Part shown: one piece after another, positions 1 through 64,000 of the stretch
Layout: every line of letters starts with the position of its first letter
Position numbering within the stretch: the stretch's first letter is position 1
The notes under the pieces: generated by a model
What the model saw: the letters and a program-made list of their open reading frames with translations, nothing else
Database searches by the model: none
Told to the model about the DNA's origin: nothing
Assembly (NCBI GenBank): GCA_029975475.1
Contig: JARKPB010000003.1
Location: 62,001-126,000 of the forward strand
Reading direction: 5' to 3'
Origin: Anaerolineaceae bacterium
GTDB lineage: Bacteria; Chloroflexota; Anaerolineae; Anaerolineales; Anaerolineaceae
Length of the DNA stretch: 64,000 nucleotides
Made by a program: the position numbers and the translations under genes

Positions 1-1
1 A

Positions 2-826
2 ACCGGTTCATATAAAGACCGCGGCGCGGCGCTCTTGATCAGCCATGCGCGCGCGCTGGGCATAAAGAAAGTGGTCGAAGATTCTTCCGGCAACGCTGGT
101 TGTGCGGTGGCGGCCTACTGCGCCAGAGCGGGAATCGCCTGCGACATCTATGTGCCCGAATCCACTTCCCCGGCGAAACTGGAACAAATCGCCGCCTACG
201 GCGCGGGGTTAATCCGCATCCCGGGCAGCCGCGAAGACACCGCCCGGGCGGTGATGGCTGCCGCGGAAAATACTTTTTACGCCAGCCATACCTGGAATCC
301 TTTCTTTTTTCACGGCACGAAAACCTGGGCTTATGAAGTCTGCGAGCAGCTGGGGTGGAAAGCGCCCGACAGTGTGGTGCTGCCAGCCGGTAATGGAACC
401 CTGCTGCTCGGCGCGGCCATCGGGTTCAAAGAACTCACCGCGGCAAAGATCATCTCCCGCCCGCCAGCCATTATCGCGGTTCAGGCCGAAGCCTGCCAGC
501 CGCTTACCCGGGCTTTTGAAACTGGCAGCCAGCAGCCGGTAAAAATTGAAAAACGGGATACCCGCGCCGAGGGCATCGCCATCGCCGAACCAGCCCGAGG
601 CTGGCAAATTCTGGCCGCGGTGCGCGCCAGCGGCGGTGGGTTCATAAGCGTGACCGAGTCCGAGATCCGCACGGCGCAGCAGCGCATGGCATCTCAGGGA
701 TATTTCATCGAACCGACCGCCGCGGCCGTCATCGCTGGGTTAGCCCGCTATCTTTCCACTGCACCAGACAAGGAAATCGTGGTCAGCACCTTCAGCGGAC
801 ACGGTCTTAAAGCGGCCGGACATTAA
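2..826 (+). CDS. Threonine synthase-like PLP-dependent enzyme, 5' end cut by window edge
   Basis: The reading frame is open from base 2, so the true start lies outside the window. The first visible residues, TGSYKDRG, match the PLP-lysine motif of threonine synthase and its fold type II relatives, with the Schiff-base lysine at codon 14-16. The next landmark, EDSSGNAG, is the substrate and phosphate loop, and a PAGNGTLLLG glycine loop that would hold the PLP phosphate follows. Known members make threonine from O-phosphohomoserine in the cytoplasm. About 274 residues are visible, and roughly 80-120 N-terminal residues are expected to be missing. A TTG at 35 could be mistaken for the start but would remove the catalytic lysine. 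Related lyases such as cysteate synthase or threonine dehydratase-like enzymes are not excluded. Confidence 0.8.
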   Translation, partial: TGSYKDRGAALLISHARALGIKKVVEDSSGNAGCAVAAYCARAGIACDIYVPESTSPAKLEQIAAYGAGLIRIPGSREDTARAVMAAAENTFYASHTWNPFFFHGTKTWAYEVCEQLGWKAPDSVVLPAGNGTLLLGAAIGFKELTAAKIISRPPAIIAVQAEACQPLTRAFETGSQQPVKIEKRDTRAEGIAIAEPARGWQILAAVRASGGGFISVTESEIRTAQQRMASQGYFIEPTAAAVIAGLARYLSTAPDKEIVVSTFSGHGLKAAGH

Positions 827-856
827 GCGCAAGCGCCTGACACCACTCCTGTTTTG

Positions 857-1010
857 AAAAAAACCGCCCTCCCAGGTGGTCAAAGTAGTCAAAGGCGGCA
901 GATGAACCCTTTCCCCGGGTTTTCATCTGGCGGGTAACGAGAACCCTGAGCCCGCGCGCATCTGCAATACGGAACGGCGCGCCGAAACGCCGGGGGATTG
1001 ATCGTAAATC
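857..1010 (-). ncRNA. Candidate structured RNA or attenuator, family unknown
   Basis: Read on the minus strand, this gene-free stretch contains several hairpins and ends in a GC stem (894-898 with 864-868) followed by seven T (863 to 857), like an intrinsic terminator. An inner hairpin pairs 923-929 (TCATCTG) with 899-905 (CAGATGA) and extends through ACCC/GGGT. The segment CATCTGC at 959-965 (plus strand) is complementary to GCAGATG at 898-904, giving a competing 7-bp pairing. Alternative pairing before a terminator is typical of attenuators and riboswitches. I do not recognise a known family such as SRP, 6S, RNase P or a common riboswitch. It could also simply be a read-through terminator region of the upstream small gene. 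Confidence 0.3.
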
Positions 1011-1013
1011 CTC

Positions 1014-1042
1014 TCAAACCAGGCGGCTGGGCAGCCGCCTGG
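1014..1042 (-). terminator. Hairpin downstream of the small zinc protein gene
   Basis: A perfect 10-bp stem, CCAGGCGGCT (1019-1028) with AGCCGCCTGG (1033-1042), has a 4-base loop 19 bases past the stop of the 1061-1255 gene. Only a short T stretch (GGTTTGAG on the minus strand) follows, so termination would be weak or partial. Confidence 0.45.
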
Positions 1043-1060
1043 ATCTGTCTGGGGAGTAAG

Positions 1061-1255
1061 TCACCCGTCCTGGCGGTAAGCCTTCAGTTGTTCCGCACCG
1101 GGCAGGCTGCCGATCAATTTTGCCGGGTCATGGATCAGCAGCGGCAGATGCTGCGCACAGATATACAGGGGCTTGCCCTGATAGAGCAGCGTTACCAGGG
1201 GAACCGCCTCCTCACTGACCTGGCAATGGATGCAAACGGGTTCGGATTCAAGCAT
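1061..1255 (-). CDS. Small zinc-ribbon-like protein, 64 aa
   Basis: The ATG at 1255 was chosen because AGGTGG lies just upstream. An in-frame TTG at 1267 would add four residues before it and lacks such a site. The protein begins MLESEPVCIHCQ and has a second cluster YICAQHLPLLI, so CxxC plus C-x-x-H could bind one zinc ion in a mini zinc ribbon. The remainder, ending in a PGAEQL stretch, is short and mostly hydrophilic with no membrane segment. I recognise no named family. The conserved look of the cysteine and histidine pairs argues for a real gene. Its function is unknown. It sits upstream of the putative structured RNA and follows the HD-GYP signalling operon on the same strand by less than 50 bases, but no functional link is evident. 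Confidence 0.6.
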   Translation of the reverse strand: MLESEPVCIHCQVSEEAVPLVTLLYQGKPLYICAQHLPLLIHDPAKLIGSLPGAEQLKAYRQDG

Positions 1256-1303
1256 GCTCCACCTCAAAAATATAGTGGAGTAATTTTACCATTTTTAATA
1301 CAG

Positions 1304-3175
1304 TTATTTTCCTTTATTGGTCAGCCTGGACCATTCCGGGTCATCCAGCAGCGCCAGAAATACGCGCACCACATCCGGGTCAAACAATCGGCCGGCTTCC
1401 TGGATAATAAATTCGCGAACCGCCTGTTGAGGCCAGGCTGGACGGTAAGGCCGTTCTGAGTTTAACGCGTCCCAGACATCCACCACGGCAAAAATCCGCC
1501 CGGCCAGCGGGATTTCCCTGCCCTTTAAACCGCGCGGGTAACCGGTGCCGTTCCAGCGTTCATGATGGGTATAAGGAATATCCAGCGCCGGCGCCAGGAA
1601 TTTGATCGGGGCAAGCAGGTCGTAGGCGTACAACGGGTGCTGGCGCATGATCAACCATTCTTCAGCAGTCAGCGGGCCGGGTTTTAATAATATGCTGTCC
1701 GGGATACCCATCTTGCCAATATCGTGAAGGATCGCCCCCCGGCGCACATGCACCAGCTGTTCATCGCTGATGCCCATGGCGCGCGCCAGGCGCATGGTCA
1801 TCTCGACGACGCGCATACTGTGGCCGGCGGTTTCTTTTTCGCGAATTTCCAGGGCATGAGACCACCCCTCCAGGGTGGCATCATAGGCGCTGGCCAGTTC
1901 TTCGGCAGCCTGGCGGGCGAGATTCTCCGCCCGGATTCGTTCGGTAATATCCCAGACAATTCCCCCGATCAGTTCATTACCATCGCTGGATGGAATAGGA
2001 AATTTGATCGTCTCATACGTGCGCACGCCGTTCGACAGACGCAGCGACGCCGTCCGCTGCACCACGCCTTCCATCAACGCGCGCTGATCATCGCTGGCCA
2101 TTATTTTCGCGACCTCAGGCGGGAACAGTTCAAAATACGTCTTACCGACCACATCCTCCCGCCCGGCCTGATTTTTGTATTCTCGATTGGCATACACCAG
2201 GTGGCCGCGGTCATCGGTGATAAAGCCCTGCAATGGCAGATTTTCCATAAAAAGCGAGAATTTCGCTTCTGATTCTCGCATCTGGTCTAAAGCCAGTTTC
2301 CGCTGGATGACAAGCTCAACCTGATCGGTGATAAATTCCAGCACCTGTAAATCTTTATCCGTGTAGCGGATGCCTTCGTCATACGTCTGCACCACCATCA
2401 CACCCACCGCCTGGTCGCCGATCTTCAGCGGGACGCCAACCCAGTCCAGCGAAGGCGTGCCGTAAGAATCTACTTCACCTTTCTCCCGCAATTCATTAAA
2501 TATTTCCGGTGTGACCAGCATGGGCTGTCCGGTGCGCAGAACGTATTCCGTCATCCCCCGCCGCGGACGAATGGGCGTTGGGGCTGTGTCATATTTATCC
2601 ACAAAATACGGGAAGGTGAGCAGGCCTTTTTGAGAGTCCACCAGGGCGATGTAAAAATTTTCGGCATGCATGATCTGCCGCAAAGCCTGATGGATCTCCT
2701 GGAAAAAGTCCATCAAACTGACCGCGCGGTTGGCGGCTTGAGAAACCTGAAAGAGAATTTTTTCCAGCTGCTCGGCGCGCTGCTTTTCGCGGTGGGCGGC
2801 AAATTCGCGCAGGGTGCGGTCCACAATCGCCGGGAGGCGGGTGAGGGAGGACTTCAACAAATAATCGCTGGCGCCGTCCCGGAAAATATCCACCGCGGTG
2901 TCTTCGCCAATAGCGCCGGAGACCATGATAAAGGGCGTGCCCAACCCAAGATGCTTGACCAGATTGAGCGCCGCCCGGCCGTTATATCCCGGCAGCGAAT
3001 AATCCGAGATAATGAGATCGAACGTTTCGCTGCGCAAAGCATTCTCAATCTCTTCTCGGGTTTCCACCCGGCGGGTGATGAATTGATAACCCGATCGCTC
3101 CAGTTCCAACAACAGCAATTCGGCATCCGTCGGGTTATCCTCAATTAATAGAAGGCGAAGCTTATCCTCAGGCAT
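1304..3175 (-). CDS. REC-GAF-PAS-HD-GYP response regulator (cyclic-di-GMP phosphodiesterase)
   Basis: The 623-aa protein starts at the ATG at 3175, which shares its first base with the TAA of the upstream kinase (TAATG), so the two are translationally coupled. The receiver domain at residues 5-125 has IEDN, the phospho-acceptor Asp58 in SDYSLPG, and a switch lysine in LKSS. A GAF domain (about 160-300), a PAS domain (about 310-430) and a C-terminal HD-GYP domain follow. The HD-GYP domain contains HDIGKMGIP (His484), the HHERWNGTGYP signature and the DVWDAL helix. Family members hydrolyse c-di-GMP to pGpG or GMP. The neighbouring histidine kinase is the likely phosphodonor. A degenerate, regulatory HD-GYP domain is unlikely because the motifs are intact. 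Confidence 0.92.
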   Translation of the reverse strand: MPEDKLRLLLIEDNPTDAELLLLELERSGYQFITRRVETREEIENALRSETFDLIISDYSLPGYNGRAALNLVKHLGLGTPFIMVSGAIGEDTAVDIFRDGASDYLLKSSLTRLPAIVDRTLREFAAHREKQRAEQLEKILFQVSQAANRAVSLMDFFQEIHQALRQIMHAENFYIALVDSQKGLLTFPYFVDKYDTAPTPIRPRRGMTEYVLRTGQPMLVTPEIFNELREKGEVDSYGTPSLDWVGVPLKIGDQAVGVMVVQTYDEGIRYTDKDLQVLEFITDQVELVIQRKLALDQMRESEAKFSLFMENLPLQGFITDDRGHLVYANREYKNQAGREDVVGKTYFELFPPEVAKIMASDDQRALMEGVVQRTASLRLSNGVRTYETIKFPIPSSDGNELIGGIVWDITERIRAENLARQAAEELASAYDATLEGWSHALEIREKETAGHSMRVVEMTMRLARAMGISDEQLVHVRRGAILHDIGKMGIPDSILLKPGPLTAEEWLIMRQHPLYAYDLLAPIKFLAPALDIPYTHHERWNGTGYPRGLKGREIPLAGRIFAVVDVWDALNSERPYRPAWPQQAVREFIIQEAGRLFDPDVVRVFLALLDDPEWSRLTNKGK

Positions 3176-5922
3176 TAGATGGACTCTCCTGCGGTTGGTT
3201 CCAGGACAAAGAACATGGTCGTTCCCTGATCGAGAATGCTTTCTGCCCAGATCCAACCGCCGTGTTTCCGAATGATCCGCTGGACGATGGCCAGCCCGAT
3301 TCCGGTTCCCTCAAACTGAGATTGCGGATGCAAGCGTTGAAATGGCGCGAACATATTTTCCGCGTACGTCATATCAAAACCCACACCATTATCGCGGACA
3401 TAATAGACTCTGTGATGGTCTTCATGATCGAGGCAGCCTACCTCAATCTGCGCGCTGGCTTTTGGCGCGGTAAATTTCCAGCTGTTTTCCAGCAAATTCC
3501 GCAGCGCAATAGACAGCAGGTTTTCATCCGCCTGAACCACCATGTCGGGCTGCACCTGCCATTCCACACGGCGGTCGGGGTATTGAGTTTCCAGCTCGGT
3601 CAGTAGATTTACCGCAATTTTACTCAAGTCGGTCTTGCGCTTTAACAATTCTCGGCGGGAAATCCGCGAAAGCATCAGCAAATCGTCAATTAACTGCGCC
3701 ATCCGCTGGCTGGAAGCGCGGATGCGCTCCAGATAGTTCCTGGCTCTATCGTCGATTTTATCAGCGAAATCGGTCATCAAGAGTTTGCTATATCCGTCCA
3801 TCGCCCGCAGCGGCGCGCGCAGATCATGGGAAACAGAATAGGAAAACGCTTCCAGTTCCTTTACCGCGGTTTCAAGCTGAGCGGTGCGCTCAAAGACGCG
3901 GGTTTCCAGCTCCTGGTTCAGCTGCTGAATCTTTAATTCTGCCGTTCTGCGCTCGGTGATATCCATCATCGTCCCGACCATCCGAATGGGGAGGTCGTTT
4001 TCATCAAAAATCACCGCGCCTTCAACCTGAACCAGGCGTTCCTCGCCATCCGACCAGCGCCGGATGCGCAGCTCCAGCGAAAAGTTCTCTTTTTCAAGAG
4101 CGGCTTTCTGAAGATGGTGCAATAATAGTTCGGCATCTTCCGGGTTCATCTGGCCAAGCCACGCTTCGCTGGGAATGAGCTCCTCCCCGGGTTCTCGCCC
4201 CCAGATCGTGTAAAGCTGCGGACTCCACCAGACCCGGTTGGCGGTCAAATCCCAGCGCCAGCTGCCGATACCGGCCGCTTTCTGGGCGATTTCCAGGTCA
4301 TTTTGCATTTCCGCAAGCGCTTCCTGAGCGCGTTTTTGTTCGGTGATATCAATCGCGATCGCGATCACAACTTCCCGCCCAAAATAAACCCCGGGATAGA
4401 GGCGCACATCTTTTGGGAAGATTTCGCCGTTGGCCCGCATCCCCCAGAACTCAAACCGTTGAGGAATTTTTTGAAAAGCCTGTTCGACCCTCGCGGCGAT
4501 TTCAGCCAAATTGTTGCGCCCGGGCGCAGAAACAAATTCCGGTGTCTGACCAAGAAACGCTTCGCGCGGATAACCGTACATCTCCACCGCGCCCTGATTG
4601 ACATCCAAAAATCGGAGATCACGGTCCTGGATATAAATCGCCTCGCGGACGCTGTTGAACAGCCCGCGGTACGATTCTTCACTGGCCTGCAGCGCTGCCT
4701 CGAATTGCTTGCGCTGGGTGATATCCTCCACAAACCCAAAGATGTAATCCGGCTGGCCGTCTTCGCGGAACATCACCTGAAGCTTGATGCTGCCCAGAAA
4801 AATACTGCCGTCCTTGCGCCAGGACTCGTTCTCAAAGCAGATCATTTCACCGGTTTTTAACGCCTCCTGAAGCACTTCCTGCCGTTTCTCAGGATGAACA
4901 TAAATCTGGTGGGCGACGTCCTTGATTTCAGCCAGAACTTCCTGCGGACTTTGATAGCCGTGCAAGTCCGCATAGGCCTGGTTGACCCGCAGCAGCCGGC
5001 CGTCCAGGCTGGATTCAAAAATCGCCAGATCGCTGCTTTCGAAGAGCCGTTCAAAGCGCTTCTCGCTTTCTTTTAAAGCCTGTTGGACGCGTTGAGACTC
5101 GGACAGGTCTTCGATCATTTCCAGACAGAATTCCTGCCCCTGTTCATCAACATAGCACTGCCTGACCACCCGGCCGGCAAACTGACTGCCGTCTCGCCGT
5201 CTGAACCACCTGACCGTAGCAAGCCGCGCGCTGGCGCCGCTCTCGTCGGTCTCAAGACCGGTTTGCGCCAGGTCGGCCAGCCGCCCGCCGCTTTCAACAA
5301 GCATTTGATCCGGATTCGAGTAACCAAATAGCGCGGCGCAGCTGGCATTCGCCGCGATCAACCGCCCACCGCGGGTGGACAGGCAGATCGAAAACGGCAG
5401 GTCGGCAAACAGTTTGCGGAAGTACTGTTCAACGGCAATTTCTGACGGCGGTTTTTCTTCTCCCGCGCCAGGATCATGGAACACTTCCAGGACGGCCAGC
5501 CTGCCCTCCCAGATCATGGGAAGCAGAGAACTGGACCATTGGCGCGGCCGCATCTGACCGGGCGCGGTCACCGAATAGGTCTCGCGCGCTGGCAGCCCGC
5601 TCTCGATCACCTGCGCGTAGCGCGACGCCAGGCGCTCGCGCTCATCCGGTTGAATCCGCGCCAGCCAGTTTTCCCCGCCAGCCTGACCGTCATTGAGGAC
5701 AGCGAGCCGCTTAAACGCTGGATTGGCGTACAGGATACCCCCCCCGCGGTGCACCAGCACAGGCGCGGAAGCGGTTTCCCATTTCCTGACAAAAAGCCGG
5801 CGCGCCTGACGCTTCCAGCGCAGCACAAGCCAGACAGCCGCCAGCAGGCCGGCCAGCAGGGCTGCCAGAAGTGCCAGCAGCACAGTCGTGTTTTCAAGGA
5901 AAGAAGGAATCGAGCCGGACAA
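3175..5922 (-). CDS. Membrane-anchored multi-PAS sensor histidine kinase
   Basis: The 915-aa protein has one N-terminal membrane helix (about residues 13-33) followed by about five PAS/PAC modules between residues 45 and 670, recognisable by DITQRK and DITERR exits. A short coiled linker leads to the HisKA helix with SHDLRAPL (phospho-acceptor His699) and a HATPase domain with NLLENSWKF (N box), DNGVGFD (G1) and GTGIGLA (G2). The FDMTY...FQRLHP stretch is typical of phytochrome-like kinases. PAS domains probably sense redox, oxygen or small ligands, but no cofactor-binding residue can be assigned by eye. It is transcribed ahead of the HD-GYP regulator with a one-base overlap, so the pair probably links an environmental cue to c-di-GMP breakdown. 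Confidence 0.93.
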   Translation of the reverse strand: MSGSIPSFLENTTVLLALLAALLAGLLAAVWLVLRWKRQARRLFVRKWETASAPVLVHRGGGILYANPAFKRLAVLNDGQAGGENWLARIQPDERERLASRYAQVIESGLPARETYSVTAPGQMRPRQWSSSLLPMIWEGRLAVLEVFHDPGAGEEKPPSEIAVEQYFRKLFADLPFSICLSTRGGRLIAANASCAALFGYSNPDQMLVESGGRLADLAQTGLETDESGASARLATVRWFRRRDGSQFAGRVVRQCYVDEQGQEFCLEMIEDLSESQRVQQALKESEKRFERLFESSDLAIFESSLDGRLLRVNQAYADLHGYQSPQEVLAEIKDVAHQIYVHPEKRQEVLQEALKTGEMICFENESWRKDGSIFLGSIKLQVMFREDGQPDYIFGFVEDITQRKQFEAALQASEESYRGLFNSVREAIYIQDRDLRFLDVNQGAVEMYGYPREAFLGQTPEFVSAPGRNNLAEIAARVEQAFQKIPQRFEFWGMRANGEIFPKDVRLYPGVYFGREVVIAIAIDITEQKRAQEALAEMQNDLEIAQKAAGIGSWRWDLTANRVWWSPQLYTIWGREPGEELIPSEAWLGQMNPEDAELLLHHLQKAALEKENFSLELRIRRWSDGEERLVQVEGAVIFDENDLPIRMVGTMMDITERRTAELKIQQLNQELETRVFERTAQLETAVKELEAFSYSVSHDLRAPLRAMDGYSKLLMTDFADKIDDRARNYLERIRASSQRMAQLIDDLLMLSRISRRELLKRKTDLSKIAVNLLTELETQYPDRRVEWQVQPDMVVQADENLLSIALRNLLENSWKFTAPKASAQIEVGCLDHEDHHRVYYVRDNGVGFDMTYAENMFAPFQRLHPQSQFEGTGIGLAIVQRIIRKHGGWIWAESILDQGTTMFFVLEPTAGESI

Positions 5923-6066
5923 TTTTAATTTTTCCTAACTTTCTTGACGCCGCCGTTTGAACCGGCCGCCTGTAACCTACCGATTATCAAATGATTGCGC
6001 ACAACCAACTGTGTCTTCACGGAAGCTGCGTTGTTAAACCCGCCCGGGCCCTTCCAGTATTATTTT

Positions 6067-6094
6067 ATTATAGACGCTTCACCAATTTCTCCAA
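6067..6094 (-). promoter_or_regulatory. Putative sigma-70-type promoter of the kinase/HD-GYP operon
   Basis: On the minus strand TTGGAG (6094-6089) and TATAAT (6072-6067) are separated by 16 bases. The -10 box is perfect and the -35 partial. It would give a leader of about 140 bases before the kinase start at 5922, in which I see no recognisable riboswitch. Confidence 0.5.
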
Positions 6095-6136
6095 CCCGGT
6101 GTATCAAATTTTAATAAAAGACGTTTACTACTATAA

Positions 6137-6163
6137 ATAAAAAAGCCCTCCGGGCGGAGGGCT
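6137..6163 (-). terminator. Intrinsic terminator of the LppX-like lipoprotein gene
   Basis: The stem AGCCCTCCG (6144-6152) pairs with CGGAGGGCT (6155-6163), followed on the minus strand by TTTTTTATTT. It lies 17 bases past the stop of the 6180-6884 gene. Confidence 0.85.
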
Positions 6164-6179
6164 CGTCGGCTGCTAAAGG

Positions 6180-6884
6180 TCAAGGCTTGGGGATATCGAC
6201 CGGCTTGTTAAAGTCTTTCATCACCATGGTCATATCCATGACTGCCTGAACGCCTTTGAAGAGATAATCCATCGTAATGACTGATTTGCGCATCAGCAGA
6301 TCCGCAACGCCGATCCAGACCTCGCCTTTGGCTGTGCCAGTCATCTCCTGTGTTTCCGGAGACTGGGCTCCGGTCAGGTTGAGCACCTGCTGTAAATCCA
6401 TGGTGAAGGTGATATGGTATGTTTCCTCGCCCTCCACCGTTTCAACCCCCATCAGCGTCGGGTTCTGGTAGAGGCTGATCATGGCTTCCTGCTGGCCAAA
6501 GAAATCGGGGTTCATGCCCGGCTGGGCCGCGTTTGAAAGATCCATCTTTGTCCAGGGATCATTGCTGGAAAGACGTACATACATCTCGTCCTTGTTGATC
6601 ATCAGGGTTTCATAGTTCTGACCCATCATGTTCATTTTGACGTACGATTGATCCGGGGTTTTAACCACCCCTTCGCCCTTAAAGCTAATATTCATCCCGC
6701 CGGAAGAAATCGCGATGGTGAAATCCATCTTCGCGGATTTCATGTTCTGAGCGGCTTCAGCAGAACGCTTTAAAATCTCCACCGGGTCGCTCAGGCGCTC
6801 CACCGGGGCTGCGGTTTGGCAGGCAGCTAATAACAACGCCAGTAAAATCACAGTACTGATGATGGATAGAACGGTACGTTTCAT
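6180..6884 (-). CDS. LppX/LolA-fold-like lipoprotein, 234 aa
   Basis: The start has a good RBS (AAGGAG before ATG). The signal peptide ends in the lipobox LLAAC, with Cys22 as the lipidated residue. The mature part opens with DPVEILKRSAEAAQNMKSAKMDFTI, continues with repeated beta-strand stretches such as VKTPDQSYVKMNMM and MYVRLSSNDPWTKMD, and has a GEVWIGVADLLMRK segment. This pattern matches the LppX/LprG and DUF6612-type lipoproteins, whose half-barrel fold resembles LolA and can hold a lipid. It would act on the outer face of the cytoplasmic membrane. It is monocistronic: a terminator follows and a tRNA gene lies upstream on the opposite strand. The substrate is unknown, and lipid carriage is inferred from the fold family only. 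Confidence 0.75.
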   Translation of the reverse strand: MKRTVLSIISTVILLALLLAACQTAAPVERLSDPVEILKRSAEAAQNMKSAKMDFTIAISSGGMNISFKGEGVVKTPDQSYVKMNMMGQNYETLMINKDEMYVRLSSNDPWTKMDLSNAAQPGMNPDFFGQQEAMISLYQNPTLMGVETVEGEETYHITFTMDLQQVLNLTGAQSPETQEMTGTAKGEVWIGVADLLMRKSVITMDYLFKGVQAVMDMTMVMKDFNKPVDIPKP

Positions 6885-6971
6885 TGATACTCCTTATTTA
6901 AGCCAGGTAATACACACAGCGAAGCAATTATAAACCCATTAACCGCCTGCCTTAAGGTATAATACCGGCAC

Positions 6972-7045
6972 GCCCTCGTAGCTCAATTGGACAGAGTAAT
7001 GGACTTCGAATCCAGGGGTTGAGAGTTCGAGCCTCTCCGAGGGCG
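6972..7045 (+). tRNA. tRNA-Arg (anticodon TCG)
   Basis: The full cloverleaf can be drawn. The acceptor is GCCCTCG (6972-6978) with CGAGGGC (7038-7044). The D stem is GCTC with GAGT. The anticodon loop is CTTCGAA (7004-7010) with TCG at 7006-7008, and the T arm is GAGAG-TTCGAGC-CTCTC. The discriminator base is G at 7045 and no CCA is encoded. The anticodon stem has one A-G mismatch at its base. A TATAAT at 6958-6963 just upstream may be the -10 box. Confidence 0.95.
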
Positions 7046-7278
7046 CCTCAGCGGAATCATCCATTATTCTATCAAATCCCCCGCCAGCGCATTTTAGCCG
7101 CTGGTAAATTTTAAGACCGCGCCGCGGCCGCCTTTTCCGGCCTCCCGCGGGCAGGCAAGCTTCTCCCCTCCGCGCAGGGCTTTTTCTTGCCAGCCAGCCC
7201 GGCAGGCGAGCGTAGATGTTCCATTCCCAGGCCGGGCCTTGTGAAACCGCTTCGTTAAAAAAACGGGCGTCATTAAAT

Positions 7279-7305
7279 CAAAAAGCGGGGCAGGATTTGC
7301 CCCGC
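7279..7305 (-). terminator. Intrinsic terminator of the DUF4332 gene
   Basis: GCGGGGCA (7285-7292) pairs with TGCCCCGC (7298-7305) and is followed on the minus strand by TTTTTGATTT. The bases between here and the tRNA (7046-7278) are GC-rich and show no convincing gene or RNA. Confidence 0.85.
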
Positions 7306-7327
7306 GTCATTGAGCGATAGGGTCACT

Positions 7328-7732
7328 CTAGTACTTGACCACCCGTTCCAGCTTCTTCGCCTGGTCAACCCAATCTTTGACCATAGAAAGAACCGGCAAA
7401 CGGCGCACCAGCTTCTTGGCCGCGTTAATCTCTTCCATTTTCTTTAAAAGATTTTCAGGGACGCGCTGGGCGAGTTCAACCACCGTGTCCACCCCGGCTT
7501 CTTCCAGCAGGTCGGAATATTCCGAGCCAATGCCCTTAATTCGGTAGAGGTCGACGTGATTGACCCACTCCAGGATCTTCGCTTCGGAAATGCCAGTTTT
7601 TTCCGCCAGTTCTTTGCGTCCCTTGGGAGTCGCGCCGGCCTTCAAGAGCGCGTCGGTGGATTTTACGCCCGCTTTGGCCAGTTTTTCAGCGTACGCCGGG
7701 CCAATGCCTTCAATATCCGCAATCGTCGCCAT
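7328..7732 (-). CDS. DUF4332 helix-hairpin-helix protein, 134 aa
   Basis: The start at 7732 is set by AGGAGG five bases upstream, and an in-frame codon at 7756 is less likely. The protein has two helix-hairpin-helix-type repeats: DIEGIGPAYAEKLAKAGV at residues 6-23, and IKGIGSEYSDLLEEAGV in the middle. These GIGxxY and GIG hairpins are the hallmark of the DUF4332 family, related to the HhH modules of DNA-binding proteins. The whole protein is made of these repeats and charged helices, with no membrane segment or catalytic motif. Binding to nucleic acid without sequence specificity is a reasonable guess, but no function is established. It has its own strong promoter and terminator, so it is a single-gene unit. 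Confidence 0.82.
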   Translation of the reverse strand: MATIADIEGIGPAYAEKLAKAGVKSTDALLKAGATPKGRKELAEKTGISEAKILEWVNHVDLYRIKGIGSEYSDLLEEAGVDTVVELAQRVPENLLKKMEEINAAKKLVRRLPVLSMVKDWVDQAKKLERVVKY

Positions 7733-7769
7733 GGTTTCCTCCTGTAGATTGGTCAACTAGGATAGTTTT

Positions 7770-7798
7770 ACTATACTGATAATTAGATACTGTGTCAA
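7770..7798 (-). promoter_or_regulatory. Strong sigma-70-type promoter of the DUF4332 gene
   Basis: On the minus strand TTGACA (7798-7793, perfect) and TATAGT (7775-7770) are spaced by 17 bases, about 38 bases before the DUF4332 start codon. This is the best consensus promoter in the window. Confidence 0.8.
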
Positions 7799-7820
7799 CC
7801 GAACCGCCGATCCGCAACCA

Positions 7821-9296
7821 TTACTGATCTTCTTTTTTTTCAGGGAGAGTAAAGTAAAATACAGCGCCCTCATTAACTTTTGCAGCTGCCCAAACCTTCC
7901 CCCCATGCCGCAGGATGATTCTCTTCACGGTCGCCAGGCCAATTCCCGTGCCCGAATAACTTTCAGCAGGATGCAAGCGTTGAAAAACGCCAAATAATTT
8001 ATCGGCATAGGTCATATCAAATCCAATCCCATTGTCTTGAATTGTAAAGACGTTTTCTCCATCAATTTCTTGAAGGAAAAAGTCTATTCTCCCCTGACTC
8101 TTAGCGGAGGTAAATTTCCAGGCATTATTGAATAAATTATCGATCAATACAGTTAAAAGTCCTTTATCACCGTAGGCTATGAGATTGGGCTGAATTTGTA
8201 TATCAACCTGACGTTCCGGTTGCGATGCCTGCAGATCTTCCACAATCGATCTGGCGATTTCACTCAAGTCCACTCGCTGATAATTGACTTCCATACGGTT
8301 ATAGCGAGATAAACGCATTAAATCATCAATCAGTTGATTCATGTGCATCGCGTTTTTCTCGATACGCGCAAACATCTTTTGCCCGTCTTCATCGAGACTC
8401 TGGACATAATCTTCGCGCAACGCCTGGCTGAATCCCATGATCGCGCGCAGAGGCGCGCGCAAATCATGAGAAACAGTCCTGGCAAACGCTTCTAGCTCTT
8501 GATTCGTGGTGATCAATTCTTCGGTTCGTTCTTTGATTTTTGTTTCTAGATCCTCATTAATGGCTGCCAACTGTTCTTGAGCCGCTTTAATTTGCGTAAT
8601 ATCTTCGATCACAACCAGGGCGTGGCTGATCCTACTTTCGTCGTCAAAGAGGGGTAATGCAGTCACTGAGAGCGTACAGCGTTCACACTGACGGGTGATC
8701 CCAGAGATTTCTTTCCAGGCACTTCCATCCCCTGATAGCACTTGTTTGATCATTCCCGTCATTTGCGTGAAGATTTCTGCTATCGATAAGTCGTCAATTT
8801 TCCTTCCTACTAATTCATTTGCCTCCCAGCCAAAAATCGACTCGGCGGCTTTATTCCACAGACGGATGATTTCATGTTGATCCACCAGCAGAAAAGCATT
8901 CGGTGAATAGTGAACGATTTTTCGGGTGAATTCCAGTGATATCTGCCGGGTTTTTAATAGACTGCTCACCCGCGCAGCCAGCTCCAGCTTTTGGATCGGA
9001 GTCACGATGATTTCATCAATGCTTTTCCAAAGATGGCGGGTAGCCATGCCGACATCTTTTTTTGTAGTCACAAGTAAAAAAGGCAGAAAAGCCGGTTGTT
9101 CGATTTGCTTCCGTCTCAGCACGTGTTGCTGAAGGTGGTCCAAAGCCAGACCGTCAATGATCCCCAGGTCAAACGGCTGGTCAAGACTGGCTTGATTTTC
9201 ATAAAGGCTGACCTCATATCGGTCAGACAGACTATCAGATAGCAACCTGCGGTTCGCTCTATGATCCAGGATTAAGAGAATCCGATTCGCGTTCAT
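7821..9296 (-). CDS. Receiver-like/PAS histidine kinase of the KaiC operon
   Basis: The 491-aa protein starts at the ATG at 9296 (GGTGGAAG just upstream), overlapping the preceding receiver gene by 38 bases. Residues 1-110 look like a receiver fold, but the switch lysine position reads VTPIQ instead of KP, so it may be degenerate. A PAS domain (about 120-245) with an exit at DITQIK leads to HisKA with SHDLRAPL (His277) and a HATPase domain with DNGIGFDMTY and GTGIGLA. There is no membrane segment, so it is cytoplasmic. Its catalytic half resembles that of the 3175-5922 kinase, pointing to paralogy. It is co-transcribed behind KaiC and a pseudo-receiver, suggesting that it reads or writes the KaiC state. 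Confidence 0.9.
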   Translation of the reverse strand: MNANRILLILDHRANRRLLSDSLSDRYEVSLYENQASLDQPFDLGIIDGLALDHLQQHVLRRKQIEQPAFLPFLLVTTKKDVGMATRHLWKSIDEIIVTPIQKLELAARVSSLLKTRQISLEFTRKIVHYSPNAFLLVDQHEIIRLWNKAAESIFGWEANELVGRKIDDLSIAEIFTQMTGMIKQVLSGDGSAWKEISGITRQCERCTLSVTALPLFDDESRISHALVVIEDITQIKAAQEQLAAINEDLETKIKERTEELITTNQELEAFARTVSHDLRAPLRAIMGFSQALREDYVQSLDEDGQKMFARIEKNAMHMNQLIDDLMRLSRYNRMEVNYQRVDLSEIARSIVEDLQASQPERQVDIQIQPNLIAYGDKGLLTVLIDNLFNNAWKFTSAKSQGRIDFFLQEIDGENVFTIQDNGIGFDMTYADKLFGVFQRLHPAESYSGTGIGLATVKRIILRHGGKVWAAAKVNEGAVFYFTLPEKKEDQ

Positions 9297-9672
9297 CTTC
9301 CACCAGATTATGGACCAATGCAATCAATTCGTTTATTACCAGAGGCTTGATTAGCAAACCCCGGGCTCCATGGCTGATACTTTCGAGCTGAAGACTGGAA
9401 GTCTGCCTGGGGGAGATTACCAGAATAGGGATTAAAGCATCCCGCATTCGTTCACAACGTTCCCAAATGGCTGCATTAAATCCCGTAATATCCACAAGCG
9501 CCAGTCTGGGTTTCTGCCGCAGGGACAACTCAGCATCAATTTCCTCAAGCGTCGCGGCTGTTCGGCAGGAGTAGCCAGCTTTTTCCAGATAAAGAACCAG
9601 CAGTTCCAGATTGCGCTGGTTCGTGCTGACAATCAACAAGGGGCTGTGGACAACCCCATTTTCACTTATCAT
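9259..9672 (-). CDS. Single-domain pseudo-receiver protein, 137 aa
   Basis: This is a stand-alone receiver fold. It has the phospho-acceptor candidate Asp61 in ALVDITGF and the switch lysine in LLIKPL. The first strand reads LLIVSTNQRN, where ordinary receivers carry two acidic residues that bind magnesium. Loss of that acidic pair suggests that phosphorylation is impaired or absent, as in pseudo-receivers used for protein contacts. It overlaps the KaiC stop by 11 bases and the following kinase by 38 bases, so all three are tightly coupled. Cyanobacterial clocks also use pseudo-receiver domains (KaiA N-terminus, CikA), which makes the arrangement suggestive, but no sequence similarity to KaiA is claimed. 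Confidence 0.85.
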   Translation of the reverse strand: MISENGVVHSPLLIVSTNQRNLELLVLYLEKAGYSCRTAATLEEIDAELSLRQKPRLALVDITGFNAAIWERCERMRDALIPILVISPRQTSSLQLESISHGARGLLIKPLVINELIALVHNLVEDERESDSLNPGS

Positions 9673-11110
9673 CGGGATTGTACCATTCCAGGGAACCGCC
9701 CAAGATCCCGCGCAGGTCTCGAAGGGGTTTCCCGATTTTTATTCCCTCAGAAGTGATCGCGAATTCTCTCAGGGTCTTCTCGAAATCGCTCATCCGCTTT
9801 TTCAAGACCCCGATAGCTTTTCGCATCTCTCCTTTAATTTCAAGATACCGCATAAATATGACGTTATCCGCCAGATAACTGATCCCTTCATTGGAAACCT
9901 GAAAATCACCGATCACTGCGGCAGTCTCGACGATCAAAAACACCGCAACCCCCATAAATTGAAGGTATTTAACCAATGCGTGCAGGTGCCTGACCAGGTC
10001 GCTTCCCCTCACAGCCAGGTGATACCCTGAGATGCTGTCAATCATGACCAGTTTTGTGCCTTTTTCTTCAACTTCTTTGCGCACCAGTACCGCGAACTCA
10101 TCCGGTGTCCATAATAACGGTTCGACCTTAACAATGCTCATCTGCCCCTGCGCAATCATCTCACGTACCGGTAATTGAATTGCTTCTGCGCGGTGCGCCA
10201 TGACGTCTACTTCTTCTTCAAAGGTGTAGACCACCGAGCGCTCTTTGCGGAGGGCTGCTTCGCTTAAAAACTGCAAGCCTAACGTGGTCTTGCCAACTCC
10301 GCTCGGACCGGTAACAATTGTTACCGTACCTCTTTCGAGTCCGCCCATGAGCAATTCATCCAAATCTGGAATTCCTGAGGGGATCTTGTCCCGGACAAAG
10401 GTGGTGGTATGCTGCTCAGGCACCAACCGCGGGTAAACCTCCATACCGTGTTTGGCGAGCCGCATCGTGTGGTTTCCTCCGATGAAATCACCCCCGCGGA
10501 ACTTTTGTATGGAAATAAACCTATTCTCACCTTGGTAAATTAAGTTAATCACGCCGTCACTCATAAACTGCAGATCATCATCTGGCGCTTCGATGCTGGT
10601 CTCGGAGGAAAACATGACGGTTGCTCCCTGCTCAATCAGGAAACGCAGGAAAGATAATACCTGCCGACGATACTGAAAAGCATCTGTTGATAGATATCGG
10701 AACTGAGTCATCGAATCCAGGAAAACACGCCTGGGATGCAGTTTCTGGACGTATTCGACAATTTTTTTCGTAATTGGCTCACGCTCAACTTCTGCTGGAG
10801 AAAAAATATCGTAAGTCTGCGATTCAGAAAAGAAATCACTGGTTGGACTCAACTCGAGAAAATTCACGCCGCTCAGGTCAAAGCCGCGGTCTTGCGCATT
10901 TTTCACGATAAAACTTTCAGGTTCCTCCAGAGTCACATAAAGCGCTGATTCCCCACCGTTTACACCAGCCATCAGATAATGTAAACCCAGGGTGGTTTTT
11001 CCAGTCCCTGGCCCGCCGCGGATCAGGTAAGAACGATTTGGAACAAGCCCACCCTGGAATAGTTCGTCTAACCCGCTTACCCCTGTCTTAATCCTGTCCT
11101 GAGCGCTCAT
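9662..11110 (-). CDS. KaiC-family ATPase with two RecA-like domains, 482 aa
   Basis: There are two KaiC domains in tandem. CI has Walker A GGPGTGKTT (residues 32-40) and catalytic glutamates in LEEPES (62-63). CII has GPSGVGKTT (268-276) and FEEE (298-300). The C-terminal stretch YLEIKGEM-RKAIGVLKKR matches the CII end of cyanobacterial KaiC. At the position of the cyanobacterial Ser431-Thr432 phospho-pair this protein has Ser411-Tyr412 (GISYLADN). No KaiA or KaiB gene lies in the window. Such KaiC homologues occur widely outside cyanobacteria and act as ATP-dependent signalling hubs. It heads an operon with a pseudo-receiver and a histidine kinase. Clock function is not implied, because coupling to two-component signalling is the better-supported role. 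Confidence 0.92.
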   Translation of the reverse strand: MSAQDRIKTGVSGLDELFQGGLVPNRSYLIRGGPGTGKTTLGLHYLMAGVNGGESALYVTLEEPESFIVKNAQDRGFDLSGVNFLELSPTSDFFSESQTYDIFSPAEVEREPITKKIVEYVQKLHPRRVFLDSMTQFRYLSTDAFQYRRQVLSFLRFLIEQGATVMFSSETSIEAPDDDLQFMSDGVINLIYQGENRFISIQKFRGGDFIGGNHTMRLAKHGMEVYPRLVPEQHTTTFVRDKIPSGIPDLDELLMGGLERGTVTIVTGPSGVGKTTLGLQFLSEAALRKERSVVYTFEEEVDVMAHRAEAIQLPVREMIAQGQMSIVKVEPLLWTPDEFAVLVRKEVEEKGTKLVMIDSISGYHLAVRGSDLVRHLHALVKYLQFMGVAVFLIVETAAVIGDFQVSNEGISYLADNVIFMRYLEIKGEMRKAIGVLKKRMSDFEKTLREFAITSEGIKIGKPLRDLRGILGGSLEWYNPDDK

Positions 11111-11192
11111 CGCATATCTCCTGAGTCTTCACCTCGATAGATTTTCCCACAGCGTGATCACAAAAATCCATGCGGGATAATTTATAGACATT

Positions 11193-11220
11193 ATTCTAGC
11201 AACTTCAGGGGAATTTACAA
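11193..11220 (-). promoter_or_regulatory. Possible promoter of the KaiC operon
   Basis: On the minus strand TTGTAA (11220-11215) and TAGAAT (11198-11193) are spaced by 16 bases, about 85 bases before the KaiC start. Both boxes deviate from consensus. Confidence 0.35.
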
Positions 11221-11235
11221 GATAAATAAAGCTGC

Positions 11236-14200
11236 CTAAGCGGGTCTATTCACCCTTGCCGCCCATTCAGCCCGCAGGATGGGCTCGCCGCGGGCAGGAT
11301 CGCGCTCGATGATCCCCTTGATCACCAGAGGGCTGTATCCATGAATAAAGGTTTGCACCCGCCGGTAAAGGTTGGGAGGAATGATCACTTCCAGCAGACC
11401 TTCCTGATCTTCCAGGGTTAAAAACAGGAACGTTTCACTCCGGGCAGTCCTCGCGCGGTGAGCGGTCTGGCGAATCCCGGCTACCGCGACCGGTTGACCA
11501 ATCTTCTCAACCGCCTCCAGGCTGGTCAGAAGTTCCAGACCGGCGAGTTGATCTTTGACCAGGTCCAGCGGGTGAGCCGCCAGGCTGACACCCAGGATTT
11601 CCTCCTGAGCCGCCACCCGCTGCAACAGAGTCCATTCCTGGGCTGGATTTTCCGGCTGCCAGTCAAAAAGGCTCATCTGCCCGGCTTTCCAGCCTCCAAC
11701 ACCAAGGCGAGAGAGAAGCCCGGCTTCGCTGCCGAATGCCCTCAATGCGCCGCAGCGGGCCAGATTTTGCGCTTCTTTGGGGCGCGGATCAACTTTGGCG
11801 AGGAAATCAGCCAGCGAATGTAACGGCCGGGCGCTCTGGATCCTGGCGATTGTGCGCCGCGACAGTTCTTTGACCTGATCCAGCCCCATAAAGAGCACAG
11901 GGCCGTCCTCCAGGTAAGCCACCGAGAATTCCGCCTGTGAATGGTTGACATCCGGTGGGCGGACATCCAGCCCCATGCGCCTGGCTTCGTTCAGGTACAC
12001 TCGTTGGGAATAATATCCGCCCCAGTTTGCCAGTACGGCCGCGAAAAACTCGGCCGGATAGTACGTCTTGCACCAGGCGGATCGCCAGGCAACCTGCGCG
12101 TACGAAGCCGCATGCGCCTGGGGAAAGCCATACCCCGCGAAGGCGGCCATCATTTCCCATACACTTTCGGCGATCTCCAGCGGCATCGCGCTTTTTTCAG
12201 CCGCCCCGCGCAGGAACTTTTCCTTCAGGGCTTTCATTTGTTTTCCGGGATCAAAATGCGACATGGCCCGCCGCAGCAAATCAGCCTCAGCCAGGGACAA
12301 ACCGGCGGCCTGGTGCGCGATGCGCAGGACCTGTTCCTGATACAGGATGACCCCAAAAGTGCGCGCCAAAACCGGTGCCAGAGAGGGATGCGGGTACTGA
12401 ACCGGCTCTTCCCCCTTGAACCGGCGTACAAAAGCGTCGCGCAAGCCACCGCTGAGCGGTCCGGGACGGTAAAGCGCCAGCGCCGCCATAATATCCTCCG
12501 GACTGCGCGCGCGGATATCCTTTAATGTCGCACGCATCCCCGGACTTTCGATCTGGAAACACCCGATGGTCTCGCCGCGCTCTATGCGCTGCGCGACCGC
12601 GTCATCCTGCATCGGAATGCGGTCCAGCACATCCAGCGGCGCGGGAAACTCCGTCAGGCGCCATGAACGCACCGCGGCAGCCACGTCGCCCAGCACGGTT
12701 AAACCGCGGATGCCGAGCAAATCAATTTTGATCAGTCCCAGCGCCTCAACGGCTGAAAGATCCATCTGGGTGATGACCGTGCCTTTGCCCGCGCTGATGC
12801 ACAGCGGAAGCAGCGCGTCTATGCGCTGGGGGGCGATGACGATCCCGCCCGGGTGCATCGAGAGGTGGCGGGGCAGTCCCAGCAACGCCTGCGCCTGCTC
12901 AACGGCTGTTTGAGCCGCCGGTTGGGGAAATGCCGCGCGCAGCGCATCGAAGGGAGAGCCGTCCAGGCGTTCATCCTCTTCACGGCGGGCGAAGAAGGCG
13001 TGAGGCAGGCTGGCCGTCATCTCGCGCACCTGCGCGGGAGAAAATCCCCAGGCTTTTGCCACATCCCCGAGGGCAGAGCGGGGGCGGTAGCGGTTTATGG
13101 TCGCTACCACCGCCACCCGGTCGCGGCCGTAATGTTCGAAAACGTGGGCGAGGATGCTGTCCCGCCGCCGCGAACAGATATCGGTATCAATGTCCGGCGG
13201 GGTGGCCCGCGCCGGGTTGAGGAAACGCTCAAAGTACAAATCCAGCGCCAGGGGATCGGGGCTGGTAATCCCCAGACAATGCGCCACCAGCGATGAAGCC
13301 GCCGAGCCACGCGATGAAACCGGCACGCCCTGCTGGCGGGCGAAGGATAGAATTTCTTCCACGATCAAGAAAATTGGTTCATATCCCCGTTCGCCGATGA
13401 CAGCCAGTTCATGCTCCAGCCGGCTTTGAATTTCCGGGGTCAGGCTTCCGTATAATCGCCGCGCCCCTTCTTCCGCTTTCTGGCGCAGCGTCTGCAGCGC
13501 GGTTAGACCCCCGGGCAGGGACAGACGGGGATAATGCTGCCGGCCAATGGGCGGGAGTCCGCGGCAGCGTTCTCTCAGTTCTTCCAGCCCGGCCAGCGCG
13601 GCTGGATAGGCGGAGAAGCGCGCCTTGCCTTCAGCCGCGCTTATAAACACGGCTTCGCTGGATGGAAGATCCGCGGCCGGCACATCTTTGATCAGGCACC
13701 CTTTGCGGATGGCAGCCAGGGTGCGCAGTAAAGGTATCTGAGTCCCATTCACTGCGGCCACGGGCGGGGCGGCAACGAGCGGTAGTTGAAACCGCGCCGC
13801 CGCGCGGGCGGCATTCGCGTGCGCCCCCGCCATTCCCAGGTAAAGACAGCCGGGAAAGAGCGACTTGAGCGCTTCTACCAGAGGATCAACAGCCCGCTCG
13901 GCCGGCAGCAGGGCAAGCAGCCCGGAACGGCCCTCCAGCGCACGCAACGGCAGCGGGCTGGCTGGAACGGGCTGCAGTTGATCCTGGCTGGAAAGCTGGC
14001 ACAGGTTTGACCAGCCGCGTTCATCCTCACAAAACAATGCCAGCCTGAGCGGCGCTGCCTCACCGATTTCAAAATCCAGCTCGAGCCCGATCAGCGGTTG
14101 AAGACCTTCTCGCTGACAGGCCAGGGTGAATTCCACCGCCCCGGTCAGCAGATGGCGGTCGCAAAGTCCGAGCGCCGGCATCCCCGCTCGCACGGCGGCC

Positions 14201-14277
14201 GCGGCAAGGTCTTCGACCGAGGGAAGCGCTTCTAAAAGCGAATAACTGGAACGGGTGAGAAGATGGAAAAATGTCAT
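11236..14277 (-). CDS. DnaE/ImuC-type DNA polymerase III alpha subunit, 1013 aa
   Basis: The start was set at 14277 (MTFFHLLTRSSYS), because the 24 upstream in-frame residues do not resemble the family. The palm carboxylates are present: PDIDTD and, further on, KIDLLGI. PHP-, finger- and OB-fold-like regions follow the usual order. At about 1013 residues it is shorter than replicative DnaE (about 1160) and close to DnaE2/ImuC error-prone enzymes. The N-terminal PHP domain has lost its metal-binding motifs: HxH has become HLLTRS, and TDH has become CDR. A PHP-based proofreading activity is therefore unlikely. There is no ImuA or ImuB homologue beside it. It could be a second, damage-tolerance polymerase or a divergent replicative one. 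Confidence 0.85.
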   Translation of the reverse strand: MTFFHLLTRSSYSLLEALPSVEDLAAAAVRAGMPALGLCDRHLLTGAVEFTLACQREGLQPLIGLELDFEIGEAAPLRLALFCEDERGWSNLCQLSSQDQLQPVPASPLPLRALEGRSGLLALLPAERAVDPLVEALKSLFPGCLYLGMAGAHANAARAAARFQLPLVAAPPVAAVNGTQIPLLRTLAAIRKGCLIKDVPAADLPSSEAVFISAAEGKARFSAYPAALAGLEELRERCRGLPPIGRQHYPRLSLPGGLTALQTLRQKAEEGARRLYGSLTPEIQSRLEHELAVIGERGYEPIFLIVEEILSFARQQGVPVSSRGSAASSLVAHCLGITSPDPLALDLYFERFLNPARATPPDIDTDICSRRRDSILAHVFEHYGRDRVAVVATINRYRPRSALGDVAKAWGFSPAQVREMTASLPHAFFARREEDERLDGSPFDALRAAFPQPAAQTAVEQAQALLGLPRHLSMHPGGIVIAPQRIDALLPLCISAGKGTVITQMDLSAVEALGLIKIDLLGIRGLTVLGDVAAAVRSWRLTEFPAPLDVLDRIPMQDDAVAQRIERGETIGCFQIESPGMRATLKDIRARSPEDIMAALALYRPGPLSGGLRDAFVRRFKGEEPVQYPHPSLAPVLARTFGVILYQEQVLRIAHQAAGLSLAEADLLRRAMSHFDPGKQMKALKEKFLRGAAEKSAMPLEIAESVWEMMAAFAGYGFPQAHAASYAQVAWRSAWCKTYYPAEFFAAVLANWGGYYSQRVYLNEARRMGLDVRPPDVNHSQAEFSVAYLEDGPVLFMGLDQVKELSRRTIARIQSARPLHSLADFLAKVDPRPKEAQNLARCGALRAFGSEAGLLSRLGVGGWKAGQMSLFDWQPENPAQEWTLLQRVAAQEEILGVSLAAHPLDLVKDQLAGLELLTSLEAVEKIGQPVAVAGIRQTAHRARTARSETFLFLTLEDQEGLLEVIIPPNLYRRVQTFIHGYSPLVIKGIIERDPARGEPILRAEWAARVNRPA

Positions 14278-14420
14278 TGTTGAGCCGCCGGGCAAGCGCG
14301 CCTGCCCTGGGTGAATTATGCCATAAAAGGCTGTGCATTCCCTTCTCACCGATGCGCGCCGGTGCTATGATTGCACCAGATTTTGTAACAGCTTTGTAGA
14401 GACACCTTCGTGAGGTTTCC

Positions 14421-15845
14421 ATGAAAGAAAAATTACTCCAGCTCTGGAAAACCAAAAAAGTCTGGGTGCTTGGCGCAGGCGCTGCGCTGGCGGTGATCCT
14501 TTTCCTGGTCATTCGCGGCGCCACGGCCGCCTCGAACCGCAATACCAGCCAGTATCAAACCGTCAAAGCCGAACGCGGCACCCTGACCGCCCTGGTCGGC
14601 GCGACTGGTTCGGTCCACGCCAATCAGTCCACCCAGTTAAGCTGGCAGACCACCGGACGGGTGTTGGAGATTAATGTTGTTGAAGGCCAAACGGTTAAAA
14701 AAGGTGATATCCTTGCCCGTCTGGACCCAACCAGCCTGCCGCAGAACATTATTCTGGCGCAGGCTGACCTGGTGGAAGCCAAACGGGCGCTGGATTCCGT
14801 GAAAAATTCCGACCTCAGCCGCGCGCAGGCCGAATTAAATCTTGCCCAGGCGCAAGACGCGCTGGACAAAGCCAAAAAGAAACGCGAAAGCCAGAAATAC
14901 GACCGCGCGGACGAAGATGTGATTGACGAATACCGGGCTGAATTAACCCTGGCGGAGGACGCGTACAAGAAAACCAAAGAAATGTGGGATCAATTTGAAA
15001 ACCGCCCGGAATCCGACCCCACCCGCGCGCGGTTGAAGCTGGAGCTGCGCGATGCGCGTCTGCGCCTTGAACGCGCGCAGGCCAATCTGAATTACATCAC
15101 CGGCAAACCCAACGCGGTGGAAATCTCGCTGGCAGAAGGCGAACTGGCGGTGGCAGAAGCGCGATTGAAAGACGCCCAGCGCGAATGGGAACGCCTGAAA
15201 GACGGTCCGGACCCGGAAGACATCGCCGCCGCCGAAGCCCGTGTGGCAGCGGTTCAGGCGACGGTCAACCTGGGCTACCTGATCGCCCCCTTCGACGGGA
15301 CGATTACGCGGATTGATTTCCAGGTCGGCGACCAGGTCAGCCCTGGCAGCGCTTCCATCCGCATTGATGATCTTTCCCGGATGCTGGTGGATGTGGATAT
15401 CCCCGAGGTGGATATCAACCGGGTAAAACTGGGACAAAAAGTGACCATGACGTTTGATGCCATTCTGGATAAATCGTACAACGGCGAAGTGATCGAAATC
15501 GCCCGCGCCGGGCAGGTGGTTCAGGGAAATGTGAACTTCACCGTGACCATCCGCCTGCTGGATGCCGACCCAAGCGTCCTGCCGGGGATGACCGCCGCGG
15601 TCAATATCACGGTTGAGGAAATTCCGGACGCTTTGCTGGTGCCGAACCGGGCAGTGCGCCTGAGGGACGGCAAGCGGGTGGTCTTTATCCTGCGCGACGG
15701 ACAGGCCGCGCCGGTGGAAATTCGGCTTGGCTCATCTTCAGACACCCAGTCGCAAATTTTAGCCGGAGATATCAAAGAGGGCGATCTGATTATCCTGAAT
15801 CCGCCGGCGGAAACCTTCACCCGCGGTCCGTTTGGGGACAACTAA
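14421..15845 (+). CDS. MacA/HlyD-like periplasmic adaptor (efflux), 474 aa
   Basis: The protein has one N-terminal membrane helix (about residues 14-30, [16 protein letters not shown]). A biotinyl-lipoyl half follows (about 45-95, [25 protein letters not shown]), then a long charged coiled coil (about 100-260), the second lipoyl half ([13 protein letters not shown]) and a beta-barrel domain with [12 protein letters not shown]. This is the standard order of RND/ABC adaptor proteins. It is the first gene of a three-gene operon: the ATPase gene starts two bases after its stop, and the permease follows. Together they form a MacAB-type export system or a signal-responsive exporter. In a monoderm-like Chloroflexota cell the adaptor would not need an outer-membrane TolC partner, and none is seen. 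The substrate is unknown. Confidence 0.9.
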
Positions 15846-15846
15846 T

Positions 15847-16524
15847 ATGAACGACCTGGTTATTGACGCCCGCAGCCTGCGCAAGGTATATCAAATGGGC
15901 GAAATCCAGGTAAACGCGCTGGCCGGGGTGAGCATCACCGTTCGACGCGGCGAAATGGTCTCGATTATGGGGCCCAGCGGTTCGGGAAAATCAACCCTGA
16001 TGAACATTCTGGGCTGTCTGGACCGCCCGACCAGCGGAGAATATTACCTGGACGGCGAACTGGCTTCGGATTTAAATGACGATCAGCTGGCCAGCATCCG
16101 CAACCGCAAGGTTGGTTTTGTCTTTCAGTCGTTTAACCTGCTCCCGCGCGCCACGGCGCTGGCCAATGTTGAACTGCCTTTGCGCTATGCGGGAATGACC
16201 AGCGGCCGCCAGGAGCGCGCCAGACAGGCGCTCGTGGCAGTCGGTCTGGAAGACCGCATCCACCACCGTCCAACCGAGCTTTCCGGCGGCCAGCAGCAGC
16301 GCGTCGCGATCGCGCGCGCGCTGGTCAACCAGCCCGCCATTCTCATGGCGGACGAGCCAACCGGGAACCTGGACTCAAAATCGGGAAAGGAAATCATGGA
16401 ATTGCTGCTCAACCTGAACCAGCAAGGCACCACCGTGATTATTGTTACCCATGATCCTTCGGTGGCCGCGCAAACCCAGCGGGTCATCCGTCTGCGCGAC
16501 GGGCAGGTGGAGGAGTCGGCATGA
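15847..16524 (+). CDS. MacB/LolD-type ABC transporter ATPase, 225 aa
   Basis: The ATG at 15847 follows the stop of the adaptor gene by one base. An earlier in-frame codon inside that gene is unlikely. All ABC motifs are clear: Walker [10 protein letters not shown], the Q-loop [12 protein letters not shown], the signature LSGGQQQR, Walker B ILMADEP followed by TGNLDS, and the H-loop IIVTHD. The LPLRYAG and TGNLDSKSG wording is typical of the MacB/LolD/FtsE subfamily, which drives mechanotransmission through a FtsX-like permease and does not pull substrate through the membrane. Its stop overlaps the permease start by four bases (ATGA). Confidence 0.95.
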
Positions 16525-17747
16525 ATCTCGGACAGTCCATTCTTGAAGCGCTAGAATCCCTGGCAGCCAACAAGCTGCGCTCGGGGTTAACCATCCTCGG
16601 GATTGTGATCGGAGTCGCAGCGGTGATCGCCATGCTGGCTGTGGGCACCGGCGCGCAGGATACCATCCTGGGCTCGATCAGCGGGGTCGGGTCAAACCTG
16701 CTGTTTGTCTTCTCCGGCAACTTTACCGAAAATGTGCGCAACGTCCAGCCGCTGACGGTCGGCGACGCCCAGGCGATCGCGGACCCTTTTCAGGCGCCTT
16801 CGGTTGAGGCGGTCGCGCCGATCTTGCGATCTGAATTAGAAATCGCCTATGGAGGCGAAAAAACCTTTACCAATGTCCAGGGGGTTACCCCTGAATATGC
16901 CCAGGTGCGCAATTACGCTGTTACCGAAGGAGAATTTATCAACAGCGATCACATCCTGGGGCGCTCCTCCGTGGCCCTGGTTGGCCCGGAAGTGGCCGAC
17001 AAGCTGTTTAACCGCCGCGAAGGCATCACGGGCGAGACCATCCGCATCGAAGGCCAGCCCTTCCGGGTGATTGGCGTGCTGGAATCGAAAGGCGGTTCCT
17101 CTTTTGGCAGCCAGGATGACGTCGTCCTGATTCCTTTCTCCACCGCTGAATCGCGTTTGATCCGCCGCAGCCGCGATCGGATTGACCAGCTGCTCGTCCA
17201 GGCGGTCAGCGCGGAGGCGGTTCCCCAGGCGGCGGAAGAGATCGCCCAGATCCTGCGCACGCGCCACCGCACCGCCCTGGGCGCGGATGATTTCACCGTC
17301 TTTTCGCAATCGGATTTTGTCCAGACGGCTCAGACCATCACCGGCGTATTGACCGTATTTTTAGGCGGAATCGCGGCCATTTCGCTGCTGGTGGGCGGGA
17401 TCGGCATCATGAATATCATGCTGGTATCGGTGACCGAGCGAACCCGGGAAATCGGGCTGCGCAAGGCGATCGGGGCGCGCAAACGCGATATTCTGATCCA
17501 GTTTTTAACCGAATCGTCGCTGCTCAGCCTGTTTGGCGGGCTGGTCGGGATTGTCTTTGGCTGGCTGATCGCCTTTGTGGTCGGCCAGGTCGCCTCAGCC
17601 AGCGGAACCCCATTCACCCCCAAAGTCGGGCTGGATGCGATCCTGCTGGCCACCATCTTTTCAACAGCCGTCGGGCTGTTCTTTGGGCTTTATCCCGCCA
17701 ACCGGGCCGCCAGCCTGCAGCCGGTCGAAGCGCTGCGCTATGAGTAA
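16521..17747 (+). CDS. MacB-type FtsX-like ABC permease, 408 aa
   Basis: One N-terminal membrane helix (about residues 20-42, [18 protein letters not shown]) is followed by a large extracytoplasmic MacB_PCD domain (about 45-270). Three C-terminal helices follow, containing [26 protein letters not shown], the family signature of FtsX-domain permeases, and ending in [18 protein letters not shown]. Length and topology fit the usual 400-residue class in which the ATPase is a separate protein. It forms the membrane part of the exporter with the two genes upstream. No terminator is obvious in the 180 bases that follow. Confidence 0.94.
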
Positions 17748-17902
17748 CGCCCGCGTCAGGCCGGGGCGGCGGGCGGAGAGGCAGAAACGCTGAAGGTTAA
17801 GCTGGCCGCCGCGCCGCCAGGAAATAAGTAGACCGGGGAACAAAACGCAGCCCCTAGGAATTCCAGGGACGATTTTTTAAGGAAAAATTATTGGGGATTG
17901 AA

Positions 17903-17930
17903 CAGCGGCAGCCCGCGCGGGCTGCCGCTG
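17903..17930 (-). terminator. GC hairpin downstream of the asparaginase gene
   Basis: CAGCGGCAGCCCG (17903-17915) pairs with CGGGCTGCCGCTG (17918-17930), starting five bases past the asparaginase stop. The minus-strand continuation is not T-rich for several bases, so efficiency is uncertain. It may also stop transcripts arriving from the MacB operon. Confidence 0.5.
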
Positions 17931-17934
17931 GAGA

Positions 17935-18984
17935 TTATTGATTCAATGTCAGGCGAAACACCGGCTCATAACGCCCGACCTCAATTCGGCGCCAGTTATA
18001 CTGCGGGCGGGCGTCAAATTCCGCCATTTTTTTCAGCTGCCCGGCATTCAGAGCTTTGAGCTGGCGCAGCACTTCCACACCGGTAATCTGGCGGGCGCGC
18101 TGCCCTTGATCGCCATCCGCGATCTTGAAGCAGATCCCCAGGGCAGGGCTGCCCTCCCAGCAGGCGTTGGGCTGCAGGGCAATTCCCTGGAAGCCCTCCG
18201 CGCCGGCTTTGGCCACCAGGCTGCCGCCGCCCACCTGCATCACCAGGGTGTCAAACCGCTCCGGACCGGCGACCATATCCGGATTCGCGGCCATCGCGCG
18301 GAAGATGCGCCGCAGCGCCGCGGCGCGCTTTTCCGGCAGCCCGCTCGGATCAGCCAGACGGGCATACGCCAGCGCGCTGTTGCGCAGCGGAACGGCGAAG
18401 ACCGGAGCCGAACAACCATCCACCCCGATGTGGATATCCTTCACGGGCACATCCGTCATTTCAGAGAAAGTCTGGATAATCAACTGCTGCACAGGGTGGC
18501 CGGGATCAATATAATTCTCGCCGGAAATACCGCGCAGGGCCGCCTGCGCCAGCATACCGGTATGTTTGCCGGAACAGTTGTGGCGGTTGGGAGTGAACGC
18601 CTCGCCGCGCATGCGCATCGCCAGGGCAGTCGCTTCGTGATAGGGCGGGTGCGCCCCGCAGAGCAGGTCGCTTTCTTTCACACCAATTTTCTTCTGAATG
18701 CCCTCCACCACGCGCACGTGTTCGTCGGTGCCGGAATGCGAAGCACACATAATCGCCAGTTCCCTGTCGGTCAAACCAAAATGCTCTACCCCGCCCATTT
18801 CCACAAAAGGCAGCACCTGAAACGGTTTTGCGGATGAACGCGGATACATCAGCAGGTCCGCGTCGCCGACAGAGGCGAGCAGCCTTCCGGCAGGATCGCA
18901 AACAGCGATTGCGCCAAAATGGATGCACTCCAGCACATCACCGCGGAAGACATGAAGCAGGGGGGCGTAGGAATTGGATGACAT
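17935..18984 (-). CDS. L-asparaginase, Rhizobium etli type (asparaginase II family), 349 aa
   Basis: This enzyme hydrolyses L-asparagine to aspartate and ammonia. The family is recognised from three motifs: RSSAKPFQ with an SxxK pair (Ser50-Lys53), CASHSG (about residues 80-85), and NCSGKHTGM with Cys137. These match the Ser-Lys tandems and zinc-binding cysteine of the R. etli ReAV fold, which is related to beta-lactamases and unrelated to the bacterial type I/II or plant-type enzymes. There is no signal peptide, so it is cytoplasmic. It lies divergent from a GntR regulator and close to two cyanophycinase-family peptidases and a peptide importer. Cleaving the amide released by that pathway, or scavenging asparagine, fits. 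The family name is firm; the exact in vivo substrate is not. Confidence 0.88.
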   Translation of the reverse strand: MSSNSYAPLLHVFRGDVLECIHFGAIAVCDPAGRLLASVGDADLLMYPRSSAKPFQVLPFVEMGGVEHFGLTDRELAIMCASHSGTDEHVRVVEGIQKKIGVKESDLLCGAHPPYHEATALAMRMRGEAFTPNRHNCSGKHTGMLAQAALRGISGENYIDPGHPVQQLIIQTFSEMTDVPVKDIHIGVDGCSAPVFAVPLRNSALAYARLADPSGLPEKRAAALRRIFRAMAANPDMVAGPERFDTLVMQVGGGSLVAKAGAEGFQGIALQPNACWEGSPALGICFKIADGDQGQRARQITGVEVLRQLKALNAGQLKKMAEFDARPQYNWRRIEVGRYEPVFRLTLNQ

Positions 18985-19115
18985 AGGCTCTCTTTCAGGA
19001 AGAATGCGATGAATATTCTCGGTTATTTTACAACGATTGTCATAGAGGCAGATATGTGTTTCATCCCGAATCTGGCTGACAAGCGGCCGAAGCGTGGAAG
19101 GTGGGAAAAAACCTC

Positions 19116-19190
19116 TTGACTCGGCAATTTTCTTATGCTATTCTAATGTTGCCGCATTAATTATATCTAATATCAAATATAAATGATATA
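19116..19190 (+). promoter_or_regulatory. Promoter and possible operator of the GntR/cyanophycinase operon
   Basis: TTGACT (19116-19121) and TATTCT (19139-19144) are spaced by exactly 17 bases, about 56 bases before the GntR start. Downstream, TATATC (19162-19167) and GATATA (19185-19190) form an AT-rich inverted repeat between promoter and start codon, where an autoregulating GntR protein could bind. The promoter boxes are good, while the operator is inferred. Confidence 0.6.
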
Positions 19191-19199
19191 GGGAATCAA

Positions 19200-19892
19200 A
19201 TGAACCTTCCGCCTGAAGCCCCCGCCCTGACCCACAAGCAGTTGCGCCAGTGGGTCGCTGACCGCCTGCGGTCGGATATCCTCGAAAACCGCCTGCAGCC
19301 CGGCGAATGGCTGCGGCAGGAACGCCTGGCGCAGGATTACGGCGTCAGCCAGATGCCCGTGCGCGAAGCCCTCAAGACCCTCGAAGGTGAAGGCCTGGTC
19401 GAGCACGTTCCCTACCGCGGCGTGCGCGTGGTGGCTTTTTCGATCGCCGACGTGGAAGATCTTTACGCCACGCGCGCCTTCCTGGAAGGCCGCGCTGCCG
19501 GTGAAGCCGCCCGTCAAATCACTCCCGAAGAGATCCAAACCCTGCGGATGCTGCAGGATCAGATGGCAGCCTGCACGTCCCCGTCTGACCTGGCGCGTTA
19601 CCGCCAGTTGAACAAACAGTTTCACCTCACCATCGTTTCTGCCAGCCGCCGCGCTTACCTGGAGCGCACCCTGACCCAGCTGTGGGACGCTTTCCCGACC
19701 ATGCTGTGGAGTAATTTTGCAACCACCGCTTCCACCTCTGCGCCCGCGCGTTTCATCACGGACAACACCGAGCACGAAGCGTTGATCGCCGCTCTGGAAG
19801 CGCACGACCCGGGCGAAGCCGAACGGCTGGCCCGCAGGCACATTGAAATTTCCGGCGAAGATCTGATTGCTGTTTTACGCGAGGCTAAATGA
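19200..19892 (+). CDS. GntR-family (FCD/FadR subfamily) transcriptional regulator, 230 aa
   Basis: The N-terminal winged helix-turn-helix (about residues 10-80) contains RLQPGEWLRQERLAQDYGVSQMPVREALKTLEGEGLVEHVPYRGVRV, the standard GntR head (read here as motif positions 36-82). The C-terminal FCD domain is all-helical, with the ligand- or metal-binding histidines in FHLTIVSAS, NTEHEALIAALE and RRHIE. Such proteins sense small acids or amino acids, and the His set usually holds a zinc or nickel ion. It heads an operon with the cytoplasmic cyanophycinase-like gene (ATGA overlap) and is divergent from asparaginase, so it probably controls this nitrogen locus in response to an aspartate-related metabolite. 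Confidence 0.9.
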   Translation: MNLPPEAPALTHKQLRQWVADRLRSDILENRLQPGEWLRQERLAQDYGVSQMPVREALKTLEGEGLVEHVPYRGVRVVAFSIADVEDLYATRAFLEGRAAGEAARQITPEEIQTLRMLQDQMAACTSPSDLARYRQLNKQFHLTIVSASRRAYLERTLTQLWDAFPTMLWSNFATTASTSAPARFITDNTEHEALIAALEAHDPGEAERLARRHIEISGEDLIAVLREAK

Positions 19893-20689
19893 CCCTGCTG
19901 GCGATTGGCGGCGGTATGGATCCTGCCGGTCCGCTGCCGGGAGTTTTTCTGCAACTTTGCGGCGGACGCGACGCCCGCATTGTCATCCTGCCAACAGCCT
20001 CTGAACTGCCCGATGCGGGCGGCTCGATCCATTCCAGCCTGACCGCGGCCGGATTGCGCCGCGCGGCGCAGATTGTACCGCTGCGCCGACGCAGCGATTC
20101 CGAAAAACCAGAGATTATCAGCGCGCTGCAGAACGCGGACGGGATATTCCTGTGCGGGGGCGACCAGCTGCGGCTGACCGCCGCGCTGCTTGGCACGCCT
20201 GCCGGCGCCGCGATCCAGCAGGCCGGGCAGCGCGGCTGCGTCATCGCGGGCACCTCCGCTGGTGCGGCCGCCCTGGGGGCGATTATGATCGCCCGCGGCA
20301 GCCAGGGACAGGCGCCGCGCTGCGGGTCGGCCGTGCTCTCCCCGGGCCTGGGGCTGGAACCGCGCCTCCTTTTCGACCAGCATTTCAATCAACGCAACCG
20401 GCTGGGCAGACTCATCTTTGCCTTGACCGCCAGCCCATCCCTGATTGGCATCGGCGTGGACGAAGATACCGCCGCCCTGGTTGACGGTGACCAGATCGAA
20501 GTGATCGGCCGGGGGGCCGCCACCATCGTTGATGCCAGCCGCCTAGCTGGCAGCAATATTTCAGAATTAAAGGGCCGCGAACTGCTGGCAGTGAGTGGCA
20601 TTGTGCTGCATGTGCTGACCCACGGCAGCCGCTTCCACCTTGGCCAGCGAACGGCTGAAATTTTTCGATCCGATACAGGAGGTGCCTGA
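19889..20689 (+). CDS. Cytoplasmic cyanophycinase-family (S51) serine peptidase, 266 aa
   Basis: The start overlaps the GntR stop by four bases. The fold markers of family S51 are AIGGGMDP at the N-terminus, LCGGDQLRL, the nucleophile elbow GTSAGAAA (Ser123), FDQHFNQRNRLGRL with the catalytic His164, and GIGVDEDTA. Cyanophycinases cut cyanophycin, the aspartate-arginine polymer, into beta-Asp-Arg dipeptides, and related S51 enzymes cut alpha-aspartyl dipeptides. There is no signal peptide, so this copy acts inside the cell on stored or imported material. No cyanophycin synthetase is in the window. The substrate could therefore be an imported aspartyl peptide instead of stored polymer. Confidence 0.88.
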   Translation: MTLLAIGGGMDPAGPLPGVFLQLCGGRDARIVILPTASELPDAGGSIHSSLTAAGLRRAAQIVPLRRRSDSEKPEIISALQNADGIFLCGGDQLRLTAALLGTPAGAAIQQAGQRGCVIAGTSAGAAALGAIMIARGSQGQAPRCGSAVLSPGLGLEPRLLFDQHFNQRNRLGRLIFALTASPSLIGIGVDEDTAALVDGDQIEVIGRGAATIVDASRLAGSNISELKGRELLAVSGIVLHVLTHGSRFHLGQRTAEIFRSDTGGA

Positions 20690-20748
20690 CGTAAAAATCC
20701 ACGCCTGATCTCAACCGTTCGCAACCCAATCCACTTTTTGGAGGAGAT

Positions 20749-22467
20749 ATGAAACATTTAAAACTTTTGATCAGTCTGATCGTGCTCGCCTCTGTCCTCT
20801 TAGCCGCCTGCGGCGGCGGAGCCGCTCCAGCTCCGGCGACTGAAGCGCCTGCCGCTCCCGCCACTGAAGCCCCGGCCGCGGAAGCGCCTGCCGGCCCGGT
20901 CTCAGGCGGGATCGTGGTCATCGGCTCGCCCCAGGAGCCCGGCACGCTCAACCCGGCGTTGGCCTCCGCCTCTATTGAAGACGCCATCAGCTCGTTCATC
21001 ATCGAAGGCCTGGTGATGGTGGATGATCAGGGAAAATATGCTCCTGTCCTGGCTGAAAGCCTGCCGGAAGTCTCGGAAGACGGCCTGGTGGTTACTTACA
21101 AGCTCAAGAAGGACGTCAAATTCAGCAACGGCGAACCCTTTACCTGCGCCGATGTGAAATTCACGCTGGACGCCATCCTGTCCGACCTCTCGCAGGCCAG
21201 CACTTCTGGTTACGCGGATATTGACAGCCTGGAATGCCCGGATGATTACACCGCGGTGGCGACTTTCTCTCAGGTCTATGCCCCTTACCTGCGCTTGTTC
21301 AGCTACATCATCCCCAAGTCCGCCGGCGACTTGGCCAGCATGGACACCTGGGAGTTTAACCGCATGCCCATTGGCACCGGTCCATGGATGCTGAAAGAAT
21401 GGAAAGCGGGCGATTCGCTCACCCTGGTGAAAAATCCCTACTACCGCGAACCCGGTAAACCCTACCTCGACAGCCTGATTATCCGCATCCTGCCCTCCCG
21501 CGAGACCGGTATGCAGCTGCTGGGCACGGGCGAAATTCAGGTCCTGTGGGATCTGGTGGAAGCGGATTTCCCGGCGTTGGAAGCGATGAAGGATAAAGGC
21601 GTTACCTACGGCGCCGCGGTGACCGGGGAGAACGAACTGCTGGTCTTCAATCTGGCCGACCCGACCGTAGACGCGCCGGAAGATCCGGCTGCTGCCCCGC
21701 ACCCCATCCTGTCGGATCTGCGTGTGCGCCAGGCGCTGCAGATGGCGATTGACAAGCAGCTGATTGTGGACACGCTGCTTTCCGGGAATGTCCGCGTAGG
21801 CACCAGCGTCCTGCCCACGGGAGAATTTGCCTGCCCGCAGGAACCCTCAAAATACGACCCCGAAGCGGCCAAAAAACTGCTGGATGAGGCGGGCTGGGTT
21901 CCCGGTAAAGATGGCATCCGCGAAAAGGACGGCAAACGCCTGAGCCTGAAGATCACCTCTACCGCCGGCAACCAGATCCGCGAACAGACCGAGCAGGTTC
22001 TGGCGGATATGTTCAAGCAGATCGGGGTGGAACTGGTGATTGAAAACGTCCCGTCCGATGTGCTCTTCGCCGGCTGGGATTCAAACGGCCTGCGCAAACA
22101 CGGTAATTTTGACATCCTGCTCTACACCACCGGTCCCGGAATTGACCCCGACTCGCACCTGTTTGGCAATTACCATTCAGCGCGCATCCCCACCGCTGCC
22201 AACAAAGGCGCCGGCAACAACTATTCACGGTACATCAACGCGGATGTGGACGGCTGGATTGACGACGCCTCCTATATCACCGATGTCAATGCCCGCCGCG
22301 AGCTGTACTGCAAGGTGGCTGAGCAGATTAACAAAGACATCCCGCGCGTTTACCTGTATGAACGCCTGCTGATCAGCGGTTACCGCGAAAACCTGCAGAA
22401 CTTCAAAGTCTCCCCCGGTCCTTCCGATTTCGCCTGGGGATCGCAGGATTGGTGGTTAAAACCCTAA
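20749..22467 (+). CDS. Peptide-type ABC transporter substrate-binding lipoprotein, 572 aa
   Basis: A GGAGG precedes the start. The lipobox LLAAC places the lipidated Cys at residue 21, and an alanine/proline/glutamate-rich linker with repeated EAPA units follows. The rest is a type II periplasmic-binding fold of family SBP_bac_5 (DppA/OppA): GTLNPALASASIEDAISSFI, the LVVTYKLKKDVKFSNGEPFTCADVKF stretch at about residues 110-135, and MPIGTGPWMLKEW further on. Family members bind di- and oligopeptides, nickel or sugars. Position between two S51 peptidases suggests aspartyl peptides as ligand. Two permeases follow, separated by a stable hairpin that could favour higher expression of this gene. 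Confidence 0.92.
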   Translation: MKHLKLLISLIVLASVLLAACGGGAAPAPATEAPAAPATEAPAAEAPAGPVSGGIVVIGSPQEPGTLNPALASASIEDAISSFIIEGLVMVDDQGKYAPVLAESLPEVSEDGLVVTYKLKKDVKFSNGEPFTCADVKFTLDAILSDLSQASTSGYADIDSLECPDDYTAVATFSQVYAPYLRLFSYIIPKSAGDLASMDTWEFNRMPIGTGPWMLKEWKAGDSLTLVKNPYYREPGKPYLDSLIIRILPSRETGMQLLGTGEIQVLWDLVEADFPALEAMKDKGVTYGAAVTGENELLVFNLADPTVDAPEDPAAAPHPILSDLRVRQALQMAIDKQLIVDTLLSGNVRVGTSVLPTGEFACPQEPSKYDPEAAKKLLDEAGWVPGKDGIREKDGKRLSLKITSTAGNQIREQTEQVLADMFKQIGVELVIENVPSDVLFAGWDSNGLRKHGNFDILLYTTGPGIDPDSHLFGNYHSARIPTAANKGAGNNYSRYINADVDGWIDDASYITDVNARRELYCKVAEQINKDIPRVYLYERLLISGYRENLQNFKVSPGPSDFAWGSQDWWLKP

Positions 22468-22499
22468 ATCAGCTACAATCAAAACAACCACTGTAAAAT

Positions 22500-22525
22500 G
22501 GGCTGCCCCGCAAGCGGGGCAGCCC
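22500..22525 (+). terminator. Intra-operon GC hairpin after the binding-protein gene
   Basis: GGGCTGCCCCG (22500-22510) pairs perfectly with CGGGGCAGCCC (22515-22525) around a CAAG loop. No T-run follows, so it probably does not end transcription efficiently. Hairpins at this spot in ABC importers usually protect the upstream binding-protein mRNA from 3' decay. Confidence 0.6.
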
Positions 22526-22560
22526 GCCCCCCACCCACGCAGCCTGGAGCCGCCCACCAA

Positions 22561-23532
22561 ATGACCAGTTATCTCCTTCGCCGCCTCGCCCAAGCCCTGC
22601 TGACCCTGCTGGTGATCAGCATGATCATTTTTGGCCTGATCAGCGCTGTGCCAGGCGGGATCATGAGCGCTTATTCCGAGAACACGGATATGACCCCTGA
22701 AGATTTCGCCCGCCTGCAGGCGAAATTTGGACTGGATCAGCCGGTGCCAGTCCGCTACCTGAAATGGCTGGGGAACATGCTGCAGGGAGACTGGGGAAAT
22801 TCATTTGTCTCAAAACGACCGGCGCTGCAGGAGATTGCCGACCGGCTGCCCAATACGATCCTCCTGATGGGCTCGATGCTGATTGTAACTCTGCTGATCG
22901 CCATCCCGCTGGGCGTCTTTTCGGCATTAAAGCAGTATTCCCTCTTTGACCACATCCTGACCACGCTGGCGCTGGCGGGCCAGTCACTGCCTACCTTTTG
23001 GTTTGGTCTTATCCTGATTATCATTTTCTCCGCGACCCTTAAAGGAGCGGACGGCGGGCCGCTGCTGCCTGGTTCAGGCATGACCACGCCGGGAATGCCC
23101 TTTAACCTGCTCGACTTGATCCGCCATATGATCCTGCCGGTGGCGATGCTGGCGCTCATCTCGGCAGCCGGCTATATGCGCTACATGCGCTCCAGCATGC
23201 TGGAAGTGCTGCCAAAAGATTATGTGCGCACCGCCCGGGGAAAAGGCCTGTCTGAACGAACCGTCCTCTTCCGCCACGCGCTGCGCAACGCGCTGATCCC
23301 GATTGTCACCCTGCTCGGCCTGGAGCTGCCCTATCTTTTTGGCGGCGCGTTGTTTACCGAAACCATCTTTGCCTGGCCCGGGATCGGCCGGCTGTTTTTT
23401 GACGCCGCGATGAAAACGGATTACCCGGTCTTGATGGCCGTGCTGATGATTTTTAGCGCGCTGATTATCTTTTCCAACCTGCTGGTGGATGTGGTCTACA
23501 CAATCATCGACCCCCGCATCACCCTGTCCTGA
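22561..23532 (+). CDS. DppB-type ABC transporter permease, 323 aa
   Basis: The start at 22561 (MTSYLLRRLAQALLTLL) fits the family. An earlier in-frame codon at 22498 lies inside the hairpin and would add an implausible proline-rich tail. There are six predicted membrane helices, the first at about residues 10-30, and a long extracytoplasmic loop with KFGLDQPVPVRYLKWL typical of DppB/OppB. The EAA loop reads YVRTARGKGLSERTVLFRHALRNALIPIVT, which contacts the ATPases. It pairs with the DppC-type permease immediately downstream. The window has no DppD/DppF ATPases, so they must be supplied from elsewhere. Confidence 0.93.
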   Translation: MTSYLLRRLAQALLTLLVISMIIFGLISAVPGGIMSAYSENTDMTPEDFARLQAKFGLDQPVPVRYLKWLGNMLQGDWGNSFVSKRPALQEIADRLPNTILLMGSMLIVTLLIAIPLGVFSALKQYSLFDHILTTLALAGQSLPTFWFGLILIIIFSATLKGADGGPLLPGSGMTTPGMPFNLLDLIRHMILPVAMLALISAAGYMRYMRSSMLEVLPKDYVRTARGKGLSERTVLFRHALRNALIPIVTLLGLELPYLFGGALFTETIFAWPGIGRLFFDAAMKTDYPVLMAVLMIFSALIIFSNLLVDVVYTIIDPRITLS

Positions 23533-23540
23533 GAGGCAAG

Positions 23541-24449
23541 ATGGCTGAAATTCCTTCGCTTGAAATCACCACCCCGCGCCGCTCGATGGGACAACTGGTC
23601 ATCCGCCAGTTCCTGAAACACCGCATGGCAGTGATTGGAGCACTGATATTGCTGGTGATTGTTATTCTGGTGGCCGGTGCGGATCTTTTTGAACGCTACG
23701 ACCCGTTACAAATTAACCTGCGCAACCGCTTTCAACCGCCCAGCGCGGAACACTGGTTTGGCACAGACGATCTGGGCCGCGACATGTGGGCGCGCACACT
23801 GCACGGCGGCAAGGTTTCCCTGCTGGTCGGATTTCTCTCCATGGCGGTGGCTATCTTTATCGGCACGCTCATCGGTTTGATCAGCGGTTTTTTTGGCGGC
23901 TGGATTGACGCGGTCCTCAGCCGGATAACCGAAATTTTCCAGTCCGTGCCGCGGCTCTTTATCTTAATTGTCCTGACAACCTTTTTGCGCCAGCTGGACC
24001 TGCCCTGGATGAAACCGGGTACTTTCTGGCCAATCGCGCTGGTAATTGGCGTGCTGGCCTGGATGAGCGTGGCTCGCCTGGTTCGCGGCAGTACCATGTC
24101 GATAAAGGAGCAGGAGTTTGTTACCGCCGCGCGCATGATTGGCGCGAACAATTTCCGGATCCTCTTTCGCCATATCCTTCCCAATGTTGCATCGCCGATT
24201 ATCGTGGCCGCCACCCTTGGGCTGGCCGGCGCGATCATCACCGAATCCGGCCTTTCCTACCTGGGTTTTGGCATTCAACTGCCCACCCCGACCTGGGGGA
24301 ATATGCTCAGCAACACACAGAATCAAATGCTGACCGTGCCGTGGACAGCCATTTTCCCGGGTATGATGATTTTCATCGTCGTCATCGCGATCAATTACCT
24401 GGGCGACGGGCTGAGGGACGCGCTTGATCCATATCATATTGAAAAATAA
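23541..24449 (+). CDS. DppC-type ABC transporter permease, 302 aa
   Basis: It begins nine bases after the DppB-type gene with an AGGCAAG ribosome site. The N-terminal cytoplasmic segment and first helix (MAVIGALILLVIVILVAG) are followed by the OppC_N-type motif HWFGTDDLGRDMWARTLHG, and five more helices come after it. The EAA loop FVTAARMIGANNFRILFRHILPNVASPI is intact. The pair of permeases forms the membrane channel of a peptide importer. A rho-independent terminator with a strong T-run follows within four bases of the stop, before the secreted peptidase gene. Confidence 0.93.
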   Translation: MAEIPSLEITTPRRSMGQLVIRQFLKHRMAVIGALILLVIVILVAGADLFERYDPLQINLRNRFQPPSAEHWFGTDDLGRDMWARTLHGGKVSLLVGFLSMAVAIFIGTLIGLISGFFGGWIDAVLSRITEIFQSVPRLFILIVLTTFLRQLDLPWMKPGTFWPIALVIGVLAWMSVARLVRGSTMSIKEQEFVTAARMIGANNFRILFRHILPNVASPIIVAATLGLAGAIITESGLSYLGFGIQLPTPTWGNMLSNTQNQMLTVPWTAIFPGMMIFIVVIAINYLGDGLRDALDPYHIEK

Positions 24450-24452
24450 GCG

Positions 24453-24482
24453 GCAGGCCGGGCAGCGCCCGGTCTGCTTTTT
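24453..24482 (+). terminator. Intrinsic terminator or attenuator between the permease and the secreted peptidase
   Basis: GCAGGCCGGGC (24453-24463) pairs with GCCCGGTCTGC (24467-24477), one G-T pair included, followed by TTTTT. The next gene on the same strand starts only 12 bases later, so read-through must supply it unless a promoter is hidden in the permease gene. It may lower expression of the peptidase relative to the transporter. Confidence 0.75.
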
Positions 24483-24493
24483 ATGAGGCACCT

Positions 24494-26515
24494 ATGATTC
24501 GATTTCGCCAGTTTTCGTTACTAATCCTCCTCTGCCTGCTCATCGCCAGCAGCGCCGCCCCGGTGAGCGCCCGCCCCGGCACCCATCTGGTACCCATTGG
24601 CGGCGGCTACTCGGATATTTACGCCGGCTATATGCAGGCGGTGATTCCCCATGCGGCGAACGGGCGGGTGATGATCCTGGTTCTGCCTACCGCTTACGCT
24701 TCCAATCCGGAGAGCATCACCGACGCTGAACGGGCGGTCAATTTACGGGATGCGGAAGAACGCCGGTTTCAAATTGAAGAAGCCTGCAAGCGCGCGGCTG
24801 GCTCTCAGATCACATGTACGGCGGTGCTCCTGCCGGTTTTTACCCGGGCAGACGCGGAACAGGCCGATAATCTGGCGCTGGTGACTGATGAGGTCACGGC
24901 TGTTTTTATCCTGGGCGGCGACCAGACAGTCGCCATGCGCGCGCTGCTCGGCACCAGACTGGAAGACGCTCTGAATGCCGCCTATGATCGCGGAGCGGTC
25001 ATCGGCGGGACCAGCGCGGGCTGCGGTTTGCTGGCTTATCAAATGCTGGCCGGTTACCAGCCAAACTTTGCGGCAGAAACCAGCCTCAATTTTGGCTCGA
25101 TCGACCTCTGGAACAGCCCGGACCGGCGGGGATTTTCCTTTGGCCTCCCCACCGCCGTCCTGGATCAGCATTTTTATCAGCGCTCGCGCCCCGGCCGTTT
25201 GATCGCCGCCATACTGCGCCCCGATGCGCCAAAGATTGGCATTGGTGTGGACGCTTACACCGGCGTCAATATCCTCGACGAGCGCATGGTGCAGGATGTC
25301 TTTGGCCTGTACACGGTGACGATCCTGGACGCGGAAACGTACCACGCAGATCGTCTGGTGCGCTATTCCGGCCCGCAAAACACGATCTCGACCCGCAACC
25401 TGCTGGTTCATCTGCTTTCGCCAGGCAAATTCGCCTACGATCTCGAAACCCGCAGCCACTCGCTCGGCCAACCGGCGCCGCGGATTGAACGCAATTTTGA
25501 TTTCCTGCGCCTGCCTTCCGGGGCGGGGACTTTGCTGCTGGGCGGCGACCTGCGCGCCGCTTTACCGGATTCAGAAGCCATTACCCGCTTCCAGCAGATT
25601 TTGAACCAGCGGGCAGGCACACTGGTCGTGCTTGCCGCGGGCTATCCGTCTGAAAGATCCGCCCAAACCGCCGTGAATCAATACCTCAAAGCCCTCGGCG
25701 TTCCGGCTGAAGTCATCATCATCCCGGCGGAAAACCCGGGACCGCTCACGCTGCCGGAGGATCCAAGCGCGATTCTGGTCCTTTCGCGCGACCAATCCCG
25801 GCTGGACCCGGCCGTCTTCGCGCCGGTAAAAACCGCCTGGCTTTCAGGCGTCCCTCTGTTTCTGGAGGACGCAGCTGCCAGCCTGGCTGGGTCTTATTTC
25901 GCGGCTCACCCGCCAACCCCTGGCGACGCCGAAGAGGCAGAGAAAGCCACCCAGGGTTCCTTCCGCGCCGGCACGACAGAAATCCGAGCCGGTCTCGATT
26001 TGATTTCCGCCGGATTTGAGCCGCAATTGATCAACGACAACCGCTGGGGGCGTTTCTTCTCCCTCGCGTTTCAACACCCCGATCTGGTCATCTTTGGCAT
26101 CACCGCCAAAACCGCCCTGGAGATTGGCCCGGAAGGAGCCCGGGTTCTGGGCGAAAGCGTGGTGATCAGCCTGGATCTGCGCACTGCCCGCCTGGCGCTG
26201 GGAGAGAACCAGGGCTTTGTGATTGCCAACGGCTTAATGGACATCTTCGCGGCTGGAGAAACGCTGGTGCCGGTGAACGCTGACCAGGCGTACCAGGCTG
26301 AAGCGGCCCCCACGCCGCAGCCCGCGGCGGTCAGTCCGACTCAGGCCGCGCCCTCCGCAGCCGTTGAAACGCCTCCGTCGTTATCCCCCGCTCAAAGCGC
26401 GACCCCTGCGGCATCCCGGACAGTTCAGATCGAACCGGCCCAGTATCTCTGGCTGGCAGGCGCGGTTCTGGCAGTCCTGACCGTCTACGCGCTGGTTCGA
26501 TGGCGAAGAAAATGA
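24494..26515 (+). CDS. Secreted, membrane-anchored cyanophycinase-family (S51) peptidase, 673 aa
   Basis: A cleavable signal (LLILLCLLIASSAAPVSA, about residues 9-26) is followed by an S51 domain (about 28-330) with FILGGDQ, GTSAGCG (nucleophile Ser174) and DQHFYQRSRPGRL (His226). A second region (about 345-480) again has LLLGGDL and a strand-helix pattern like the S51 core but without a GTSAG elbow, so it may be a degenerate repeat. A third segment, a proline/alanine-rich stalk and one membrane helix with a basic RWRRK tail end the protein, placing the enzyme outside the cell. Extracellular cyanophycinases (CphE-like) release beta-Asp-Arg dipeptides from external cyanophycin. This location next to a peptide importer suggests the same role. 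Another aspartyl-rich polymer as substrate is possible. Confidence 0.85.
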   Translation: MIRFRQFSLLILLCLLIASSAAPVSARPGTHLVPIGGGYSDIYAGYMQAVIPHAANGRVMILVLPTAYASNPESITDAERAVNLRDAEERRFQIEEACKRAAGSQITCTAVLLPVFTRADAEQADNLALVTDEVTAVFILGGDQTVAMRALLGTRLEDALNAAYDRGAVIGGTSAGCGLLAYQMLAGYQPNFAAETSLNFGSIDLWNSPDRRGFSFGLPTAVLDQHFYQRSRPGRLIAAILRPDAPKIGIGVDAYTGVNILDERMVQDVFGLYTVTILDAETYHADRLVRYSGPQNTISTRNLLVHLLSPGKFAYDLETRSHSLGQPAPRIERNFDFLRLPSGAGTLLLGGDLRAALPDSEAITRFQQILNQRAGTLVVLAAGYPSERSAQTAVNQYLKALGVPAEVIIIPAENPGPLTLPEDPSAILVLSRDQSRLDPAVFAPVKTAWLSGVPLFLEDAAASLAGSYFAAHPPTPGDAEEAEKATQGSFRAGTTEIRAGLDLISAGFEPQLINDNRWGRFFSLAFQHPDLVIFGITAKTALEIGPEGARVLGESVVISLDLRTARLALGENQGFVIANGLMDIFAAGETLVPVNADQAYQAEAAPTPQPAAVSPTQAAPSAAVETPPSLSPAQSATPAASRTVQIEPAQYLWLAGAVLAVLTVYALVRWRRK

Positions 26516-26538
26516 TCGCTTTGCCCCCTCCTCCTTTC

Positions 26539-26574
26539 CCCGTCCCGGCGCGACCTGTCGGGACGGGTCTTTTT
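26539..26574 (+). terminator. Intrinsic terminator after the secreted peptidase
   Basis: CCCGTCCCG (26539-26547) pairs with CGGGACGGG (26559-26567), followed by TCTTTTT. It closes the nitrogen-scavenging gene set. Confidence 0.88.
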
Positions 26575-26620
26575 ACATGCCATTCTGGTTAGCCGCCGCC
26601 AGGCGGTATAATCGAACCAC

Positions 26621-27886
26621 ATGAAAACACAGCGTTTCCTGTTAATTCTGGGCTTGCTGACCCTGGGATTTTTGATCACCGCCGGATTGAGCGGGGGAAA
26701 TTTCACACCCGATTCTCGCGTTGACCCGTTCCGCGCTTTTACCCGTCCAATCGAGTTTGAGTACAGCAACTGGATCCTCAACGCCCTGTGGACCAAATTT
26801 AGCCAGTCCGCTTTGAACGCCTATACTTACCTGGATTCATCCGGGCAGCGCCGCGTGGTCGCCCGCATGCTCGACCTGACCGAACAGCGCAGCCGTCTGC
26901 GCGGGCAAATCGAACAGATTTACGCCGATCCATCTGTACAGGATCCCAAAGCCGCCAGCCAGACCCTGCAGGAACAAAATGACGCCCTGGCGGCCCGGCT
27001 GGCTCTGTATGAGCCGTTGGCTGAGTCCATTCTCCAGCAGCAGGTCGCAACAGCGTTAACAGAAGCCGGGCTGACCACCGGGGGTCAGCCCCTTCCACCG
27101 GTGTTATTCCGAACCACCGCGCTGCCGCTGGCATTAATTATTTCACCCCGCGGCGAAATCCGCCAGCGAGCCAATATCTCTCTGCTGCCCGATCTGTCCG
27201 TCGAGACGATTGATCGCCTGGAGAAAACAATTGAAAAGAAATTGAATGTCTCCGCGTTGGTGGTTGAGGTCGGCGGGATCGGCGTCTATCCGACCATGGT
27301 GATGAGCACCACCGACCTGCCCTGGCTGGTGGACACGATCGCGCATGAGTGGACCCATAATTACCTCACCCTGCGGCCGCTGGGTTTTAATTACGACACC
27401 AGCCCGGAATTGCGCACCATGAACGAAACCACCGCTTCCATCGCCGGCAATGAACTGCGCCGAATCCTGCTGAAGCGCTTCTACCCGGAACTGCTTCCGC
27501 CCGAGCCTGCCCCGGCAGCCGCTGAAGCGCCTTCCGAATCCCCCGCCGCGCCGCAGCCGCCGCCTTTCGATTTTCGCAAGGAAATGCACACCACCCGCGT
27601 CCAGGTTGACCGGCTGCTGGCTGAGGGCCGGATTGCCGAGGCAGAATTCTATATGGAAGCCCGCCGTCAGGTATTCTGGATCAACGGCTATCAGATTCGC
27701 CGGCTTAACCAGGCATATTTTGCCTTTTACGGCGCGTACGCCGACTCACCTGGAGGAGCGGCGGGGGAAGACCCGGTTGGTCCGGCGGTGCGCGAATTGC
27801 GATCCCGCAGCGCCAGTCTGGCCGTGTTTATCCAGACCATTGCCCGTATGAACTCGTTTGAAGCTCTGCAGCAAGCCCTAAAATAA
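26621..27886 (+). CDS. Membrane-anchored putative zinc metalloprotease (HEWTH), 421 aa
   Basis: There is an N-terminal hydrophobic helix (about residues 5-23) without a lipobox, followed by a helical region (about 55-150). The segment AHEWTHNYL carries a gluzincin-type HExxH (His242, Glu243, His246), and MNETTASIAGNE 23 residues later offers Glu269 as the third zinc ligand. A proline/alanine linker and a C-terminal helical part follow. Orientation is probably outside the cell, tethered by the N-terminal helix. I recognise no named family. Gene context is not informative: a terminator separates it from the peptidase upstream, and its last nine bases overlap the convergent fmdB-like gene. Proteolytic activity is an inference from the zinc motif. 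Confidence 0.7.
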   Translation: MKTQRFLLILGLLTLGFLITAGLSGGNFTPDSRVDPFRAFTRPIEFEYSNWILNALWTKFSQSALNAYTYLDSSGQRRVVARMLDLTEQRSRLRGQIEQIYADPSVQDPKAASQTLQEQNDALAARLALYEPLAESILQQQVATALTEAGLTTGGQPLPPVLFRTTALPLALIISPRGEIRQRANISLLPDLSVETIDRLEKTIEKKLNVSALVVEVGGIGVYPTMVMSTTDLPWLVDTIAHEWTHNYLTLRPLGFNYDTSPELRTMNETTASIAGNELRRILLKRFYPELLPPEPAPAAAEAPSESPAAPQPPPFDFRKEMHTTRVQVDRLLAEGRIAEAEFYMEARRQVFWINGYQIRRLNQAYFAFYGAYADSPGGAAGEDPVGPAVRELRSRSASLAVFIQTIARMNSFEALQQALK

Positions 27887-28264
27887 ATCGCTTCCGCCCT
27901 CATCTCCGCCCGCCAGATCGGGCAGCTCGCGCTCGATCTGTTCCGGGTCCTGGCCGCGTTCCAGACGATCCACGACCTCATTAAACTCGGGGGGCAGCTC
28001 TTCGCCAACCTGCTCGCTCATCTGACGCATCATCCGCCCGAGCGCGCGCGGGTCTTCATCCACAGAACTCAAGTCGTCCCCACTGGCCAAATCCTCCAGG
28101 CGGGCCTGATCCGAGCGGGCGATGCGCACACGTCCAATCCGCCGCTGAACATGAGCGCTGCCGCAGTGGGCGCAGATCACCTGCTTCGCGCCGTATTCGC
28201 TGTAAGAGAGGAACACATCAAACCGTTTCTGACAATCGAGACAACGAAACTCATATACCGGCAT
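27878..28264 (-). CDS. FmdB-family zinc-ribbon protein, 128 aa
   Basis: The start MPVYEFRCLDCQKRF is the family hallmark. Two CxxC pairs (Cys8/Cys11 and Cys31/Cys34) form a zinc ribbon over residues 1-45. The remaining 80 residues are acidic and helical, with a low-complexity DLAGGDEGGSDLF tail. FmdB was named as a putative regulator of formamidase in Methylophilus, but most members have no proven role. It overlaps the convergent metalloprotease gene by nine bases and is divergent from gmk. A palindrome lies in its promoter spacer. Confidence 0.85.
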   Translation of the reverse strand: MPVYEFRCLDCQKRFDVFLSYSEYGAKQVICAHCGSAHVQRRIGRVRIARSDQARLEDLASGDDLSSVDEDPRALGRMMRQMSEQVGEELPPEFNEVVDRLERGQDPEQIERELPDLAGGDEGGSDLF

Positions 28265-28275
28265 AACCCGACCTC

Positions 28276-28303
28276 AGAATAGGATAATATCCATTATAAT
28301 CAA
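28276..28303 (-). promoter_or_regulatory. Putative promoter of the fmdB-like gene with a palindromic spacer
   Basis: On the minus strand TTGATT (28303-28298) and TATTCT (28281-28276) are spaced by 16 bases, 12 bases before the start codon. The spacer contains the palindrome GGATA-A-TATCC (28282-28292), a possible repressor site. Confidence 0.5.
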
Positions 28304-28339
28304 TCCAGTTTCAGTGTTAAGACCTCAGGCAAAGTGCGC

Positions 28340-28963
28340 ATGACTCCCCCGATTAATTTTGACCTCTGGCATCCCGAACCCCTGTTAATCGTCATTTCAG
28401 GTCCCTCCGGAGTGGGCAAAGACACCGTTGTTCAGGGGTTAAAGGCGCGCGGTTTGCCGTTTCACTTTGTGGTTACCGCTACCAGCCGGCCGCCGCGCCC
28501 CGGAGAAGTACACGGGCGGGATTATTTTTTCTATTCGCCCGAAGCCTTTGAAGCCATGATTGAGCGCGGCGAGCTCATTGAACACGCCTGGGTCTACCAG
28601 CAATATAAAGGCATTCCGCGGTCCCAGGTCGAAGAAGCCCTCGCTTCGGGTCAGGATACCATCCTGCGCATTGATGTTCAGGGCGCAGAAAAAGTGCGTT
28701 CGTTGTATCCCCAGGCGGTCTTAATCTTTTTAGTGCCGGCCAACGAGGAAGAATGGATCGAGCGGCTGCGCAGCCGCGCCAGTGAAACCGAAGAAACCCT
28801 GCGCATCCGAATCGAAACCATTCACAGCGAACTGAATAAACTGAGCCTCTTCGATTATATTGTCGTCAACGCCAAGGACCGGCTCAACGACACTCTGGAT
28901 ATCGTGGAAGCCATCATTCAGGCGGAACACCACCGCACCCCCCACCGGAGGATCCTTTCTTGA
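28340..28963 (+). CDS. gmk: Guanylate kinase
   Basis: It phosphorylates GMP to GDP with ATP. The P-loop GPSGVGKDT is at about residues 21-29, followed by the GMP-binding stretch TATSRPPRPGEVHGRDYFF, the EHAWVYQQYKGIP loop and the C-terminal lid with RSRASETEETLRIR. About 207 residues is the normal length. An in-frame GTG at 28334 with a closer AGG could be the start instead, adding two residues. The final codon overlaps the TTG start of the rhomboid gene (TTGA), so the two are coupled. Cytoplasmic housekeeping enzyme. Confidence 0.95.
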   Translation: MTPPINFDLWHPEPLLIVISGPSGVGKDTVVQGLKARGLPFHFVVTATSRPPRPGEVHGRDYFFYSPEAFEAMIERGELIEHAWVYQQYKGIPRSQVEEALASGQDTILRIDVQGAEKVRSLYPQAVLIFLVPANEEEWIERLRSRASETEETLRIRIETIHSELNKLSLFDYIVVNAKDRLNDTLDIVEAIIQAEHHRTPHRRILS

Positions 28964-29748
28964 ATTATTCGTCTGACCCGCGCCAGCCGTCCGATCCGAC
29001 TGGAATGGCTACCCCGACCGGCCAAATCGGCATTCCGGTCAAGTTCACACCCCCCGGGAAACCGCCCTATGTCAGCTACACCCTGCTCGGTCTGACCGGT
29101 CTGGTGTTTGCCGCTCAACTGCTGGTGCAAACCCTCACTGGCACAGACTGGCTGGCGTATTACGGGATGAAAGTCAATCCGCTCATTCAGGCGGGTGAGT
29201 ACTGGCGCCTGCTCACACCGGTGTTGCTGCATGGTTCGTTGATGCACGCCGCCTTCAACCTGTACGCACTCTATGCGTTTGGCCCGGCTCTGGAAACACA
29301 TTACGGCCACGGGCGCTTTCTGGCGCTCTATCTGCTGGCGGCCTTTACCGGCAATGTGACCTCGTATTTTATGACCACCGCGCCTTCGCTGGGCGCTTCC
29401 ACAGCACTGTTTGGACTGGTCGCTGCTGAAGGAGTGTTTATCTACCGCAACCGCGCCATGTTTGGCATGCGCGCCGGGAGGATGCTCTCACAGATTGGAT
29501 TCGTCATCGCCATCAATCTGATCTTCGGTTTTACCCCCGGTGCAAGGATTGACAACTGGGGTCACCTTGGCGGTTTGCTGGGCGGCCTGGTCGTCGCCTG
29601 GACAGCCGGCCCGGTCTGGACCCTTACCCGCCGGGAGACTTATCTGGAATTAAAAGACAGCAATGGATGGCGTCAGATGGCTGTGACCGCGCTGGTGATC
29701 ATTATCCTCTTCAGCGCCGCTGTGATCGTCCGGCGCAGCCTGCCCTGA
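28960..29748 (+). CDS. Rhomboid-family intramembrane serine protease, 262 aa
   Basis: The start is a TTG that overlaps the gmk stop by four bases, preceded by GGAGG eight bases away. There is no ATG before the first membrane helix except one at residue 16. Six or seven membrane helices are predicted. The catalytic dyad is visible: Ser147 in GASTALFG and His202 in NWGHLGGLLGG, plus the HGSLMHAAFN helix with the oxyanion-stabilising histidine and asparagine. Rhomboids cut single-span proteins within the membrane. The substrate cannot be predicted from context, since its neighbours are a nucleotide kinase and the lar genes. Confidence 0.93.
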   Translation: MNYSSDPRQPSDPTGMATPTGQIGIPVKFTPPGKPPYVSYTLLGLTGLVFAAQLLVQTLTGTDWLAYYGMKVNPLIQAGEYWRLLTPVLLHGSLMHAAFNLYALYAFGPALETHYGHGRFLALYLLAAFTGNVTSYFMTTAPSLGASTALFGLVAAEGVFIYRNRAMFGMRAGRMLSQIGFVIAINLIFGFTPGARIDNWGHLGGLLGGLVVAWTAGPVWTLTRRETYLELKDSNGWRQMAVTALVIIILFSAAVIVRRSLP

Positions 29749-29790
29749 AACCGCCGTCTGGAGAAAAACAAACACCAAACAGGATAAATT

Positions 29791-30546
29791 ATGGACGCAG
29801 ATAAACTGCGCGCCCTGCTGGAACAGGTCCGCAGCGGCGCCCTGGATGTAGAGCAGGCGGTACAGGCTATGCGCAGCCTGCCTTTTGACGCGGTGGGTGA
29901 TTTCGCCAGCCTGGACACGCACCGCGCCTTACGCCGCGGCTTTCCAGAGGTAATCTTTGGAGAAGGAAAATCCCTCGAACAGATCCGCGAAATCTTTCTG
30001 CGCCTCAGCGAGCACAGCCGCACGGTTATGGCCACCCGCATCAACGCTGAACAGGCTGCCGCGCTGCTGCCCGACCTGCCGGAAGCAGTTTATCACCCCG
30101 CCGCGCGCATTCTATACCGCCATACCCCGCCCGCCAAACTGCTGACCGGGATCATGGTGCTTTGCGCCGGCACCACCGACATCCCCGTGGCGGAAGAAGC
30201 CGCGCTGACGGCTGAATTAATGGGCAACCGGGTCGAACGCGCTTATGATGTTGGCGTTGCCGGTCTCCACCGCCTGCTTGACCGCCTGCCGCTGCTGCGC
30301 AAGGCGCGCGTTCTGGTCGTGGTAGCCGGGATGGAAGGCGCGCTGCCCAGCGTGGTTGCCGGCCTGGTATCCGCGCCGGTGATCGCTGTGCCGACCAGCG
30401 TTGGTTACGGCGCCAGCCTGAACGGCCTGGCCGCGCTGCTGGCGATGCTCAATTCCTGCGCCAACGGCGTCAGCGTGGTCAACATTGATAACGGTTTTGG
30501 CGCCGGCTACAGCGCAGGTTTGATTAACCGACTCGGGCAGGACTGA
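29791..30546 (+). CDS. larB: Nickel-pincer cofactor biosynthesis protein LarB
   Basis: LarB carboxylates the pyridinium ring of nicotinic acid adenine dinucleotide and hydrolyses its phosphoanhydride, the first step of nickel-pincer nucleotide synthesis. The C-terminal PurE-like domain has VVVAGMEGALPSVVAGL, PVIAVPTSVGYGA and the terminal VVNIDNGFGAG. The N-terminal stretch LDTHRALRRGFPEVIFGEGKS (positions 41-61) is typical of the family. Length (251 aa) is normal. It is the first of larB-larE-larC, with LarE starting two bases after its stop. The nickel-dependent racemase LarA is not in the window. Confidence 0.95.
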   Translation: MDADKLRALLEQVRSGALDVEQAVQAMRSLPFDAVGDFASLDTHRALRRGFPEVIFGEGKSLEQIREIFLRLSEHSRTVMATRINAEQAAALLPDLPEAVYHPAARILYRHTPPAKLLTGIMVLCAGTTDIPVAEEAALTAELMGNRVERAYDVGVAGLHRLLDRLPLLRKARVLVVVAGMEGALPSVVAGLVSAPVIAVPTSVGYGASLNGLAALLAMLNSCANGVSVVNIDNGFGAGYSAGLINRLGQD

Positions 30547-30547
30547 C

Positions 30548-31399
30548 ATGCGCCTTTCACCGGAAGACCCGGGGTTCCCCCCTGCGCTGGCTCAAAAATG
30601 GGCTGCTCTGCAGGCGCGCATCAGCGCTCTGGGATCCTGTGTGGTCGCTTTTTCCGGCGGGGTAGACAGCGGTTTGCTTTGCGCCGCTGCTCACCAGGCT
30701 CTCGGAGAGCGTATGCTGGCCGTCACCATTCAATCGCCGGTTGATTCCATTCAGGAACGCGAGGCCGCCCTCGCGCTGGCGCGCCAGCTGGGTTTTCCGC
30801 ATCGAATGATCGAACATAATGACCTGGATTATCCCGCCTTTCGAGCCAACCCGCCTGAGCGCTGTTACCATTGCAAACGCGCCCGTTTGGAACGGCTGGT
30901 CTCCCTGGCCCGCGAAGAAGGCTTTGCCGCCGTGTTGGAGGGCTCAAACGCTGATGATGAGCGCGACTACCGCCCGGGCAAACGCGCTGTGGCTGAGCTG
31001 GGTGTCCTCAGCCCGCTGGCTGAGGTCGGGCTGGAGAAGCGCGAAATCCGAACGCTGGCGCGCGCGCTGCAGTTAAGCGTCGCCGAGCGCCCATCCGCTC
31101 CCTGCCTGGCCACCCGTTTCCCTTACGGCAGCCCGGTGAGCGAAGAGGGACTGCGCCAGGTGGCTCTGGCTGAAACCTGGCTGCTGGAACGCGGATACAA
31201 CCCGGTGCGCGTTCGCCATCACGGCAGCCTGGCGCGCATCGAAGTCGCCGCCGATCAAATCGCCCGCCTGGCAGCTGAGCGTGAAGCGGTAGTCCGCTTT
31301 TTTCGCTCGCTGGGATTCACTTACATCAGTCTGGATCTGCAGGGATACCGTTTGGGAAGCATGAATGAGGACCTGAACCGTGAAGATCGCCTATCTTGA
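30548..31399 (+). CDS. larE: Sulfur transferase LarE (nickel-pincer cofactor)
   Basis: LarE activates the LarB product with ATP and inserts sulfur. The PP-loop SGGVDS (residues 36-41) leads, and the conserved RCYHCKR and SAPCLATRFPYG follow. Cys186 in the last motif corresponds to the sacrificial cysteine of Lactobacillus LarE, so this is probably the single-turnover type. The three-cysteine [4Fe-4S] variant is not evident at the C-terminus. 283 residues is usual. The 3' end overlaps larC by 20 bases. Confidence 0.95.
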   Translation: MRLSPEDPGFPPALAQKWAALQARISALGSCVVAFSGGVDSGLLCAAAHQALGERMLAVTIQSPVDSIQEREAALALARQLGFPHRMIEHNDLDYPAFRANPPERCYHCKRARLERLVSLAREEGFAAVLEGSNADDERDYRPGKRAVAELGVLSPLAEVGLEKREIRTLARALQLSVAERPSAPCLATRFPYGSPVSEEGLRQVALAETWLLERGYNPVRVRHHGSLARIEVAADQIARLAAEREAVVRFFRSLGFTYISLDLQGYRLGSMNEDLNREDRLS

Positions 31400-32588
31400 C
31401 TGTTTTTCTGGAATCAGCGGGGATATGCTCCTGGCAGCTCTGCTGGACGCCGGGTACCCCCTTTCGGAACTGCGCCGCGCCCTGGCAGGTCTGGGACTGG
31501 AACAAACACCTCAAGTTGAAGTGGAAGAAACCCGCAAAGGCGCGCTGCGGGCAGCCCGCCTGATCGTCAGCCTGCCAGAACAGCCTGAAACGCATCGGCA
31601 TTATCCGGATATTGTGGCGCTGCTGCAGGGCTCCGGCCTGGAAGAACAAGCCCGCCAGAACGCGCTGGCGGTGTTCTCCAAACTGGCGCAGGCTGAAGCG
31701 CGGGTGCACGGCAGCGCTGTCGAAGAAGTGCATTTTCACGAAGTCGGAGCGCTTGATTCCATTGTGGACATTGTTGGCATCGCCGCCGGTCTGGCCTGGT
31801 TCGGAATAGACCAGCTGTACGCCTCCGCGCTGCCGTACGGCTGCGGAAGCGTGCAGAGCCAGCACGGCGTCCTGCCGCTGCCAGCCCCGGCCACGCTGGA
31901 ACTGCTGCGCGGCGCCCGGGCTCCTTTGCGCCCGCTGGAATGCGCGCGCGAGCTGGTAACGCCCACAGGCGCCGCTGTGCTGGCGGCGCTGGCGCGCTTT
32001 GAACAACCCGATATGCGCCTGACCGACACCGGCACAGGCGCGGGCAACCTGGATCTGCCCTGGCCGAATGTGCTGCGGGTGATGATCGGCGAGAGCGAGG
32101 GAACCTCGGGCGGTTTGGTCATGCTCGAAACCAACATCGACGACAGCAGCCCGGAAGTCCTCGGACATACGCTCGGGCGTTTATTGGCTGCCGGGGCGCT
32201 GGATGTTTTTTATACACCCATATTAATGAAAAAAAACCGGCCCGCGTATATGCTTTCGGTGCTCGCCCGCCGCGCGGACGAACCCGCTCTCGCACGCCTG
32301 GTGATGGCAGAAACCAGCACCTTTGGTCTGCGCGTGCGCGCGGTGGAACGCCGCGAAGCGGAGCGCGAAACGGCTGCCGTTCAAACGGTTTACGGCTCGG
32401 TGCGGATAAAATATAAACTACTGGAAGGCAGACGCGTTCAGGCAGCCCCGGAGTATGAAGATTGCGCCCGCCTGGCAGAAAGCACCGGGGCACCTTTGCT
32501 CTTGATCATGCAAGCGGCCCAGGAAGCCGCCAACAAGACGCTGTCTGCCGCGCCGCGAGGAGATACCCATGAACATTCTCACACCTGA
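31380..32588 (+). CDS. larC: Nickel insertion protein LarC (undivided)
   Basis: LarC is a CTP-dependent cyclometallase that puts nickel into the pincer nucleotide. The frame starts at a GTG (31380) with GAGG upstream, giving MKIAYLDCFSGISGDM, the family N-terminus. The EVHFHEVGALDSIVDIVG motif and the ETNIDDSSPEVLG region are conserved. The protein is one continuous 402-aa chain, whereas Lactobacillus needs a ribosomal frameshift to join LarC1 and LarC2. It ends with a histidine-rich THEHSHT tail that might hold nickel. The gene overlaps both larE and the dynamin-like gene by about 20 bases. Confidence 0.95.
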   Translation: MKIAYLDCFSGISGDMLLAALLDAGYPLSELRRALAGLGLEQTPQVEVEETRKGALRAARLIVSLPEQPETHRHYPDIVALLQGSGLEEQARQNALAVFSKLAQAEARVHGSAVEEVHFHEVGALDSIVDIVGIAAGLAWFGIDQLYASALPYGCGSVQSQHGVLPLPAPATLELLRGARAPLRPLECARELVTPTGAAVLAALARFEQPDMRLTDTGTGAGNLDLPWPNVLRVMIGESEGTSGGLVMLETNIDDSSPEVLGHTLGRLLAAGALDVFYTPILMKKNRPAYMLSVLARRADEPALARLVMAETSTFGLRVRAVERREAERETAAVQTVYGSVRIKYKLLEGRRVQAAPEYEDCARLAESTGAPLLLIMQAAQEAANKTLSAAPRGDTHEHSHT

Positions 32589-34296
32589 TCAGCAGGCACT
32601 ATTTAACCGCGAACGCGCCGCGCTGGCAGAATTGCAGCTGGCGTTGGCTCGTTTTGGGATCGAGCGCCAGGATGAAGACGCGCTGCGTCAGGCGCTGATC
32701 CAGCTGGATGATATATTCCTGCTGGTGGTCGCGGGTGAATTCAATTCGGGTAAAAGCACCTTTATCAACGCGCTTTTGGGGAGACGGCTGTTGAAAGAAG
32801 GCGTAACCCCCACCACCACCCAGATTAATATTTTGCGCTACGGCGGTCAGGAAACCGCGGAGGTGCAGGAAGGGAATATCCTTGCGCTGACCGCGCCCGC
32901 CGATATGCTGCGCGAAATCAGCATCGTGGACACACCGGGGACCAACGCCATCCTGCGCGAACATGAAGCCATCACCACGCATTTTATCCCCCGCTCCGAT
33001 CTGGTATTGTTTGTCACCTCGGCTGACCGTCCTTTCACGGAAAGCGAGCGCGGTTTTCTGGAACAGATTCGCGACTGGGGCAAGAAAATCATTGTGGTTT
33101 TGAACAAAATTGATATCCTCGAGACCGAGAAGGACATTGAGGAAGTCCAGCGGTTTATCGCCGATAACGCCGCCCGCCTGCTGGGAATCCAGCCCAGGAT
33201 CTTCCCGGTTTCGGCGCGTTTGGCCATGCTGGCCAAGAGCGGCGATCCGCGCGCCTGGGAACCCAGCCGCTTTGAAGCGCTGGAAAACTATATTTCCACA
33301 TCTCTGGATGAAACCGAGCGGCTGAAACTTAAGCTCTCTTCTCCCCTGGGAGTGGGCCAGCGCCTGGCTGAACGGTACCTTTCCATCATCCACAGCCGCC
33401 TGGCGCTGCTGAAAGAGGACACCGCGATGCTGGATGAGGTTGAAGCGCAGTTAGCGCTTTATCAGGAAGACATGCGCCGCGATTTCAAGTTCCGGATGGC
33501 GGACATCGAAAAAGTGCTTTTGGATATGGAAAAACGCGGAGATGAATTCTTTGAATCCACCCTGCGCCTGGGGCGCATCACCGATCTGGTGAATAAAAAG
33601 CGCATTCAGCAAGACTTTGAGCAGCAGGTTGTGGCAGATGTTCCCAAACAGATTGAACGCAAGGTGAACGATTTGATTGACTGGCTGGTTGAAGCCGATT
33701 TGCGCCAGTGGCAGTCCATCACCGGCCACCTGGCGGAACGCCGCCGCAGTCTTAAAGAACGTCTGATCGGCGATGAAGGAACCGGATCGTTTCAGTACGA
33801 TCGCGAACGGCTGATGGACGCCCTGGGGCGAGAATCCGCCCGCGTGGTCGAAACGTACGACCGCAGCCGCGAAGCCGAGGATATGGCTCTCGCTGCCCAG
33901 ACCGCGGTGGCTGCCACAGCGGCGATCGAAGTCAGCGCGGTGGGTTTAGGCGCGCTGGTGGCCGCCCTGGCGACCACCCTGAGCGCAGATATCACTGGGA
34001 TTTTACTGGCCAGCCTGGTGGCGGTGCTTGGGCTGTTTGTCATTCCGGTGCGCAAACGTAACGCGAAACGCGACCTATCTGAAAAGATCAGCTTGCTGAG
34101 AAAGAACCTGGTGAGCGCGCTGGATCATCAATTTACAAATGAAATTGACCGCAGCATCGAGCGCATTCGCGCGGCGATCGCCCCTTATTCCCGCTTCGTG
34201 CGCATGGAAAATGAAAAGCTAAGCGCCGGGGAGGATGAATTAAACCGGCTCAAAGAAGGGCTGGCAAGCCTGAAACACAGCGTGGAACACTTATAA
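32569..34296 (+). CDS. Bacterial dynamin-like GTPase, 575 aa
   Basis: The start follows a GAGGAGA site inside the 3' end of larC. The GTPase domain (about residues 45-250) has G1 GEFNSGKST, a G2 threonine run (TPTTT), G3 DTPG and G4 NKID. Long charged helices (about 270-450) form the middle-domain bundle. Two adjacent hydrophobic stretches (about 455-500, ending FVIPVRKR) would be the membrane paddle, and a final helical stretch follows. This is the organisation of bacterial dynamin-like proteins that bind and reshape membranes. Its coupling to the lar operon by overlap is unusual and no functional link is known. Co-transcription may only reflect compaction. Confidence 0.88.
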   Translation: MNILTPDQQALFNRERAALAELQLALARFGIERQDEDALRQALIQLDDIFLLVVAGEFNSGKSTFINALLGRRLLKEGVTPTTTQINILRYGGQETAEVQEGNILALTAPADMLREISIVDTPGTNAILREHEAITTHFIPRSDLVLFVTSADRPFTESERGFLEQIRDWGKKIIVVLNKIDILETEKDIEEVQRFIADNAARLLGIQPRIFPVSARLAMLAKSGDPRAWEPSRFEALENYISTSLDETERLKLKLSSPLGVGQRLAERYLSIIHSRLALLKEDTAMLDEVEAQLALYQEDMRRDFKFRMADIEKVLLDMEKRGDEFFESTLRLGRITDLVNKKRIQQDFEQQVVADVPKQIERKVNDLIDWLVEADLRQWQSITGHLAERRRSLKERLIGDEGTGSFQYDRERLMDALGRESARVVETYDRSREAEDMALAAQTAVAATAAIEVSAVGLGALVAALATTLSADITGILLASLVAVLGLFVIPVRKRNAKRDLSEKISLLRKNLVSALDHQFTNEIDRSIERIRAAIAPYSRFVRMENEKLSAGEDELNRLKEGLASLKHSVEHL

Positions 34297-34298
34297 AG

Positions 34299-34330
34299 CA
34301 AAAACCCGCCAGAGGACCGGCGGGTTTTTT
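34299..34330. terminator. Bidirectional intrinsic terminator between convergent genes
   Basis: AAAACCCGCC (34301-34310) pairs with GGCGGGTTTT (34319-34328). T-runs occur on both strands. It closes the lar-dynamin operon and the M29 aminopeptidase gene. Confidence 0.92.
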
Positions 34331-34352
34331 ATTCACGAAGGTCGGGACATGA

Positions 34353-35462
34353 TTAAAAATCAATCACAAATTTACCGTTTTCATACAGCAGGTCGCCGTC
34401 CACGGTGATCTTTCCGCCGTTGCGCAGATCGCAAATCATATCCCAGTGCAGCCCGCTTTGATTCTTGCTGCCGGTTTCCGGGTAACCCGCGCCAAGCGCC
34501 ATGTGGAAGGATCCGCCGATCTTCTCGTCAAATAATATTTCACCGGTAAACCGGTTGATGCCTTCGTTGGTGCCGATCGCGAACTCACCCACATACCGCG
34601 AACCCGCATCGGTATCCAGGGCTTTTAACAAAACCTGCTCGTTCTTGCTGGCGGTGGCTTTGACCACTTTGCCTTTTTCAAACCACAGGCGGATGTCCGT
34701 CACTTCAGCGCCGTTGAAAATCGCCGGGTAAGAAAAATACACATGCCCTTCGACGCTGTCTTCCACCGGACCGGTGAAGACCTCTCCATCGGGCACATTT
34801 TCATGGCAGTCGCAGTTGATAAACTTTCGGCCCTCAATGCTCAGGCGCAAATCCGTCTCCGGCGCGGTTACATGCACCTGTTTGCGCCCGTCCAGCCACT
34901 GGACAATTTTCTCCTGGCGTGCTGAAACGCGCTTCCAGTACCCCACCGGGTCGCTGCTGTCGGGCATGCAGGCGCCAAATACAAAATCGGTATATTCCTC
35001 CAGGCTCATTTCCGCGTCCTGGGCATACGCCTGGGTCGGGAACAGGGTCAGCGTCCACTTCAAATCGCCTTTGGCGGCGCGTTCAAGATACACCTGGGAT
35101 ATTGGCGCCATCGCGCGGCGGGCGATCGCCATACGGGCCGGGTCGGTTGTGGTCAGCCCTTTGGTATTCCGCTCCGCCATCAGCGTGATCAAAACATCAT
35201 AATGCTCAAAAATATGCCGCACCGGTTCATGAATATACGACAGCTGTTCATCCGAGGCGTAACGGTAGAAAATTTCTGGTAAATCTGGGTAATTCAACAG
35301 CATCATCGGGTAGCCGCCGGCTTCCAAAACTTTTTTATAGACTTCTTTGGCCAGCGGTTCGGCGTCGACACTGCCGCGAATCGCCACCGTTTGCCCGGGC
35401 TGGACAGTGACGGAATAGTTGACCAGCAAGTCAGCCAGTTTTTCAATACGCGGATCTTTCAT
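34353..35462 (-). CDS. M29-family metallo-aminopeptidase (AmpS/PepS-like), 369 aa
   Basis: The protein follows the thermophilic aminopeptidase M29 pattern. The N-terminal domain carries VNYSVTVQPGQTVAIRG. The signature NVPDGEVFTGPVEDSVEG supplies metal ligands. The C-terminal GSFHMALGAGYP and GLHWDMICDLR supply further His and Asp ligands for a two-metal centre. 369 residues is usual. These cytoplasmic enzymes remove single residues from peptide N-termini and often prefer arginine or hydrophobic residues. It may finish peptides imported by the transporter 11 kb away, but this is only a guess. The promoter region is shared with the divergent kinase operon and contains an 11-bp palindrome. Confidence 0.93.
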   Translation of the reverse strand: MKDPRIEKLADLLVNYSVTVQPGQTVAIRGSVDAEPLAKEVYKKVLEAGGYPMMLLNYPDLPEIFYRYASDEQLSYIHEPVRHIFEHYDVLITLMAERNTKGLTTTDPARMAIARRAMAPISQVYLERAAKGDLKWTLTLFPTQAYAQDAEMSLEEYTDFVFGACMPDSSDPVGYWKRVSARQEKIVQWLDGRKQVHVTAPETDLRLSIEGRKFINCDCHENVPDGEVFTGPVEDSVEGHVYFSYPAIFNGAEVTDIRLWFEKGKVVKATASKNEQVLLKALDTDAGSRYVGEFAIGTNEGINRFTGEILFDEKIGGSFHMALGAGYPETGSKNQSGLHWDMICDLRNGGKITVDGDLLYENGKFVIDF

Positions 35463-35556
35463 GGGTATATTTTTCTCCTTGGAGAATAGAGTAGGACAAA
35501 CCAGCCCCCGCTACCGATTGTAGCACTTCTCCCGGCCGGTTCCACTCACCAGATGG

Positions 35557-35587
35557 ACAGGTTTACATAGGCACCTTGTAAACCTGT
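35557..35587. promoter_or_regulatory. Perfect 11-bp inverted repeat in a divergent promoter region
   Basis: ACAGGTTTACA (35557-35567) and TGTAAACCTGT (35577-35587) are exact reverse complements around a 9-base spacer. The right arm overlaps the -35 box of the kinase operon, an arrangement typical of a repressor site. No gene ends here, so it is not a terminator. The binding protein is unknown. Confidence 0.6.
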
Positions 35588-35604
35588 TTTGATATTTGTA
35601 TCAT
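35576..35604 (+). promoter_or_regulatory. Putative promoter of the hybrid kinase operon
   Basis: TTGTAA (35576-35581) and TATCAT (35599-35604) are spaced by 17 bases, about 42 bases before the kinase start at 35647. The boxes deviate from consensus at two and two positions. Confidence 0.5.
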
Positions 35605-35646
35605 AATTATGTCATCTTCTCGGCTGGCTCAGGGAATAGGAAGAAG

Positions 35647-36783
35647 ATGGAAAACGCAAAAACATCCCCCAGATTGCTGTTGATTGACGACGAGCCCAAC
35701 CTGTTAATTGGGCTGCGGGCCGTGATGCAAAAAGCGGGCTACCAGGTCCTGTCCGCCAGCAACGGCGCGGACGGGCTGCGCGCAGCCAGAGAGCAGCATC
35801 CCGACTTAATCATCTGCGATGTGATGATGCCGGCGCCGGACGGGTTTCAACTCAAAGAAATCCTGGCGGAAGACCCCGCCACCAGCGCCATTCCCTTCAT
35901 TTTCCTGACCGCCCGTTCTGGCAACACAGACCGCCTGAACGGGTTCCGCGGCGGCGCGGATGATTACATTACCAAGCCATTTAATGTGGATGAACTGTTA
36001 GCCCGGGTTGAAGCCGTGCTGCGCCGTACGCGAATCGCCCGCCAGCGCGCCGAACAGGAAGCCGAAGAGAAGCTGGAAGCATTACGCCGCAGCCTGTCAA
36101 CCCATCTCAGCCATGAAATGCGCACACCGTTGAGCATGGTGATCAGCACCCTGGAGCTGGCGTTGAAAGACAAATTCAGCCAGCACCCTGGCGACCAGAG
36201 CTGGTATCTTTCCACCGCGCTTTCTTCAGCCCAGCGCCTGCAGAACCTGACCGAAGATATGCTTTACCTGAACAGCATGGATCAGGGCACACTTTCGACT
36301 TTCCGCGAACAGATCGACCTGAATTATCACTTTAAGGAAGTCGTCCGCCGAACGGCGGAGCGCTACGCAGCCAGCGGCGTCCAATTACAAATGCAGATCG
36401 CTCCAGATGTGGTCATCCACGCTCCCAGGGCGGGTTTCATTTTAACCATCAGACATCTGGTGGAAAACGCCTTCAAATTCAGCCCGGCAAACGGCGCGGT
36501 TGAAATAAACCTGCAGGCAAACGGCGAGGGCGGCTGCAGGCTCACCCTTCAGGACCAGGGACCCGGAATTCCCCCGGATCTGCGGGAAAAGGTGTTTGAA
36601 CGCTATTTTCAGATTGAACAGGGCGACACGCGCAGTCATGACGGTCTGGGGCTGGGGTTAACCCTGGCGCGCGCCTTTGCCCGCAGCCTGGGCGGGGATG
36701 TTGAGATCGCGGACAGCTCAGAAGGTTGCCGCGTCCAGCTCATTCTGCCGCCGGCGCCGCTGGACTGGAAACCCGCCGCATGA
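35647..36783 (+). CDS. Hybrid protein: receiver domain fused to histidine kinase, 378 aa
   Basis: The start at 35647 has AGGAAGA before the ATG, and an earlier in-frame codon at 35596 lies inside the promoter. Receiver domain (residues 8-125): IDDE acidic pair, phospho-acceptor Asp58 in CDVMMP, Lys110 in TKPF. The HisKA helix has LSHEMRTPL (His156), followed by HATPase with NAFKF, DQGPGIP and GLGLGLTLA. No membrane segment. A receiver placed before the kinase core suggests that phosphorylation by another kinase controls this one. Its stop overlaps the next kinase by four bases (ATGA), so the second kinase may be its phosphodonor. Confidence 0.92.
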   Translation: MENAKTSPRLLLIDDEPNLLIGLRAVMQKAGYQVLSASNGADGLRAAREQHPDLIICDVMMPAPDGFQLKEILAEDPATSAIPFIFLTARSGNTDRLNGFRGGADDYITKPFNVDELLARVEAVLRRTRIARQRAEQEAEEKLEALRRSLSTHLSHEMRTPLSMVISTLELALKDKFSQHPGDQSWYLSTALSSAQRLQNLTEDMLYLNSMDQGTLSTFREQIDLNYHFKEVVRRTAERYAASGVQLQMQIAPDVVIHAPRAGFILTIRHLVENAFKFSPANGAVEINLQANGEGGCRLTLQDQGPGIPPDLREKVFERYFQIEQGDTRSHDGLGLGLTLARAFARSLGGDVEIADSSEGCRVQLILPPAPLDWKPAA

Positions 36784-39473
36784 ATCTGCCTGACAGTGTC
36801 TTTGAGTCTTTTTTTCGCGGGCTGGCTGACGCTGTATTGATTTATGATGAACAGCTAACCATCCAGTATGCCAACGCGGCTGTGCGCCAGCTGACCGGGT
36901 TGGACAGCCAGGCCCTGCCCGGGAAACCAGCTTCCACCGTTCTGCCAGCCTACCTGTTGGAACTCACCGCTAACCGTCAGACCACCGGGACCCTCTCCCT
37001 GAGCCGCCGGATGGAGTTCAACCTGCTGCGCGAAGACGGTAGCGAAATCACCGTTGAAGTCAGTTTTGTCCGCATCGAGGTTGACGACCGCCTGCATTTC
37101 GCGGCTGTGATGCGCGACATCACCAAACGCAAGAAATACGAAGCATCGCTGGAAGGATCCGAAGCCGAACTGAAAGCCCTCTTCGCTGCCATCACTGACA
37201 CGGTGGCGGTACTCGACCGCGACGGCAGATATATCAAAATCGCCCCCACGCGCCCGCTGACACCGCTGCGCCTCTCCAACCAGATTGTGGGGATGTCTGT
37301 TCGGGATCTCTATCCGCCAGAGGTCGCCCGCGCGTTTCTGGATACAATCCGGCAAACGCTGGAAAGCAAGCGGCCGGGAAATCTGGAATACGAGTTAGAA
37401 ATCGCGCGCGAACGCCACACCTTCAGCGCGACGGTTTCTCCGCTTACCGCTGACAGTGTCTACTGGGTAGCGCGCGATATCACCGAACGCCGCCGCGCGG
37501 AAGACGCGCTGCTGCTGCGCCAGTCGCAGATGGAAACGCTGATCAATTCCCTGCCCGCGCTGGTGTATATGAAAGACCTGAGCGGCCGCTATATCGTTGT
37601 CAACGAACTGTACAGTAAGTTTCTGGGAAAAAAACCTTCGCAGCTTGCCGGAAAAACCGACTTCGATATTCTGACGTCACCGCAGGCTGAAAGGCTGGCA
37701 GCAGAAGATCAACTGGTGATTCAGACCGGCAAACCGCTCTACGTTGGCGAGCAGGAAGCCCGGTTCAACGGGCAGACGACCGCGCTGGCCACCCGAAAAG
37801 TACCCATCAAGAACGGGCAGGGAGAGGTGATCGGGATCATCGGACTTTCCCAGGATGTTACCGAACTAAAAGAGGCGCAGACCAGGCTGCAAGAAATCCT
37901 CGAACTGCAGAACATGATCATGAACCTCTCGACCCGCTTCATCAACCTTCCGGTTGAGAATACAGATCTTGAAGTGCAGCAATCCCTGGCGGCGTTGGGA
38001 GAATTTCTTAAAGTCGACCGCGCCAGCCTGGTGCAGTACAACCTGGCTGAAGCAAGCCTGACCAATACGCATGAATGGTGCCGCCCTGGAACGGACTCCC
38101 AGCGAGAAAGGTACCACCGTCTGCCGTTGAACCGCCTGACCTGGTGGGTCCAGCAGATTCAAGAAGGCAATTTTATTCATTTGCAAAGCCTTGAAGATAT
38201 TCCCCCGGGAGAAGGCGATCATGTGCGCCACTTTTTAGAAGACCAGGGCGTTTGTTCCATCGCGGCCGTTCCGCTGCGTTTTGGCGGTATGGTCAGCGGG
38301 TTTCTGAGCCTGGAAACCCGGCAGGAACAGACGCATTGGTCTGGCGAAAAAATCGCCCTGTTAAAAATCAGCGCGGATATTATCGCCAACGCCCTCGAAA
38401 GGATGCGCACCGATGAGCAGCTCCGGCGCAGCGAAGCCCGCAACCGCGCTTTGCTGCAAACCATCCCGGACAGCATGCTGCGTCTGAACCGCTCGGGCGA
38501 TATTCTTGATTTCGCCGCCGGGGACCTGCCCGGCCCGGGCTGGCTGGAACAGGGCTTGAAGCCGGGCGCCAGCCTGGCCCGCCTGCTGCCGGTTCAAACC
38601 GCGCGCAGCCTGCTGGAGCGCATCCAGACCGCGCTGACCACCCGCCAGATGCAGACGATGGAATTTCAGCTGGATGACGGCAGCACCAGCACGTATTACG
38701 AAGCCCGCCTGATCATCTCCGGGGAAGAAGAAGTGACAGCGATTATTCGCAACGTCAGCGAACGGGCGCGTCTGGAACAGATGAAATCCGACTTTATTAA
38801 CCGCGCAACCCACGAGCTGCGCACGCCCATCACCACATCGCTGCTGATGATTAACCTGCTGGAAAGCGCGTCCAGCCCGGCCGAAATCAGTCAGTACACT
38901 GCGATTCTGAAAAATGAAATCGAGCGGCAGCGCCTACTGGTTGAAGATTTGCTGACCGTCGCCAAACTGGATAATAATGCCTACGAAATGAGCGACCGGC
39001 CGGTTCAACCAGAAATTATCCTGGCCGGGGTGATCGCCAGCGAAAAAGTCGTGGCGGATTCCCGCCAGGTGCAGCTGGAAGCCCGGGTGCAGGGTCCGCT
39101 GCCGCTGGTGATGGGAGATGAACGCGCCCTGCAGCAGGTATTCACCAATCTGATTGACAACGCGGTAAAATTCACCCCTCCGGGCGGAAAGGTTCAGATT
39201 GAGGCGCAAACAGAGGGCGCTCAACTACTGATTAAGGTTCAGGACACCGGAATCGGAATCCCTCCGGAAGACATCCCCAACCTGTTTACCCGCTTCTTCC
39301 GCGCCAGCAACGCCCGCAGCCGGGAAGTTCCCGGCACAGGAATTGGTCTGTATATTGTCAAATCGATTGTGGAAAAAATGGGCGGTCAGATCAGCGTCGC
39401 AAGCCAGCTCGAACAGGGAACAACCTTTTCAATCAGGCTGCCGCACCTTGGAGGGAGCCGCCAGGAGAATTAA
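36780..39473 (+). CDS. Cytoplasmic multi-PAS/GAF sensor histidine kinase, 897 aa
   Basis: The start overlaps the preceding stop (ATGA). Three PAS modules occupy residues 5-375, with exits such as MRDITKRKKYE and ARDITERRRAE. A GAF domain (about 390-545), a further PAS-like segment (about 560-650), HisKA with ATHELRTPIT (His678) and a HATPase domain with NLIDNAVKF, DTGIGIP and GTGIGLYIV follow. No membrane helix is visible, so the signal is intracellular. The second PAS (about residues 140-240) contains a region ending in a degenerate exit. The pair of kinases forms a short phosphorelay candidate. A classical output regulator with a DNA-binding domain is not adjacent. Confidence 0.92.
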   Translation: MNLPDSVFESFFRGLADAVLIYDEQLTIQYANAAVRQLTGLDSQALPGKPASTVLPAYLLELTANRQTTGTLSLSRRMEFNLLREDGSEITVEVSFVRIEVDDRLHFAAVMRDITKRKKYEASLEGSEAELKALFAAITDTVAVLDRDGRYIKIAPTRPLTPLRLSNQIVGMSVRDLYPPEVARAFLDTIRQTLESKRPGNLEYELEIARERHTFSATVSPLTADSVYWVARDITERRRAEDALLLRQSQMETLINSLPALVYMKDLSGRYIVVNELYSKFLGKKPSQLAGKTDFDILTSPQAERLAAEDQLVIQTGKPLYVGEQEARFNGQTTALATRKVPIKNGQGEVIGIIGLSQDVTELKEAQTRLQEILELQNMIMNLSTRFINLPVENTDLEVQQSLAALGEFLKVDRASLVQYNLAEASLTNTHEWCRPGTDSQRERYHRLPLNRLTWWVQQIQEGNFIHLQSLEDIPPGEGDHVRHFLEDQGVCSIAAVPLRFGGMVSGFLSLETRQEQTHWSGEKIALLKISADIIANALERMRTDEQLRRSEARNRALLQTIPDSMLRLNRSGDILDFAAGDLPGPGWLEQGLKPGASLARLLPVQTARSLLERIQTALTTRQMQTMEFQLDDGSTSTYYEARLIISGEEEVTAIIRNVSERARLEQMKSDFINRATHELRTPITTSLLMINLLESASSPAEISQYTAILKNEIERQRLLVEDLLTVAKLDNNAYEMSDRPVQPEIILAGVIASEKVVADSRQVQLEARVQGPLPLVMGDERALQQVFTNLIDNAVKFTPPGGKVQIEAQTEGAQLLIKVQDTGIGIPPEDIPNLFTRFFRASNARSREVPGTGIGLYIVKSIVEKMGGQISVASQLEQGTTFSIRLPHLGGSRQEN

Positions 39474-39548
39474 CGCGGGCGGTACGCCCTGCTAAATTAA
39501 ACACTGCCAGAATGCCGCAGTCGGCCGGTCTGACAGCGTTCGGCTGAT

Positions 39549-40454
39549 TTAGACTTTGACTGAAACCGGCGGTTTAAGCAGGACCATTTTGCCCAGGATC
39601 CCCGGAAGCATCGCCAGCTTCTTCAACCCACTGGTATGGGCGCGGTGGTGGAAGACATCATATTCCAGGGCGACAATTTCATTTAATATCTCCCGGTACA
39701 GTAAAGCTGCCGCGCCAACCGCCACGCGCGCGCCACGGCTGAGCAAAGCGATGCCCGGGAGGGCAATTTCATACAGCCGGTAAGCGCGCTGCATCTCAAA
39801 GCGCAATAACGCCTTGAAAGATTCATCCAGACGGTGATTGAGGATATCCTGCAGACTGAGGCCAAAACGCTCCAGATCTTCCAGCGGCAAATAAACCCGC
39901 CCGTTGCGCGCATCCTCACCCACATCTCGCAGGATGTTGGTCAGCTGCAGGGCGATACCCAGGGTAACGGCAAACGGCGCCGCCTGTTCAAAAGCAACCC
40001 CATCTGCCAGACCAATAATGGGGATGGAGAGAAGACCAACCGTGGAAGCCACCAGGTAACAATAGCGCTCCAGTTCCTGCCAGGTGGCGTAGGGCTGGAA
40101 ATTGATATCAGCCAGAATGCCGTCCAGCAGTTCCTGTTCATATCGGCGGTCAACATTAAACCGCTCCCGGCAGGCAACCCAGGCGTACAACACAGCATCG
40201 TTCTGCCGGTCGAGCGGCTGATTAACCTGTTGCCGCCAGGCTTCCAGATCGCCAGCACTGGCGCCCTGCCGGTCCACCAGGTCGTCACTGGCGCGGCAAA
40301 AACCGTAGAGCGCGCGGATGGCGCGGCGCTGATGCAAATTGAGCAGTTGAGTGGCGAAGAAAAAGGTTTTCGAACTTTCTCGAATGATGGTTTCAACCTT
40401 TTTCTGAGCAATTTCACCGGTCATCGCGATCATGGTTGCTGCCTGGGCGGTCAT
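39549..40454 (-). CDS. crtB: Phytoene/squalene synthase family protein (CrtB-like)
   Basis: It joins two prenyl diphosphates head to head, giving phytoene from geranylgeranyl diphosphate. Both aspartate-rich magnesium sites are present: RASDDLVD (near residue 55) and LRDVGEDARNGRVYLP. The FCRASDD and YCYLVASTVG blocks are typical of phytoene synthases. 301 residues is standard. It follows crtI by about 70 bases on the same strand. Squalene or diapophytoene synthase activity is possible, but the adjacent CrtI-like desaturase favours carotenoid synthesis. Confidence 0.92.
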   Translation of the reverse strand: MTAQAATMIAMTGEIAQKKVETIIRESSKTFFFATQLLNLHQRRAIRALYGFCRASDDLVDRQGASAGDLEAWRQQVNQPLDRQNDAVLYAWVACRERFNVDRRYEQELLDGILADINFQPYATWQELERYCYLVASTVGLLSIPIIGLADGVAFEQAAPFAVTLGIALQLTNILRDVGEDARNGRVYLPLEDLERFGLSLQDILNHRLDESFKALLRFEMQRAYRLYEIALPGIALLSRGARVAVGAAALLYREILNEIVALEYDVFHHRAHTSGLKKLAMLPGILGKMVLLKPPVSVKV

Positions 40455-40523
40455 GGTCTCTTACTCCTTACCAGTAAATGCACCGATATGATAGATAACC
40501 CGCTCAATCCCGCCTGGTTCCGC

Positions 40524-42005
40524 TCAGGCGGCCTGAGCGATTAACCGATCGGTAATGATTGAGGATGACAATACCCCCGGCAAACCAGCTCCGGGATGGG
40601 TGCCGGCGCCGACAAAATATAAATTCTCGAATTCTTCCGAACGGTTATGAGGCCTGAACCAGGCGCTCTGGCGCAGAATGGGCTGCACGGAAAAAGCCGC
40701 GCCTTTGTAACTGTTGAGCGTGTTCTGAAAATGCAGCGGATCAATGTAATGCTCCGCCACGATATTGGCCCGCAGGTCCGGCAGGTAATTCTCTTCCAAA
40801 AATAGCAAGATTTTATCCCGATAGGGGCGCGCCATCTTGGTCCAGTCCACTTTGGCGTCCAGGTGCGGTACCGGGGAGAGGACGTAAAAAGTTTCGCAGC
40901 CCGCCGGCGCCATGGATGGATCGGTAAGAGTGGGCATGTGCAAGTAGAGGGAAAAATCCTCTGCCAGCACTTTTTTATTGAAAATGTCATCGAGCAAGGG
41001 CTTGTAGCGCGGCGACAGGATGATGTTGTGATGCGCCAGTTTGCTGTCTTTGTATTCTTTTCGCGTGCCAAAATAGAGCACAAACAGCGACATGGAATAC
41101 TTGTACTGATCGATGCGCCAGTTGGTAAATTGTCGGCGGTGGCGTTCATTGATCAGATACCGGTATGTCCAGGCCACATCGGCGTTTGAGACGACAAAAT
41201 CCGCGGGTAAGACGCTGCCGTCCGCCAGCCGTACCCCGGTTACCCGGCGGTTCTGGATGACAATTTCAGAGACTTCGGTGGAAAGGCGAATTTTTCCGCC
41301 CAGCTCTGCGAAAACTTTCACCAGCGCATCCACAATCGCGCCGGTACCGCCCACAGCGTAATGGACGCCCCATTCGCGCTCCAGGTAATGAATCATCGCG
41401 TAGATGCTGGTGGTATCGAATGGGTTGCCGCCCACCAGCAGGGGGTGAAATGAAAAGATCTGACGCAGAAAATCATCCTGAACAAACTGGGACACATACT
41501 GGTACACGCTCTTGTAGGATTGCAGCCGGATTAAGTCCGGGGCGATCTTGAGCATGTCGGTGAAGTGCAGAAAAGGTTGATCAGCCAGTTCCACAAATCC
41601 CTTTTGAAAGATCGCCCGGGTGGTGGCGATAAAGCGTTCGTAATTGGCCTTGTCAGCCGGGTTAATGCGGCCAATCTCGTTTAATATGAAGTCGTGATCA
41701 TTGTTGTAATCAAATTTGCGGCCGGTGTGGTCAAATATGCGGTAAAAAGGATTGACCGGCACAAACTGGATATAATCCTCGCGTTTTCTTCCCGCAGCGG
41801 CAAAGATATCATCGAACATGAATGGAGCGGTGATCACCGTGGGACCGCCGTCAAATTTGAAACCGTTGATCTCGTAGAGATACCCGCGCCCTCCCGCTTT
41901 ATCGCGCTTTTCGATGATCTCGACGTCAAATCCGCGCGCTGCCAGGCGCACGGCCGCCCCCAGACCGCCAAACCCGCTGCCGATGATGATGACTTTTTTT
42001 GCCAT
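40524..42005 (-). CDS. crtI: Phytoene desaturase (CrtI-like)
   Basis: The start at 42005 ([14 protein letters not shown]) has AAGGA upstream, and a longer frame would extend into the promoter. The FAD-binding [16 protein letters not shown] is at residues 5-20, followed by a GG doublet region, and [14 protein letters not shown] at the C-terminus is the CrtI signature. 493 residues matches the family. It introduces double bonds into phytoene at the membrane surface. The promoter region contains a CarH-like operator, so light induction through B12 is likely. Related carotene isomerases or ketolases share the fold; the C-terminal motif and crtB neighbour favour desaturase. Confidence 0.93.
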
Positions 42006-42075
42006 ACCCAATCCTTTACTGCCTGGTAATATTGTGAATGATTTAATTCTGACCAATATCTAACTATATCTAACT

Positions 42076-42103
42076 ATTGTATGCTTGTAACGATTTTGTA
42101 CAA
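42076..42103 (-). promoter_or_regulatory. crtI promoter with CarH-like operator (11-base repeats)
   Basis: On the minus strand TTGTAC (42103-42098) and TACAAT (42081-42076) are spaced by 16 bases. Three TACA tetramers are found here (plus-strand TGTA at 42097-42100, 42086-42089 and 42078-42081), the first two exactly 11 bases apart. CarH tetramers bind near-repeats with this period and cover the -35 region in the dark. Confidence 0.6.
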
Positions 42104-42115
42104 TCCCTTCCGCGG

Positions 42116-42565
42116 TTATTCTTTTAGAGGCGCCAACCGACCGATCACCAAACGGCGGTAAATAAACATCCAGCGCAGGGTGAATGGGTTAAAGAGCAGC
42201 CGGGTCAGCCAACCTCTCGGGCCGGCGTGATGGCGGTATTCGATTCGGTCGGTCAGCCTGGTGCCACCTCCAGACGGCTCGTAGCGGTGGTGATGAACCC
42301 ATTCCGCCAGCGGACCGCTGATCTGGCGGTCGGTGAACCCGGTTTCAAGGTCCACCTGCTCGTGGCGTGCCTGCCAGCGCAGGGGAATCGGGCCAAACCA
42401 CATGGTGAAATCAGCCAACGATCCATCCGCCAGAGGCTCGAACCGGTGAACCTGCACAAAAACCGGCGGCGGGGTCAACCGTCGCAGGGCATCGCTGGAC
42501 TGGTGAAATCTCGCCACTGCCGGATGCGGGCTGTTGACCAGATAAGTAACCTCAAAGCGCGCCAT
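42116..42565 (-). CDS. SRPBCC-superfamily protein, 149 aa
   Basis: This small START/Bet v 1-like protein begins FEVTYLVNSPHPAVARFH and has the typical DLETGFTDRQISGPLAEWVHHHRYEP and GTRLTDRIEYR strands. It ends in a long helix with LLFNPFTLRWMFIYRRL. The fold forms a hydrophobic pocket. In many bacteria such proteins accompany carotenoid genes, where they may carry or shape lipids, though no enzymatic role is proven. A good ribosome site (GGGAG) precedes the ATG. It lies nine bases after the MFS gene and upstream of the crtI promoter, so it belongs to the regulator-transporter operon. Confidence 0.8.
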   Translation of the reverse strand: MARFEVTYLVNSPHPAVARFHQSSDALRRLTPPPVFVQVHRFEPLADGSLADFTMWFGPIPLRWQARHEQVDLETGFTDRQISGPLAEWVHHHRYEPSGGGTRLTDRIEYRHHAGPRGWLTRLLFNPFTLRWMFIYRRLVIGRLAPLKE

Positions 42566-42574
42566 CTCCCGTCC

Positions 42575-43777
42575 TCAAACAACCTGTCGGGCAGCCGCCG
42601 GCAGACCTTCCGCCTGGACATTCCGGCGAATGTACCAGGCAAGGTAAATCAGCAGCAGCGCGCTGAAAATTCCAGGCCCAGAAGTGGTCACCGTATCCAG
42701 CAGCAGACCGCCGATCGAAGGCGCAATCACGCGGGTCAGACTCTCGACCGAAGAAGAAAGCCCCAGGGTGCCGCCGATTTCTACCGGCGTTACCGACTTG
42801 GTCAGGGCAGCGTTCAGGATCGTGTTCAGAGTCCCGCCGGCCACCGCGATCGGAATCAGGTCAAACAATAAAAACCACACCGAAGGGGAGAATGCCCACA
42901 TCAGCAAGCCCAGAGCCATCACTACCGTTGACCAGAGAATGATCTGGCGGTCGCTGAAACGGCGGGTTAACCGGCCCACGATTAAACCCTGAGTAAGCGC
43001 GGAAAGGAAACCGACATAGGCAAGGATATATCCGGTCTGGGTGGAATCGAGCAGGAAACGCTGCAGCGCGTAAAGCGTGAAAACACCCTGAAACATTGAA
43101 AAAGCCAGGCCGAAGAAAAAGCGCGTGTGAAGCAATGGGCCGACTTTTGGGCGCCGCAGAGCCTGCATCAAAGCCGTGAAATTAAAAGCCGGACGGGGCA
43201 AACTGGCCAGCTGCTGCCGCCGCTCGGCGGTCATGGATTCCGGCAGCCAGAAAAGGACCAGAATCAGGTTCGCCATTCCCAGCCCGGCGGCCAGCAAAGC
43301 GGGCACATAAAAGCCGAACTGGCTCAGTATCCCACCGGCGGCCGGGCCGATGATAAAGCCGAGGCCAAAGGCTGCGCCGATCATCCCCAGCCCCTTGGCG
43401 CGGTTATTTTCATCGGTTACATCGGTAATGTACGCCTGAGCTACACTGATATTCCCGCCGGTAAATCCAGCCAGCAAACGGGCCAAAAAGAGCATCCATA
43501 AACTGTTGGCAGCGGCCAGGATCAAGAAACCGATGATATTCCCGGCGATCGAGATGATCAGCACCGGGCGCCGCCCGTATTGATCCGAAAGCCTGCCCAG
43601 CAGGGGAGCGCTGATCATCTGCGCGGCCGCATACACAGCCACCAGCAGCCCCACAGCCAGCGAAGAAGCGCCAAAAGTTTCGGCATAATACGGCAGCAAC
43701 GGCAGTATCAGGCTGAAACCCAGCAGGTCAATAAATACAACTAAAAAAATGGATAGTAATCGTTTTTGTTGGTTCAT
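42575..43777 (-). CDS. MFS transporter, DHA1/TetA-like, 400 aa
   Basis: Twelve membrane helices are predicted. The antiporter motif A is GRLSDQYGRRPVL after helix 2, and helix 5 carries GFIIGPAAGG (motif C of drug/H+ antiporters). The start shares four bases with the stop of the upstream regulator gene. The cargo is unknown. It could export a drug-like compound or a pigment precursor. Its coupling to a CarH-type regulator suggests light- or B12-controlled expression, and transport of a carotenoid-related or photo-oxidised compound is possible but speculative. Confidence 0.88.
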   Translation of the reverse strand: MNQQKRLLSIFLVVFIDLLGFSLILPLLPYYAETFGASSLAVGLLVAVYAAAQMISAPLLGRLSDQYGRRPVLIISIAGNIIGFLILAAANSLWMLFLARLLAGFTGGNISVAQAYITDVTDENNRAKGLGMIGAAFGLGFIIGPAAGGILSQFGFYVPALLAAGLGMANLILVLFWLPESMTAERRQQLASLPRPAFNFTALMQALRRPKVGPLLHTRFFFGLAFSMFQGVFTLYALQRFLLDSTQTGYILAYVGFLSALTQGLIVGRLTRRFSDRQIILWSTVVMALGLLMWAFSPSVWFLLFDLIPIAVAGGTLNTILNAALTKSVTPVEIGGTLGLSSSVESLTRVIAPSIGGLLLDTVTTSGPGIFSALLLIYLAWYIRRNVQAEGLPAAARQVV

Positions 43778-44739
43778 TTTTCGCTCAAAGGATATTCAAG
43801 GATGCGTTTTTCGATCATCTCTACTGCTTTAGAAGGCGAACTGGCGATCCGTTCGACCGGCAATGCCCGCAATGGCTGATCCCCTTCAAAGCCCTGACCG
43901 CCAACAACCACGATCGGACGGGGCGGTTCAAAATTTTCCAGCGCTTCAACCAGCTGTTCTTCCAGCGCGCGGGCTGACTCCGGCCGGGTAGCAGTGAACA
44001 TCAGCAATTTCGGGCGAATCGGCTTTAACGCTTCTTCCAGGCGATCCAGCTTCAGGTCAGGTCCCAGGTACTTCACATCCCAGCCGCGCCAGCGCAGCAT
44101 GACCACCAGCATTAATATCCCGATCTGGTGCATTTCTCCGGGGGCGCAGGCGGCCACGATCGTTCCCGGGCGAGAAGGCGGCGCAGAGTTCGCCAGCATG
44201 CTCATCAGATGCTGCATGCAGAACTGAGTGGCGAAATGTTCGACCGCAATGGGCAGCCTGCCCTGGTGCCACAAATCGCCGACTTCCACCAGGCTGGGCT
44301 GAAGCAGATCCTGCAGAACTTCATCCACCGGGTAAAGCGAAAATGCTCGCCGCAGCGCTTCCGCGGCGGTCTGATCGTTCATCGTCAGCAGCGCCTCTTT
44401 AAATTGCCCCGCCAGGTTTTCAAGGGAGACAGGTTTATCCAGCGCGGGGGCGACCATCACATTGGCGGGGTCAATTCCGTTGGATTTTAACTCCGCCAGA
44501 TATTCAACCGCCCGGCTGATGCTCATGCCGGCGTCCAGCTGCGACTTCAACCAGCGCAGGGTGCGCAGGTCGTACTCAGAGTAAAGGCGGTAACCCTGAT
44601 CGCCGCGGCGGGGGGTTGGCAGTCCGTAACGCCGCTCCCAGGCGCGCAGGGTAACCGGCAGTAAGCCAACCAGCCGCGATACAGCCTTGATGTTATAAAC
44701 AGGCAGGTGATGATTCTTCACCGCATTTTGGTCTTCCAT
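43774..44739 (-). CDS. CarH/LitR-type MerR regulator with B12-binding domain, 321 aa
   Basis: The MerR winged helix (residues 14-85) has VTLRAWERRYGLPTPRR and GYRLYSEYDLRTLRWL. A linker leads to the cobalamin-binding half (about 105-315). The adenosylcobalamin-capping motif W-x9-EH is complete: Trp157, Glu167, His168. The lower axial ligand is His204 in GEMHQIG. In CarH proteins, adenosylcobalamin makes a dark tetramer on DNA, and light breaks the Co-C bond, releasing the operator. It sits in the carotenoid island next to a paralogue and upstream of the MFS gene. All key residues are present, so light sensing is likely. Confidence 0.92.
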   Translation of the reverse strand: MEDQNAVKNHHLPVYNIKAVSRLVGLLPVTLRAWERRYGLPTPRRGDQGYRLYSEYDLRTLRWLKSQLDAGMSISRAVEYLAELKSNGIDPANVMVAPALDKPVSLENLAGQFKEALLTMNDQTAAEALRRAFSLYPVDEVLQDLLQPSLVEVGDLWHQGRLPIAVEHFATQFCMQHLMSMLANSAPPSRPGTIVAACAPGEMHQIGILMLVVMLRWRGWDVKYLGPDLKLDRLEEALKPIRPKLLMFTATRPESARALEEQLVEALENFEPPRPIVVVGGQGFEGDQPLRALPVERIASSPSKAVEMIEKRILEYPLSEK

Positions 44740-44813
44740 TTTTCACCACTCGTATAAACCACAAAATTGATCTTTCTTAAGATTAATCCCAGTCCGCATA
44801 TCGCGCCATTATT

Positions 44814-44828
44814 TGTACAATCTTTGTC
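44814..44828 (-). promoter_or_regulatory. CarH-like repeat pair upstream of the first regulator gene
   Basis: Plus-strand TGTA (44814-44817) and TGTC (44825-44828), TACA and GACA on the minus strand, are exactly 11 bases apart, about 75-90 bases upstream of the start at 44739. TTGTACA contains one of the two. The same spacing recurs upstream of crtI and of the second regulator. Confidence 0.5.
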
Positions 44829-44882
44829 TAATTAAGAATTCCCGGCGCAAGACCGGGAATTCGCACATGAATAGACCGCGGA

Positions 44883-45833
44883 TCAACGCCCCTTGACCAG
44901 CTCGCGAACCCGGCTGGCTGCTCCATCCAGGGTATCCCCCAGATATTCCCCGGGGACCTCGCGGCGCAGGGCTGGCTTGCGCACAAAGGCGCCGCCGCCG
45001 TAGGCGAAGATGATCGGGGTCTTGATCCGGGAAATTTTTTCCTGGGCTTTTTTCAACAAACCGGCTGAAGATTCGAGCGAAGCCGATAAAAGGATCATGG
45101 AAGGTTTTTCATAGCGGGCGTAATCCACCAGGTCGTCCAGGGGGATATCCGGCCCGAGGTATTCCACGCGGTAACCCTGCGCGCGCAGCAAGACTGCCAT
45201 CATCAGGCTGCCGATCTCGTGCTGCTCGGTTTCCGCGCAGCCCACCATGATGTAAGCGGAATTTCGCCGGGTGGGGTACGCCTGGAACATGGCCAGCAGC
45301 TTACCCCGCAAATATGCGCTGGCGAAATGTTCGGTCGCGATGCGAATTTTGCCGTGGTACCAGTCCTCACCGATCTGCACCAGCGCGGGTGTGAAAATGC
45401 GGGTGAAGATGGTGGTCACATCAAAGGAGGTCTGAATTTCGCGCACCAGGTCGCCAGCCGCAGTTTCATCGTGTCGAATCAAGGCTTCATAGAGCATCTG
45501 AGCGTATTCCTGGGGGGGAATATCGGTCTGCCGCGGGATCAGCGTCGGAGCAGCCGGGACCGCATCCGGCCAGATATTATTGCGCAGCATGCCGCGCATC
45601 TCCGCCACGGCACTGCTGATCGAAACACCGCTGTCAATACGGCTCTTTAACCAGCGCAGGATGGCGACATCGCGCTCAGAATACAGGCGGTACTTGTTGT
45701 CTGAGCGGTGCGGGGTTAAAACCTCATGACGCCGCTCCCAGGCTCGCAGCGTTACCGGGCGAATGCCGGTCTGGGAACTGACAGCCTTGATGGTGAATTT
45801 TGGTAAGTCGGGTAAATCGCCGATGTTGCTCAT
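44883..45833 (-). CDS. Second CarH/LitR-type MerR regulator with B12-binding domain, 316 aa
   Basis: A paralogue of the gene downstream, with MerR head VTLRAWERRHEVLTPHR and KYRLYSERDVAILRWL. W-x9-EH is complete (Trp158, Glu168, His169), and the lower axial ligand His205 is in EQHEIGS. Sequence between the two proteins differs clearly, notably in the recognition region (RYGLPTPRRGDQG in the first, RHEVLTPHRSDNK here), so they may bind related but distinct operators. Two regulators may divide responses, for example light versus B12 supply, or form mixed complexes. The ribosome site is AGGAAAGG. Confidence 0.92.
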   Translation of the reverse strand: MSNIGDLPDLPKFTIKAVSSQTGIRPVTLRAWERRHEVLTPHRSDNKYRLYSERDVAILRWLKSRIDSGVSISSAVAEMRGMLRNNIWPDAVPAAPTLIPRQTDIPPQEYAQMLYEALIRHDETAAGDLVREIQTSFDVTTIFTRIFTPALVQIGEDWYHGKIRIATEHFASAYLRGKLLAMFQAYPTRRNSAYIMVGCAETEQHEIGSLMMAVLLRAQGYRVEYLGPDIPLDDLVDYARYEKPSMILLSASLESSAGLLKKAQEKISRIKTPIIFAYGGGAFVRKPALRREVPGEYLGDTLDGAASRVRELVKGR

Positions 45834-45878
45834 GGTTCCGCCTTTCCTGAAGGTTGTTCAAAGTTGATACAAAAACAT

Positions 45879-45893
45879 TATACATGCTTTGTA
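45879..45893 (-). promoter_or_regulatory. CarH-like repeat pair and -10 box upstream of the second regulator
   Basis: Plus-strand TATA (45879-45882) and TGTA (45890-45893) are 11 bases apart, matching the spacing at the two other sites of the island. The minus strand reads TATAAT at 45882-45877, a perfect -10 box inside the repeat, about 45 bases before the start codon. The -35 is weak. Confidence 0.55.
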
Positions 45894-45944
45894 CGAAGTT
45901 TACATTAGAATAAGATGAGAATTTGGAGAATTTTGGTAATAAAT

Positions 45945-45974
45945 ACACAGGGCGTTCGCCGGAACGCCCTGTGT
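45945..45974 (-). terminator. Intrinsic terminator of the serine protease operon
   Basis: A perfect 13-bp stem pairs ACACAGGGCGTTC (45945-45957) with GAACGCCCTGTGT (45962-45974). The minus-strand continuation ATTTATTACC is T-rich but interrupted. It lies 22 bases past the stop of the protease gene. Confidence 0.75.
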
Positions 45975-45996
45975 GAAAGCAGACCGTGTTTATATT

Positions 45997-47673
45997 CTAC
46001 TTACTTAATTGAATGGGCAGCTCCAGGACTGCCGAGCTGTCGCTTTTGACTTCGATCTCCCCGCTGACCGCCGGGTATCCCATGGAATTATTACCGGCCG
46101 CGATTCCATAGGTCTTGCCGCGTTCCAGGCCATCCGGCATCTGAAAATCGCCGTTGGCATCCGAGGTTGTAAAAGTAAAGACATCCGCGTCCTGGGGATT
46201 GCGCAGCCAGGTGCTGACGTTCACCCCGGGCTTAAGCACAACCACAAAGATGCCCTGCAAACCCTGCCCGCTGTAGGCATCCGTAACCCGCCCGCGCAGG
46301 GTGACGCTTTCTCCCTGCGCGCCGCCGACTCGGGTCTGCGCCTGCACCAGCATCTGCCCGGAAGAATAAATCTCCACGGTGTAGGCGCCATCGGGCAGGG
46401 CGTCCCCGCCGTTTTCCAGGTAAAAACCGTAGCAGGAGCCGCTGGAGCCCAGCTGCCAGGTAAAACGATTGCTGGCTGTCTCGCGGCCGTTTAATTTCCA
46501 GGTGTAGTCCAGAGCTTTTCCAGCCGTCATGCCGGTGTAGCGAAAACTGGCAGAAATCCGTTTCGCCCCCGTAGGAAAGACCGTTACCGCCGGCGGGATC
46601 AGACAACCGTCGGAGTCGGTGTCCACCGCCCAGCCGTTCAGCACCATCGCCGCGCTGCCGCCTGCGGGAAGGCTGCCTGAACCGCCGGTGTAGGGGCTGA
46701 TGTATGCCCGCCGGGCGAGGGCAGCCTCGATCAGCGGTTTTGCCCAGTTGACCGGGCGAATACCGTTGATAAAACCGCCGGTAGGAATGCACGAATCGCG
46801 GCTGTTGATCACCCCGTCGCCATTGGTATCCTGAATGCGCCGGCAATCGGAGACTTCGGTCGCGCTGCCGGTTCCGACCTGACTGGGCACCCCGATAATT
46901 TCGCCGCGGTCATTGCTGGCCAACCCGCCCGAATTGCCGCCCGCGATGGTCGCATCGGTTTTTATCCAGGCGCGGTTGCCGATCGGCGCTTCACTGTCAA
47001 AACCAGCCACCCCGCCGGCCGAGTAGGTGATCGTGTCCCCTCCAATACTGGGGAACCCAAAAATGTAAATCGGATCGCCAAAGCGCACCGTGTCGCTGTC
47101 GCCCACGATCACATACGGCAGGTTGAGAGAAGCCGGGTTGACCGGTTTGCCGTCCAGGGTCGTGTCGATGCGCAGCACAGCCAGATCGAGGGTGGGATCG
47201 GAAGCCAGGATCGTCGCGTAATACGAAGGCACCGGGGGCTTATCCTCGTTGATCACCAGCTCAATTAAGAGCGCATCCGGTTTGTAATCACTCGGGTAAC
47301 CCATCGAGAGGGGGTCTGCCACATGGGTATTGGTCAGGATCATCCCATCCGGGCTGATGATCGTGCCTGACCCGTGATAAATGGGGCGCATCTGTCCGCC
47401 GCTGCGCTTGACGCCCCAGATGCGCACGGTGGCGTGCGCCAGATAAACTTTCTGATCGCGGCTGAGCGGTCCTTCCACATCCGGGGGTTGAGATTCCGGG
47501 CGGGCAGCAGCGCTGGTCGGCTGGGAGGATAACGGAGTCAGCTGCACCAGTTCGCCGGCGGGCAGCCGGGCTGAGCTGGTGGCTTCTGGTTCAGGTTCTA
47601 CCACCTCGATTGAAGGGATGCACGCGGTAATCAGCAGCGCCAGCGCCAGGCTGAGGAAAAGGGCTTTTTTCAT
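45997..47673 (-). CDS. Secreted trypsin-like serine protease lipoprotein with C-terminal CarboxypepD-type domain, 558 aa
   Basis: The lipobox LLITAC anchors Cys18. A trypsin-fold domain (about residues 75-330) has a full catalytic triad: His117 in TNTHV, Asp163 in TLDLAVL, Ser248 in GGNSGG, as in HtrA/DegP-like proteases without a PDZ domain. Inside it, DTNGDGVINSRD (282-293) looks like a dockerin/EF-hand calcium loop. The C-terminus (about 455-555, VTLRGRVTDAYSGQGLQGIFV) is a carboxypeptidase regulatory-like beta-sandwich. It works outside the cell. It is the last gene of an operon with a PrsW-like protease and a one-TM protein, overlapping the latter by four bases. Confidence 0.88.
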   Translation of the reverse strand: MKKALFLSLALALLITACIPSIEVVEPEPEATSSARLPAGELVQLTPLSSQPTSAAARPESQPPDVEGPLSRDQKVYLAHATVRIWGVKRSGGQMRPIYHGSGTIISPDGMILTNTHVADPLSMGYPSDYKPDALLIELVINEDKPPVPSYYATILASDPTLDLAVLRIDTTLDGKPVNPASLNLPYVIVGDSDTVRFGDPIYIFGFPSIGGDTITYSAGGVAGFDSEAPIGNRAWIKTDATIAGGNSGGLASNDRGEIIGVPSQVGTGSATEVSDCRRIQDTNGDGVINSRDSCIPTGGFINGIRPVNWAKPLIEAALARRAYISPYTGGSGSLPAGGSAAMVLNGWAVDTDSDGCLIPPAVTVFPTGAKRISASFRYTGMTAGKALDYTWKLNGRETASNRFTWQLGSSGSCYGFYLENGGDALPDGAYTVEIYSSGQMLVQAQTRVGGAQGESVTLRGRVTDAYSGQGLQGIFVVVLKPGVNVSTWLRNPQDADVFTFTTSDANGDFQMPDGLERGKTYGIAAGNNSMGYPAVSGEIEVKSDSSAVLELPIQLSK

Positions 47674-48269
47674 TTCCCGCCTCCTTCAGCATAGCGAACG
47701 CTGGCCACAAAGGTCTTAAAGCGCGAAAGCTGGCTTTCAAACCGATCGCCAGGCGCTTCCAGGCTGATCACCAGCGCGCGCGGAAGGGTCAAAAAATAAT
47801 AATCCATGCCCTCGATCACCTCCGGCAGCGCCGCGCTGCCAAAAGTGCGCACGTAGGCGTACCGGACGCGAAAAGCGGGCTTGCCCTCAAAAATCACCTC
47901 GCTCTGATCCAGCACCACGTAGGAATCTAACTGCTGACCGCGGGCGTAATTGCGGCTGAAGACCAGATCGTTAAAATGGATCCCCTCTCCGCTGGGCAGA
48001 AGCAATACCGTATACCGCGCGACCGGGTTGAGCGGGTTGACCGCGCTGAAAATCATCTCTTCGCCCGCCAGACCGCGTTCAACCAGCCAGCCAGCCGGGA
48101 ATTCTGCGCGCACACCGGCGCGCGCCACCACCGTTACCCGCGCATCAACCACAGCGCGCAAAACCAGCCCCAGCGCCAGAGCGGTAAGCGCGGTAAGCAC
48201 CACCGCCGCGGTAGAAAGATCAACGGCCTTTTTAAGTTGATCGCGAAAGGATTGCCAAACCGCAGCCAT
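47670..48269 (-). CDS. Single-pass membrane protein of unknown function, 199 aa
   Basis: The start has GGAGG upstream and overlaps nothing; the end overlaps the protease start by four bases (ATGA). One membrane helix lies at about residues 20-40 (AAVVLTALTALALGLVL). The rest is extracytoplasmic and beta-rich with EFPAGWLVERGLAGEE, FSRNYARGQQLDSYVVLDQ and FEGKPAFRVRYAYVRT. That profile resembles PsbP/MOG1-like or DUF1795-type folds, in which a short N-terminal strand is followed by a sandwich, but I cannot name a family. It is encoded between a PrsW-type protease and a secreted serine protease, so it may be a partner or substrate of one of them. Confidence 0.7.
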   Translation of the reverse strand: MAAVWQSFRDQLKKAVDLSTAAVVLTALTALALGLVLRAVVDARVTVVARAGVRAEFPAGWLVERGLAGEEMIFSAVNPLNPVARYTVLLLPSGEGIHFNDLVFSRNYARGQQLDSYVVLDQSEVIFEGKPAFRVRYAYVRTFGSAALPEVIEGMDYYFLTLPRALVISLEAPGDRFESQLSRFKTFVASVRYAEGGGK

Positions 48270-48270
48270 C

Positions 48271-49131
48271 TTAGACCTCCTCGGGAGCGAAGCGCCGTTG
48301 ATCGCGCTGGATCAACCAGGCAAGGCAAAACGCGGTCAGCGCGGCCAGCGCCGCTGCCAGCCCCAGGCCGATCCACGGGTTAAGGTTTCCGCCAATCATC
48401 CCGCCGCTGCTGCGTTTCAGCGTCCCCCAGAGATAAAAGAACAGGCCGTTTAGCAAGGCTGAAATGGTCAGCCCCAGCGGCATCCACCACAGCGGGCGGG
48501 CTTCAAACCGCTGGCGGCCGAGGAAATAACCGGTTACCCCGGCAAAACTGGCCTGAGCCAGCGCGGTCAGCACAATGCGCGCTGCCGCCAGACCGAGGTT
48601 GCCGCCCCCGCTGTCGAGCATGAATTCAACATTCAACACGGTGGCGTAACCCAGCCCGGCAGCCACCGCGTAGATGATGCCGTCGGTGCGTTCGCTAAAT
48701 TCCGGCAGCCGGTAAACCGAAAACCGCACCGCAGCGTATTTTAGGAATTCCTGGGTGAAACCCAGCACCAGCACCGCCCCCAGCAGGGTAACCCAGGGGG
48801 CAGCATACAACCAGTCCGGGAGGTTAAAGAGGCTGATTAACGGCAGTCCCAGCCCGGACGCCAGCAGCGCGCCGAGCAAGAAGACGCGCACAATCATCCC
48901 TTTCGGTTCCGGCTCGTTGGCATCCATGCGGTAAAAAAAGGCGATCCACAGGGCCGCCGGCACCAGCGACATGATCAGCCCGGCTGCCAGCAGAAAATCC
49001 CGGTCAAAGCGCGGCGGAAACAGGCTTTGAACAAGGTAAGCCAGGCCAATAACAACGGCCAGAAGGACAAAAGTAGCCAGGTTGGGCAGCCAGACGCTGC
49101 GCCGCAGCCGGCCTGTTCGGGCAGGGCTCAT
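48271..49131 (-). CDS. PrsW-family glutamic-type intramembrane protease, 286 aa
   Basis: The start at 49131 has GGAGG upstream, and an in-frame GTG at 49143 would overlap that site. There are seven to nine predicted membrane helices. Family motifs are NEPEPKG after helix 2 and TQEFLKYAAVR with the glutamate in the membrane; the more common EExxK is read QExxK here. EFSERTDGIIYAVAAGLGYATVLN and ALLNGLFFY, the later conserved helices, follow. PrsW in Bacillus cuts the anti-sigma factor RsiW, and other homologues are of unknown role. The substitution could mean a different active-site glutamate pattern. Confidence 0.85.
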   Translation of the reverse strand: MSPARTGRLRRSVWLPNLATFVLLAVVIGLAYLVQSLFPPRFDRDFLLAAGLIMSLVPAALWIAFFYRMDANEPEPKGMIVRVFLLGALLASGLGLPLISLFNLPDWLYAAPWVTLLGAVLVLGFTQEFLKYAAVRFSVYRLPEFSERTDGIIYAVAAGLGYATVLNVEFMLDSGGGNLGLAAARIVLTALAQASFAGVTGYFLGRQRFEARPLWWMPLGLTISALLNGLFFYLWGTLKRSSGGMIGGNLNPWIGLGLAAALAALTAFCLAWLIQRDQRRFAPEEV

Positions 49132-49261
49132 CGGAACCTCCACAGCTTGATTATCTTATGATTATAGTCCGTTCAAAGAGCCGAACAAAGAGGGGGGTGC
49201 AAGGTTCATCGTCCCGCCGGGTATCCGGCGGGATGAGGGAAATATCCCCACGGGATTGGAT

Positions 49262-49963
49262 TTACTCGGACAATTTTTCCGCGAAGCACTGGGTCACAGG
49301 CAGCACCCTGCCAATTCCTGGAATCCAGGCGGTTTGTACTTTCCCATCTTCGACCGGAAAAATCCCCTCATACAAGGTGTCCACACCCGGGATCAGGGCG
49401 ATTTCCGGGTTGGCGGGAAGGCCCAGCGTGCCGCAGGCAATGGGATAATCACCTTCGGTCGCATCCTCAAACCCTTTGTGGATGGTCTGCACCCAGGCTA
49501 CCGACGGGTTGGTCATACCAGACCCGGAACCTGACCACACAAATTTGGAAAACAAAGGGGTATCGCTGCGCACATATTCCAGGATGATGCCCTGGCGGTA
49601 TTCACCGTTCTGCAAGTAACTCACTTCCAGCCAGCTGCGGATCACCCGCCCTTTAAAGACAATTCCCTCAAGCGGGGAATAGTGCACCGCCTTTTTATGG
49701 ATCACAAAACACAGGGTTTCATCCGTGTTGCGAGCTTCGTACCCTTGTTCAATATAATCCCGCATAAATTCCGGGATCAATTGCGCTGTCGCGGTTGGGG
49801 CTGGCCGGGAGGTCGGGGTGGCTGCGGGAGTCCAGGTGGCTGAAGGCGCGGCATCTGTTGGCGGCGCGGAGGGTTGACTGGCTGCCGCCGGCGAACAGGC
49901 GGTCAACAGGATCAGGATGATAAACGCGAGCAAGGCGGGATTTGGTTTCAACGCATCCTCCAT
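49262..49963 (-). CDS. Lipoprotein of unknown function, 233 aa
   Basis: The signal peptide LLAFIILILLTAC has Cys23 as lipidation site. A proline/threonine/alanine-rich linker (about residues 25-60) precedes a mature domain (about 60-230) with several cysteines (ETLCFVIHKK, YPIACGTLG, PVTQCFAE) that might pair. No family is recognised. It ends at 49262, with a GC hairpin about 30-65 bases beyond but without a T-run. It lies between the hydrogenase operon's last gene and the PrsW operon. Spacing to the maturation protease gene (18 bases) suggests it could be the last gene of the hydrogenase operon. Confidence 0.65.
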   Translation of the reverse strand: MEDALKPNPALLAFIILILLTACSPAAASQPSAPPTDAAPSATWTPAATPTSRPAPTATAQLIPEFMRDYIEQGYEARNTDETLCFVIHKKAVHYSPLEGIVFKGRVIRSWLEVSYLQNGEYRQGIILEYVRSDTPLFSKFVWSGSGSGMTNPSVAWVQTIHKGFEDATEGDYPIACGTLGLPANPEIALIPGVDTLYEGIFPVEDGKVQTAWIPGIGRVLPVTQCFAEKLSE

Positions 49964-49981
49964 GATGAGCTGGTTGGTCTG

Positions 49982-50521
49982 TCAATGGATAAAAAACCGC
50001 GCCAGCCCGTCCGCCAGCCGCCGCGCCGCGCGCCGCACGATCGGGGACATGGCCTGGCCAAAAGCGATTGCGTACGGCTGCACTCCCAGCAGGCCCACCC
50101 CGCATCCAAATTCGCCCGTCAGATATCGGGCCAGCAGGGTCGGAGGCAGGGTATGGGTCGATGCGCTTAGCCCGTCCGCTGCGCGCCAGTCCGCCCAGAG
50201 GATCTCACCCGGCTCGCGCCCGGCGTCCACCGCGTCAATCAGCAGCACCCAGTCCGGCAAAAATGGCCGCAGCGCGCCGGTCGTATTTTCCGGGGCGGTG
50301 CCGCCCACCAGACATAAAAAATGCGGCCGGTTTGCCAGCCGCCGCGCCAGCGCGCGCACGACCGCCGCCCCGACCGCGTCATCACCGTTCAATTCATTGC
50401 CGATTCCGATAAAGGCCACCCGCAGAGCTTCAGGCGCCTTCTCCTTCTCCGCCGCAAGGTTCGCCCGTGCCTGGCTGAGCGGCTCGATCCAGGAGGAATT
50501 GGATGTCTTCATCTCTGCCAT
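49982..50521 (-). CDS. [NiFe] hydrogenase maturation protease (HycI/HyaD family)
   Basis: The family markers are GIGNELNGDDAVG at about residues 38-50 and the nickel-binding DAVDAGREPGE in the middle. These enzymes cleave a C-terminal peptide from the large subunit after nickel insertion. The start at 50521 is chosen between several ATG/TTG codons (50533, 50512) and is uncertain. All overlap the ferredoxin subunit gene by about 80-100 bases, so the N-terminus may be shorter than drawn. Its place at the end of the hydrogenase operon, and a large subunit with an uncleaved extension, fit exactly. Confidence 0.88.
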   Translation of the reverse strand: MAEMKTSNSSWIEPLSQARANLAAEKEKAPEALRVAFIGIGNELNGDDAVGAAVVRALARRLANRPHFLCLVGGTAPENTTGALRPFLPDWVLLIDAVDAGREPGEILWADWRAADGLSASTHTLPPTLLARYLTGEFGCGVGLLGVQPYAIAFGQAMSPIVRRAARRLADGLARFFIH

Positions 50522-50870
50522 AATAGACTTCAAATGGCTCTTTTTTCAAAGAAGCCAGCTCCCATTGTTCACCGGTCATATTCAAGCACTCAAATCGGCA
50601 GCTTTCAATGCACTGACCGCAAAATGTGCAGCGGTCGGTGTGATAGCGCATCACAAAGCGCTTGTTGGCTTTATCCACCACCAGCAGCTCAATCGCGTCC
50701 GCCGGGCAATCCTTGATGCACAGCTGGCAGCCGGAGCATTTTTCCGGGTTATAGACCAGCTTGCCGCGCAGATTCTGGCTTGGTTCGTAACGCTCGAAAG
50801 GATATTTTTCGGTCGCCGGTTTCTTGAAAAACGATTTTAGAATGTCACCCAACATAGAGCCAATGGACAT
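50430..50870 (-). CDS. Hydrogenase ferredoxin-like subunit (NuoI/MbhN/HyfH-like), 146 aa
   Basis: Two CxxCxxCxxxC clusters, CSGCQLCIKDCP and CTFCGQCIESCR, each hold a [4Fe-4S] centre. They pass electrons between soluble ferredoxin and the small subunit. The N-terminus has the amphipathic MLGDILKSFFKKP helix, and the C-terminal tail is glycine- and glutamate-rich. It starts nine bases after the NuoH-like gene. Length is shorter than NuoI (about 180) and like MbhN/EchF. Confidence 0.92.
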   Translation of the reverse strand: MSIGSMLGDILKSFFKKPATEKYPFERYEPSQNLRGKLVYNPEKCSGCQLCIKDCPADAIELLVVDKANKRFVMRYHTDRCTFCGQCIESCRFECLNMTGEQWELASLKKEPFEVYYGRDEDIQFLLDRAAQPGTGEPCGGEGEGA

Positions 50871-50878
50871 GCTTCACC

Positions 50879-51826
50879 TCACTTGAACAACAGCGGCCGC
50901 AGCCAGCTGCTGCCGGCGATGATTACCGCTAATTGTACCAGCCCAAGGATCGCTCCGGCGCGCCACCACAGCCCGACGGTCTGATCGATGCGCAGGCGGG
51001 CAAACAGCGATTGCAGCGCGGCCACCACCAGCAGCAGCGCCAGGGTCTTGAGCAAAAACTCCAGCGGATTTGCAAGTCCCCCCAGATAAAACGCGCTGAC
51101 CAGGGTCAGACCAATGACCAGTTCGATATCCTTGCCCAGGCGGAAAAGCGCATACCCGCGCCCGGAGTATTCGGTGAGAGCGCCGGCCACAATCTCGGTT
51201 TCAGCCTCAGGCGCGTCAAACGGCGGGAGTTCCAGTTTTCCCATCAGCCCGATGATAGCCACAATAAACCCAACCGGCTGGGTGAAGATCATCCACCGGT
51301 TATTTTCAGCGTACAGGTTGATCGTGCTGATTTGCCAGCTGCCGGCGGCAATGGCAGGACCAAGCAGCGCCAGCAGGAAAGGCGCTTCATAAGAAAACAG
51401 CTGGGTCAGCGTGCGCGTCGCGCCGATGAGCGAAAAGCGGTCGGCCGTATTCGCGCCTGCCAGACCCATCGAGAGGGTCATCACCGAGAGCAGGTAAAGC
51501 GTTACCACCAGGTCACCCGGGAAACTGTAAGCCGGCATAAACCCGGCCAGAGGGGTATACAGCGCCGCGGTCAAGGCGCCCGCCACCGCGATCACCGGCA
51601 GGATGATAAACAGGCCGCGGTGAACGCCATCCGGGATGATCTCTTCCTTAGCCAGCAGTTTCACCAGGTCCGCCAGCGGCTGGAACCAGCGCGGCCCCAA
51701 CCGGTTCTGGAAGCGCGCCACCAGTTTGCGGTCAATGTACTCGTAAGCCAGGCCCAGCGCCATCAGGAACAGACCGCCGGGAAAGACCAGCAAAGCGACC
51801 AGGGGAGGAAGGCTGATATTGTTCAT
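50879..51826 (-). CDS. Hydrogenase membrane anchor subunit (NuoH/HyfC/MbhM-like), 315 aa
   Basis: The start at 51826 overlaps the large-subunit stop by four bases. An earlier in-frame codon at 51871 would lie inside that gene. There are eight predicted membrane helices. NuoH landmarks are QNRLGPRWFQPLADLVKLLAKE after helix 1, FDAPEAETEIVAG and the following EYSGRGYALFRLG. The conserved acidic residues link the catalytic arm to proton transfer. It docks the peripheral hydrogenase module on the antiporter-like subunits. Confidence 0.93.
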   Translation of the reverse strand: MNNISLPPLVALLVFPGGLFLMALGLAYEYIDRKLVARFQNRLGPRWFQPLADLVKLLAKEEIIPDGVHRGLFIILPVIAVAGALTAALYTPLAGFMPAYSFPGDLVVTLYLLSVMTLSMGLAGANTADRFSLIGATRTLTQLFSYEAPFLLALLGPAIAAGSWQISTINLYAENNRWMIFTQPVGFIVAIIGLMGKLELPPFDAPEAETEIVAGALTEYSGRGYALFRLGKDIELVIGLTLVSAFYLGGLANPLEFLLKTLALLLVVAALQSLFARLRIDQTVGLWWRAGAILGLVQLAVIIAGSSWLRPLLFK

Positions 51827-53001
51827 CGGTAGGCCTCGATTCCATGCTGCCGTAAATCTTCCCAGGTCCACCCCAGGTCAACTCCGGCGGATTTTATGGT
51901 GATGGTGCGGTCATTACAGGAAAAACAGGGGTCAATGCCCACCAGCAGCATGGGCATATCGGCCAGTTTATGCCCCACAGCCACTGAAGTGATGGATCCC
52001 CAGTTGCACAGGCTGGGCGTGCGCACTTTTACCCGCTCCGGCATGTCCGTACCGTTGCTTTTGATGTAATAGAGCAGTTCGCCGCGCGGCGCTTCAACCC
52101 GGCTGATCGTCTCGCCCGCCGGAATGCGCCGCGGCACCCGCGCGGTCAGCTCACCTTCGGGCATGTGGTCAAGGATCTCGCGGATCACACGGTAAGCCTC
52201 AAACAATTCTTCAATGCGCACAACAAAGCGGGCGTGCAAATCTCCGCGCGTATCGGTAATCATCCTGACCGGAAACTGCTCATACCCGGCATAAGGCGCA
52301 TCCACGCGGATATCGCGCTCGACGCCCGAAGCGCGCGCGGTCGGGCCCACCGCCCCCAGGCTCTCGGCCTGTTCGCGGGTCATTATCCCCACCCCGACGG
52401 TGCGGCCCAGGAAGGTTTCATCTTCATTGACGACCTTCAGGTAATGCCGGGTGCGTTCTTCGAGGAAATCGAGCGAGCTTAAAATTTTGCCGCGCTGTTC
52501 CTCGCTGATGTCAAACTTGACCCCGCCAATCACATTGGCAGAGTAATGCACGCGGTTGCCGCTGATTTCTTCGAGGATATCCATCACCTTTTCGCGGTCG
52601 CGCCATGAATACATGAAGAGGGTATCAAAACCGCCCTCGTGCGCGGCCACACCCAGCCAGAGCATGTGGCTGTGGATGCGTTCAAGCTCGGCCACCAGGA
52701 CACGGATAGCGTTGGCGCGCGGCGGGACGGTCACCCCGGCGAGATGTTCCACGCCAATCGTGAAGGCCGTGCCGTGCACGTGAGAGCAAATCCCGCAAAC
52801 GCGCTCCATCAGGTACAGGTTCTGAACATAGGTCCGCGATTCGGCCGATTTTTCAATCCCGCGGTGAACAAACCCCAGCCTGACCGTCGCGCCGGTCACA
52901 ATTTCACCATCCACGGCAAACTCAAAATGGCCGGGTTCTTTCAAAGCCGGGTGCTGCGGGCCAATCGGAACAACAAATTTTTTGTTGGGTTCCAGATCCA
53001 T
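51823..53001 (-). CDS. Group 4 [NiFe] hydrogenase large subunit (HycE C-terminal/MbhL-like), 392 aa
   Basis: This subunit holds the Ni-Fe site. N-terminal CxxC: Cys69 and Cys72 in RVCGICSHVH. C-terminal CxxC: Cys359 and Cys362 in DPCFSCNDR. In complex I NuoD these are lost, so this is a real hydrogenase. After Arg365 a 27-residue extension follows, like that of HycE, which is cut after the same position; a HycI-type protease is encoded in the operon. PIGPQHPALKEPGHFEF at the start is the shared Nuo49 stretch. It couples H+ reduction or H2 oxidation to ferredoxin. Confidence 0.95.
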   Translation of the reverse strand: MDLEPNKKFVVPIGPQHPALKEPGHFEFAVDGEIVTGATVRLGFVHRGIEKSAESRTYVQNLYLMERVCGICSHVHGTAFTIGVEHLAGVTVPPRANAIRVLVAELERIHSHMLWLGVAAHEGGFDTLFMYSWRDREKVMDILEEISGNRVHYSANVIGGVKFDISEEQRGKILSSLDFLEERTRHYLKVVNEDETFLGRTVGVGIMTREQAESLGAVGPTARASGVERDIRVDAPYAGYEQFPVRMITDTRGDLHARFVVRIEELFEAYRVIREILDHMPEGELTARVPRRIPAGETISRVEAPRGELLYYIKSNGTDMPERVKVRTPSLCNWGSITSVAVGHKLADMPMLLVGIDPCFSCNDRTITIKSAGVDLGWTWEDLRQHGIEAYR

Positions 53002-53013
53002 TTTTGCTTCTCC

Positions 53014-53505
53014 TTATACCTGCTGTCCGTCAAAACCGGTAAATGACTTGCGCAAGGGATATACGCCGTCCGGCCAGTCATCGGGAAGCACAAGCTTTTC
53101 TGTAGTCGGCGTATCGGTAACGGTTACACCAAACAATTCGATCAATTCGCGCTCATACAGCGTCGCTGAAGGGATCAAATCGCAAATCGTCGGGACGCTG
53201 CCGCCTTCATACGGCACCAGCACCCGCAGCGCAGCCGCCGCCGCGCCCTGGAAAAAGATATAAATGACTTCCGTGTGTCCGTTGGCTGCCGGGCCGCCTT
53301 GTTCCACAGGCGCGGGTTGATCCACGCCCGCAATCGCACCGAGGTATCCCCAGCGCGCATCCACCAGGGCTTTGACCGCGGCTTTTAACTGCCCGACTTC
53401 CAGCGGCACATCCACGCGGTTGGCTTCCCCGCGGCGCATCTCGCCGGCATACGGCTTCAATAGCGTTTCCACCCGCTCCAGTTCTTGGATCGTATCCATT
53501 CGCAT
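53014..53505 (-). CDS. Hydrogenase 30-kDa-like subunit (NuoC/MbhK-like), 163 aa
   Basis: The NuoC-type domain is recognised by PTICDLIPSATLYERELIELFGVTVTDTP and the final PDDWPDGVYPLRKSF, close to the Complex1_30kDa signature. The N-terminal third is short and variable. It is fused to the large subunit in E. coli HycE, but separate here as in Mbh. It has a structural role supporting small and large subunits. It is encoded between the small and large subunit genes with gaps of 6-12 bases. Confidence 0.9.
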   Translation of the reverse strand: MRMDTIQELERVETLLKPYAGEMRRGEANRVDVPLEVGQLKAAVKALVDARWGYLGAIAGVDQPAPVEQGGPAANGHTEVIYIFFQGAAAAALRVLVPYEGGSVPTICDLIPSATLYERELIELFGVTVTDTPTTEKLVLPDDWPDGVYPLRKSFTGFDGQQV

Positions 53506-53511
53506 TCCTCC

Positions 53512-53976
53512 TTACGCCGGCTGCTTCAGGCTTTCCAGCAGGGCGACTACGCCGTGAATGATGGCTTCCGGGCGCGGCGGGCAGCCCGGCACATAAGCGC
53601 TGACCGGCAGGACCTCGTCAATACTGCCGACAATGTTGTAGGATCCGTGGAACACGCCCCCGGAAAGGCCGCATGAGCCAACCGCCACCACAAACTTCGG
53701 CTCGGGCATCTGTTCATAAATGCGCAGCAAGCGCTCGCGCGACTGGCGGGTTACCGGGCCGGTGCAAATCAGCACGTCGGCATGCCGCGGGCTGCCCTGA
53801 ATTTTAATCCCGAGCCGCTCCAGGTCATAGCGCGGCGTCAGGGTCGCCAAAATTTCAATATCGCAGCCGTTGCATGAACCGCTGTTGTAATGGATAACCC
53901 AGGGAGAATTGATGCGCGCCCAGGCCTTCAGGCCTTCAATCACTTTCACCCAGGGCGATGCCAGTTTGGTTTCCAT
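53512..53976 (-). CDS. Hydrogenase small subunit (NuoB/HycG/MbhJ-like), 154 aa
   Basis: It holds the proximal [4Fe-4S] cluster. Ligands are visible: Cys35 and Cys38 in SCNGCDIE, one cysteine in VGSCGLSGG and one in VPGCPPRPE. Short length (154 aa) matches group 4 small subunits, which lack the medial and distal clusters of uptake enzymes. A ribosome site GGAGCG precedes the ATG. Electrons pass from the ferredoxin subunit to the large subunit through it. Confidence 0.95.
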   Translation of the reverse strand: METKLASPWVKVIEGLKAWARINSPWVIHYNSGSCNGCDIEILATLTPRYDLERLGIKIQGSPRHADVLICTGPVTRQSRERLLRIYEQMPEPKFVVAVGSCGLSGGVFHGSYNIVGSIDEVLPVSAYVPGCPPRPEAIIHGVVALLESLKQPA

Positions 53977-53995
53977 AGTTCGCTCCTTACCAGTA

Positions 53996-54307
53996 TTAAC
54001 CCAGAATCAAGGCGATCAGCGCCAGAATCAACCCGCCCAGATACGGCAGCAGGGTGGGGGTTAAACCGCCGCTGCCAATCACCAGCATCCCCAGATGCAG
54101 GACGGCGAAGAAAAAGGCGATGACAAAGAACGGCTTGTAACCCGGCGCCGCCAGATCCGTGGGCGCAACCTCGCCCGAACCATAGGGGCTGGTTTTCATC
54201 GGGTTCGGCTTTTCCGCACCGGCGAGCCCGCGGCCGACGAGAAAAATGATCAGCACCAGTGGAATGTAGATCAAAAACGCAATCGGAGGGGAGAGCAGGA
54301 TTTGCAT
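53996..54307 (-). CDS. Small NuoA/ND3-like membrane subunit, 103 aa
   Basis: Three membrane helices: IAFLIYIPLVLIIFLVG, PFFVIAFFFAVLHLGMLVIG and LLPYLGGLILALIALIL. The loop SPYGSGEVAPTDLAAPGYKPFF resembles the NuoA loop with its YxxG(E) motif. The helix-2 acid of complex I (FDLEV) is missing (VLHLGM). NuoA-like subunits are usual in complex I but not in classical Mbh or Ech hydrogenases, so its presence places this complex close to the complex I/Hyf branch point. Function inferred from position between the antiporter-like and small-subunit genes. Confidence 0.72.
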   Translation of the reverse strand: MQILLSPPIAFLIYIPLVLIIFLVGRGLAGAEKPNPMKTSPYGSGEVAPTDLAAPGYKPFFVIAFFFAVLHLGMLVIGSGGLTPTLLPYLGGLILALIALILG

Positions 54308-54318
54308 TCAGCACCTTC

Positions 54319-55827
54319 CTAGAAACCGGCATAAGGCAGGATATTCACGCCTGCCGGGATAAACAGGTCCGACAGCAGCATCGGATAAAAGCCCATGACC
54401 ACGATCAACAAAGCCATCAAGATCAGCGGCAGCGCCATCAACCAGGGCATGGGAGCGCCATTTTTCACAGCTTCAGACGCCTCAAGCCGGTACATGCGGT
54501 TGACCAGGGGGGCGTAATAACCCAGTGAAAGCACCGCGTTCAAAGCCGCAAAAATGACCAGAGCGATCATCCAGGGATTCAGGGTGTAAAAGGTGGTCAA
54601 GAAAACAGCGGTTTTCGACATGAAGCCGCTCAAAGGCGGAAGCCCGCCCAGCGCCAGCACCGCAATTGAAAACGCCAGCGCGGCCAGAGGATACTTGCGG
54701 GCCGCACCGTTCAGATCGGTCACTTTCAGCGTGGCGTGGCTGCCGTTCCTGAGGAAAAGGGTATAAATCAACACACCCGCCGCCATAAATGCCAGGCCCT
54801 TCATCAGCGCGTGGTTCATGAGATGGAAGAAAGCGCTGATTGACCCGTCCGAAACGCCCAAGGTGAAAGCTGTGCCAAAACCGAGGAGGATATAACCCAC
54901 CTGCGCCACGCTGGAATAAGCCAGCATGCGCTTGACTTCCGTCTGGCGCAGCGCCATCAGGTTGCCCACAAGCATGTTCAAGGCGGCAAAACCAAGCAGC
55001 AGCGGCCCAAAAAGATTCGTGACCTGGAGGAACACCCCCAACACGCGCAGCATGGCGATCAACCCGGCTTCAATCACAATGCCGGAGAGCATCATGCTGA
55101 TGCCGCTGGGAGCCTGCGAATGCGCGTCCGGCAACCAGGTATGCATGGGCACCAACGCTGCTTTCACCCCAAAGCCGACCAGGAACAGGCCGCCCGCGGC
55201 GAGCAGCAGGGCGTTCGGCTCGCGCAGCATCTCAGCCATCAAATTCAGTTCGAGCGTGCCGGTCTCCGCCACAACCAGCGCGATGCCGATCAGGATCAGA
55301 GCAGAACCAGCCGCTGACTGCACCAGGTATTTAATCCCGGATTCGAGCGAACCGGGCAGATCCTTGTAAAAGGCGACCAGCAGGTAAGTTGTAACCGCCA
55401 TCGCCTCAAACCACACCCACAGATTGAACAGATCGGTGGTGGCTGAAAGACCGATAATGGAGCCGATATTCGCGCTCAAGAGGGCATAAAACTTCTCTTC
55501 GCCGGGTTCTGCGCGCATGTAAAAAATTGAAAACATCACAACCATCAAACCAAGCGCGATGGCCGTGATGGACATCAGGAGAAAAACCGCATCGCCGGCC
55601 ATGGTCACCTGACCGGTAATTAACACCAGCGTTTCGGTTTTCTTGCGCAGGTAGAGCAAAACCCACAACCCGGCGGTGAGCAGGAGGACGATCAGCGCCA
55701 ACCAACCTGCCGGGTTATTCTTCGCCTTGCCGGAGCGGTAGACCAGCCGCCCGATCAGGTAAATCAGCGGGGCAGCCACCAGCGGAAGGGCGATCAACAG
55801 GGTGAAAGCAGTCTTTGTCGCAATCAT
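54319..55827 (-). CDS. Antiporter-like ion-pumping subunit (NuoN/MrpD/HyfF-like), 502 aa
   Basis: The start at 55827 follows the previous stop with a one-base gap (TGATATG). About 14 membrane helices of the proton_antipo_M family are present. LWVWFEAMAVTTYLLVAF carries the conserved glutamate of helix 5. GVKAALVPMHTWLPDAHSQAPSGISMMLSGIV, at the seventh helix, holds the channel lysine and histidine. It moves protons or sodium ions during catalysis. Confidence 0.92.
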   Translation of the reverse strand: MIATKTAFTLLIALPLVAAPLIYLIGRLVYRSGKAKNNPAGWLALIVLLLTAGLWVLLYLRKKTETLVLITGQVTMAGDAVFLLMSITAIALGLMVVMFSIFYMRAEPGEEKFYALLSANIGSIIGLSATTDLFNLWVWFEAMAVTTYLLVAFYKDLPGSLESGIKYLVQSAAGSALILIGIALVVAETGTLELNLMAEMLREPNALLLAAGGLFLVGFGVKAALVPMHTWLPDAHSQAPSGISMMLSGIVIEAGLIAMLRVLGVFLQVTNLFGPLLLGFAALNMLVGNLMALRQTEVKRMLAYSSVAQVGYILLGFGTAFTLGVSDGSISAFFHLMNHALMKGLAFMAAGVLIYTLFLRNGSHATLKVTDLNGAARKYPLAALAFSIAVLALGGLPPLSGFMSKTAVFLTTFYTLNPWMIALVIFAALNAVLSLGYYAPLVNRMYRLEASEAVKNGAPMPWLMALPLILMALLIVVMGFYPMLLSDLFIPAGVNILPYAGF

Positions 55828-55828
55828 A

Positions 55829-57589
55829 TCAGGCTCCCGCGAGCAAAATAGCCAGCACAACGACCAGAGCCGCCGCCAGGCCAAAAATGTTCCAGTTTAA
55901 CTGACCGGTTTGGAAAGCCCGCAGCTTTTCAGCCAGCCATCCCACCGCGGCGACTACCGCGCGGTTCACCGCTTCAAAACCAAAGCTGTTGGAGGCGGCC
56001 CAGTTGAGACCGCGCAGGAATTGGGTAATCCCCGCCAGCTTTTCCCGCCCGAACCAGGCCAGGATGCCCGCCGCGACCACCGCCAGCACAATCAGGGTCG
56101 GCCAGGCAAGCACTTCCTTTAACCAAACCAGAGTTGGTTCGGCTTCCAGATGATGGTAGGGCAGGGTGTGCTCATCCAACAGCCTGCTGAACGGACCGAC
56201 TGCCAGCCAGGAGACCAGCGTGGCCAGAGCCAGCGGAACCAGCGCGACTTTCATCGCCGCGCCCGCGTCATGGACGTGCCTTTCAGTCCTGGGTTGACCG
56301 TAGAAGACCATCGCCACCATGCGGAAGGTGTACAGCGCCGTCAAACCGGCGGTGATCACCATCAGAATGTACATCCATAAGGTTCCCCCGGCCTCGGCAG
56401 CTTTCAACCCGGCTTCCAGCACCAGCTCCTTGCTCCAAGAGCCGTTAAAGATCGGCAGCCCGGCCAGCGCCAGCGCGCCAGTGACAAAAACCGCCCGGGT
56501 CAGCGGCATTTGCCTGCCCAGACCGCCCATCTCGCGCATATCGCGCGTGCCCACCGCGTGGATCACCGCACCGGCGGAAAGGAAGAGCAGCGCCTTGAAG
56601 ATCGCGTGGCTGAACAGATGGAACTGCGCGGCAAAGATGCCGCCCGCGCCAACCGCATACACCATGTACCCCAGCTGGCTGACGGTTGAGTACGCCAGCA
56701 CACGTTTCAAATCATTGGCCGAAAGCGCCATCAGCGCGGCCATCAACGCTGTGATCACACCCACCAGCATCACAGCCAGCGGCCAGTAGGGTACATCCTT
56801 GAAAGCCGGGTAGAAGCGCGCCAGCAGATACACGCCGGCATTGACCATCGTGGCCGCATGAATCAACGCACTGATCGGCGTTGGCGCTTCCATCGCATCC
56901 GGCAACCAGGTCTGGAAAGGAAATTGAGCAGATTTGGCTGCTGCGGCTGCCAGAGCGCCGAAAGCCATGAAAGCCAGCATCCCCGCCGGCAGGATGCCGG
57001 GGTTGGCCAGCAGCGCAGTGATATCGTAATTACCGGTATGCGCGAAGAGCAGCAGCGCCCCTAACAGCAGGCCAATCCCGCCCAGCTGGGTGATCACCAG
57101 GGCTTTCATACCGCCCGCCACCGCTTTTGGATCATCATTGTGGAAGGAAATCAAAGCGTAAGAACACAGGGCTGTGATTTCCCAGAAGAAAAACATTAAC
57201 AGCAGGTTGCTGGTCAATACCAGACCCACCATGCCGCCAATGAAGAACAGCACAAAGGCGTAATAGCGGCTGAGTTGGTGTTCGCCGTGCATGTAATCCA
57301 CCGAGAAGATAACTGCCAGCGAGCCGATCACCGCAGCCACGGCTGCCAGGAACACACCCAGGCCGTCAGCGATAAAGGTGAAGTCGCCAAACACCGCCCC
57401 GACCGGGATGACCAGGGCGACTTCTGAACTGGCCAGCGGGATCATCGCCAAAGCCGCTGCCCCGCCGCCCAGGGCAAACATCACCGCCAGACTGTGCTGA
57501 AGGCGGGGTTTTCCGTCACCGGCCAGCCAGAGTAAAAACGCCCCGAACCAGGGAATGCCTATGGAAAGGAGAATAAGGGTGGATAACAT
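55829..57589 (-). CDS. Antiporter-like ion-pumping subunit (NuoL/MrpA-like), 586 aa
   Basis: About 16 membrane helices. The helix-5 glutamate is in LLMFFFWEITALCSYALISF, and the helix-7 region is AKSAQFPFQTWLPDAMEAPTPISALIHAATMVNAG. A C-terminal part after residue 480 (PTLVWLKEVLAWPTLIVLAVVA) probably includes the amphipathic lateral helix of NuoL. Together with the 502-aa gene it gives two pumping channels. Starts three bases after the NuoK-like gene. Confidence 0.93.
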   Translation of the reverse strand: MLSTLILLSIGIPWFGAFLLWLAGDGKPRLQHSLAVMFALGGGAAALAMIPLASSEVALVIPVGAVFGDFTFIADGLGVFLAAVAAVIGSLAVIFSVDYMHGEHQLSRYYAFVLFFIGGMVGLVLTSNLLLMFFFWEITALCSYALISFHNDDPKAVAGGMKALVITQLGGIGLLLGALLLFAHTGNYDITALLANPGILPAGMLAFMAFGALAAAAAKSAQFPFQTWLPDAMEAPTPISALIHAATMVNAGVYLLARFYPAFKDVPYWPLAVMLVGVITALMAALMALSANDLKRVLAYSTVSQLGYMVYAVGAGGIFAAQFHLFSHAIFKALLFLSAGAVIHAVGTRDMREMGGLGRQMPLTRAVFVTGALALAGLPIFNGSWSKELVLEAGLKAAEAGGTLWMYILMVITAGLTALYTFRMVAMVFYGQPRTERHVHDAGAAMKVALVPLALATLVSWLAVGPFSRLLDEHTLPYHHLEAEPTLVWLKEVLAWPTLIVLAVVAAGILAWFGREKLAGITQFLRGLNWAASNSFGFEAVNRAVVAAVGWLAEKLRAFQTGQLNWNIFGLAAALVVVLAILLAGA

Positions 57590-57592
57590 CGC

Positions 57593-57907
57593 TTATTTCC
57601 TCAGGGTTGCAATGGATTTGAGGTCGAGGGTGCCAAAATGGCGGCGGATTTGCACCGCAAGCGCCAGCCCGACCACTGCCACAATCGTATCCGCCACGAT
57701 CACGGTGAGAGCCATGCTCTGGCCAAGATCCACATTGCCCGCCAGGCGTCCGGCCGCTACCAGCGCCAGAAGCGCGCCCTTCACCATAATCTGCAGTGCG
57801 ACCACCACCTTGATCAGGTTGCGGGTAACCAGCAGCGCGTAAATCCCGATCCCCAGCAGACAGAACACCGCCGCGATCACCACCGGCAAAATCTCTATGG
57901 AGTTCAT
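57593..57907 (-). CDS. NuoK/MrpC-like membrane subunit, 104 aa
   Basis: Three membrane helices in the NuoK pattern: IEILPVVIAAVFCLLGIGIYALLVTRNLIKVVVALQIMVKGALLALV and SMALTVIVADTIVAVVGLALAVQI. The acidic residue in the third helix (VADTIV) matches the family. Usual length is about 100. The stop of the upstream gene overlaps its start by four bases. It belongs to the ion-translocating module. Confidence 0.88.
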   Translation of the reverse strand: MNSIEILPVVIAAVFCLLGIGIYALLVTRNLIKVVVALQIMVKGALLALVAAGRLAGNVDLGQSMALTVIVADTIVAVVGLALAVQIRRHFGTLDLKSIATLRK

Positions 57908-58395
57908 TTGCCTTCCTCCTTGTGTTCTCTCTTCGCTGGATCTTCAGAAAGCAAACCAACCACAGCCATCACCCCCGCGAAGATCAAGATCAGCTGCAGC
58001 AGCATATCCAGACGGCGGTTGGTCCAGAAATTGAGCATAAAATCATTGCCTGCCATCTCCGGAAGGCCCATGGTCAGGCGCGGCAGATCCATAAAGGCCA
58101 GCAAACCCACCGCGGCCAGAATGATCCCTCCTGCCAGCCAGCGCGGCACCACCGATTTTTTCTCGATGGGTTCTTCACCGGCGATATTGATCGCGAAGAC
58201 AAACAACACCGTGACCAGCCCGGCGCCGACGCTTAACTCAATCGCGGCAATTTCCGGCGCGCCCAGCAGGTACAACAGTAAAGCAGTCAGCGCGCTCGCA
58301 CCCGCCAGCCAAAGGGCAGAAACCAGCAGCCGCCGCACGCTGACAGCTATCACAGCGCAACCCACAGCGCCCGCCGCAACAAGTATCGCCCACAT
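57904..58395 (-). CDS. MbhD/DUF4040- or NuoJ-like membrane subunit, 163 aa
   Basis: The start at 58395 (MWAILVAAGAV) is supported by GAGGAGG upstream, while an in-frame upstream extension would carry an odd cysteine-rich stretch. About five membrane helices are predicted. APEIAAIELSVGAGLVTVLFVFAI resembles the DUF4040 motif of MbhD/MrpA better than NuoJ, in which an aromatic/charged loop stands here. C-terminal MLLQLILIFAGVMAVVGLL is another helix. It is the first gene of the hydrogenase operon. The exact homology (MbhD, MbhE or NuoJ) needs profile comparison. Confidence 0.7.
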   Translation of the reverse strand: MWAILVAAGAVGCAVIAVSVRRLLVSALWLAGASALTALLLYLLGAPEIAAIELSVGAGLVTVLFVFAINIAGEEPIEKKSVVPRWLAGGIILAAVGLLAFMDLPRLTMGLPEMAGNDFMLNFWTNRRLDMLLQLILIFAGVMAVVGLLSEDPAKREHKEEGK

Positions 58396-58439
58396 ATAGG
58401 CTTCCTCCTCGGCAAAACAAGATAAAAAAGACAACCAAT

Positions 58440-58458
58440 ACTTGCTTATACAACAAGT
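58440..58458 (-). promoter_or_regulatory. Inverted repeat upstream of the hydrogenase operon
   Basis: ACTTG (58440-58444) and CAAGT (58454-58458) flank a 9-base spacer, 45-63 bases upstream of the first hydrogenase gene. It could be an operator or a 5'-leader hairpin. Low certainty because the arms are short. Confidence 0.3.
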
Positions 58459-58472
58459 TTCCCCTTTTGTCA

Positions 58473-58488
58473 TGTGAAAACCATCACA
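58473..58488. promoter_or_regulatory. TGTGA-N6-TCACA palindrome (Rex/CRP-like) upstream of hydrogenase
   Basis: TGTGA (58473-58477) and TCACA (58484-58488) form a perfect 5-bp inverted repeat with a 6-base spacer, about 80 bases before the first hydrogenase gene. The half-sites match both the Rex consensus core (TTGTGA-N6-TCACAA) and CRP-type sites. Outer bases do not extend the Rex repeat. Redox (NADH) control of a hydrogenase would make sense, but the regulator is not in the window. Confidence 0.5.
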
Positions 58489-58561
58489 GAAAACATCGTT
58501 ATCTTTCCCTCTTGTTTAGCTTGTTTTAATCTTCGCGCGTCCAGCCTGTTTTTATAGATTT

Positions 58562-58590
58562 TTAACAAGCTTCCTATATTTCTCTAATGC
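58562..58590 (+). promoter_or_regulatory. Possible promoter of the Hsp20 genes
   Basis: TTAACA (58562-58567) and TAATGC (58585-58590) are spaced by 17 bases, about 70 bases before the first Hsp20 start. The -10 is poor. No CIRCE repeat (TTAGCACTC) is present, so HrcA control is not evident. Confidence 0.3.
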
Positions 58591-58659
58591 TTTCGGGATA
58601 CATTAAGCGCAACAGACCCTTCCAGGTCAAACCAAACCGAAAAAGAGAAGGAGGTAGAT

Positions 58660-59097
58660 ATGTTCCGACGTTTTTCTATGCCTTCGCTTTGGGATGAAGT
58701 GGAACGGCTGCAGCAGGAGATGAACCGGTTGTTTAATGAAACTTTTTCCGGGCGCCTGTCAGCGTTCTCTGGCTTCCCGGCGATCAACATCTGGAGTCAC
58801 GAAGACGGTGCCGTTCTAACCGCTGAGCTTCCCGGTCTGAAGGTGGAAGACCTGGATTTGAAAGCGGTCAATGACACCCTGACGATCAGCGGCAGCCGCG
58901 AAAGCGATCTGCCGACGGAAGGGGTGGAGGTTCACCGCCAGGAACGCGGCTTCGGCAAATTCACGCGCACGATTCAGCTGCCCTTCCAGGTGGACGCGGA
59001 AAAAGTATCCGCAACCTACCGCGATGGCCTGTTGACCGTCACCCTGCCGAGAGCTGAATCGGAACGACCGCGCCGCATTGCGATTAAAGCCAGCTAA
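58660..59097 (+). CDS. Small heat-shock protein, Hsp20 family, 145 aa
   Basis: AAGGAGG precedes the start. A short N-terminal arm (LWDEVERLQQEMNRLFNETF) leads to the alpha-crystallin domain (about residues 40-130) with VLTAELPGLKVEDLDLKAVNDTLTISG and the signature YRDGLLTVTLP. The C-terminal tail has PRRIAIKAS with the I-x-I pattern used for oligomer contacts. ATP-independent chaperone that holds unfolding proteins. The second Hsp20 gene starts 17 bases later, so the two are co-expressed. Confidence 0.94.
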   Translation: MFRRFSMPSLWDEVERLQQEMNRLFNETFSGRLSAFSGFPAINIWSHEDGAVLTAELPGLKVEDLDLKAVNDTLTISGSRESDLPTEGVEVHRQERGFGKFTRTIQLPFQVDAEKVSATYRDGLLTVTLPRAESERPRRIAIKAS

Positions 59098-59114
59098 GGT
59101 GGAGGAGGTGTGCT

Positions 59115-59522
59115 ATGTCCGAGAATAAGGCTTTGGAAGTTCGCAAACAGGAGCTGACCCGCGCCGAGGGCGGCGAGATGACCCGCACCCGCCGCGTCTT
59201 CATCCCGCGCACGGATATCTACGAAGATGGTCAGAAGATCACGGTCGTGGCGGATATGCCCGGCGTTGATGAGAAATCTGTGGATGTTACCCTGGAAAAG
59301 AATACCCTCACCATTCGCGGGTTTGCCCGTGAGGCCGGGCCGGAAAACGCCAGCCTGATGTACTCTGAATATGTCAGCGGCGACTACGAGCGCAGCTTCA
59401 TCATCTCCAGCGAGGTCGACCGCGACAAAATCGAAGCGAGCATGAAAGACGGGGTGCTGACCCTGCGCCTGCCCAAAGCCGCCGCCGCCGTTGCCCGCAA
59501 GATTCAGATCAAGAAGGGATAA
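59115..59522 (+). CDS. Small heat-shock protein, Hsp20 family, second copy, 135 aa
   Basis: A different Hsp20, not a close duplicate. The alpha-crystallin domain includes ITVVADMPGVDEKSVDVTLEKNTLTIRG and MKDGVLTLRLPKA, and it ends in VARKIQIKKG with an I-x-I. Its N-terminal arm (ALEVRKQELTRAEGGEMTRTRR) is charged rather than aromatic, pointing to a different partner or oligomer size. The ribosome site GGAGGAGGTG is strong. A GC hairpin follows the gene. Confidence 0.93.
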   Translation: MSENKALEVRKQELTRAEGGEMTRTRRVFIPRTDIYEDGQKITVVADMPGVDEKSVDVTLEKNTLTIRGFAREAGPENASLMYSEYVSGDYERSFIISSEVDRDKIEASMKDGVLTLRLPKAAAAVARKIQIKKG

Positions 59523-59551
59523 GCAGAAACAGGGCGGATACTGCTCCGAAC

Positions 59552-59579
59552 GGGGTGAAAGCCATCTGGCTTTCACCCC
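59552..59579 (+). terminator. Perfect 12-bp hairpin between Hsp20 and phasin-like genes
   Basis: GGGGTGAAAGCC (59552-59563) pairs with GGCTTTCACCCC (59568-59579) around ATCT. It is directly followed by TTGACG, the -35 box of the next promoter, so there is no T-run. It may stop or slow read-through from the Hsp20 genes. Confidence 0.6.
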
Positions 59580-59608
59580 TTGACGTTCATAACGCAATGC
59601 GTTATCAT
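59580..59608 (+). promoter_or_regulatory. Sigma-70-type promoter of the phasin-like/PhaR-like genes
   Basis: TTGACG (59580-59585) and TATCAT (59603-59608) are spaced by exactly 17 bases, about 40 bases before the start at 59648. It is overlaid by palindromic operators. Confidence 0.75.
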
Positions 59609-59629
59609 CGTCATAACGCGATGCGTTAT
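59589..59629. promoter_or_regulatory. Tandem 17-base palindromes (ATAACGC-N3-GCGTTAT, two copies)
   Basis: ATAACGC-AAT-GCGTTAT (59589-59605) and ATAACGC-GAT-GCGTTAT (59613-59629) are two copies of one palindrome with centres 24 bases apart. The first fills the spacer and -10 of the promoter, and the second covers the start of the transcript. This is a clear repressor layout. A PhaR-like protein encoded just downstream, a TetR-type or antitoxin-like protein are candidate binders. Confidence 0.8.
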
Positions 59630-59647
59630 AAAGAAAGGAGTAGTTCA

Positions 59648-59986
59648 ATGACCACTGAAAACAATCCCCAGGAAGAAAATGAGGGCGGCCTCTACAACGC
59701 CGCCCGAAAAGTGCTGCTGGCCGCGGCGGGTGTAACCGTGGCGGCGCAGGAAGAGCTGGAAAAACTCGTCGATAAACTGGCTGAAAAAGGCGAGATCGCC
59801 GAGCGGGATGCCCGCCGCCTGATTAATGAAGTCCGCGAGAAGCGCGACGAGATGCTCAAAAACCACAGAGAAGAAGCCGCCAAAAACCGCCCGGCGGCCG
59901 CCACCCGGGCCGACCTCGAGGCGCTTGCCGCGCGGGTAGAAGAATTAAGCCGCAAGATCGATGAGTTGAAGCGCAAGGCATCCTGA
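59648..59986 (+). CDS. Phasin-like/coiled-coil protein (PHA granule family), 112 aa
   Basis: The start at 59648 has GAAAGGAG upstream, and a longer frame to 59555 would include the promoter. The protein has an alanine-rich helix AARKVLLAAAGVTVAAQEELEKLVDKLAEKGEIAERDARRLINEV (residues 12-56) followed by a coiled coil (DLEALAARVEELSRKIDELKRKAS). This is the pattern of the PhaF/phasin family, which coats polyhydroxyalkanoate granules, but a general coiled-coil protein cannot be excluded. The PhaR-like gene downstream supports the granule reading. There is no phaC in the window. Confidence 0.72.
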   Translation: MTTENNPQEENEGGLYNAARKVLLAAAGVTVAAQEELEKLVDKLAEKGEIAERDARRLINEVREKRDEMLKNHREEAAKNRPAAATRADLEALAARVEELSRKIDELKRKAS

Positions 59987-60004
59987 AGGATGGTTCAAAC
60001 CCCA

Positions 60005-60033
60005 CCCCTGCTGGCAGGCCGCAGCAGGGGTTT
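60005..60033 (+). terminator. Hairpin between the phasin-like and PhaR-like genes
   Basis: CCCCTGCTG (60005-60013) pairs with CAGCAGGGG (60022-60030), followed by only three T. It is probably a partial terminator lowering expression of the regulator relative to the structural gene. Confidence 0.55.
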
Positions 60034-60067
60034 GGGCTTCCTTACCGCTCTCGGGTACAATAAAGTC

Positions 60068-60583
60068 ATGCAGATCAAGCGTTACGCCAACCGCAAGTTA
60101 TATGATCTGGATGCCCGCCGGTATATCACCCTGGAAGAAATCGGCCAGGCGGTTCAGCGCGGTGAAGAGGTCCGGGTGAGCGACCACGCTAGCGGCGCTG
60201 ACCTGACCGCCGTGACCCTGTTACAGGTCATTTTTGAACAACAAAAACGGCTGGGCGCGTTGATTCCGCGAACTGTGCTGACCCGGGTGCTGCAATCCCG
60301 GCAGGGGTTGTTGAACAATGCCCGCGAATCATTGCTGGCGTTCAGCGACCCGAACCGCCATGTTGAAGATGAGATCCGCCGCCGTTTGATGATCCTGGGT
60401 GAGCGCGGTTTGCTCACCAGCCAGGAAATTGAACGCCTGAGCAACCTGCTGCTGTCGCCTGACCTGCGTCCCGGTGCGCTTCCGCCTCAGGAAGATCCTG
60501 TCCGTCCTGAGGAGGTTGAAGACCTTCTGGACCAGGTATCGCGCCTGGAAACTGAACTGGCCCGGCTTGAGCAAGACGCCTGA
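60068..60583 (+). CDS. PhaR-like polyhydroxyalkanoate regulator, 171 aa
   Basis: The start at 60068 gives MQIKRYANRKLYDLDARRYITLEEI, the PHB/PHA accumulation regulator DNA-binding domain at residues 1-60; an upstream in-frame extension does not fit. The following SDHASGADLTAVTLLQVIFEQQK matches the adjoining PHB_acc region. The C-terminal part is helical with a coiled coil at the end (VEDLLDQVSRLETELARLEQD). PhaR binds PHA granules and, when polymer is lacking, represses phasin genes. It lies downstream of the phasin-like gene, whose promoter carries tandem palindromes. Confidence 0.88.
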   Translation: MQIKRYANRKLYDLDARRYITLEEIGQAVQRGEEVRVSDHASGADLTAVTLLQVIFEQQKRLGALIPRTVLTRVLQSRQGLLNNARESLLAFSDPNRHVEDEIRRRLMILGERGLLTSQEIERLSNLLLSPDLRPGALPPQEDPVRPEEVEDLLDQVSRLETELARLEQDA

Positions 60584-60605
60584 ACAGGCCGGGTTCACTC
60601 GATTT

Positions 60606-63600
60606 TCAATTTCCGGCCGCTTCGATCACCAGCGTTCCGCCGCCGCTCGCGCCCTCAACGTCCGGGAAATAATACTCCCAGGCGCGCGCGGGCATGATCT
60701 GATATTCTCCTGGCAGCAGCGGCTGCAGGCGGTAGGTTAGCTGATACGTGCCGGCCGGTAAATATTCGGCAATCCACTCGATGCGGTCATCATACACCCG
60801 GCTGTCCTTAAAATACCACCAGCCATAATCCCGCGCGAAGGGATTGGCGGGGTCATAGGGCGGGATCAAGGGATCAAAATTCTGCTGGCTGGTTTTCAGC
60901 TGGGTGTTGACAATCTCGGTCCCGGCTGGAATCCGATCGCGCACCATCAAATAGTGGCTGTCAGCGGACACCGTCAGAGTCAATTGCACCAGGATCACGT
61001 CTGGTTTCTCACCCATCGTGATTTTTTCCAGCGACGGGCATTCCGTCTTGCGGCAATCCACGCCTTCCAGCTGATAACGCCGCGTGATGCTGATCCCGCG
61101 CGAAACCGCGCTGGCACTCTCCGCCGGGCGCTCCAGTTCGAGATACAGGCGGTAGTACAGCCGACCGCTGCCCGCCCCGCGCGAAATCCGCACCAGATTG
61201 CCGCGCCGGCTGTCCAGGCTGGCGACCGGCAGGCGCGTCAGCGCTACCGCCGCCGCTTCAGCCGGCTGCGCCTGTCCGCTGATCAATTCCGTTTCGTTGA
61301 CGCGCACGCTGTACGCGTAGTTCGACTGCATATCCCCCAGGGCGCGCATGGCCTGCCCCATCGCCAGCAACACCCAGGCGGTATCATAGCTGGAATTCCA
61401 CCCGCCCAGCGCGTTCCGAATCGACGCCAGATAGCGTAAGGCATCCGGCAGGAGGGGCGAGGTTGGATCCAGCCGGGCCAGCGCGTAAACAACCACCGCG
61501 GTGGTGTAAGCCTGGGTGCCGAAATTTTGCCAGTCGGGGTTTTCTTCCTGCCAGCGCACACCCGTCGCCGAGCGCACTGCCGTGCTTTCCAGATCAGACA
61601 GCAGGGTGCGAACCTGTTCTTCATATCCGCCCAGCCTGTCCAGCGCCAGCGCCAGCATCGCCTTGCCCCAAGGGCTAAGCAGCGCGCGCTGCTCATACAG
61701 GTTCTGCGGGGGGATCCATTCTTCTCCGCCCTCACCCACAGTGAACAGCGCGAAAGCCAGGCGGTCCGCTTCCCAGCCCGGGCTGAACATATCCACCGGA
61801 GCGGTCGCGGTCGTGATGTATCCCACAGCCCGCGGACGGATCTCCGGGTTGATCTCATAGCCTGCCTGCTGGGCACGCAGCAGCCCCCAGAGCACGTAAG
61901 CGCTCAGGTAGGGATCGCTATCCCCGTCAGACCACCAGCTCCAGCCGCCATCCGTATTTTGCAGACGCTGAATTCGACCGAGGGCGTCGCGAATCTGCGC
62001 ATCCAGGTCCGCCGGCAAATTAACCGCGCTCAAATTGAAATCTCGCCTCAGGGACGAGACCTCCAGATTAACCAGCAGGCGCGAGAGAACGGCTTCGGTG
62101 AAATCAAAGCGGTACGCCTCCATCGCTTTTAACCCGCGCACCACCGCCGCCCCAAGCGAGGTACTGAGTTCGATCACCAGATCGCCGCCAACCGGGGTGT
62201 AGCTGCGCGGGAGTCCAACCACCTCCAGGCGTTCGCCCTCATCAGCCAGTAAACCGCCGGTTCCAAAAGTCGCCGGGACAACATATTTTTGGATCGGAAT
62301 CGCGCCCGCTTGAGGACGGGTCCGATCGCTTAACTTACCAGCCTGAGCGCTGAAGATTAAATCCAGCGCCTCGGCCTGATCCACCCGCCCCCACCAGGTT
62401 ACCAGGGTCGAGCTGCCCGCTGGAATATTAACGTTTTGGCGGGCGGAACGGGGATCCTCCAGGGTGAAGCCGTTCGCCTCCAGTTTAACCTCGGCTTGAA
62501 CGTCCCGGGAGGTATTGTTGTGCACCACCGCGCCCAGGCGGATGCGGTCGCCGGCGACCGCGAACCGCGGTACCACCGGTCGAATTAACAAATCTTTGGT
62601 AACCACCAGCTCCAGTTCACCTTCGCCGACCCGGGTGGAGGAATCCAGTCCGCGGGCCAGGACCACCCAGGTGGTGGTATTGTCCGGTAAATTGACCTGA
62701 ACCCGGGCGATTCCGGCCGCGTCGGTTTCAATTTGCGCGTTCCAGTAAGCCGTGTCTTCAAATTTCTCGCGCAGCGGGTTTTGCAGCCCCGCATCCCCGG
62801 CGCCGCCGCCGCCGCGACCGCCCACCGATTGCAGACGGCGCTGGTACAGGCTGAGCGACTGACTGGTAAAGACCCCCAACGGCTGTTTGCCGTAGAAGAA
62901 ATCATAGATCGTCTCAACGTTCCAGTCCTTCAACGCCAGAACAGCTTTATCCACCGCCGCCAGAGAGAATTCGCCCTGAACCGGCTTTCCCTGCGCGTCG
63001 CTGACCCGCAGGTTAAACACCACCTGACCGCCCGGCTCAGCGCGTTGGGGCTGGCTGGCCAGCTCGACCTTCAAAAACTGAGCGGCCGCGTCAACATCCA
63101 GGCTGTAATACCCCAGGCGAAAACCGGGCTGTCCTTTTTCGTCCTTGCCGACCAGCATCACAGACACATACACGTTCGGCGCCCAGGATTCTGAGATCGG
63201 AAGAGGAACTTCAGCGCTGGCGCCGTTAATGCGCAGCACCTGCCGGCTCAAGATCTCGCCGCGTTCCACGGTGATCAGAGCGGACGCGCCGCTGCTGAAC
63301 GGATTCGGGATGAACAGGCGCGCCGTGTCTCCCGGCTGGTACTGTTTAGCGTCGGTTTTTATTTCCAGGCGCTGATTGGGAAGCTCCGGCCAGAGCGCGC
63401 CGCCCTCTCCGCTCACCCAGACCTGAACCTGGCTTAGCGCCGTCCCGCCGCTAACCTCCAATTGGTAAATACCCGCGGAGGGCGGGGTAAACTCAAGGCG
63501 CGCCCGTCCCTCTGCATCGGTGGTGAAATCTACACTTGAGGCCGGGATCAGGTCTTTACGCACTTTGAGGTCATATCCGTTTTCCGAGTATTCATACCGG

Positions 63601-63998
63601 TACACAACCCGGTCAAAGCGGGCAGTCAATGCTTTTCCGCCGTCGGGCTCTTTTTCCCAGTCAACAGTTTGAATGCTAAAACCCAGCGGCGCCTGGCTTT
63701 TTCCAGACCAGCTTTCCGGCCGGATGCCAATATAATAATTCGCGGGGTGCTTGAGAACGGTGGTGCGGCTGCTGACCCGGTTCCCCCCCGCATCCGTGAT
63801 GATCGCTTCCACCTCCATCTCCTGCAAATCCTGAAAATCATACGCGCGGTACGCTTCAGGATCCACCTGGATGGTAAATCTTCCCTGACCGTCCGTGACC
63901 CCGCTGCCGCTGGCCACCTGCATCCCGTAATCAACCGGACCGTAGTACCAGTATGGGTAGAGCCAGCGGGAATCAAGCGTTCCGGTCTGATACCCGGG
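60606..63998 (-). CDS. Alpha-2-macroglobulin-like protein lacking the thioester, 5' end outside window
   Basis: The frame remains open to the window edge, so at least 1130 C-terminal residues are seen. MG-type beta-sandwich repeats occur in the first half. The ANS-type A2M core reads TAYWNAQIETDAAGIARVQVNLPDNTTTWVVLARGLD, and the alpha-helical toroid includes LQNTDGGWSWWSDGDSDPYLSAYVLWGLL (read at about 61.9 kb). The receptor-binding-like domain (ELISGQ... to the end) closes the protein. In place of GCxEQ, the thioester site reads RFDFTEAVLSRLL, so covalent capture of proteases is not possible. Bacterial A2M proteins trap proteases in the periplasm or at the cell surface. The glycine-rich GGRGGGGAGDAG stretch may be the bait region. 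Confidence 0.85.
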   Translation of the reverse strand, partial: PGYQTGTLDSRWLYPYWYYGPVDYGMQVASGSGVTDGQGRFTIQVDPEAYRAYDFQDLQEMEVEAIITDAGGNRVSSRTTVLKHPANYYIGIRPESWSGKSQAPLGFSIQTVDWEKEPDGGKALTARFDRVVYRYEYSENGYDLKVRKDLIPASSVDFTTDAEGRARLEFTPPSAGIYQLEVSGGTALSQVQVWVSGEGGALWPELPNQRLEIKTDAKQYQPGDTARLFIPNPFSSGASALITVERGEILSRQVLRINGASAEVPLPISESWAPNVYVSVMLVGKDEKGQPGFRLGYYSLDVDAAAQFLKVELASQPQRAEPGGQVVFNLRVSDAQGKPVQGEFSLAAVDKAVLALKDWNVETIYDFFYGKQPLGVFTSQSLSLYQRRLQSVGGRGGGGAGDAGLQNPLREKFEDTAYWNAQIETDAAGIARVQVNLPDNTTTWVVLARGLDSSTRVGEGELELVVTKDLLIRPVVPRFAVAGDRIRLGAVVHNNTSRDVQAEVKLEANGFTLEDPRSARQNVNIPAGSSTLVTWWGRVDQAEALDLIFSAQAGKLSDRTRPQAGAIPIQKYVVPATFGTGGLLADEGERLEVVGLPRSYTPVGGDLVIELSTSLGAAVVRGLKAMEAYRFDFTEAVLSRLLVNLEVSSLRRDFNLSAVNLPADLDAQIRDALGRIQRLQNTDGGWSWWSDGDSDPYLSAYVLWGLLRAQQAGYEINPEIRPRAVGYITTATAPVDMFSPGWEADRLAFALFTVGEGGEEWIPPQNLYEQRALLSPWGKAMLALALDRLGGYEEQVRTLLSDLESTAVRSATGVRWQEENPDWQNFGTQAYTTAVVVYALARLDPTSPLLPDALRYLASIRNALGGWNSSYDTAWVLLAMGQAMRALGDMQSNYAYSVRVNETELISGQAQPAEAAAVALTRLPVASLDSRRGNLVRISRGAGSGRLYYRLYLELERPAESASAVSRGISITRRYQLEGVDCRKTECPSLEKITMGEKPDVILVQLTLTVSADSHYLMVRDRIPAGTEIVNTQLKTSQQNFDPLIPPYDPANPFARDYGWWYFKDSRVYDDRIEWIAEYLPAGTYQLTYRLQPLLPGEYQIMPARAWEYYFPDVEGASGGGTLVIEAAGN

Positions 63999-64000
63999 CA

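Follow-up and report, generated by a model that had tools for sequence, protein, structure and literature searches.

CarH of Thermus thermophilus and Bacillus megaterium, a class I LitR, is the closest described relative of the regulators reported here. According to parts of the cited sources, proteins of this class carry a W-x9-EH motif, an axial histidine within D/ExHx2G/P and a downstream GG (PMC9304148), the key AdoCbl residues of CarH are W131, E141, H142 and H177, and the light signature comprises GxxW, EH, GxxH and GxxxP (PMC11796333). The CarH operator is given there as 5'-nnnnTnnACAn-3', arranged as tandem 11-bp repeats across the -35/-10 elements (PMC9304148). For heliorhodopsin, a MerR-family regulator and an alpha/beta hydrolase are named among ten frequent operon neighbours in a portion of PMC11109279, and a portion of PMC8612252 describes the control of transcription of heliorhodopsin-co-transcribed genes in Actinobacteria as unclear. 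We found no paper in the open-licence literature that treats heliorhodopsin together with CarH.

We analyzed a window of 64,000 nucleotides (the whole stretch of DNA under study) from an Anaerolineaceae bacterium, in which an island at 39549-45833 encodes six genes on the minus strand. An original prediction had placed two tandem CarH/LitR-type MerR genes ahead of MFS, SRPBCC, crtI and crtB genes, all on this strand, and the open reading frame coordinates bear out both order and strand. The features are as follows.

45868-45900, plus strand: probable reg2 operator TACAAAAACAT/TATACATGCTT/TGTACGAAGTT, antisense to the gene and lying over a TATAAT-like -10 (10/12 key positions)
44883-45833, minus strand: regulator 2 (reg2), 316 aa, CarH/LitR-type MerR plus cobalamin-binding domains (Pfam, CarH alignment, motifs)
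44809-44830, minus strand: putative reg1 operator TAGACAAAGAT/TGTACAAATAA, two TnnACA repeats, both perfect, at 11-bp spacing
43774-44739, minus strand: regulator 1 (reg1), 321 aa, CarH/LitR-type MerR (Pfam, CarH alignment, model)
42575-43777, minus strand: MFS transporter, Tet(A)-family-like, under the family cut-offs (PF07690, 197.7 bits)
42116-42565, minus strand: small protein of SRPBCC/START fold (weak Polyketide_cyc2 match, E 0.0012, below cut-off)
42081-42102, minus strand: putative crtI operator TGTACAAAATC/GTTACAAGCAT (7/8 key positions)
42063-42091, minus strand: possible crtI promoter GTTACA-17-TATAGT, with the second repeat as -35 (9/12 consensus)
40524-42005, minus strand: crtI, phytoene desaturase family (TIGR02734, 605 bits, cut-off 238.1)
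39549-40454, minus strand: crtB-like phytoene/squalene synthase (PF00494, 237.2 bits)

The 3' end of reg1 and the start of the MFS gene share 4 bases, and the two genes are probably co-transcribed; the MFS protein scores 239.9 bits against NCBIfam NF012174 (cut-off 475). The AlphaFold model of the SRPBCC protein (pLDDT 92.3) has TTHA0849 (2d4r) as its top Foldseek match (E 3.3e-08). The crtI frame starts with ATG at 42005 and stays open up to a TTG at 42056. No carotenoid genes other than crtI and crtB occur in the cluster, and crtB is the sole PF00494 match that a profile search found in the window's genome. That genome also encodes a PduO-type cobalamin adenosyltransferase. A cobalamin riboswitch was not detected in the window, where the single Rfam match at the gathering threshold is a tRNA.

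Both regulators match MerR_1, B12-binding_2 and B12-binding above cut-off (PF13411, PF02607, PF02310). Alignments with Thermus CarH span both parts of the protein for reg2 (3whp, E 2.8e-29; 5c8d, E 9.1e-29) as well as for reg1 (5c8d, E 4.3e-33), and a structure search with the reg1 model ranks full-length CarH first (Foldseek E 1.3e-19) at an identity of about 31%. That each regulator has complete W-x9-EH and axial-histidine residues, as originally proposed, is confirmed by the alignment: both contain W-x9-EH, E-x-H-x-x-G (EQHEIG in reg2) and the downstream GG, with TAT in reg1 and SAS in reg2 at the SxT/V portion of the axial-histidine motif, and counterparts of W131, E141, H142 and H177 are retained in both. 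Of the light signature, each lacks one lesser element, not the same in both. While reg1 keeps GxxW, EH and GEMH and has GPDLK without the proline, reg2 keeps GxxW, EH and the proline (GPDIP) and has TEQH without the glycine. The NCBIfam CarH equivalog NF052513 is the top NCBIfam match for both regulators, at 162.4 and 137.2 bits, far under its cut-off of 400; as an equivalog cut-off marks close relatives, this shortfall would speak against identity with the named CarH and less against membership of the CarH kind.

The tandem pair is retained in at least 11 other Anaerolineaceae genera, and among loci with record titles it was present in 11/11, including Levilinea saccharolytica KIBI-1 and Ornatilinea apprima P3M-1. 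In a tree, the reg1 and reg2 sequences each form one group with a support of 100/100. On sequence comparison, the pair is thus old and its members are paralogues. In 3/12 tandem genomes a ligand residue is lost by one member and kept by its partner (reg2 of L046, W to R and axial H to Q; reg2 of L043, EH to EY; reg1 of L044, axial H to E), which may be useful for tracing the origin of CarA-like forms. Such losses would suit an arrangement in which one regulator works without B12, as CarA of Myxococcus does, and its partner senses light. For the window's pair we regard this arrangement as highly doubtful, given that both regulators keep all four residues, including the W-x9-EH tryptophan that is lost in the CarA type.

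Upstream of reg1, TAGACA (44830-44825) and TGTACA (44819-44814) both fit TnnACA at a spacing of exactly 11. Upstream of crtI, TACA tetramers at 42100-42097 and 42089-42086 are also 11 apart, and upstream of reg2 the sense strand carries TACA (45893-45890) and TATA (45882-45879) at the same distance. The expectation of tetramers 11 bases apart at three sites therefore holds for spacing at all three, but a third crtI TACA (42081-42078) stands only 8 bases from the second, the second reg2 unit is TATA, and the better reg2 repeats are antisense. The TATA unit lies inside the TATAAT-like -10, each sense unit fits 3/4 TnnACA positions, and the plus-strand triple fits 10/12 key positions versus 8/12 for the best sense triple. 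The reg2 operator thus appears weak and looks antisense. The number of repeats differs between sites, with two clear ones at reg1, a 7/8 pair at crtI and the antisense triple at reg2; a perfect triple was seen upstream of heliorhodopsin in G163. A promoter scan of the region was not above chance (2 promoter-like sites versus 2.5 expected), and the crtI promoter is weak on its own.

Taken from one genome alone, the sites at crtI and reg2 would be unremarkable, since 22/269 control upstreams have sense-strand 11-bp pairs at 7/8 or better. Local alignments of upstream regions in the window's genome gave the same or a better score in 4 (reg2-heliorhodopsin), 28 (reg1-crtI), 30 (crtI-heliorhodopsin), 233 (reg1-reg2), 281 (reg1-heliorhodopsin) and 419 (reg2-crtI) of 500 shuffles each, so that the last three combinations show no mutual likeness by this measure; the operators of reg2, crtI and heliorhodopsin in this genome are degenerate. 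Orthologous upstreams are more telling. Pairs at 7/8 or better precede reg1 in 11/12 tandem genomes (200 shuffles: mean 1.20, max 5), reg2 in 6/12 (mean 1.46, max 4) and crtI in 5/9 (mean 0.91, max 4). Perfect pairs precede reg1 in 6/12 (other spacings: mean 0.13, max 1) and reg2 in 3 sense and 3 antisense cases among 12 genomes. In some relatives crtI lies close behind reg1, where it may share the reg1 promoter. Control of the regulators and of crtI through 11-base repeats, as first proposed, is hence partly supported: the repeats are conserved upstream of orthologues, yet the reg2 operator is weak and the crtI pair is found in just 5/9 genomes. The key residues and sequence matches, the reg1 model, the fit to the published operator and this conservation favor, as the best reading, that reg1 and reg2 are CarH-type photoreceptors predicted to control themselves and crtI.

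That reading now seems too narrow, as the operator recurs before other genes of the family, heliorhodopsin among them. A loose pattern, TNNACANNNNNTNNACA, gave 33 matches in the window's genome versus 22 for its reverse and was dropped as too unspecific in favor of stricter ones. The strict pattern TRTACANANNTTRTACA, run over 147 Anaerolineaceae genomes with the reversed pattern as control, yielded 62 sites versus 8. By hand count, at least 40 of the 62 adjoin genes whose family turns up in at least 2 genomes; recurrent neighbors include DegV, heliorhodopsin, fasciclin and FolE, and further genes behind the operator encode SodA (in the window's genome and in G025), a tryptophan-rich membrane protein and an AhpC/TSA-family protein. 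DegV, a cysteine-synthase-like PALP gene and an alpha/beta hydrolase are neighbors without an obvious light role. With up to one mismatch, the window's genome has 5 sites (control, 1), which precede reg1, SodA, the tryptophan-rich membrane protein gene, a UbiA-adjacent gene and a fatty-acid hydroxylase gene; its heliorhodopsin, SodA and fasciclin genes have weaker operator forms. Binding by the pair is predicted at C13:106814, C17:83934 and C18:235075 of this genome and ahead of its heliorhodopsin gene (C3:150440). For the membrane protein (NALPLNG..TGEISD), the name TspO was dropped, as the copy in the window's genome had no TspO match in Pfam and neither this nor the Levilinea copy had one in NCBIfam; the Levilinea gene has its operator site at G021:C31:8249.

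Heliorhodopsin, a light sensor and retinal protein, is encoded outside the window in the same genome, above cut-off for PF18761 and NF038020 (334.7 bits, cut-off 26.7; 369.4 bits, cut-off 100). It is present in 42 genomes, among them G020, a relative that also holds the regulator pair; the Levilinea (G021) and Ornatilinea (G012) genomes are not among them. Heliorhodopsin fragments of G007 and G077, small second fragments of already scored genomes and five partial matches (G231, G281, G343, G431, G457) were left out. Perfect 11-bp pairs precede 9/41 family genes (other spacings: mean 0.43, max 3), and TRTACAA precedes 24/41 versus 7/269 control upstreams. Outside Anaerolineaceae the heliorhodopsin upstreams hold TRTACAA in 4/24 and perfect pairs in 1/24, and on the latter count we rejected an operator at heliorhodopsin promoters beyond the family. 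A search for the retinal-forming Blh (PF15461) gave no match in 11 genomes and is uninformative, the control genomes being equally silent.

Is this regulon run by reg1 and reg2? The repeats outside the carotenoid island, those of heliorhodopsin included, might instead be recognized by other regulators, LitR/CarH-like or MerR, whose DNA-binding domain is similar, so that the regulon would be real and under different control. Some heliorhodopsin operators do occur in genomes without a found reg2 orthologue (TRTACAA in 5/12 versus 19/29 with one; perfect pairs in 3/12 versus 6/29). Both the family and the order also contain longer CarH-like proteins, with open frames of about 420-480 aa, one further protein combines a DNA-binding domain resembling that of reg1 with a different sensor, and the frequent MerR-family neighbor of heliorhodopsin operons (PMC11109279, in the part available) would also fit. 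Nevertheless, we consider other regulators unlikely: the identical consensus precedes reg1 itself, sites occur in 30/90 genomes with a CarH homologue versus 8/57 without (p 0.012, kinship ignored), and 5 of these 8 are under 90% complete (the other 3, G003, G099 and G154, are over 90%).

Taken together, protein family, residues, gene order, repeats and their recurrence make it likely that an AdoCbl-dependent pair of CarH kind acts as a general light switch, with DNA binding, AdoCbl dependence, light response and repression as predicted properties. Reg1 and reg2 would belong to the CarH (class I LitR) kind and act as AdoCbl-dependent photoreceptors and repressors. When AdoCbl is present and light is absent, they would assemble on 11-bp-spaced TnnACA repeats overlapping the -35 or -10 elements of reg2, reg1-MFS-SRPBCC and crtIB, keeping these genes off; light would break the Co-C bond, the oligomer would dissociate and the genes would be expressed. 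The wider role is proposed because the same operator stands before other genes, many of photo-oxidative-stress type (heliorhodopsin, fasciclin, FolE, DegV, SodA and the tryptophan-rich membrane protein), and the pair would thereby also gate a retinal-based photoreceptor. As a bolder extra, reg1 and reg2, each without a different light-signature element, might act as a mixed oligomer.

The cultured relatives Levilinea and Ornatilinea are anaerobes, which makes light exposure uncertain. The two regulators could accordingly bind cobalamin and sense not light but oxygen, redox state or the supply of AdoCbl, and the missing signature element in each, together with the sites before SodA (both genomes) and the AhpC/TSA-family gene, would agree with this. 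We rate such a non-light role as distinctly improbable. All four AdoCbl key residues named in part of PMC11796333 have counterparts in both proteins, the targets include carotenoid genes, a retinal protein and FolE, which is light-induced in Pseudomonas LitR regulons (PMC9758184, in part), and some relatives inhabit phototrophic mats, as described for Bellilinea at Mushroom Spring in a portion of PMC5459899. Returning to the light switch, we lean slightly towards its strongest form, in which the tandem B12 pair of Anaerolineaceae is a master switch with heliorhodopsin in its regulon and a cobalamin photoreceptor decides whether a retinal one is made, in lineages with anaerobic cultured members. 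If joint induction by light and B12 holds, heliorhodopsin would belong to a photo-oxidative-stress program, and the shared CarH-type operator offers a cheap, direct way to ask whether both signals switch it on with the carotenoid, fasciclin, FolE and SodA genes.

Compared with known systems, the pair resembles CarH of Thermus and Bacillus in its MerR DNA-binding, four-helix and Rossmann cobalamin domains, its W-x9-EH and axial histidine, its direct TnnACA repeats of 11 bp across promoter elements and its predicted control of carotenoid genes; it differs in comprising two tandem paralogues, each lacking a different lesser light-signature element, and in an operator that also precedes heliorhodopsin and other genes. 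Like CarA-CarH of Myxococcus xanthus, it consists of two paralogues of the CarH family whose genes lie with carotenoid genes, and some Anaerolineaceae pairs with one member minus cobalamin-contact residues recall CarA, whereas both members in the window retain these residues and their cluster holds crtI and crtB only. Pseudomonas class II LitR regulons likewise include FolE in light-induced sets, but these LitRs are said, in part of PMC9758184, to be unable to bind B12, and one has a LOV protein as its partner; reg1 and reg2 have intact cobalamin domains, and the sites in this family are also found ahead of heliorhodopsin and fasciclin genes. The heliorhodopsin operons of PMC11109279 share an associated MerR-family gene and alpha/beta hydrolase, while the link here is a common CarH-type operator at unlinked genes, and neither CarH nor an operator is named in the available part of that source. 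The Anaerolineaceae pair thus appears to be a system of known kind whose regulon is specific to the family and would tie a retinal photoreceptor to one based on B12.

The gene positions in the window bear out the original prediction of a six-gene island on the minus strand (reg2, reg1, MFS, SRPBCC, crtI, crtB; 39549-45833), headed by two regulator genes:

45974-45945, terminator-like hairpin ahead of the reg2 upstream region
44883-45833, minus strand, reg2, CarH/LitR-type MerR regulator
43774-44739, minus strand, reg1, CarH/LitR-type MerR regulator

By their tight packing (a 4-base overlap of reg1 and MFS, a 9-base gap between MFS and SRPBCC), reg1, MFS and SRPBCC look like one transcription unit, while crtI has an upstream region of its own and is followed after 69 bases by crtB, the sole PF00494 match found in the window's genome. 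The SRPBCC family match is weak by profile search; the predicted structure (pLDDT 92.3) matches START/SRPBCC folds, with TTHA0849 of Thermus as best match. Elsewhere in the window, a HycI-family hydrogenase-maturation protease (49982-50533, minus strand; 37.4 bits, cut-off 23) fits anaerobic life.

Each regulator aligns with Thermus CarH (5c8d; E 4.3e-33 for reg1, 9.1e-29 for reg2), and CarH is the first match to the predicted reg1 structure (pLDDT 84.4; 15-row alignment). The W-x9-EH and axial-histidine motifs are present in both, as is GG. For both, the best NCBIfam match is the CarH model, but with a score far under its cut-off. Against the light signature given in the accessible part of PMC11796333 (GxxW, EH, GxxH, GxxxP), reg1 reads GEMH and GPDLK, and reg2 TEQH and GPDIP. 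Among the 12 genomes with reg2 directly upstream of reg1 (tandem genomes), the signature proline is missing from 9 of 10 script-readable reg1 rows and the glycine of GxxH from 11 of 12 reg2 rows. The four residues called proven key in that part of PMC11796333 have intact counterparts in both window regulators. One partner has lost a key residue in three of the 12 (reg2 at loci L046 and L043, reg1 at L044), with W, E, H and the axial histidine still present in the other. A lone reg2 (L063) likewise lacks cobalamin-contact residue(s).

A reg1 search of 61 genomes gave a match in 33, and 12 of the 61, including the window's genome, were read as having the tandem. In 9 of these 12, crtI lies downstream; two of the other three loci (L038, L048) stop at a contig end there, and MFS and SRPBCC are variably present. 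In a titled genome collection, reg2 stands immediately upstream of reg1 at 11 of 11 loci (in L082 cut off by the contig end), among them those of Levilinea saccharolytica KIBI-1 and Ornatilinea apprima P3M-1, both Anaerolineaceae. In a 45-row tree, one change suffices for reg1 and one for reg2 (support 100/100), so the pair is old and no recent copy; some Anaerolineaceae retain a lone reg2. A natural domain swap was seen in 1 of 298 class genomes (L065:6881-7768; G050:C6:239880-240764): the protein's DNA-binding domain resembles that of reg1 (62% identity across residues 5-94), but the B12 domains are replaced by one similar to the AhpC/TSA-family protein of genomes G170 and G165. MFS and SRPBCC genes come next downstream; this may be the same operon as that of reg1, redox- instead of light-controlled.

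Known CarH operators, as described in the accessible part of PMC9304148, are tandem 11-bp repeats (nnnnTnnACAn) across the -35 or -10. We scanned the 300-bp upstreams of the tandem genomes for pairs exactly 11 bp apart with at least 7 of the 8 key bases (T and ACA of each repeat), with 200 shuffles. Such pairs were found upstream of reg1 in 11 of 12 genomes (shuffles mean 1.20, max 5), of reg2 in 6 of 12 (mean 1.46, max 4) and of crtI in 5 of 9 (mean 0.91, max 4), as well as in 9 of 73 control upstreams. With starts adjusted, 6 of the 12 reg1 upstreams hold perfect pairs (mean at other spacings 0.13); of the 12 reg2 upstreams, three do in the sense and three in the antisense orientation. The antisense reading of the candidate reg2 operator fits the window, where TACAAAAACAT/TATACATGCTT/TGTACGAAGTT on the plus strand overlies the TATAAT-like -10 of reg2. 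By eye, the second reg1 repeat is the -35, with a 17-base spacer to the -10, at L037, L042 and L048.

A stricter pattern, prompted by the regulator and crtI sites, TRTACANANNTTRTACA, has 62 sites in 38 of 147 Anaerolineaceae genomes; its reversal gave 8. By hand count over the listed neighbours of all 62, at least 40 sites adjoin genes of families recurring in at least two genomes. The remainder have mixed, non-recurring neighbours, and some are surely chance because the control pattern also gave 8.

Recurring neighbours of TRTACANANNTTRTACA sites
DegV: 8 sites, 7 genomes, one genus; perfect operators (L204, L209, L212, L215, L217, L219, L225)
Heliorhodopsin: 6 sites, 5 genomes, two genera
Fasciclin lipoproteins: 4 genomes
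Tryptophan-rich membrane protein: 4
Unnamed protein, 471-481 aa, behind perfect operator TATACAAAGATTATACA: three genomes, one genus (L177, L178, L180)
Divergent PALP (cysteine-synthase-like)/membrane pair: 3
FolE, SRPBCC, AhpC/TSA-family protein: 2 each
PNPOx-like protein, alpha/beta hydrolase, reg1/reg2-type regulators themselves: 2 each

One member each of DegV, PNPOx, fasciclin, FolE, AhpC/TSA, PALP and the hydrolase scored above the Pfam cut-off, heliorhodopsins were identified by PF18761 matches, and the one scanned copy of the unnamed protein had no Pfam family. FolE is induced by light in Pseudomonas LitR regulons, according to the accessible part of PMC9758184. Of 90 genomes that encode any CarH homologue, 30 have operator sites, against 8 of the 57 without one (p 0.012, uncorrected for kinship). 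One operator-like site (177474, G132:C20) adjoins a divergently read CobA/CobO/BtuR corrinoid adenosyltransferase gene (L196:1696-2211).

Heliorhodopsin is present in 42 of the 147 family genomes, and 41 upstreams from 40 genomes were scored. Perfect 11-bp pairs precede nine (G018, G020, G033, G082, G129, G151, G154, G160, G163; six genera), against a mean of 0.43 and maximum of 3 at other spacings. G163 carries a perfect triple; in G020, by eye, GATAAT stands 17 bases after TTTACA, the second repeat. When 7 of 8 bases suffice, the 11-bp spacing does not stand out for this gene (16 of 41 versus mean 10.26, max 18 at other spacings). Twenty-four of the 41 contain the single element TRTACAA, compared with 7 of 269 other upstreams. 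It precedes heliorhodopsin in 19 of 29 rows with a reg2 orthologue and 5 of 12 without, and thus does not strictly track reg2 (orthologues assigned by hand, with G005 and G162, whose matches are weaker, scored as lacking one). In the wider class, heliorhodopsin occurs in 33 of 298 genomes; outside the family, 24 usable upstreams yielded one perfect pair and four single elements, so the link between operator and heliorhodopsin is an Anaerolineaceae trait. The G018 gene (L122:3256-3922; G018:C25) is split over two frames behind its perfect operator, either by sequencing error or by decay.

In the window's own genome, the strict pattern with one mismatch allowed has five places versus one for the control:

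reg1
C13:137974, gene adjoining UbiA prenyltransferase
C18:1155424, fatty-acid hydroxylase; a PduO-type adenosyltransferase follows two genes later
C17:83934, SodA
C18:235075, tryptophan-rich membrane protein

SodA of G025 (L131) adjoins a repeat pair too. The region upstream of the genome's own heliorhodopsin (C3:150440-151237) contains a single TATACAA, plus an antisense repeat chain that fits 10 of 12 key positions, and resembles the reg2 upstream (equally good in 4 of 500 shuffles). The genome's fasciclin gene (C3:144620-145558) carries a pair of TATACA elements spaced 33 bases, or three turns of 11, apart (by eye). Such single-genome cases carry less weight than the family-wide statistics. 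Two genes past the heliorhodopsin lies a methyltransferase-like gene (L226:6836-7813); a gene of G168 (L216), related-looking by eye, is divergent from an operator-bearing SRPBCC gene.

By analogy with CarH, from which we infer the steps beyond the sequence evidence, reg1 and reg2 oligomers would most likely occupy the repeats in the dark with adenosylcobalamin, repressing their own genes, crtIB and scattered targets. Light would cleave the Co-C bond and release the oligomers, switching on carotenoid, retinal-protein and oxygen-stress genes.

As far as the literature was searched, the new element is the family-wide link of a CarH-type operator to heliorhodopsin: no paper found there combines heliorhodopsin and CarH, and in 40 of the 99 heliorhodopsin papers there, titles and abstract openings name no such control. 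A MerR-family gene is among the frequent heliorhodopsin operon neighbours in the accessible part of PMC11109279, so some form of regulatory tie is not unheard of. The regulator pair and its operator are of an already known kind, and the single Anaerolineaceae pair members that lost cobalamin-contact residues while their partner keeps them find a parallel in CarA of Myxococcus.
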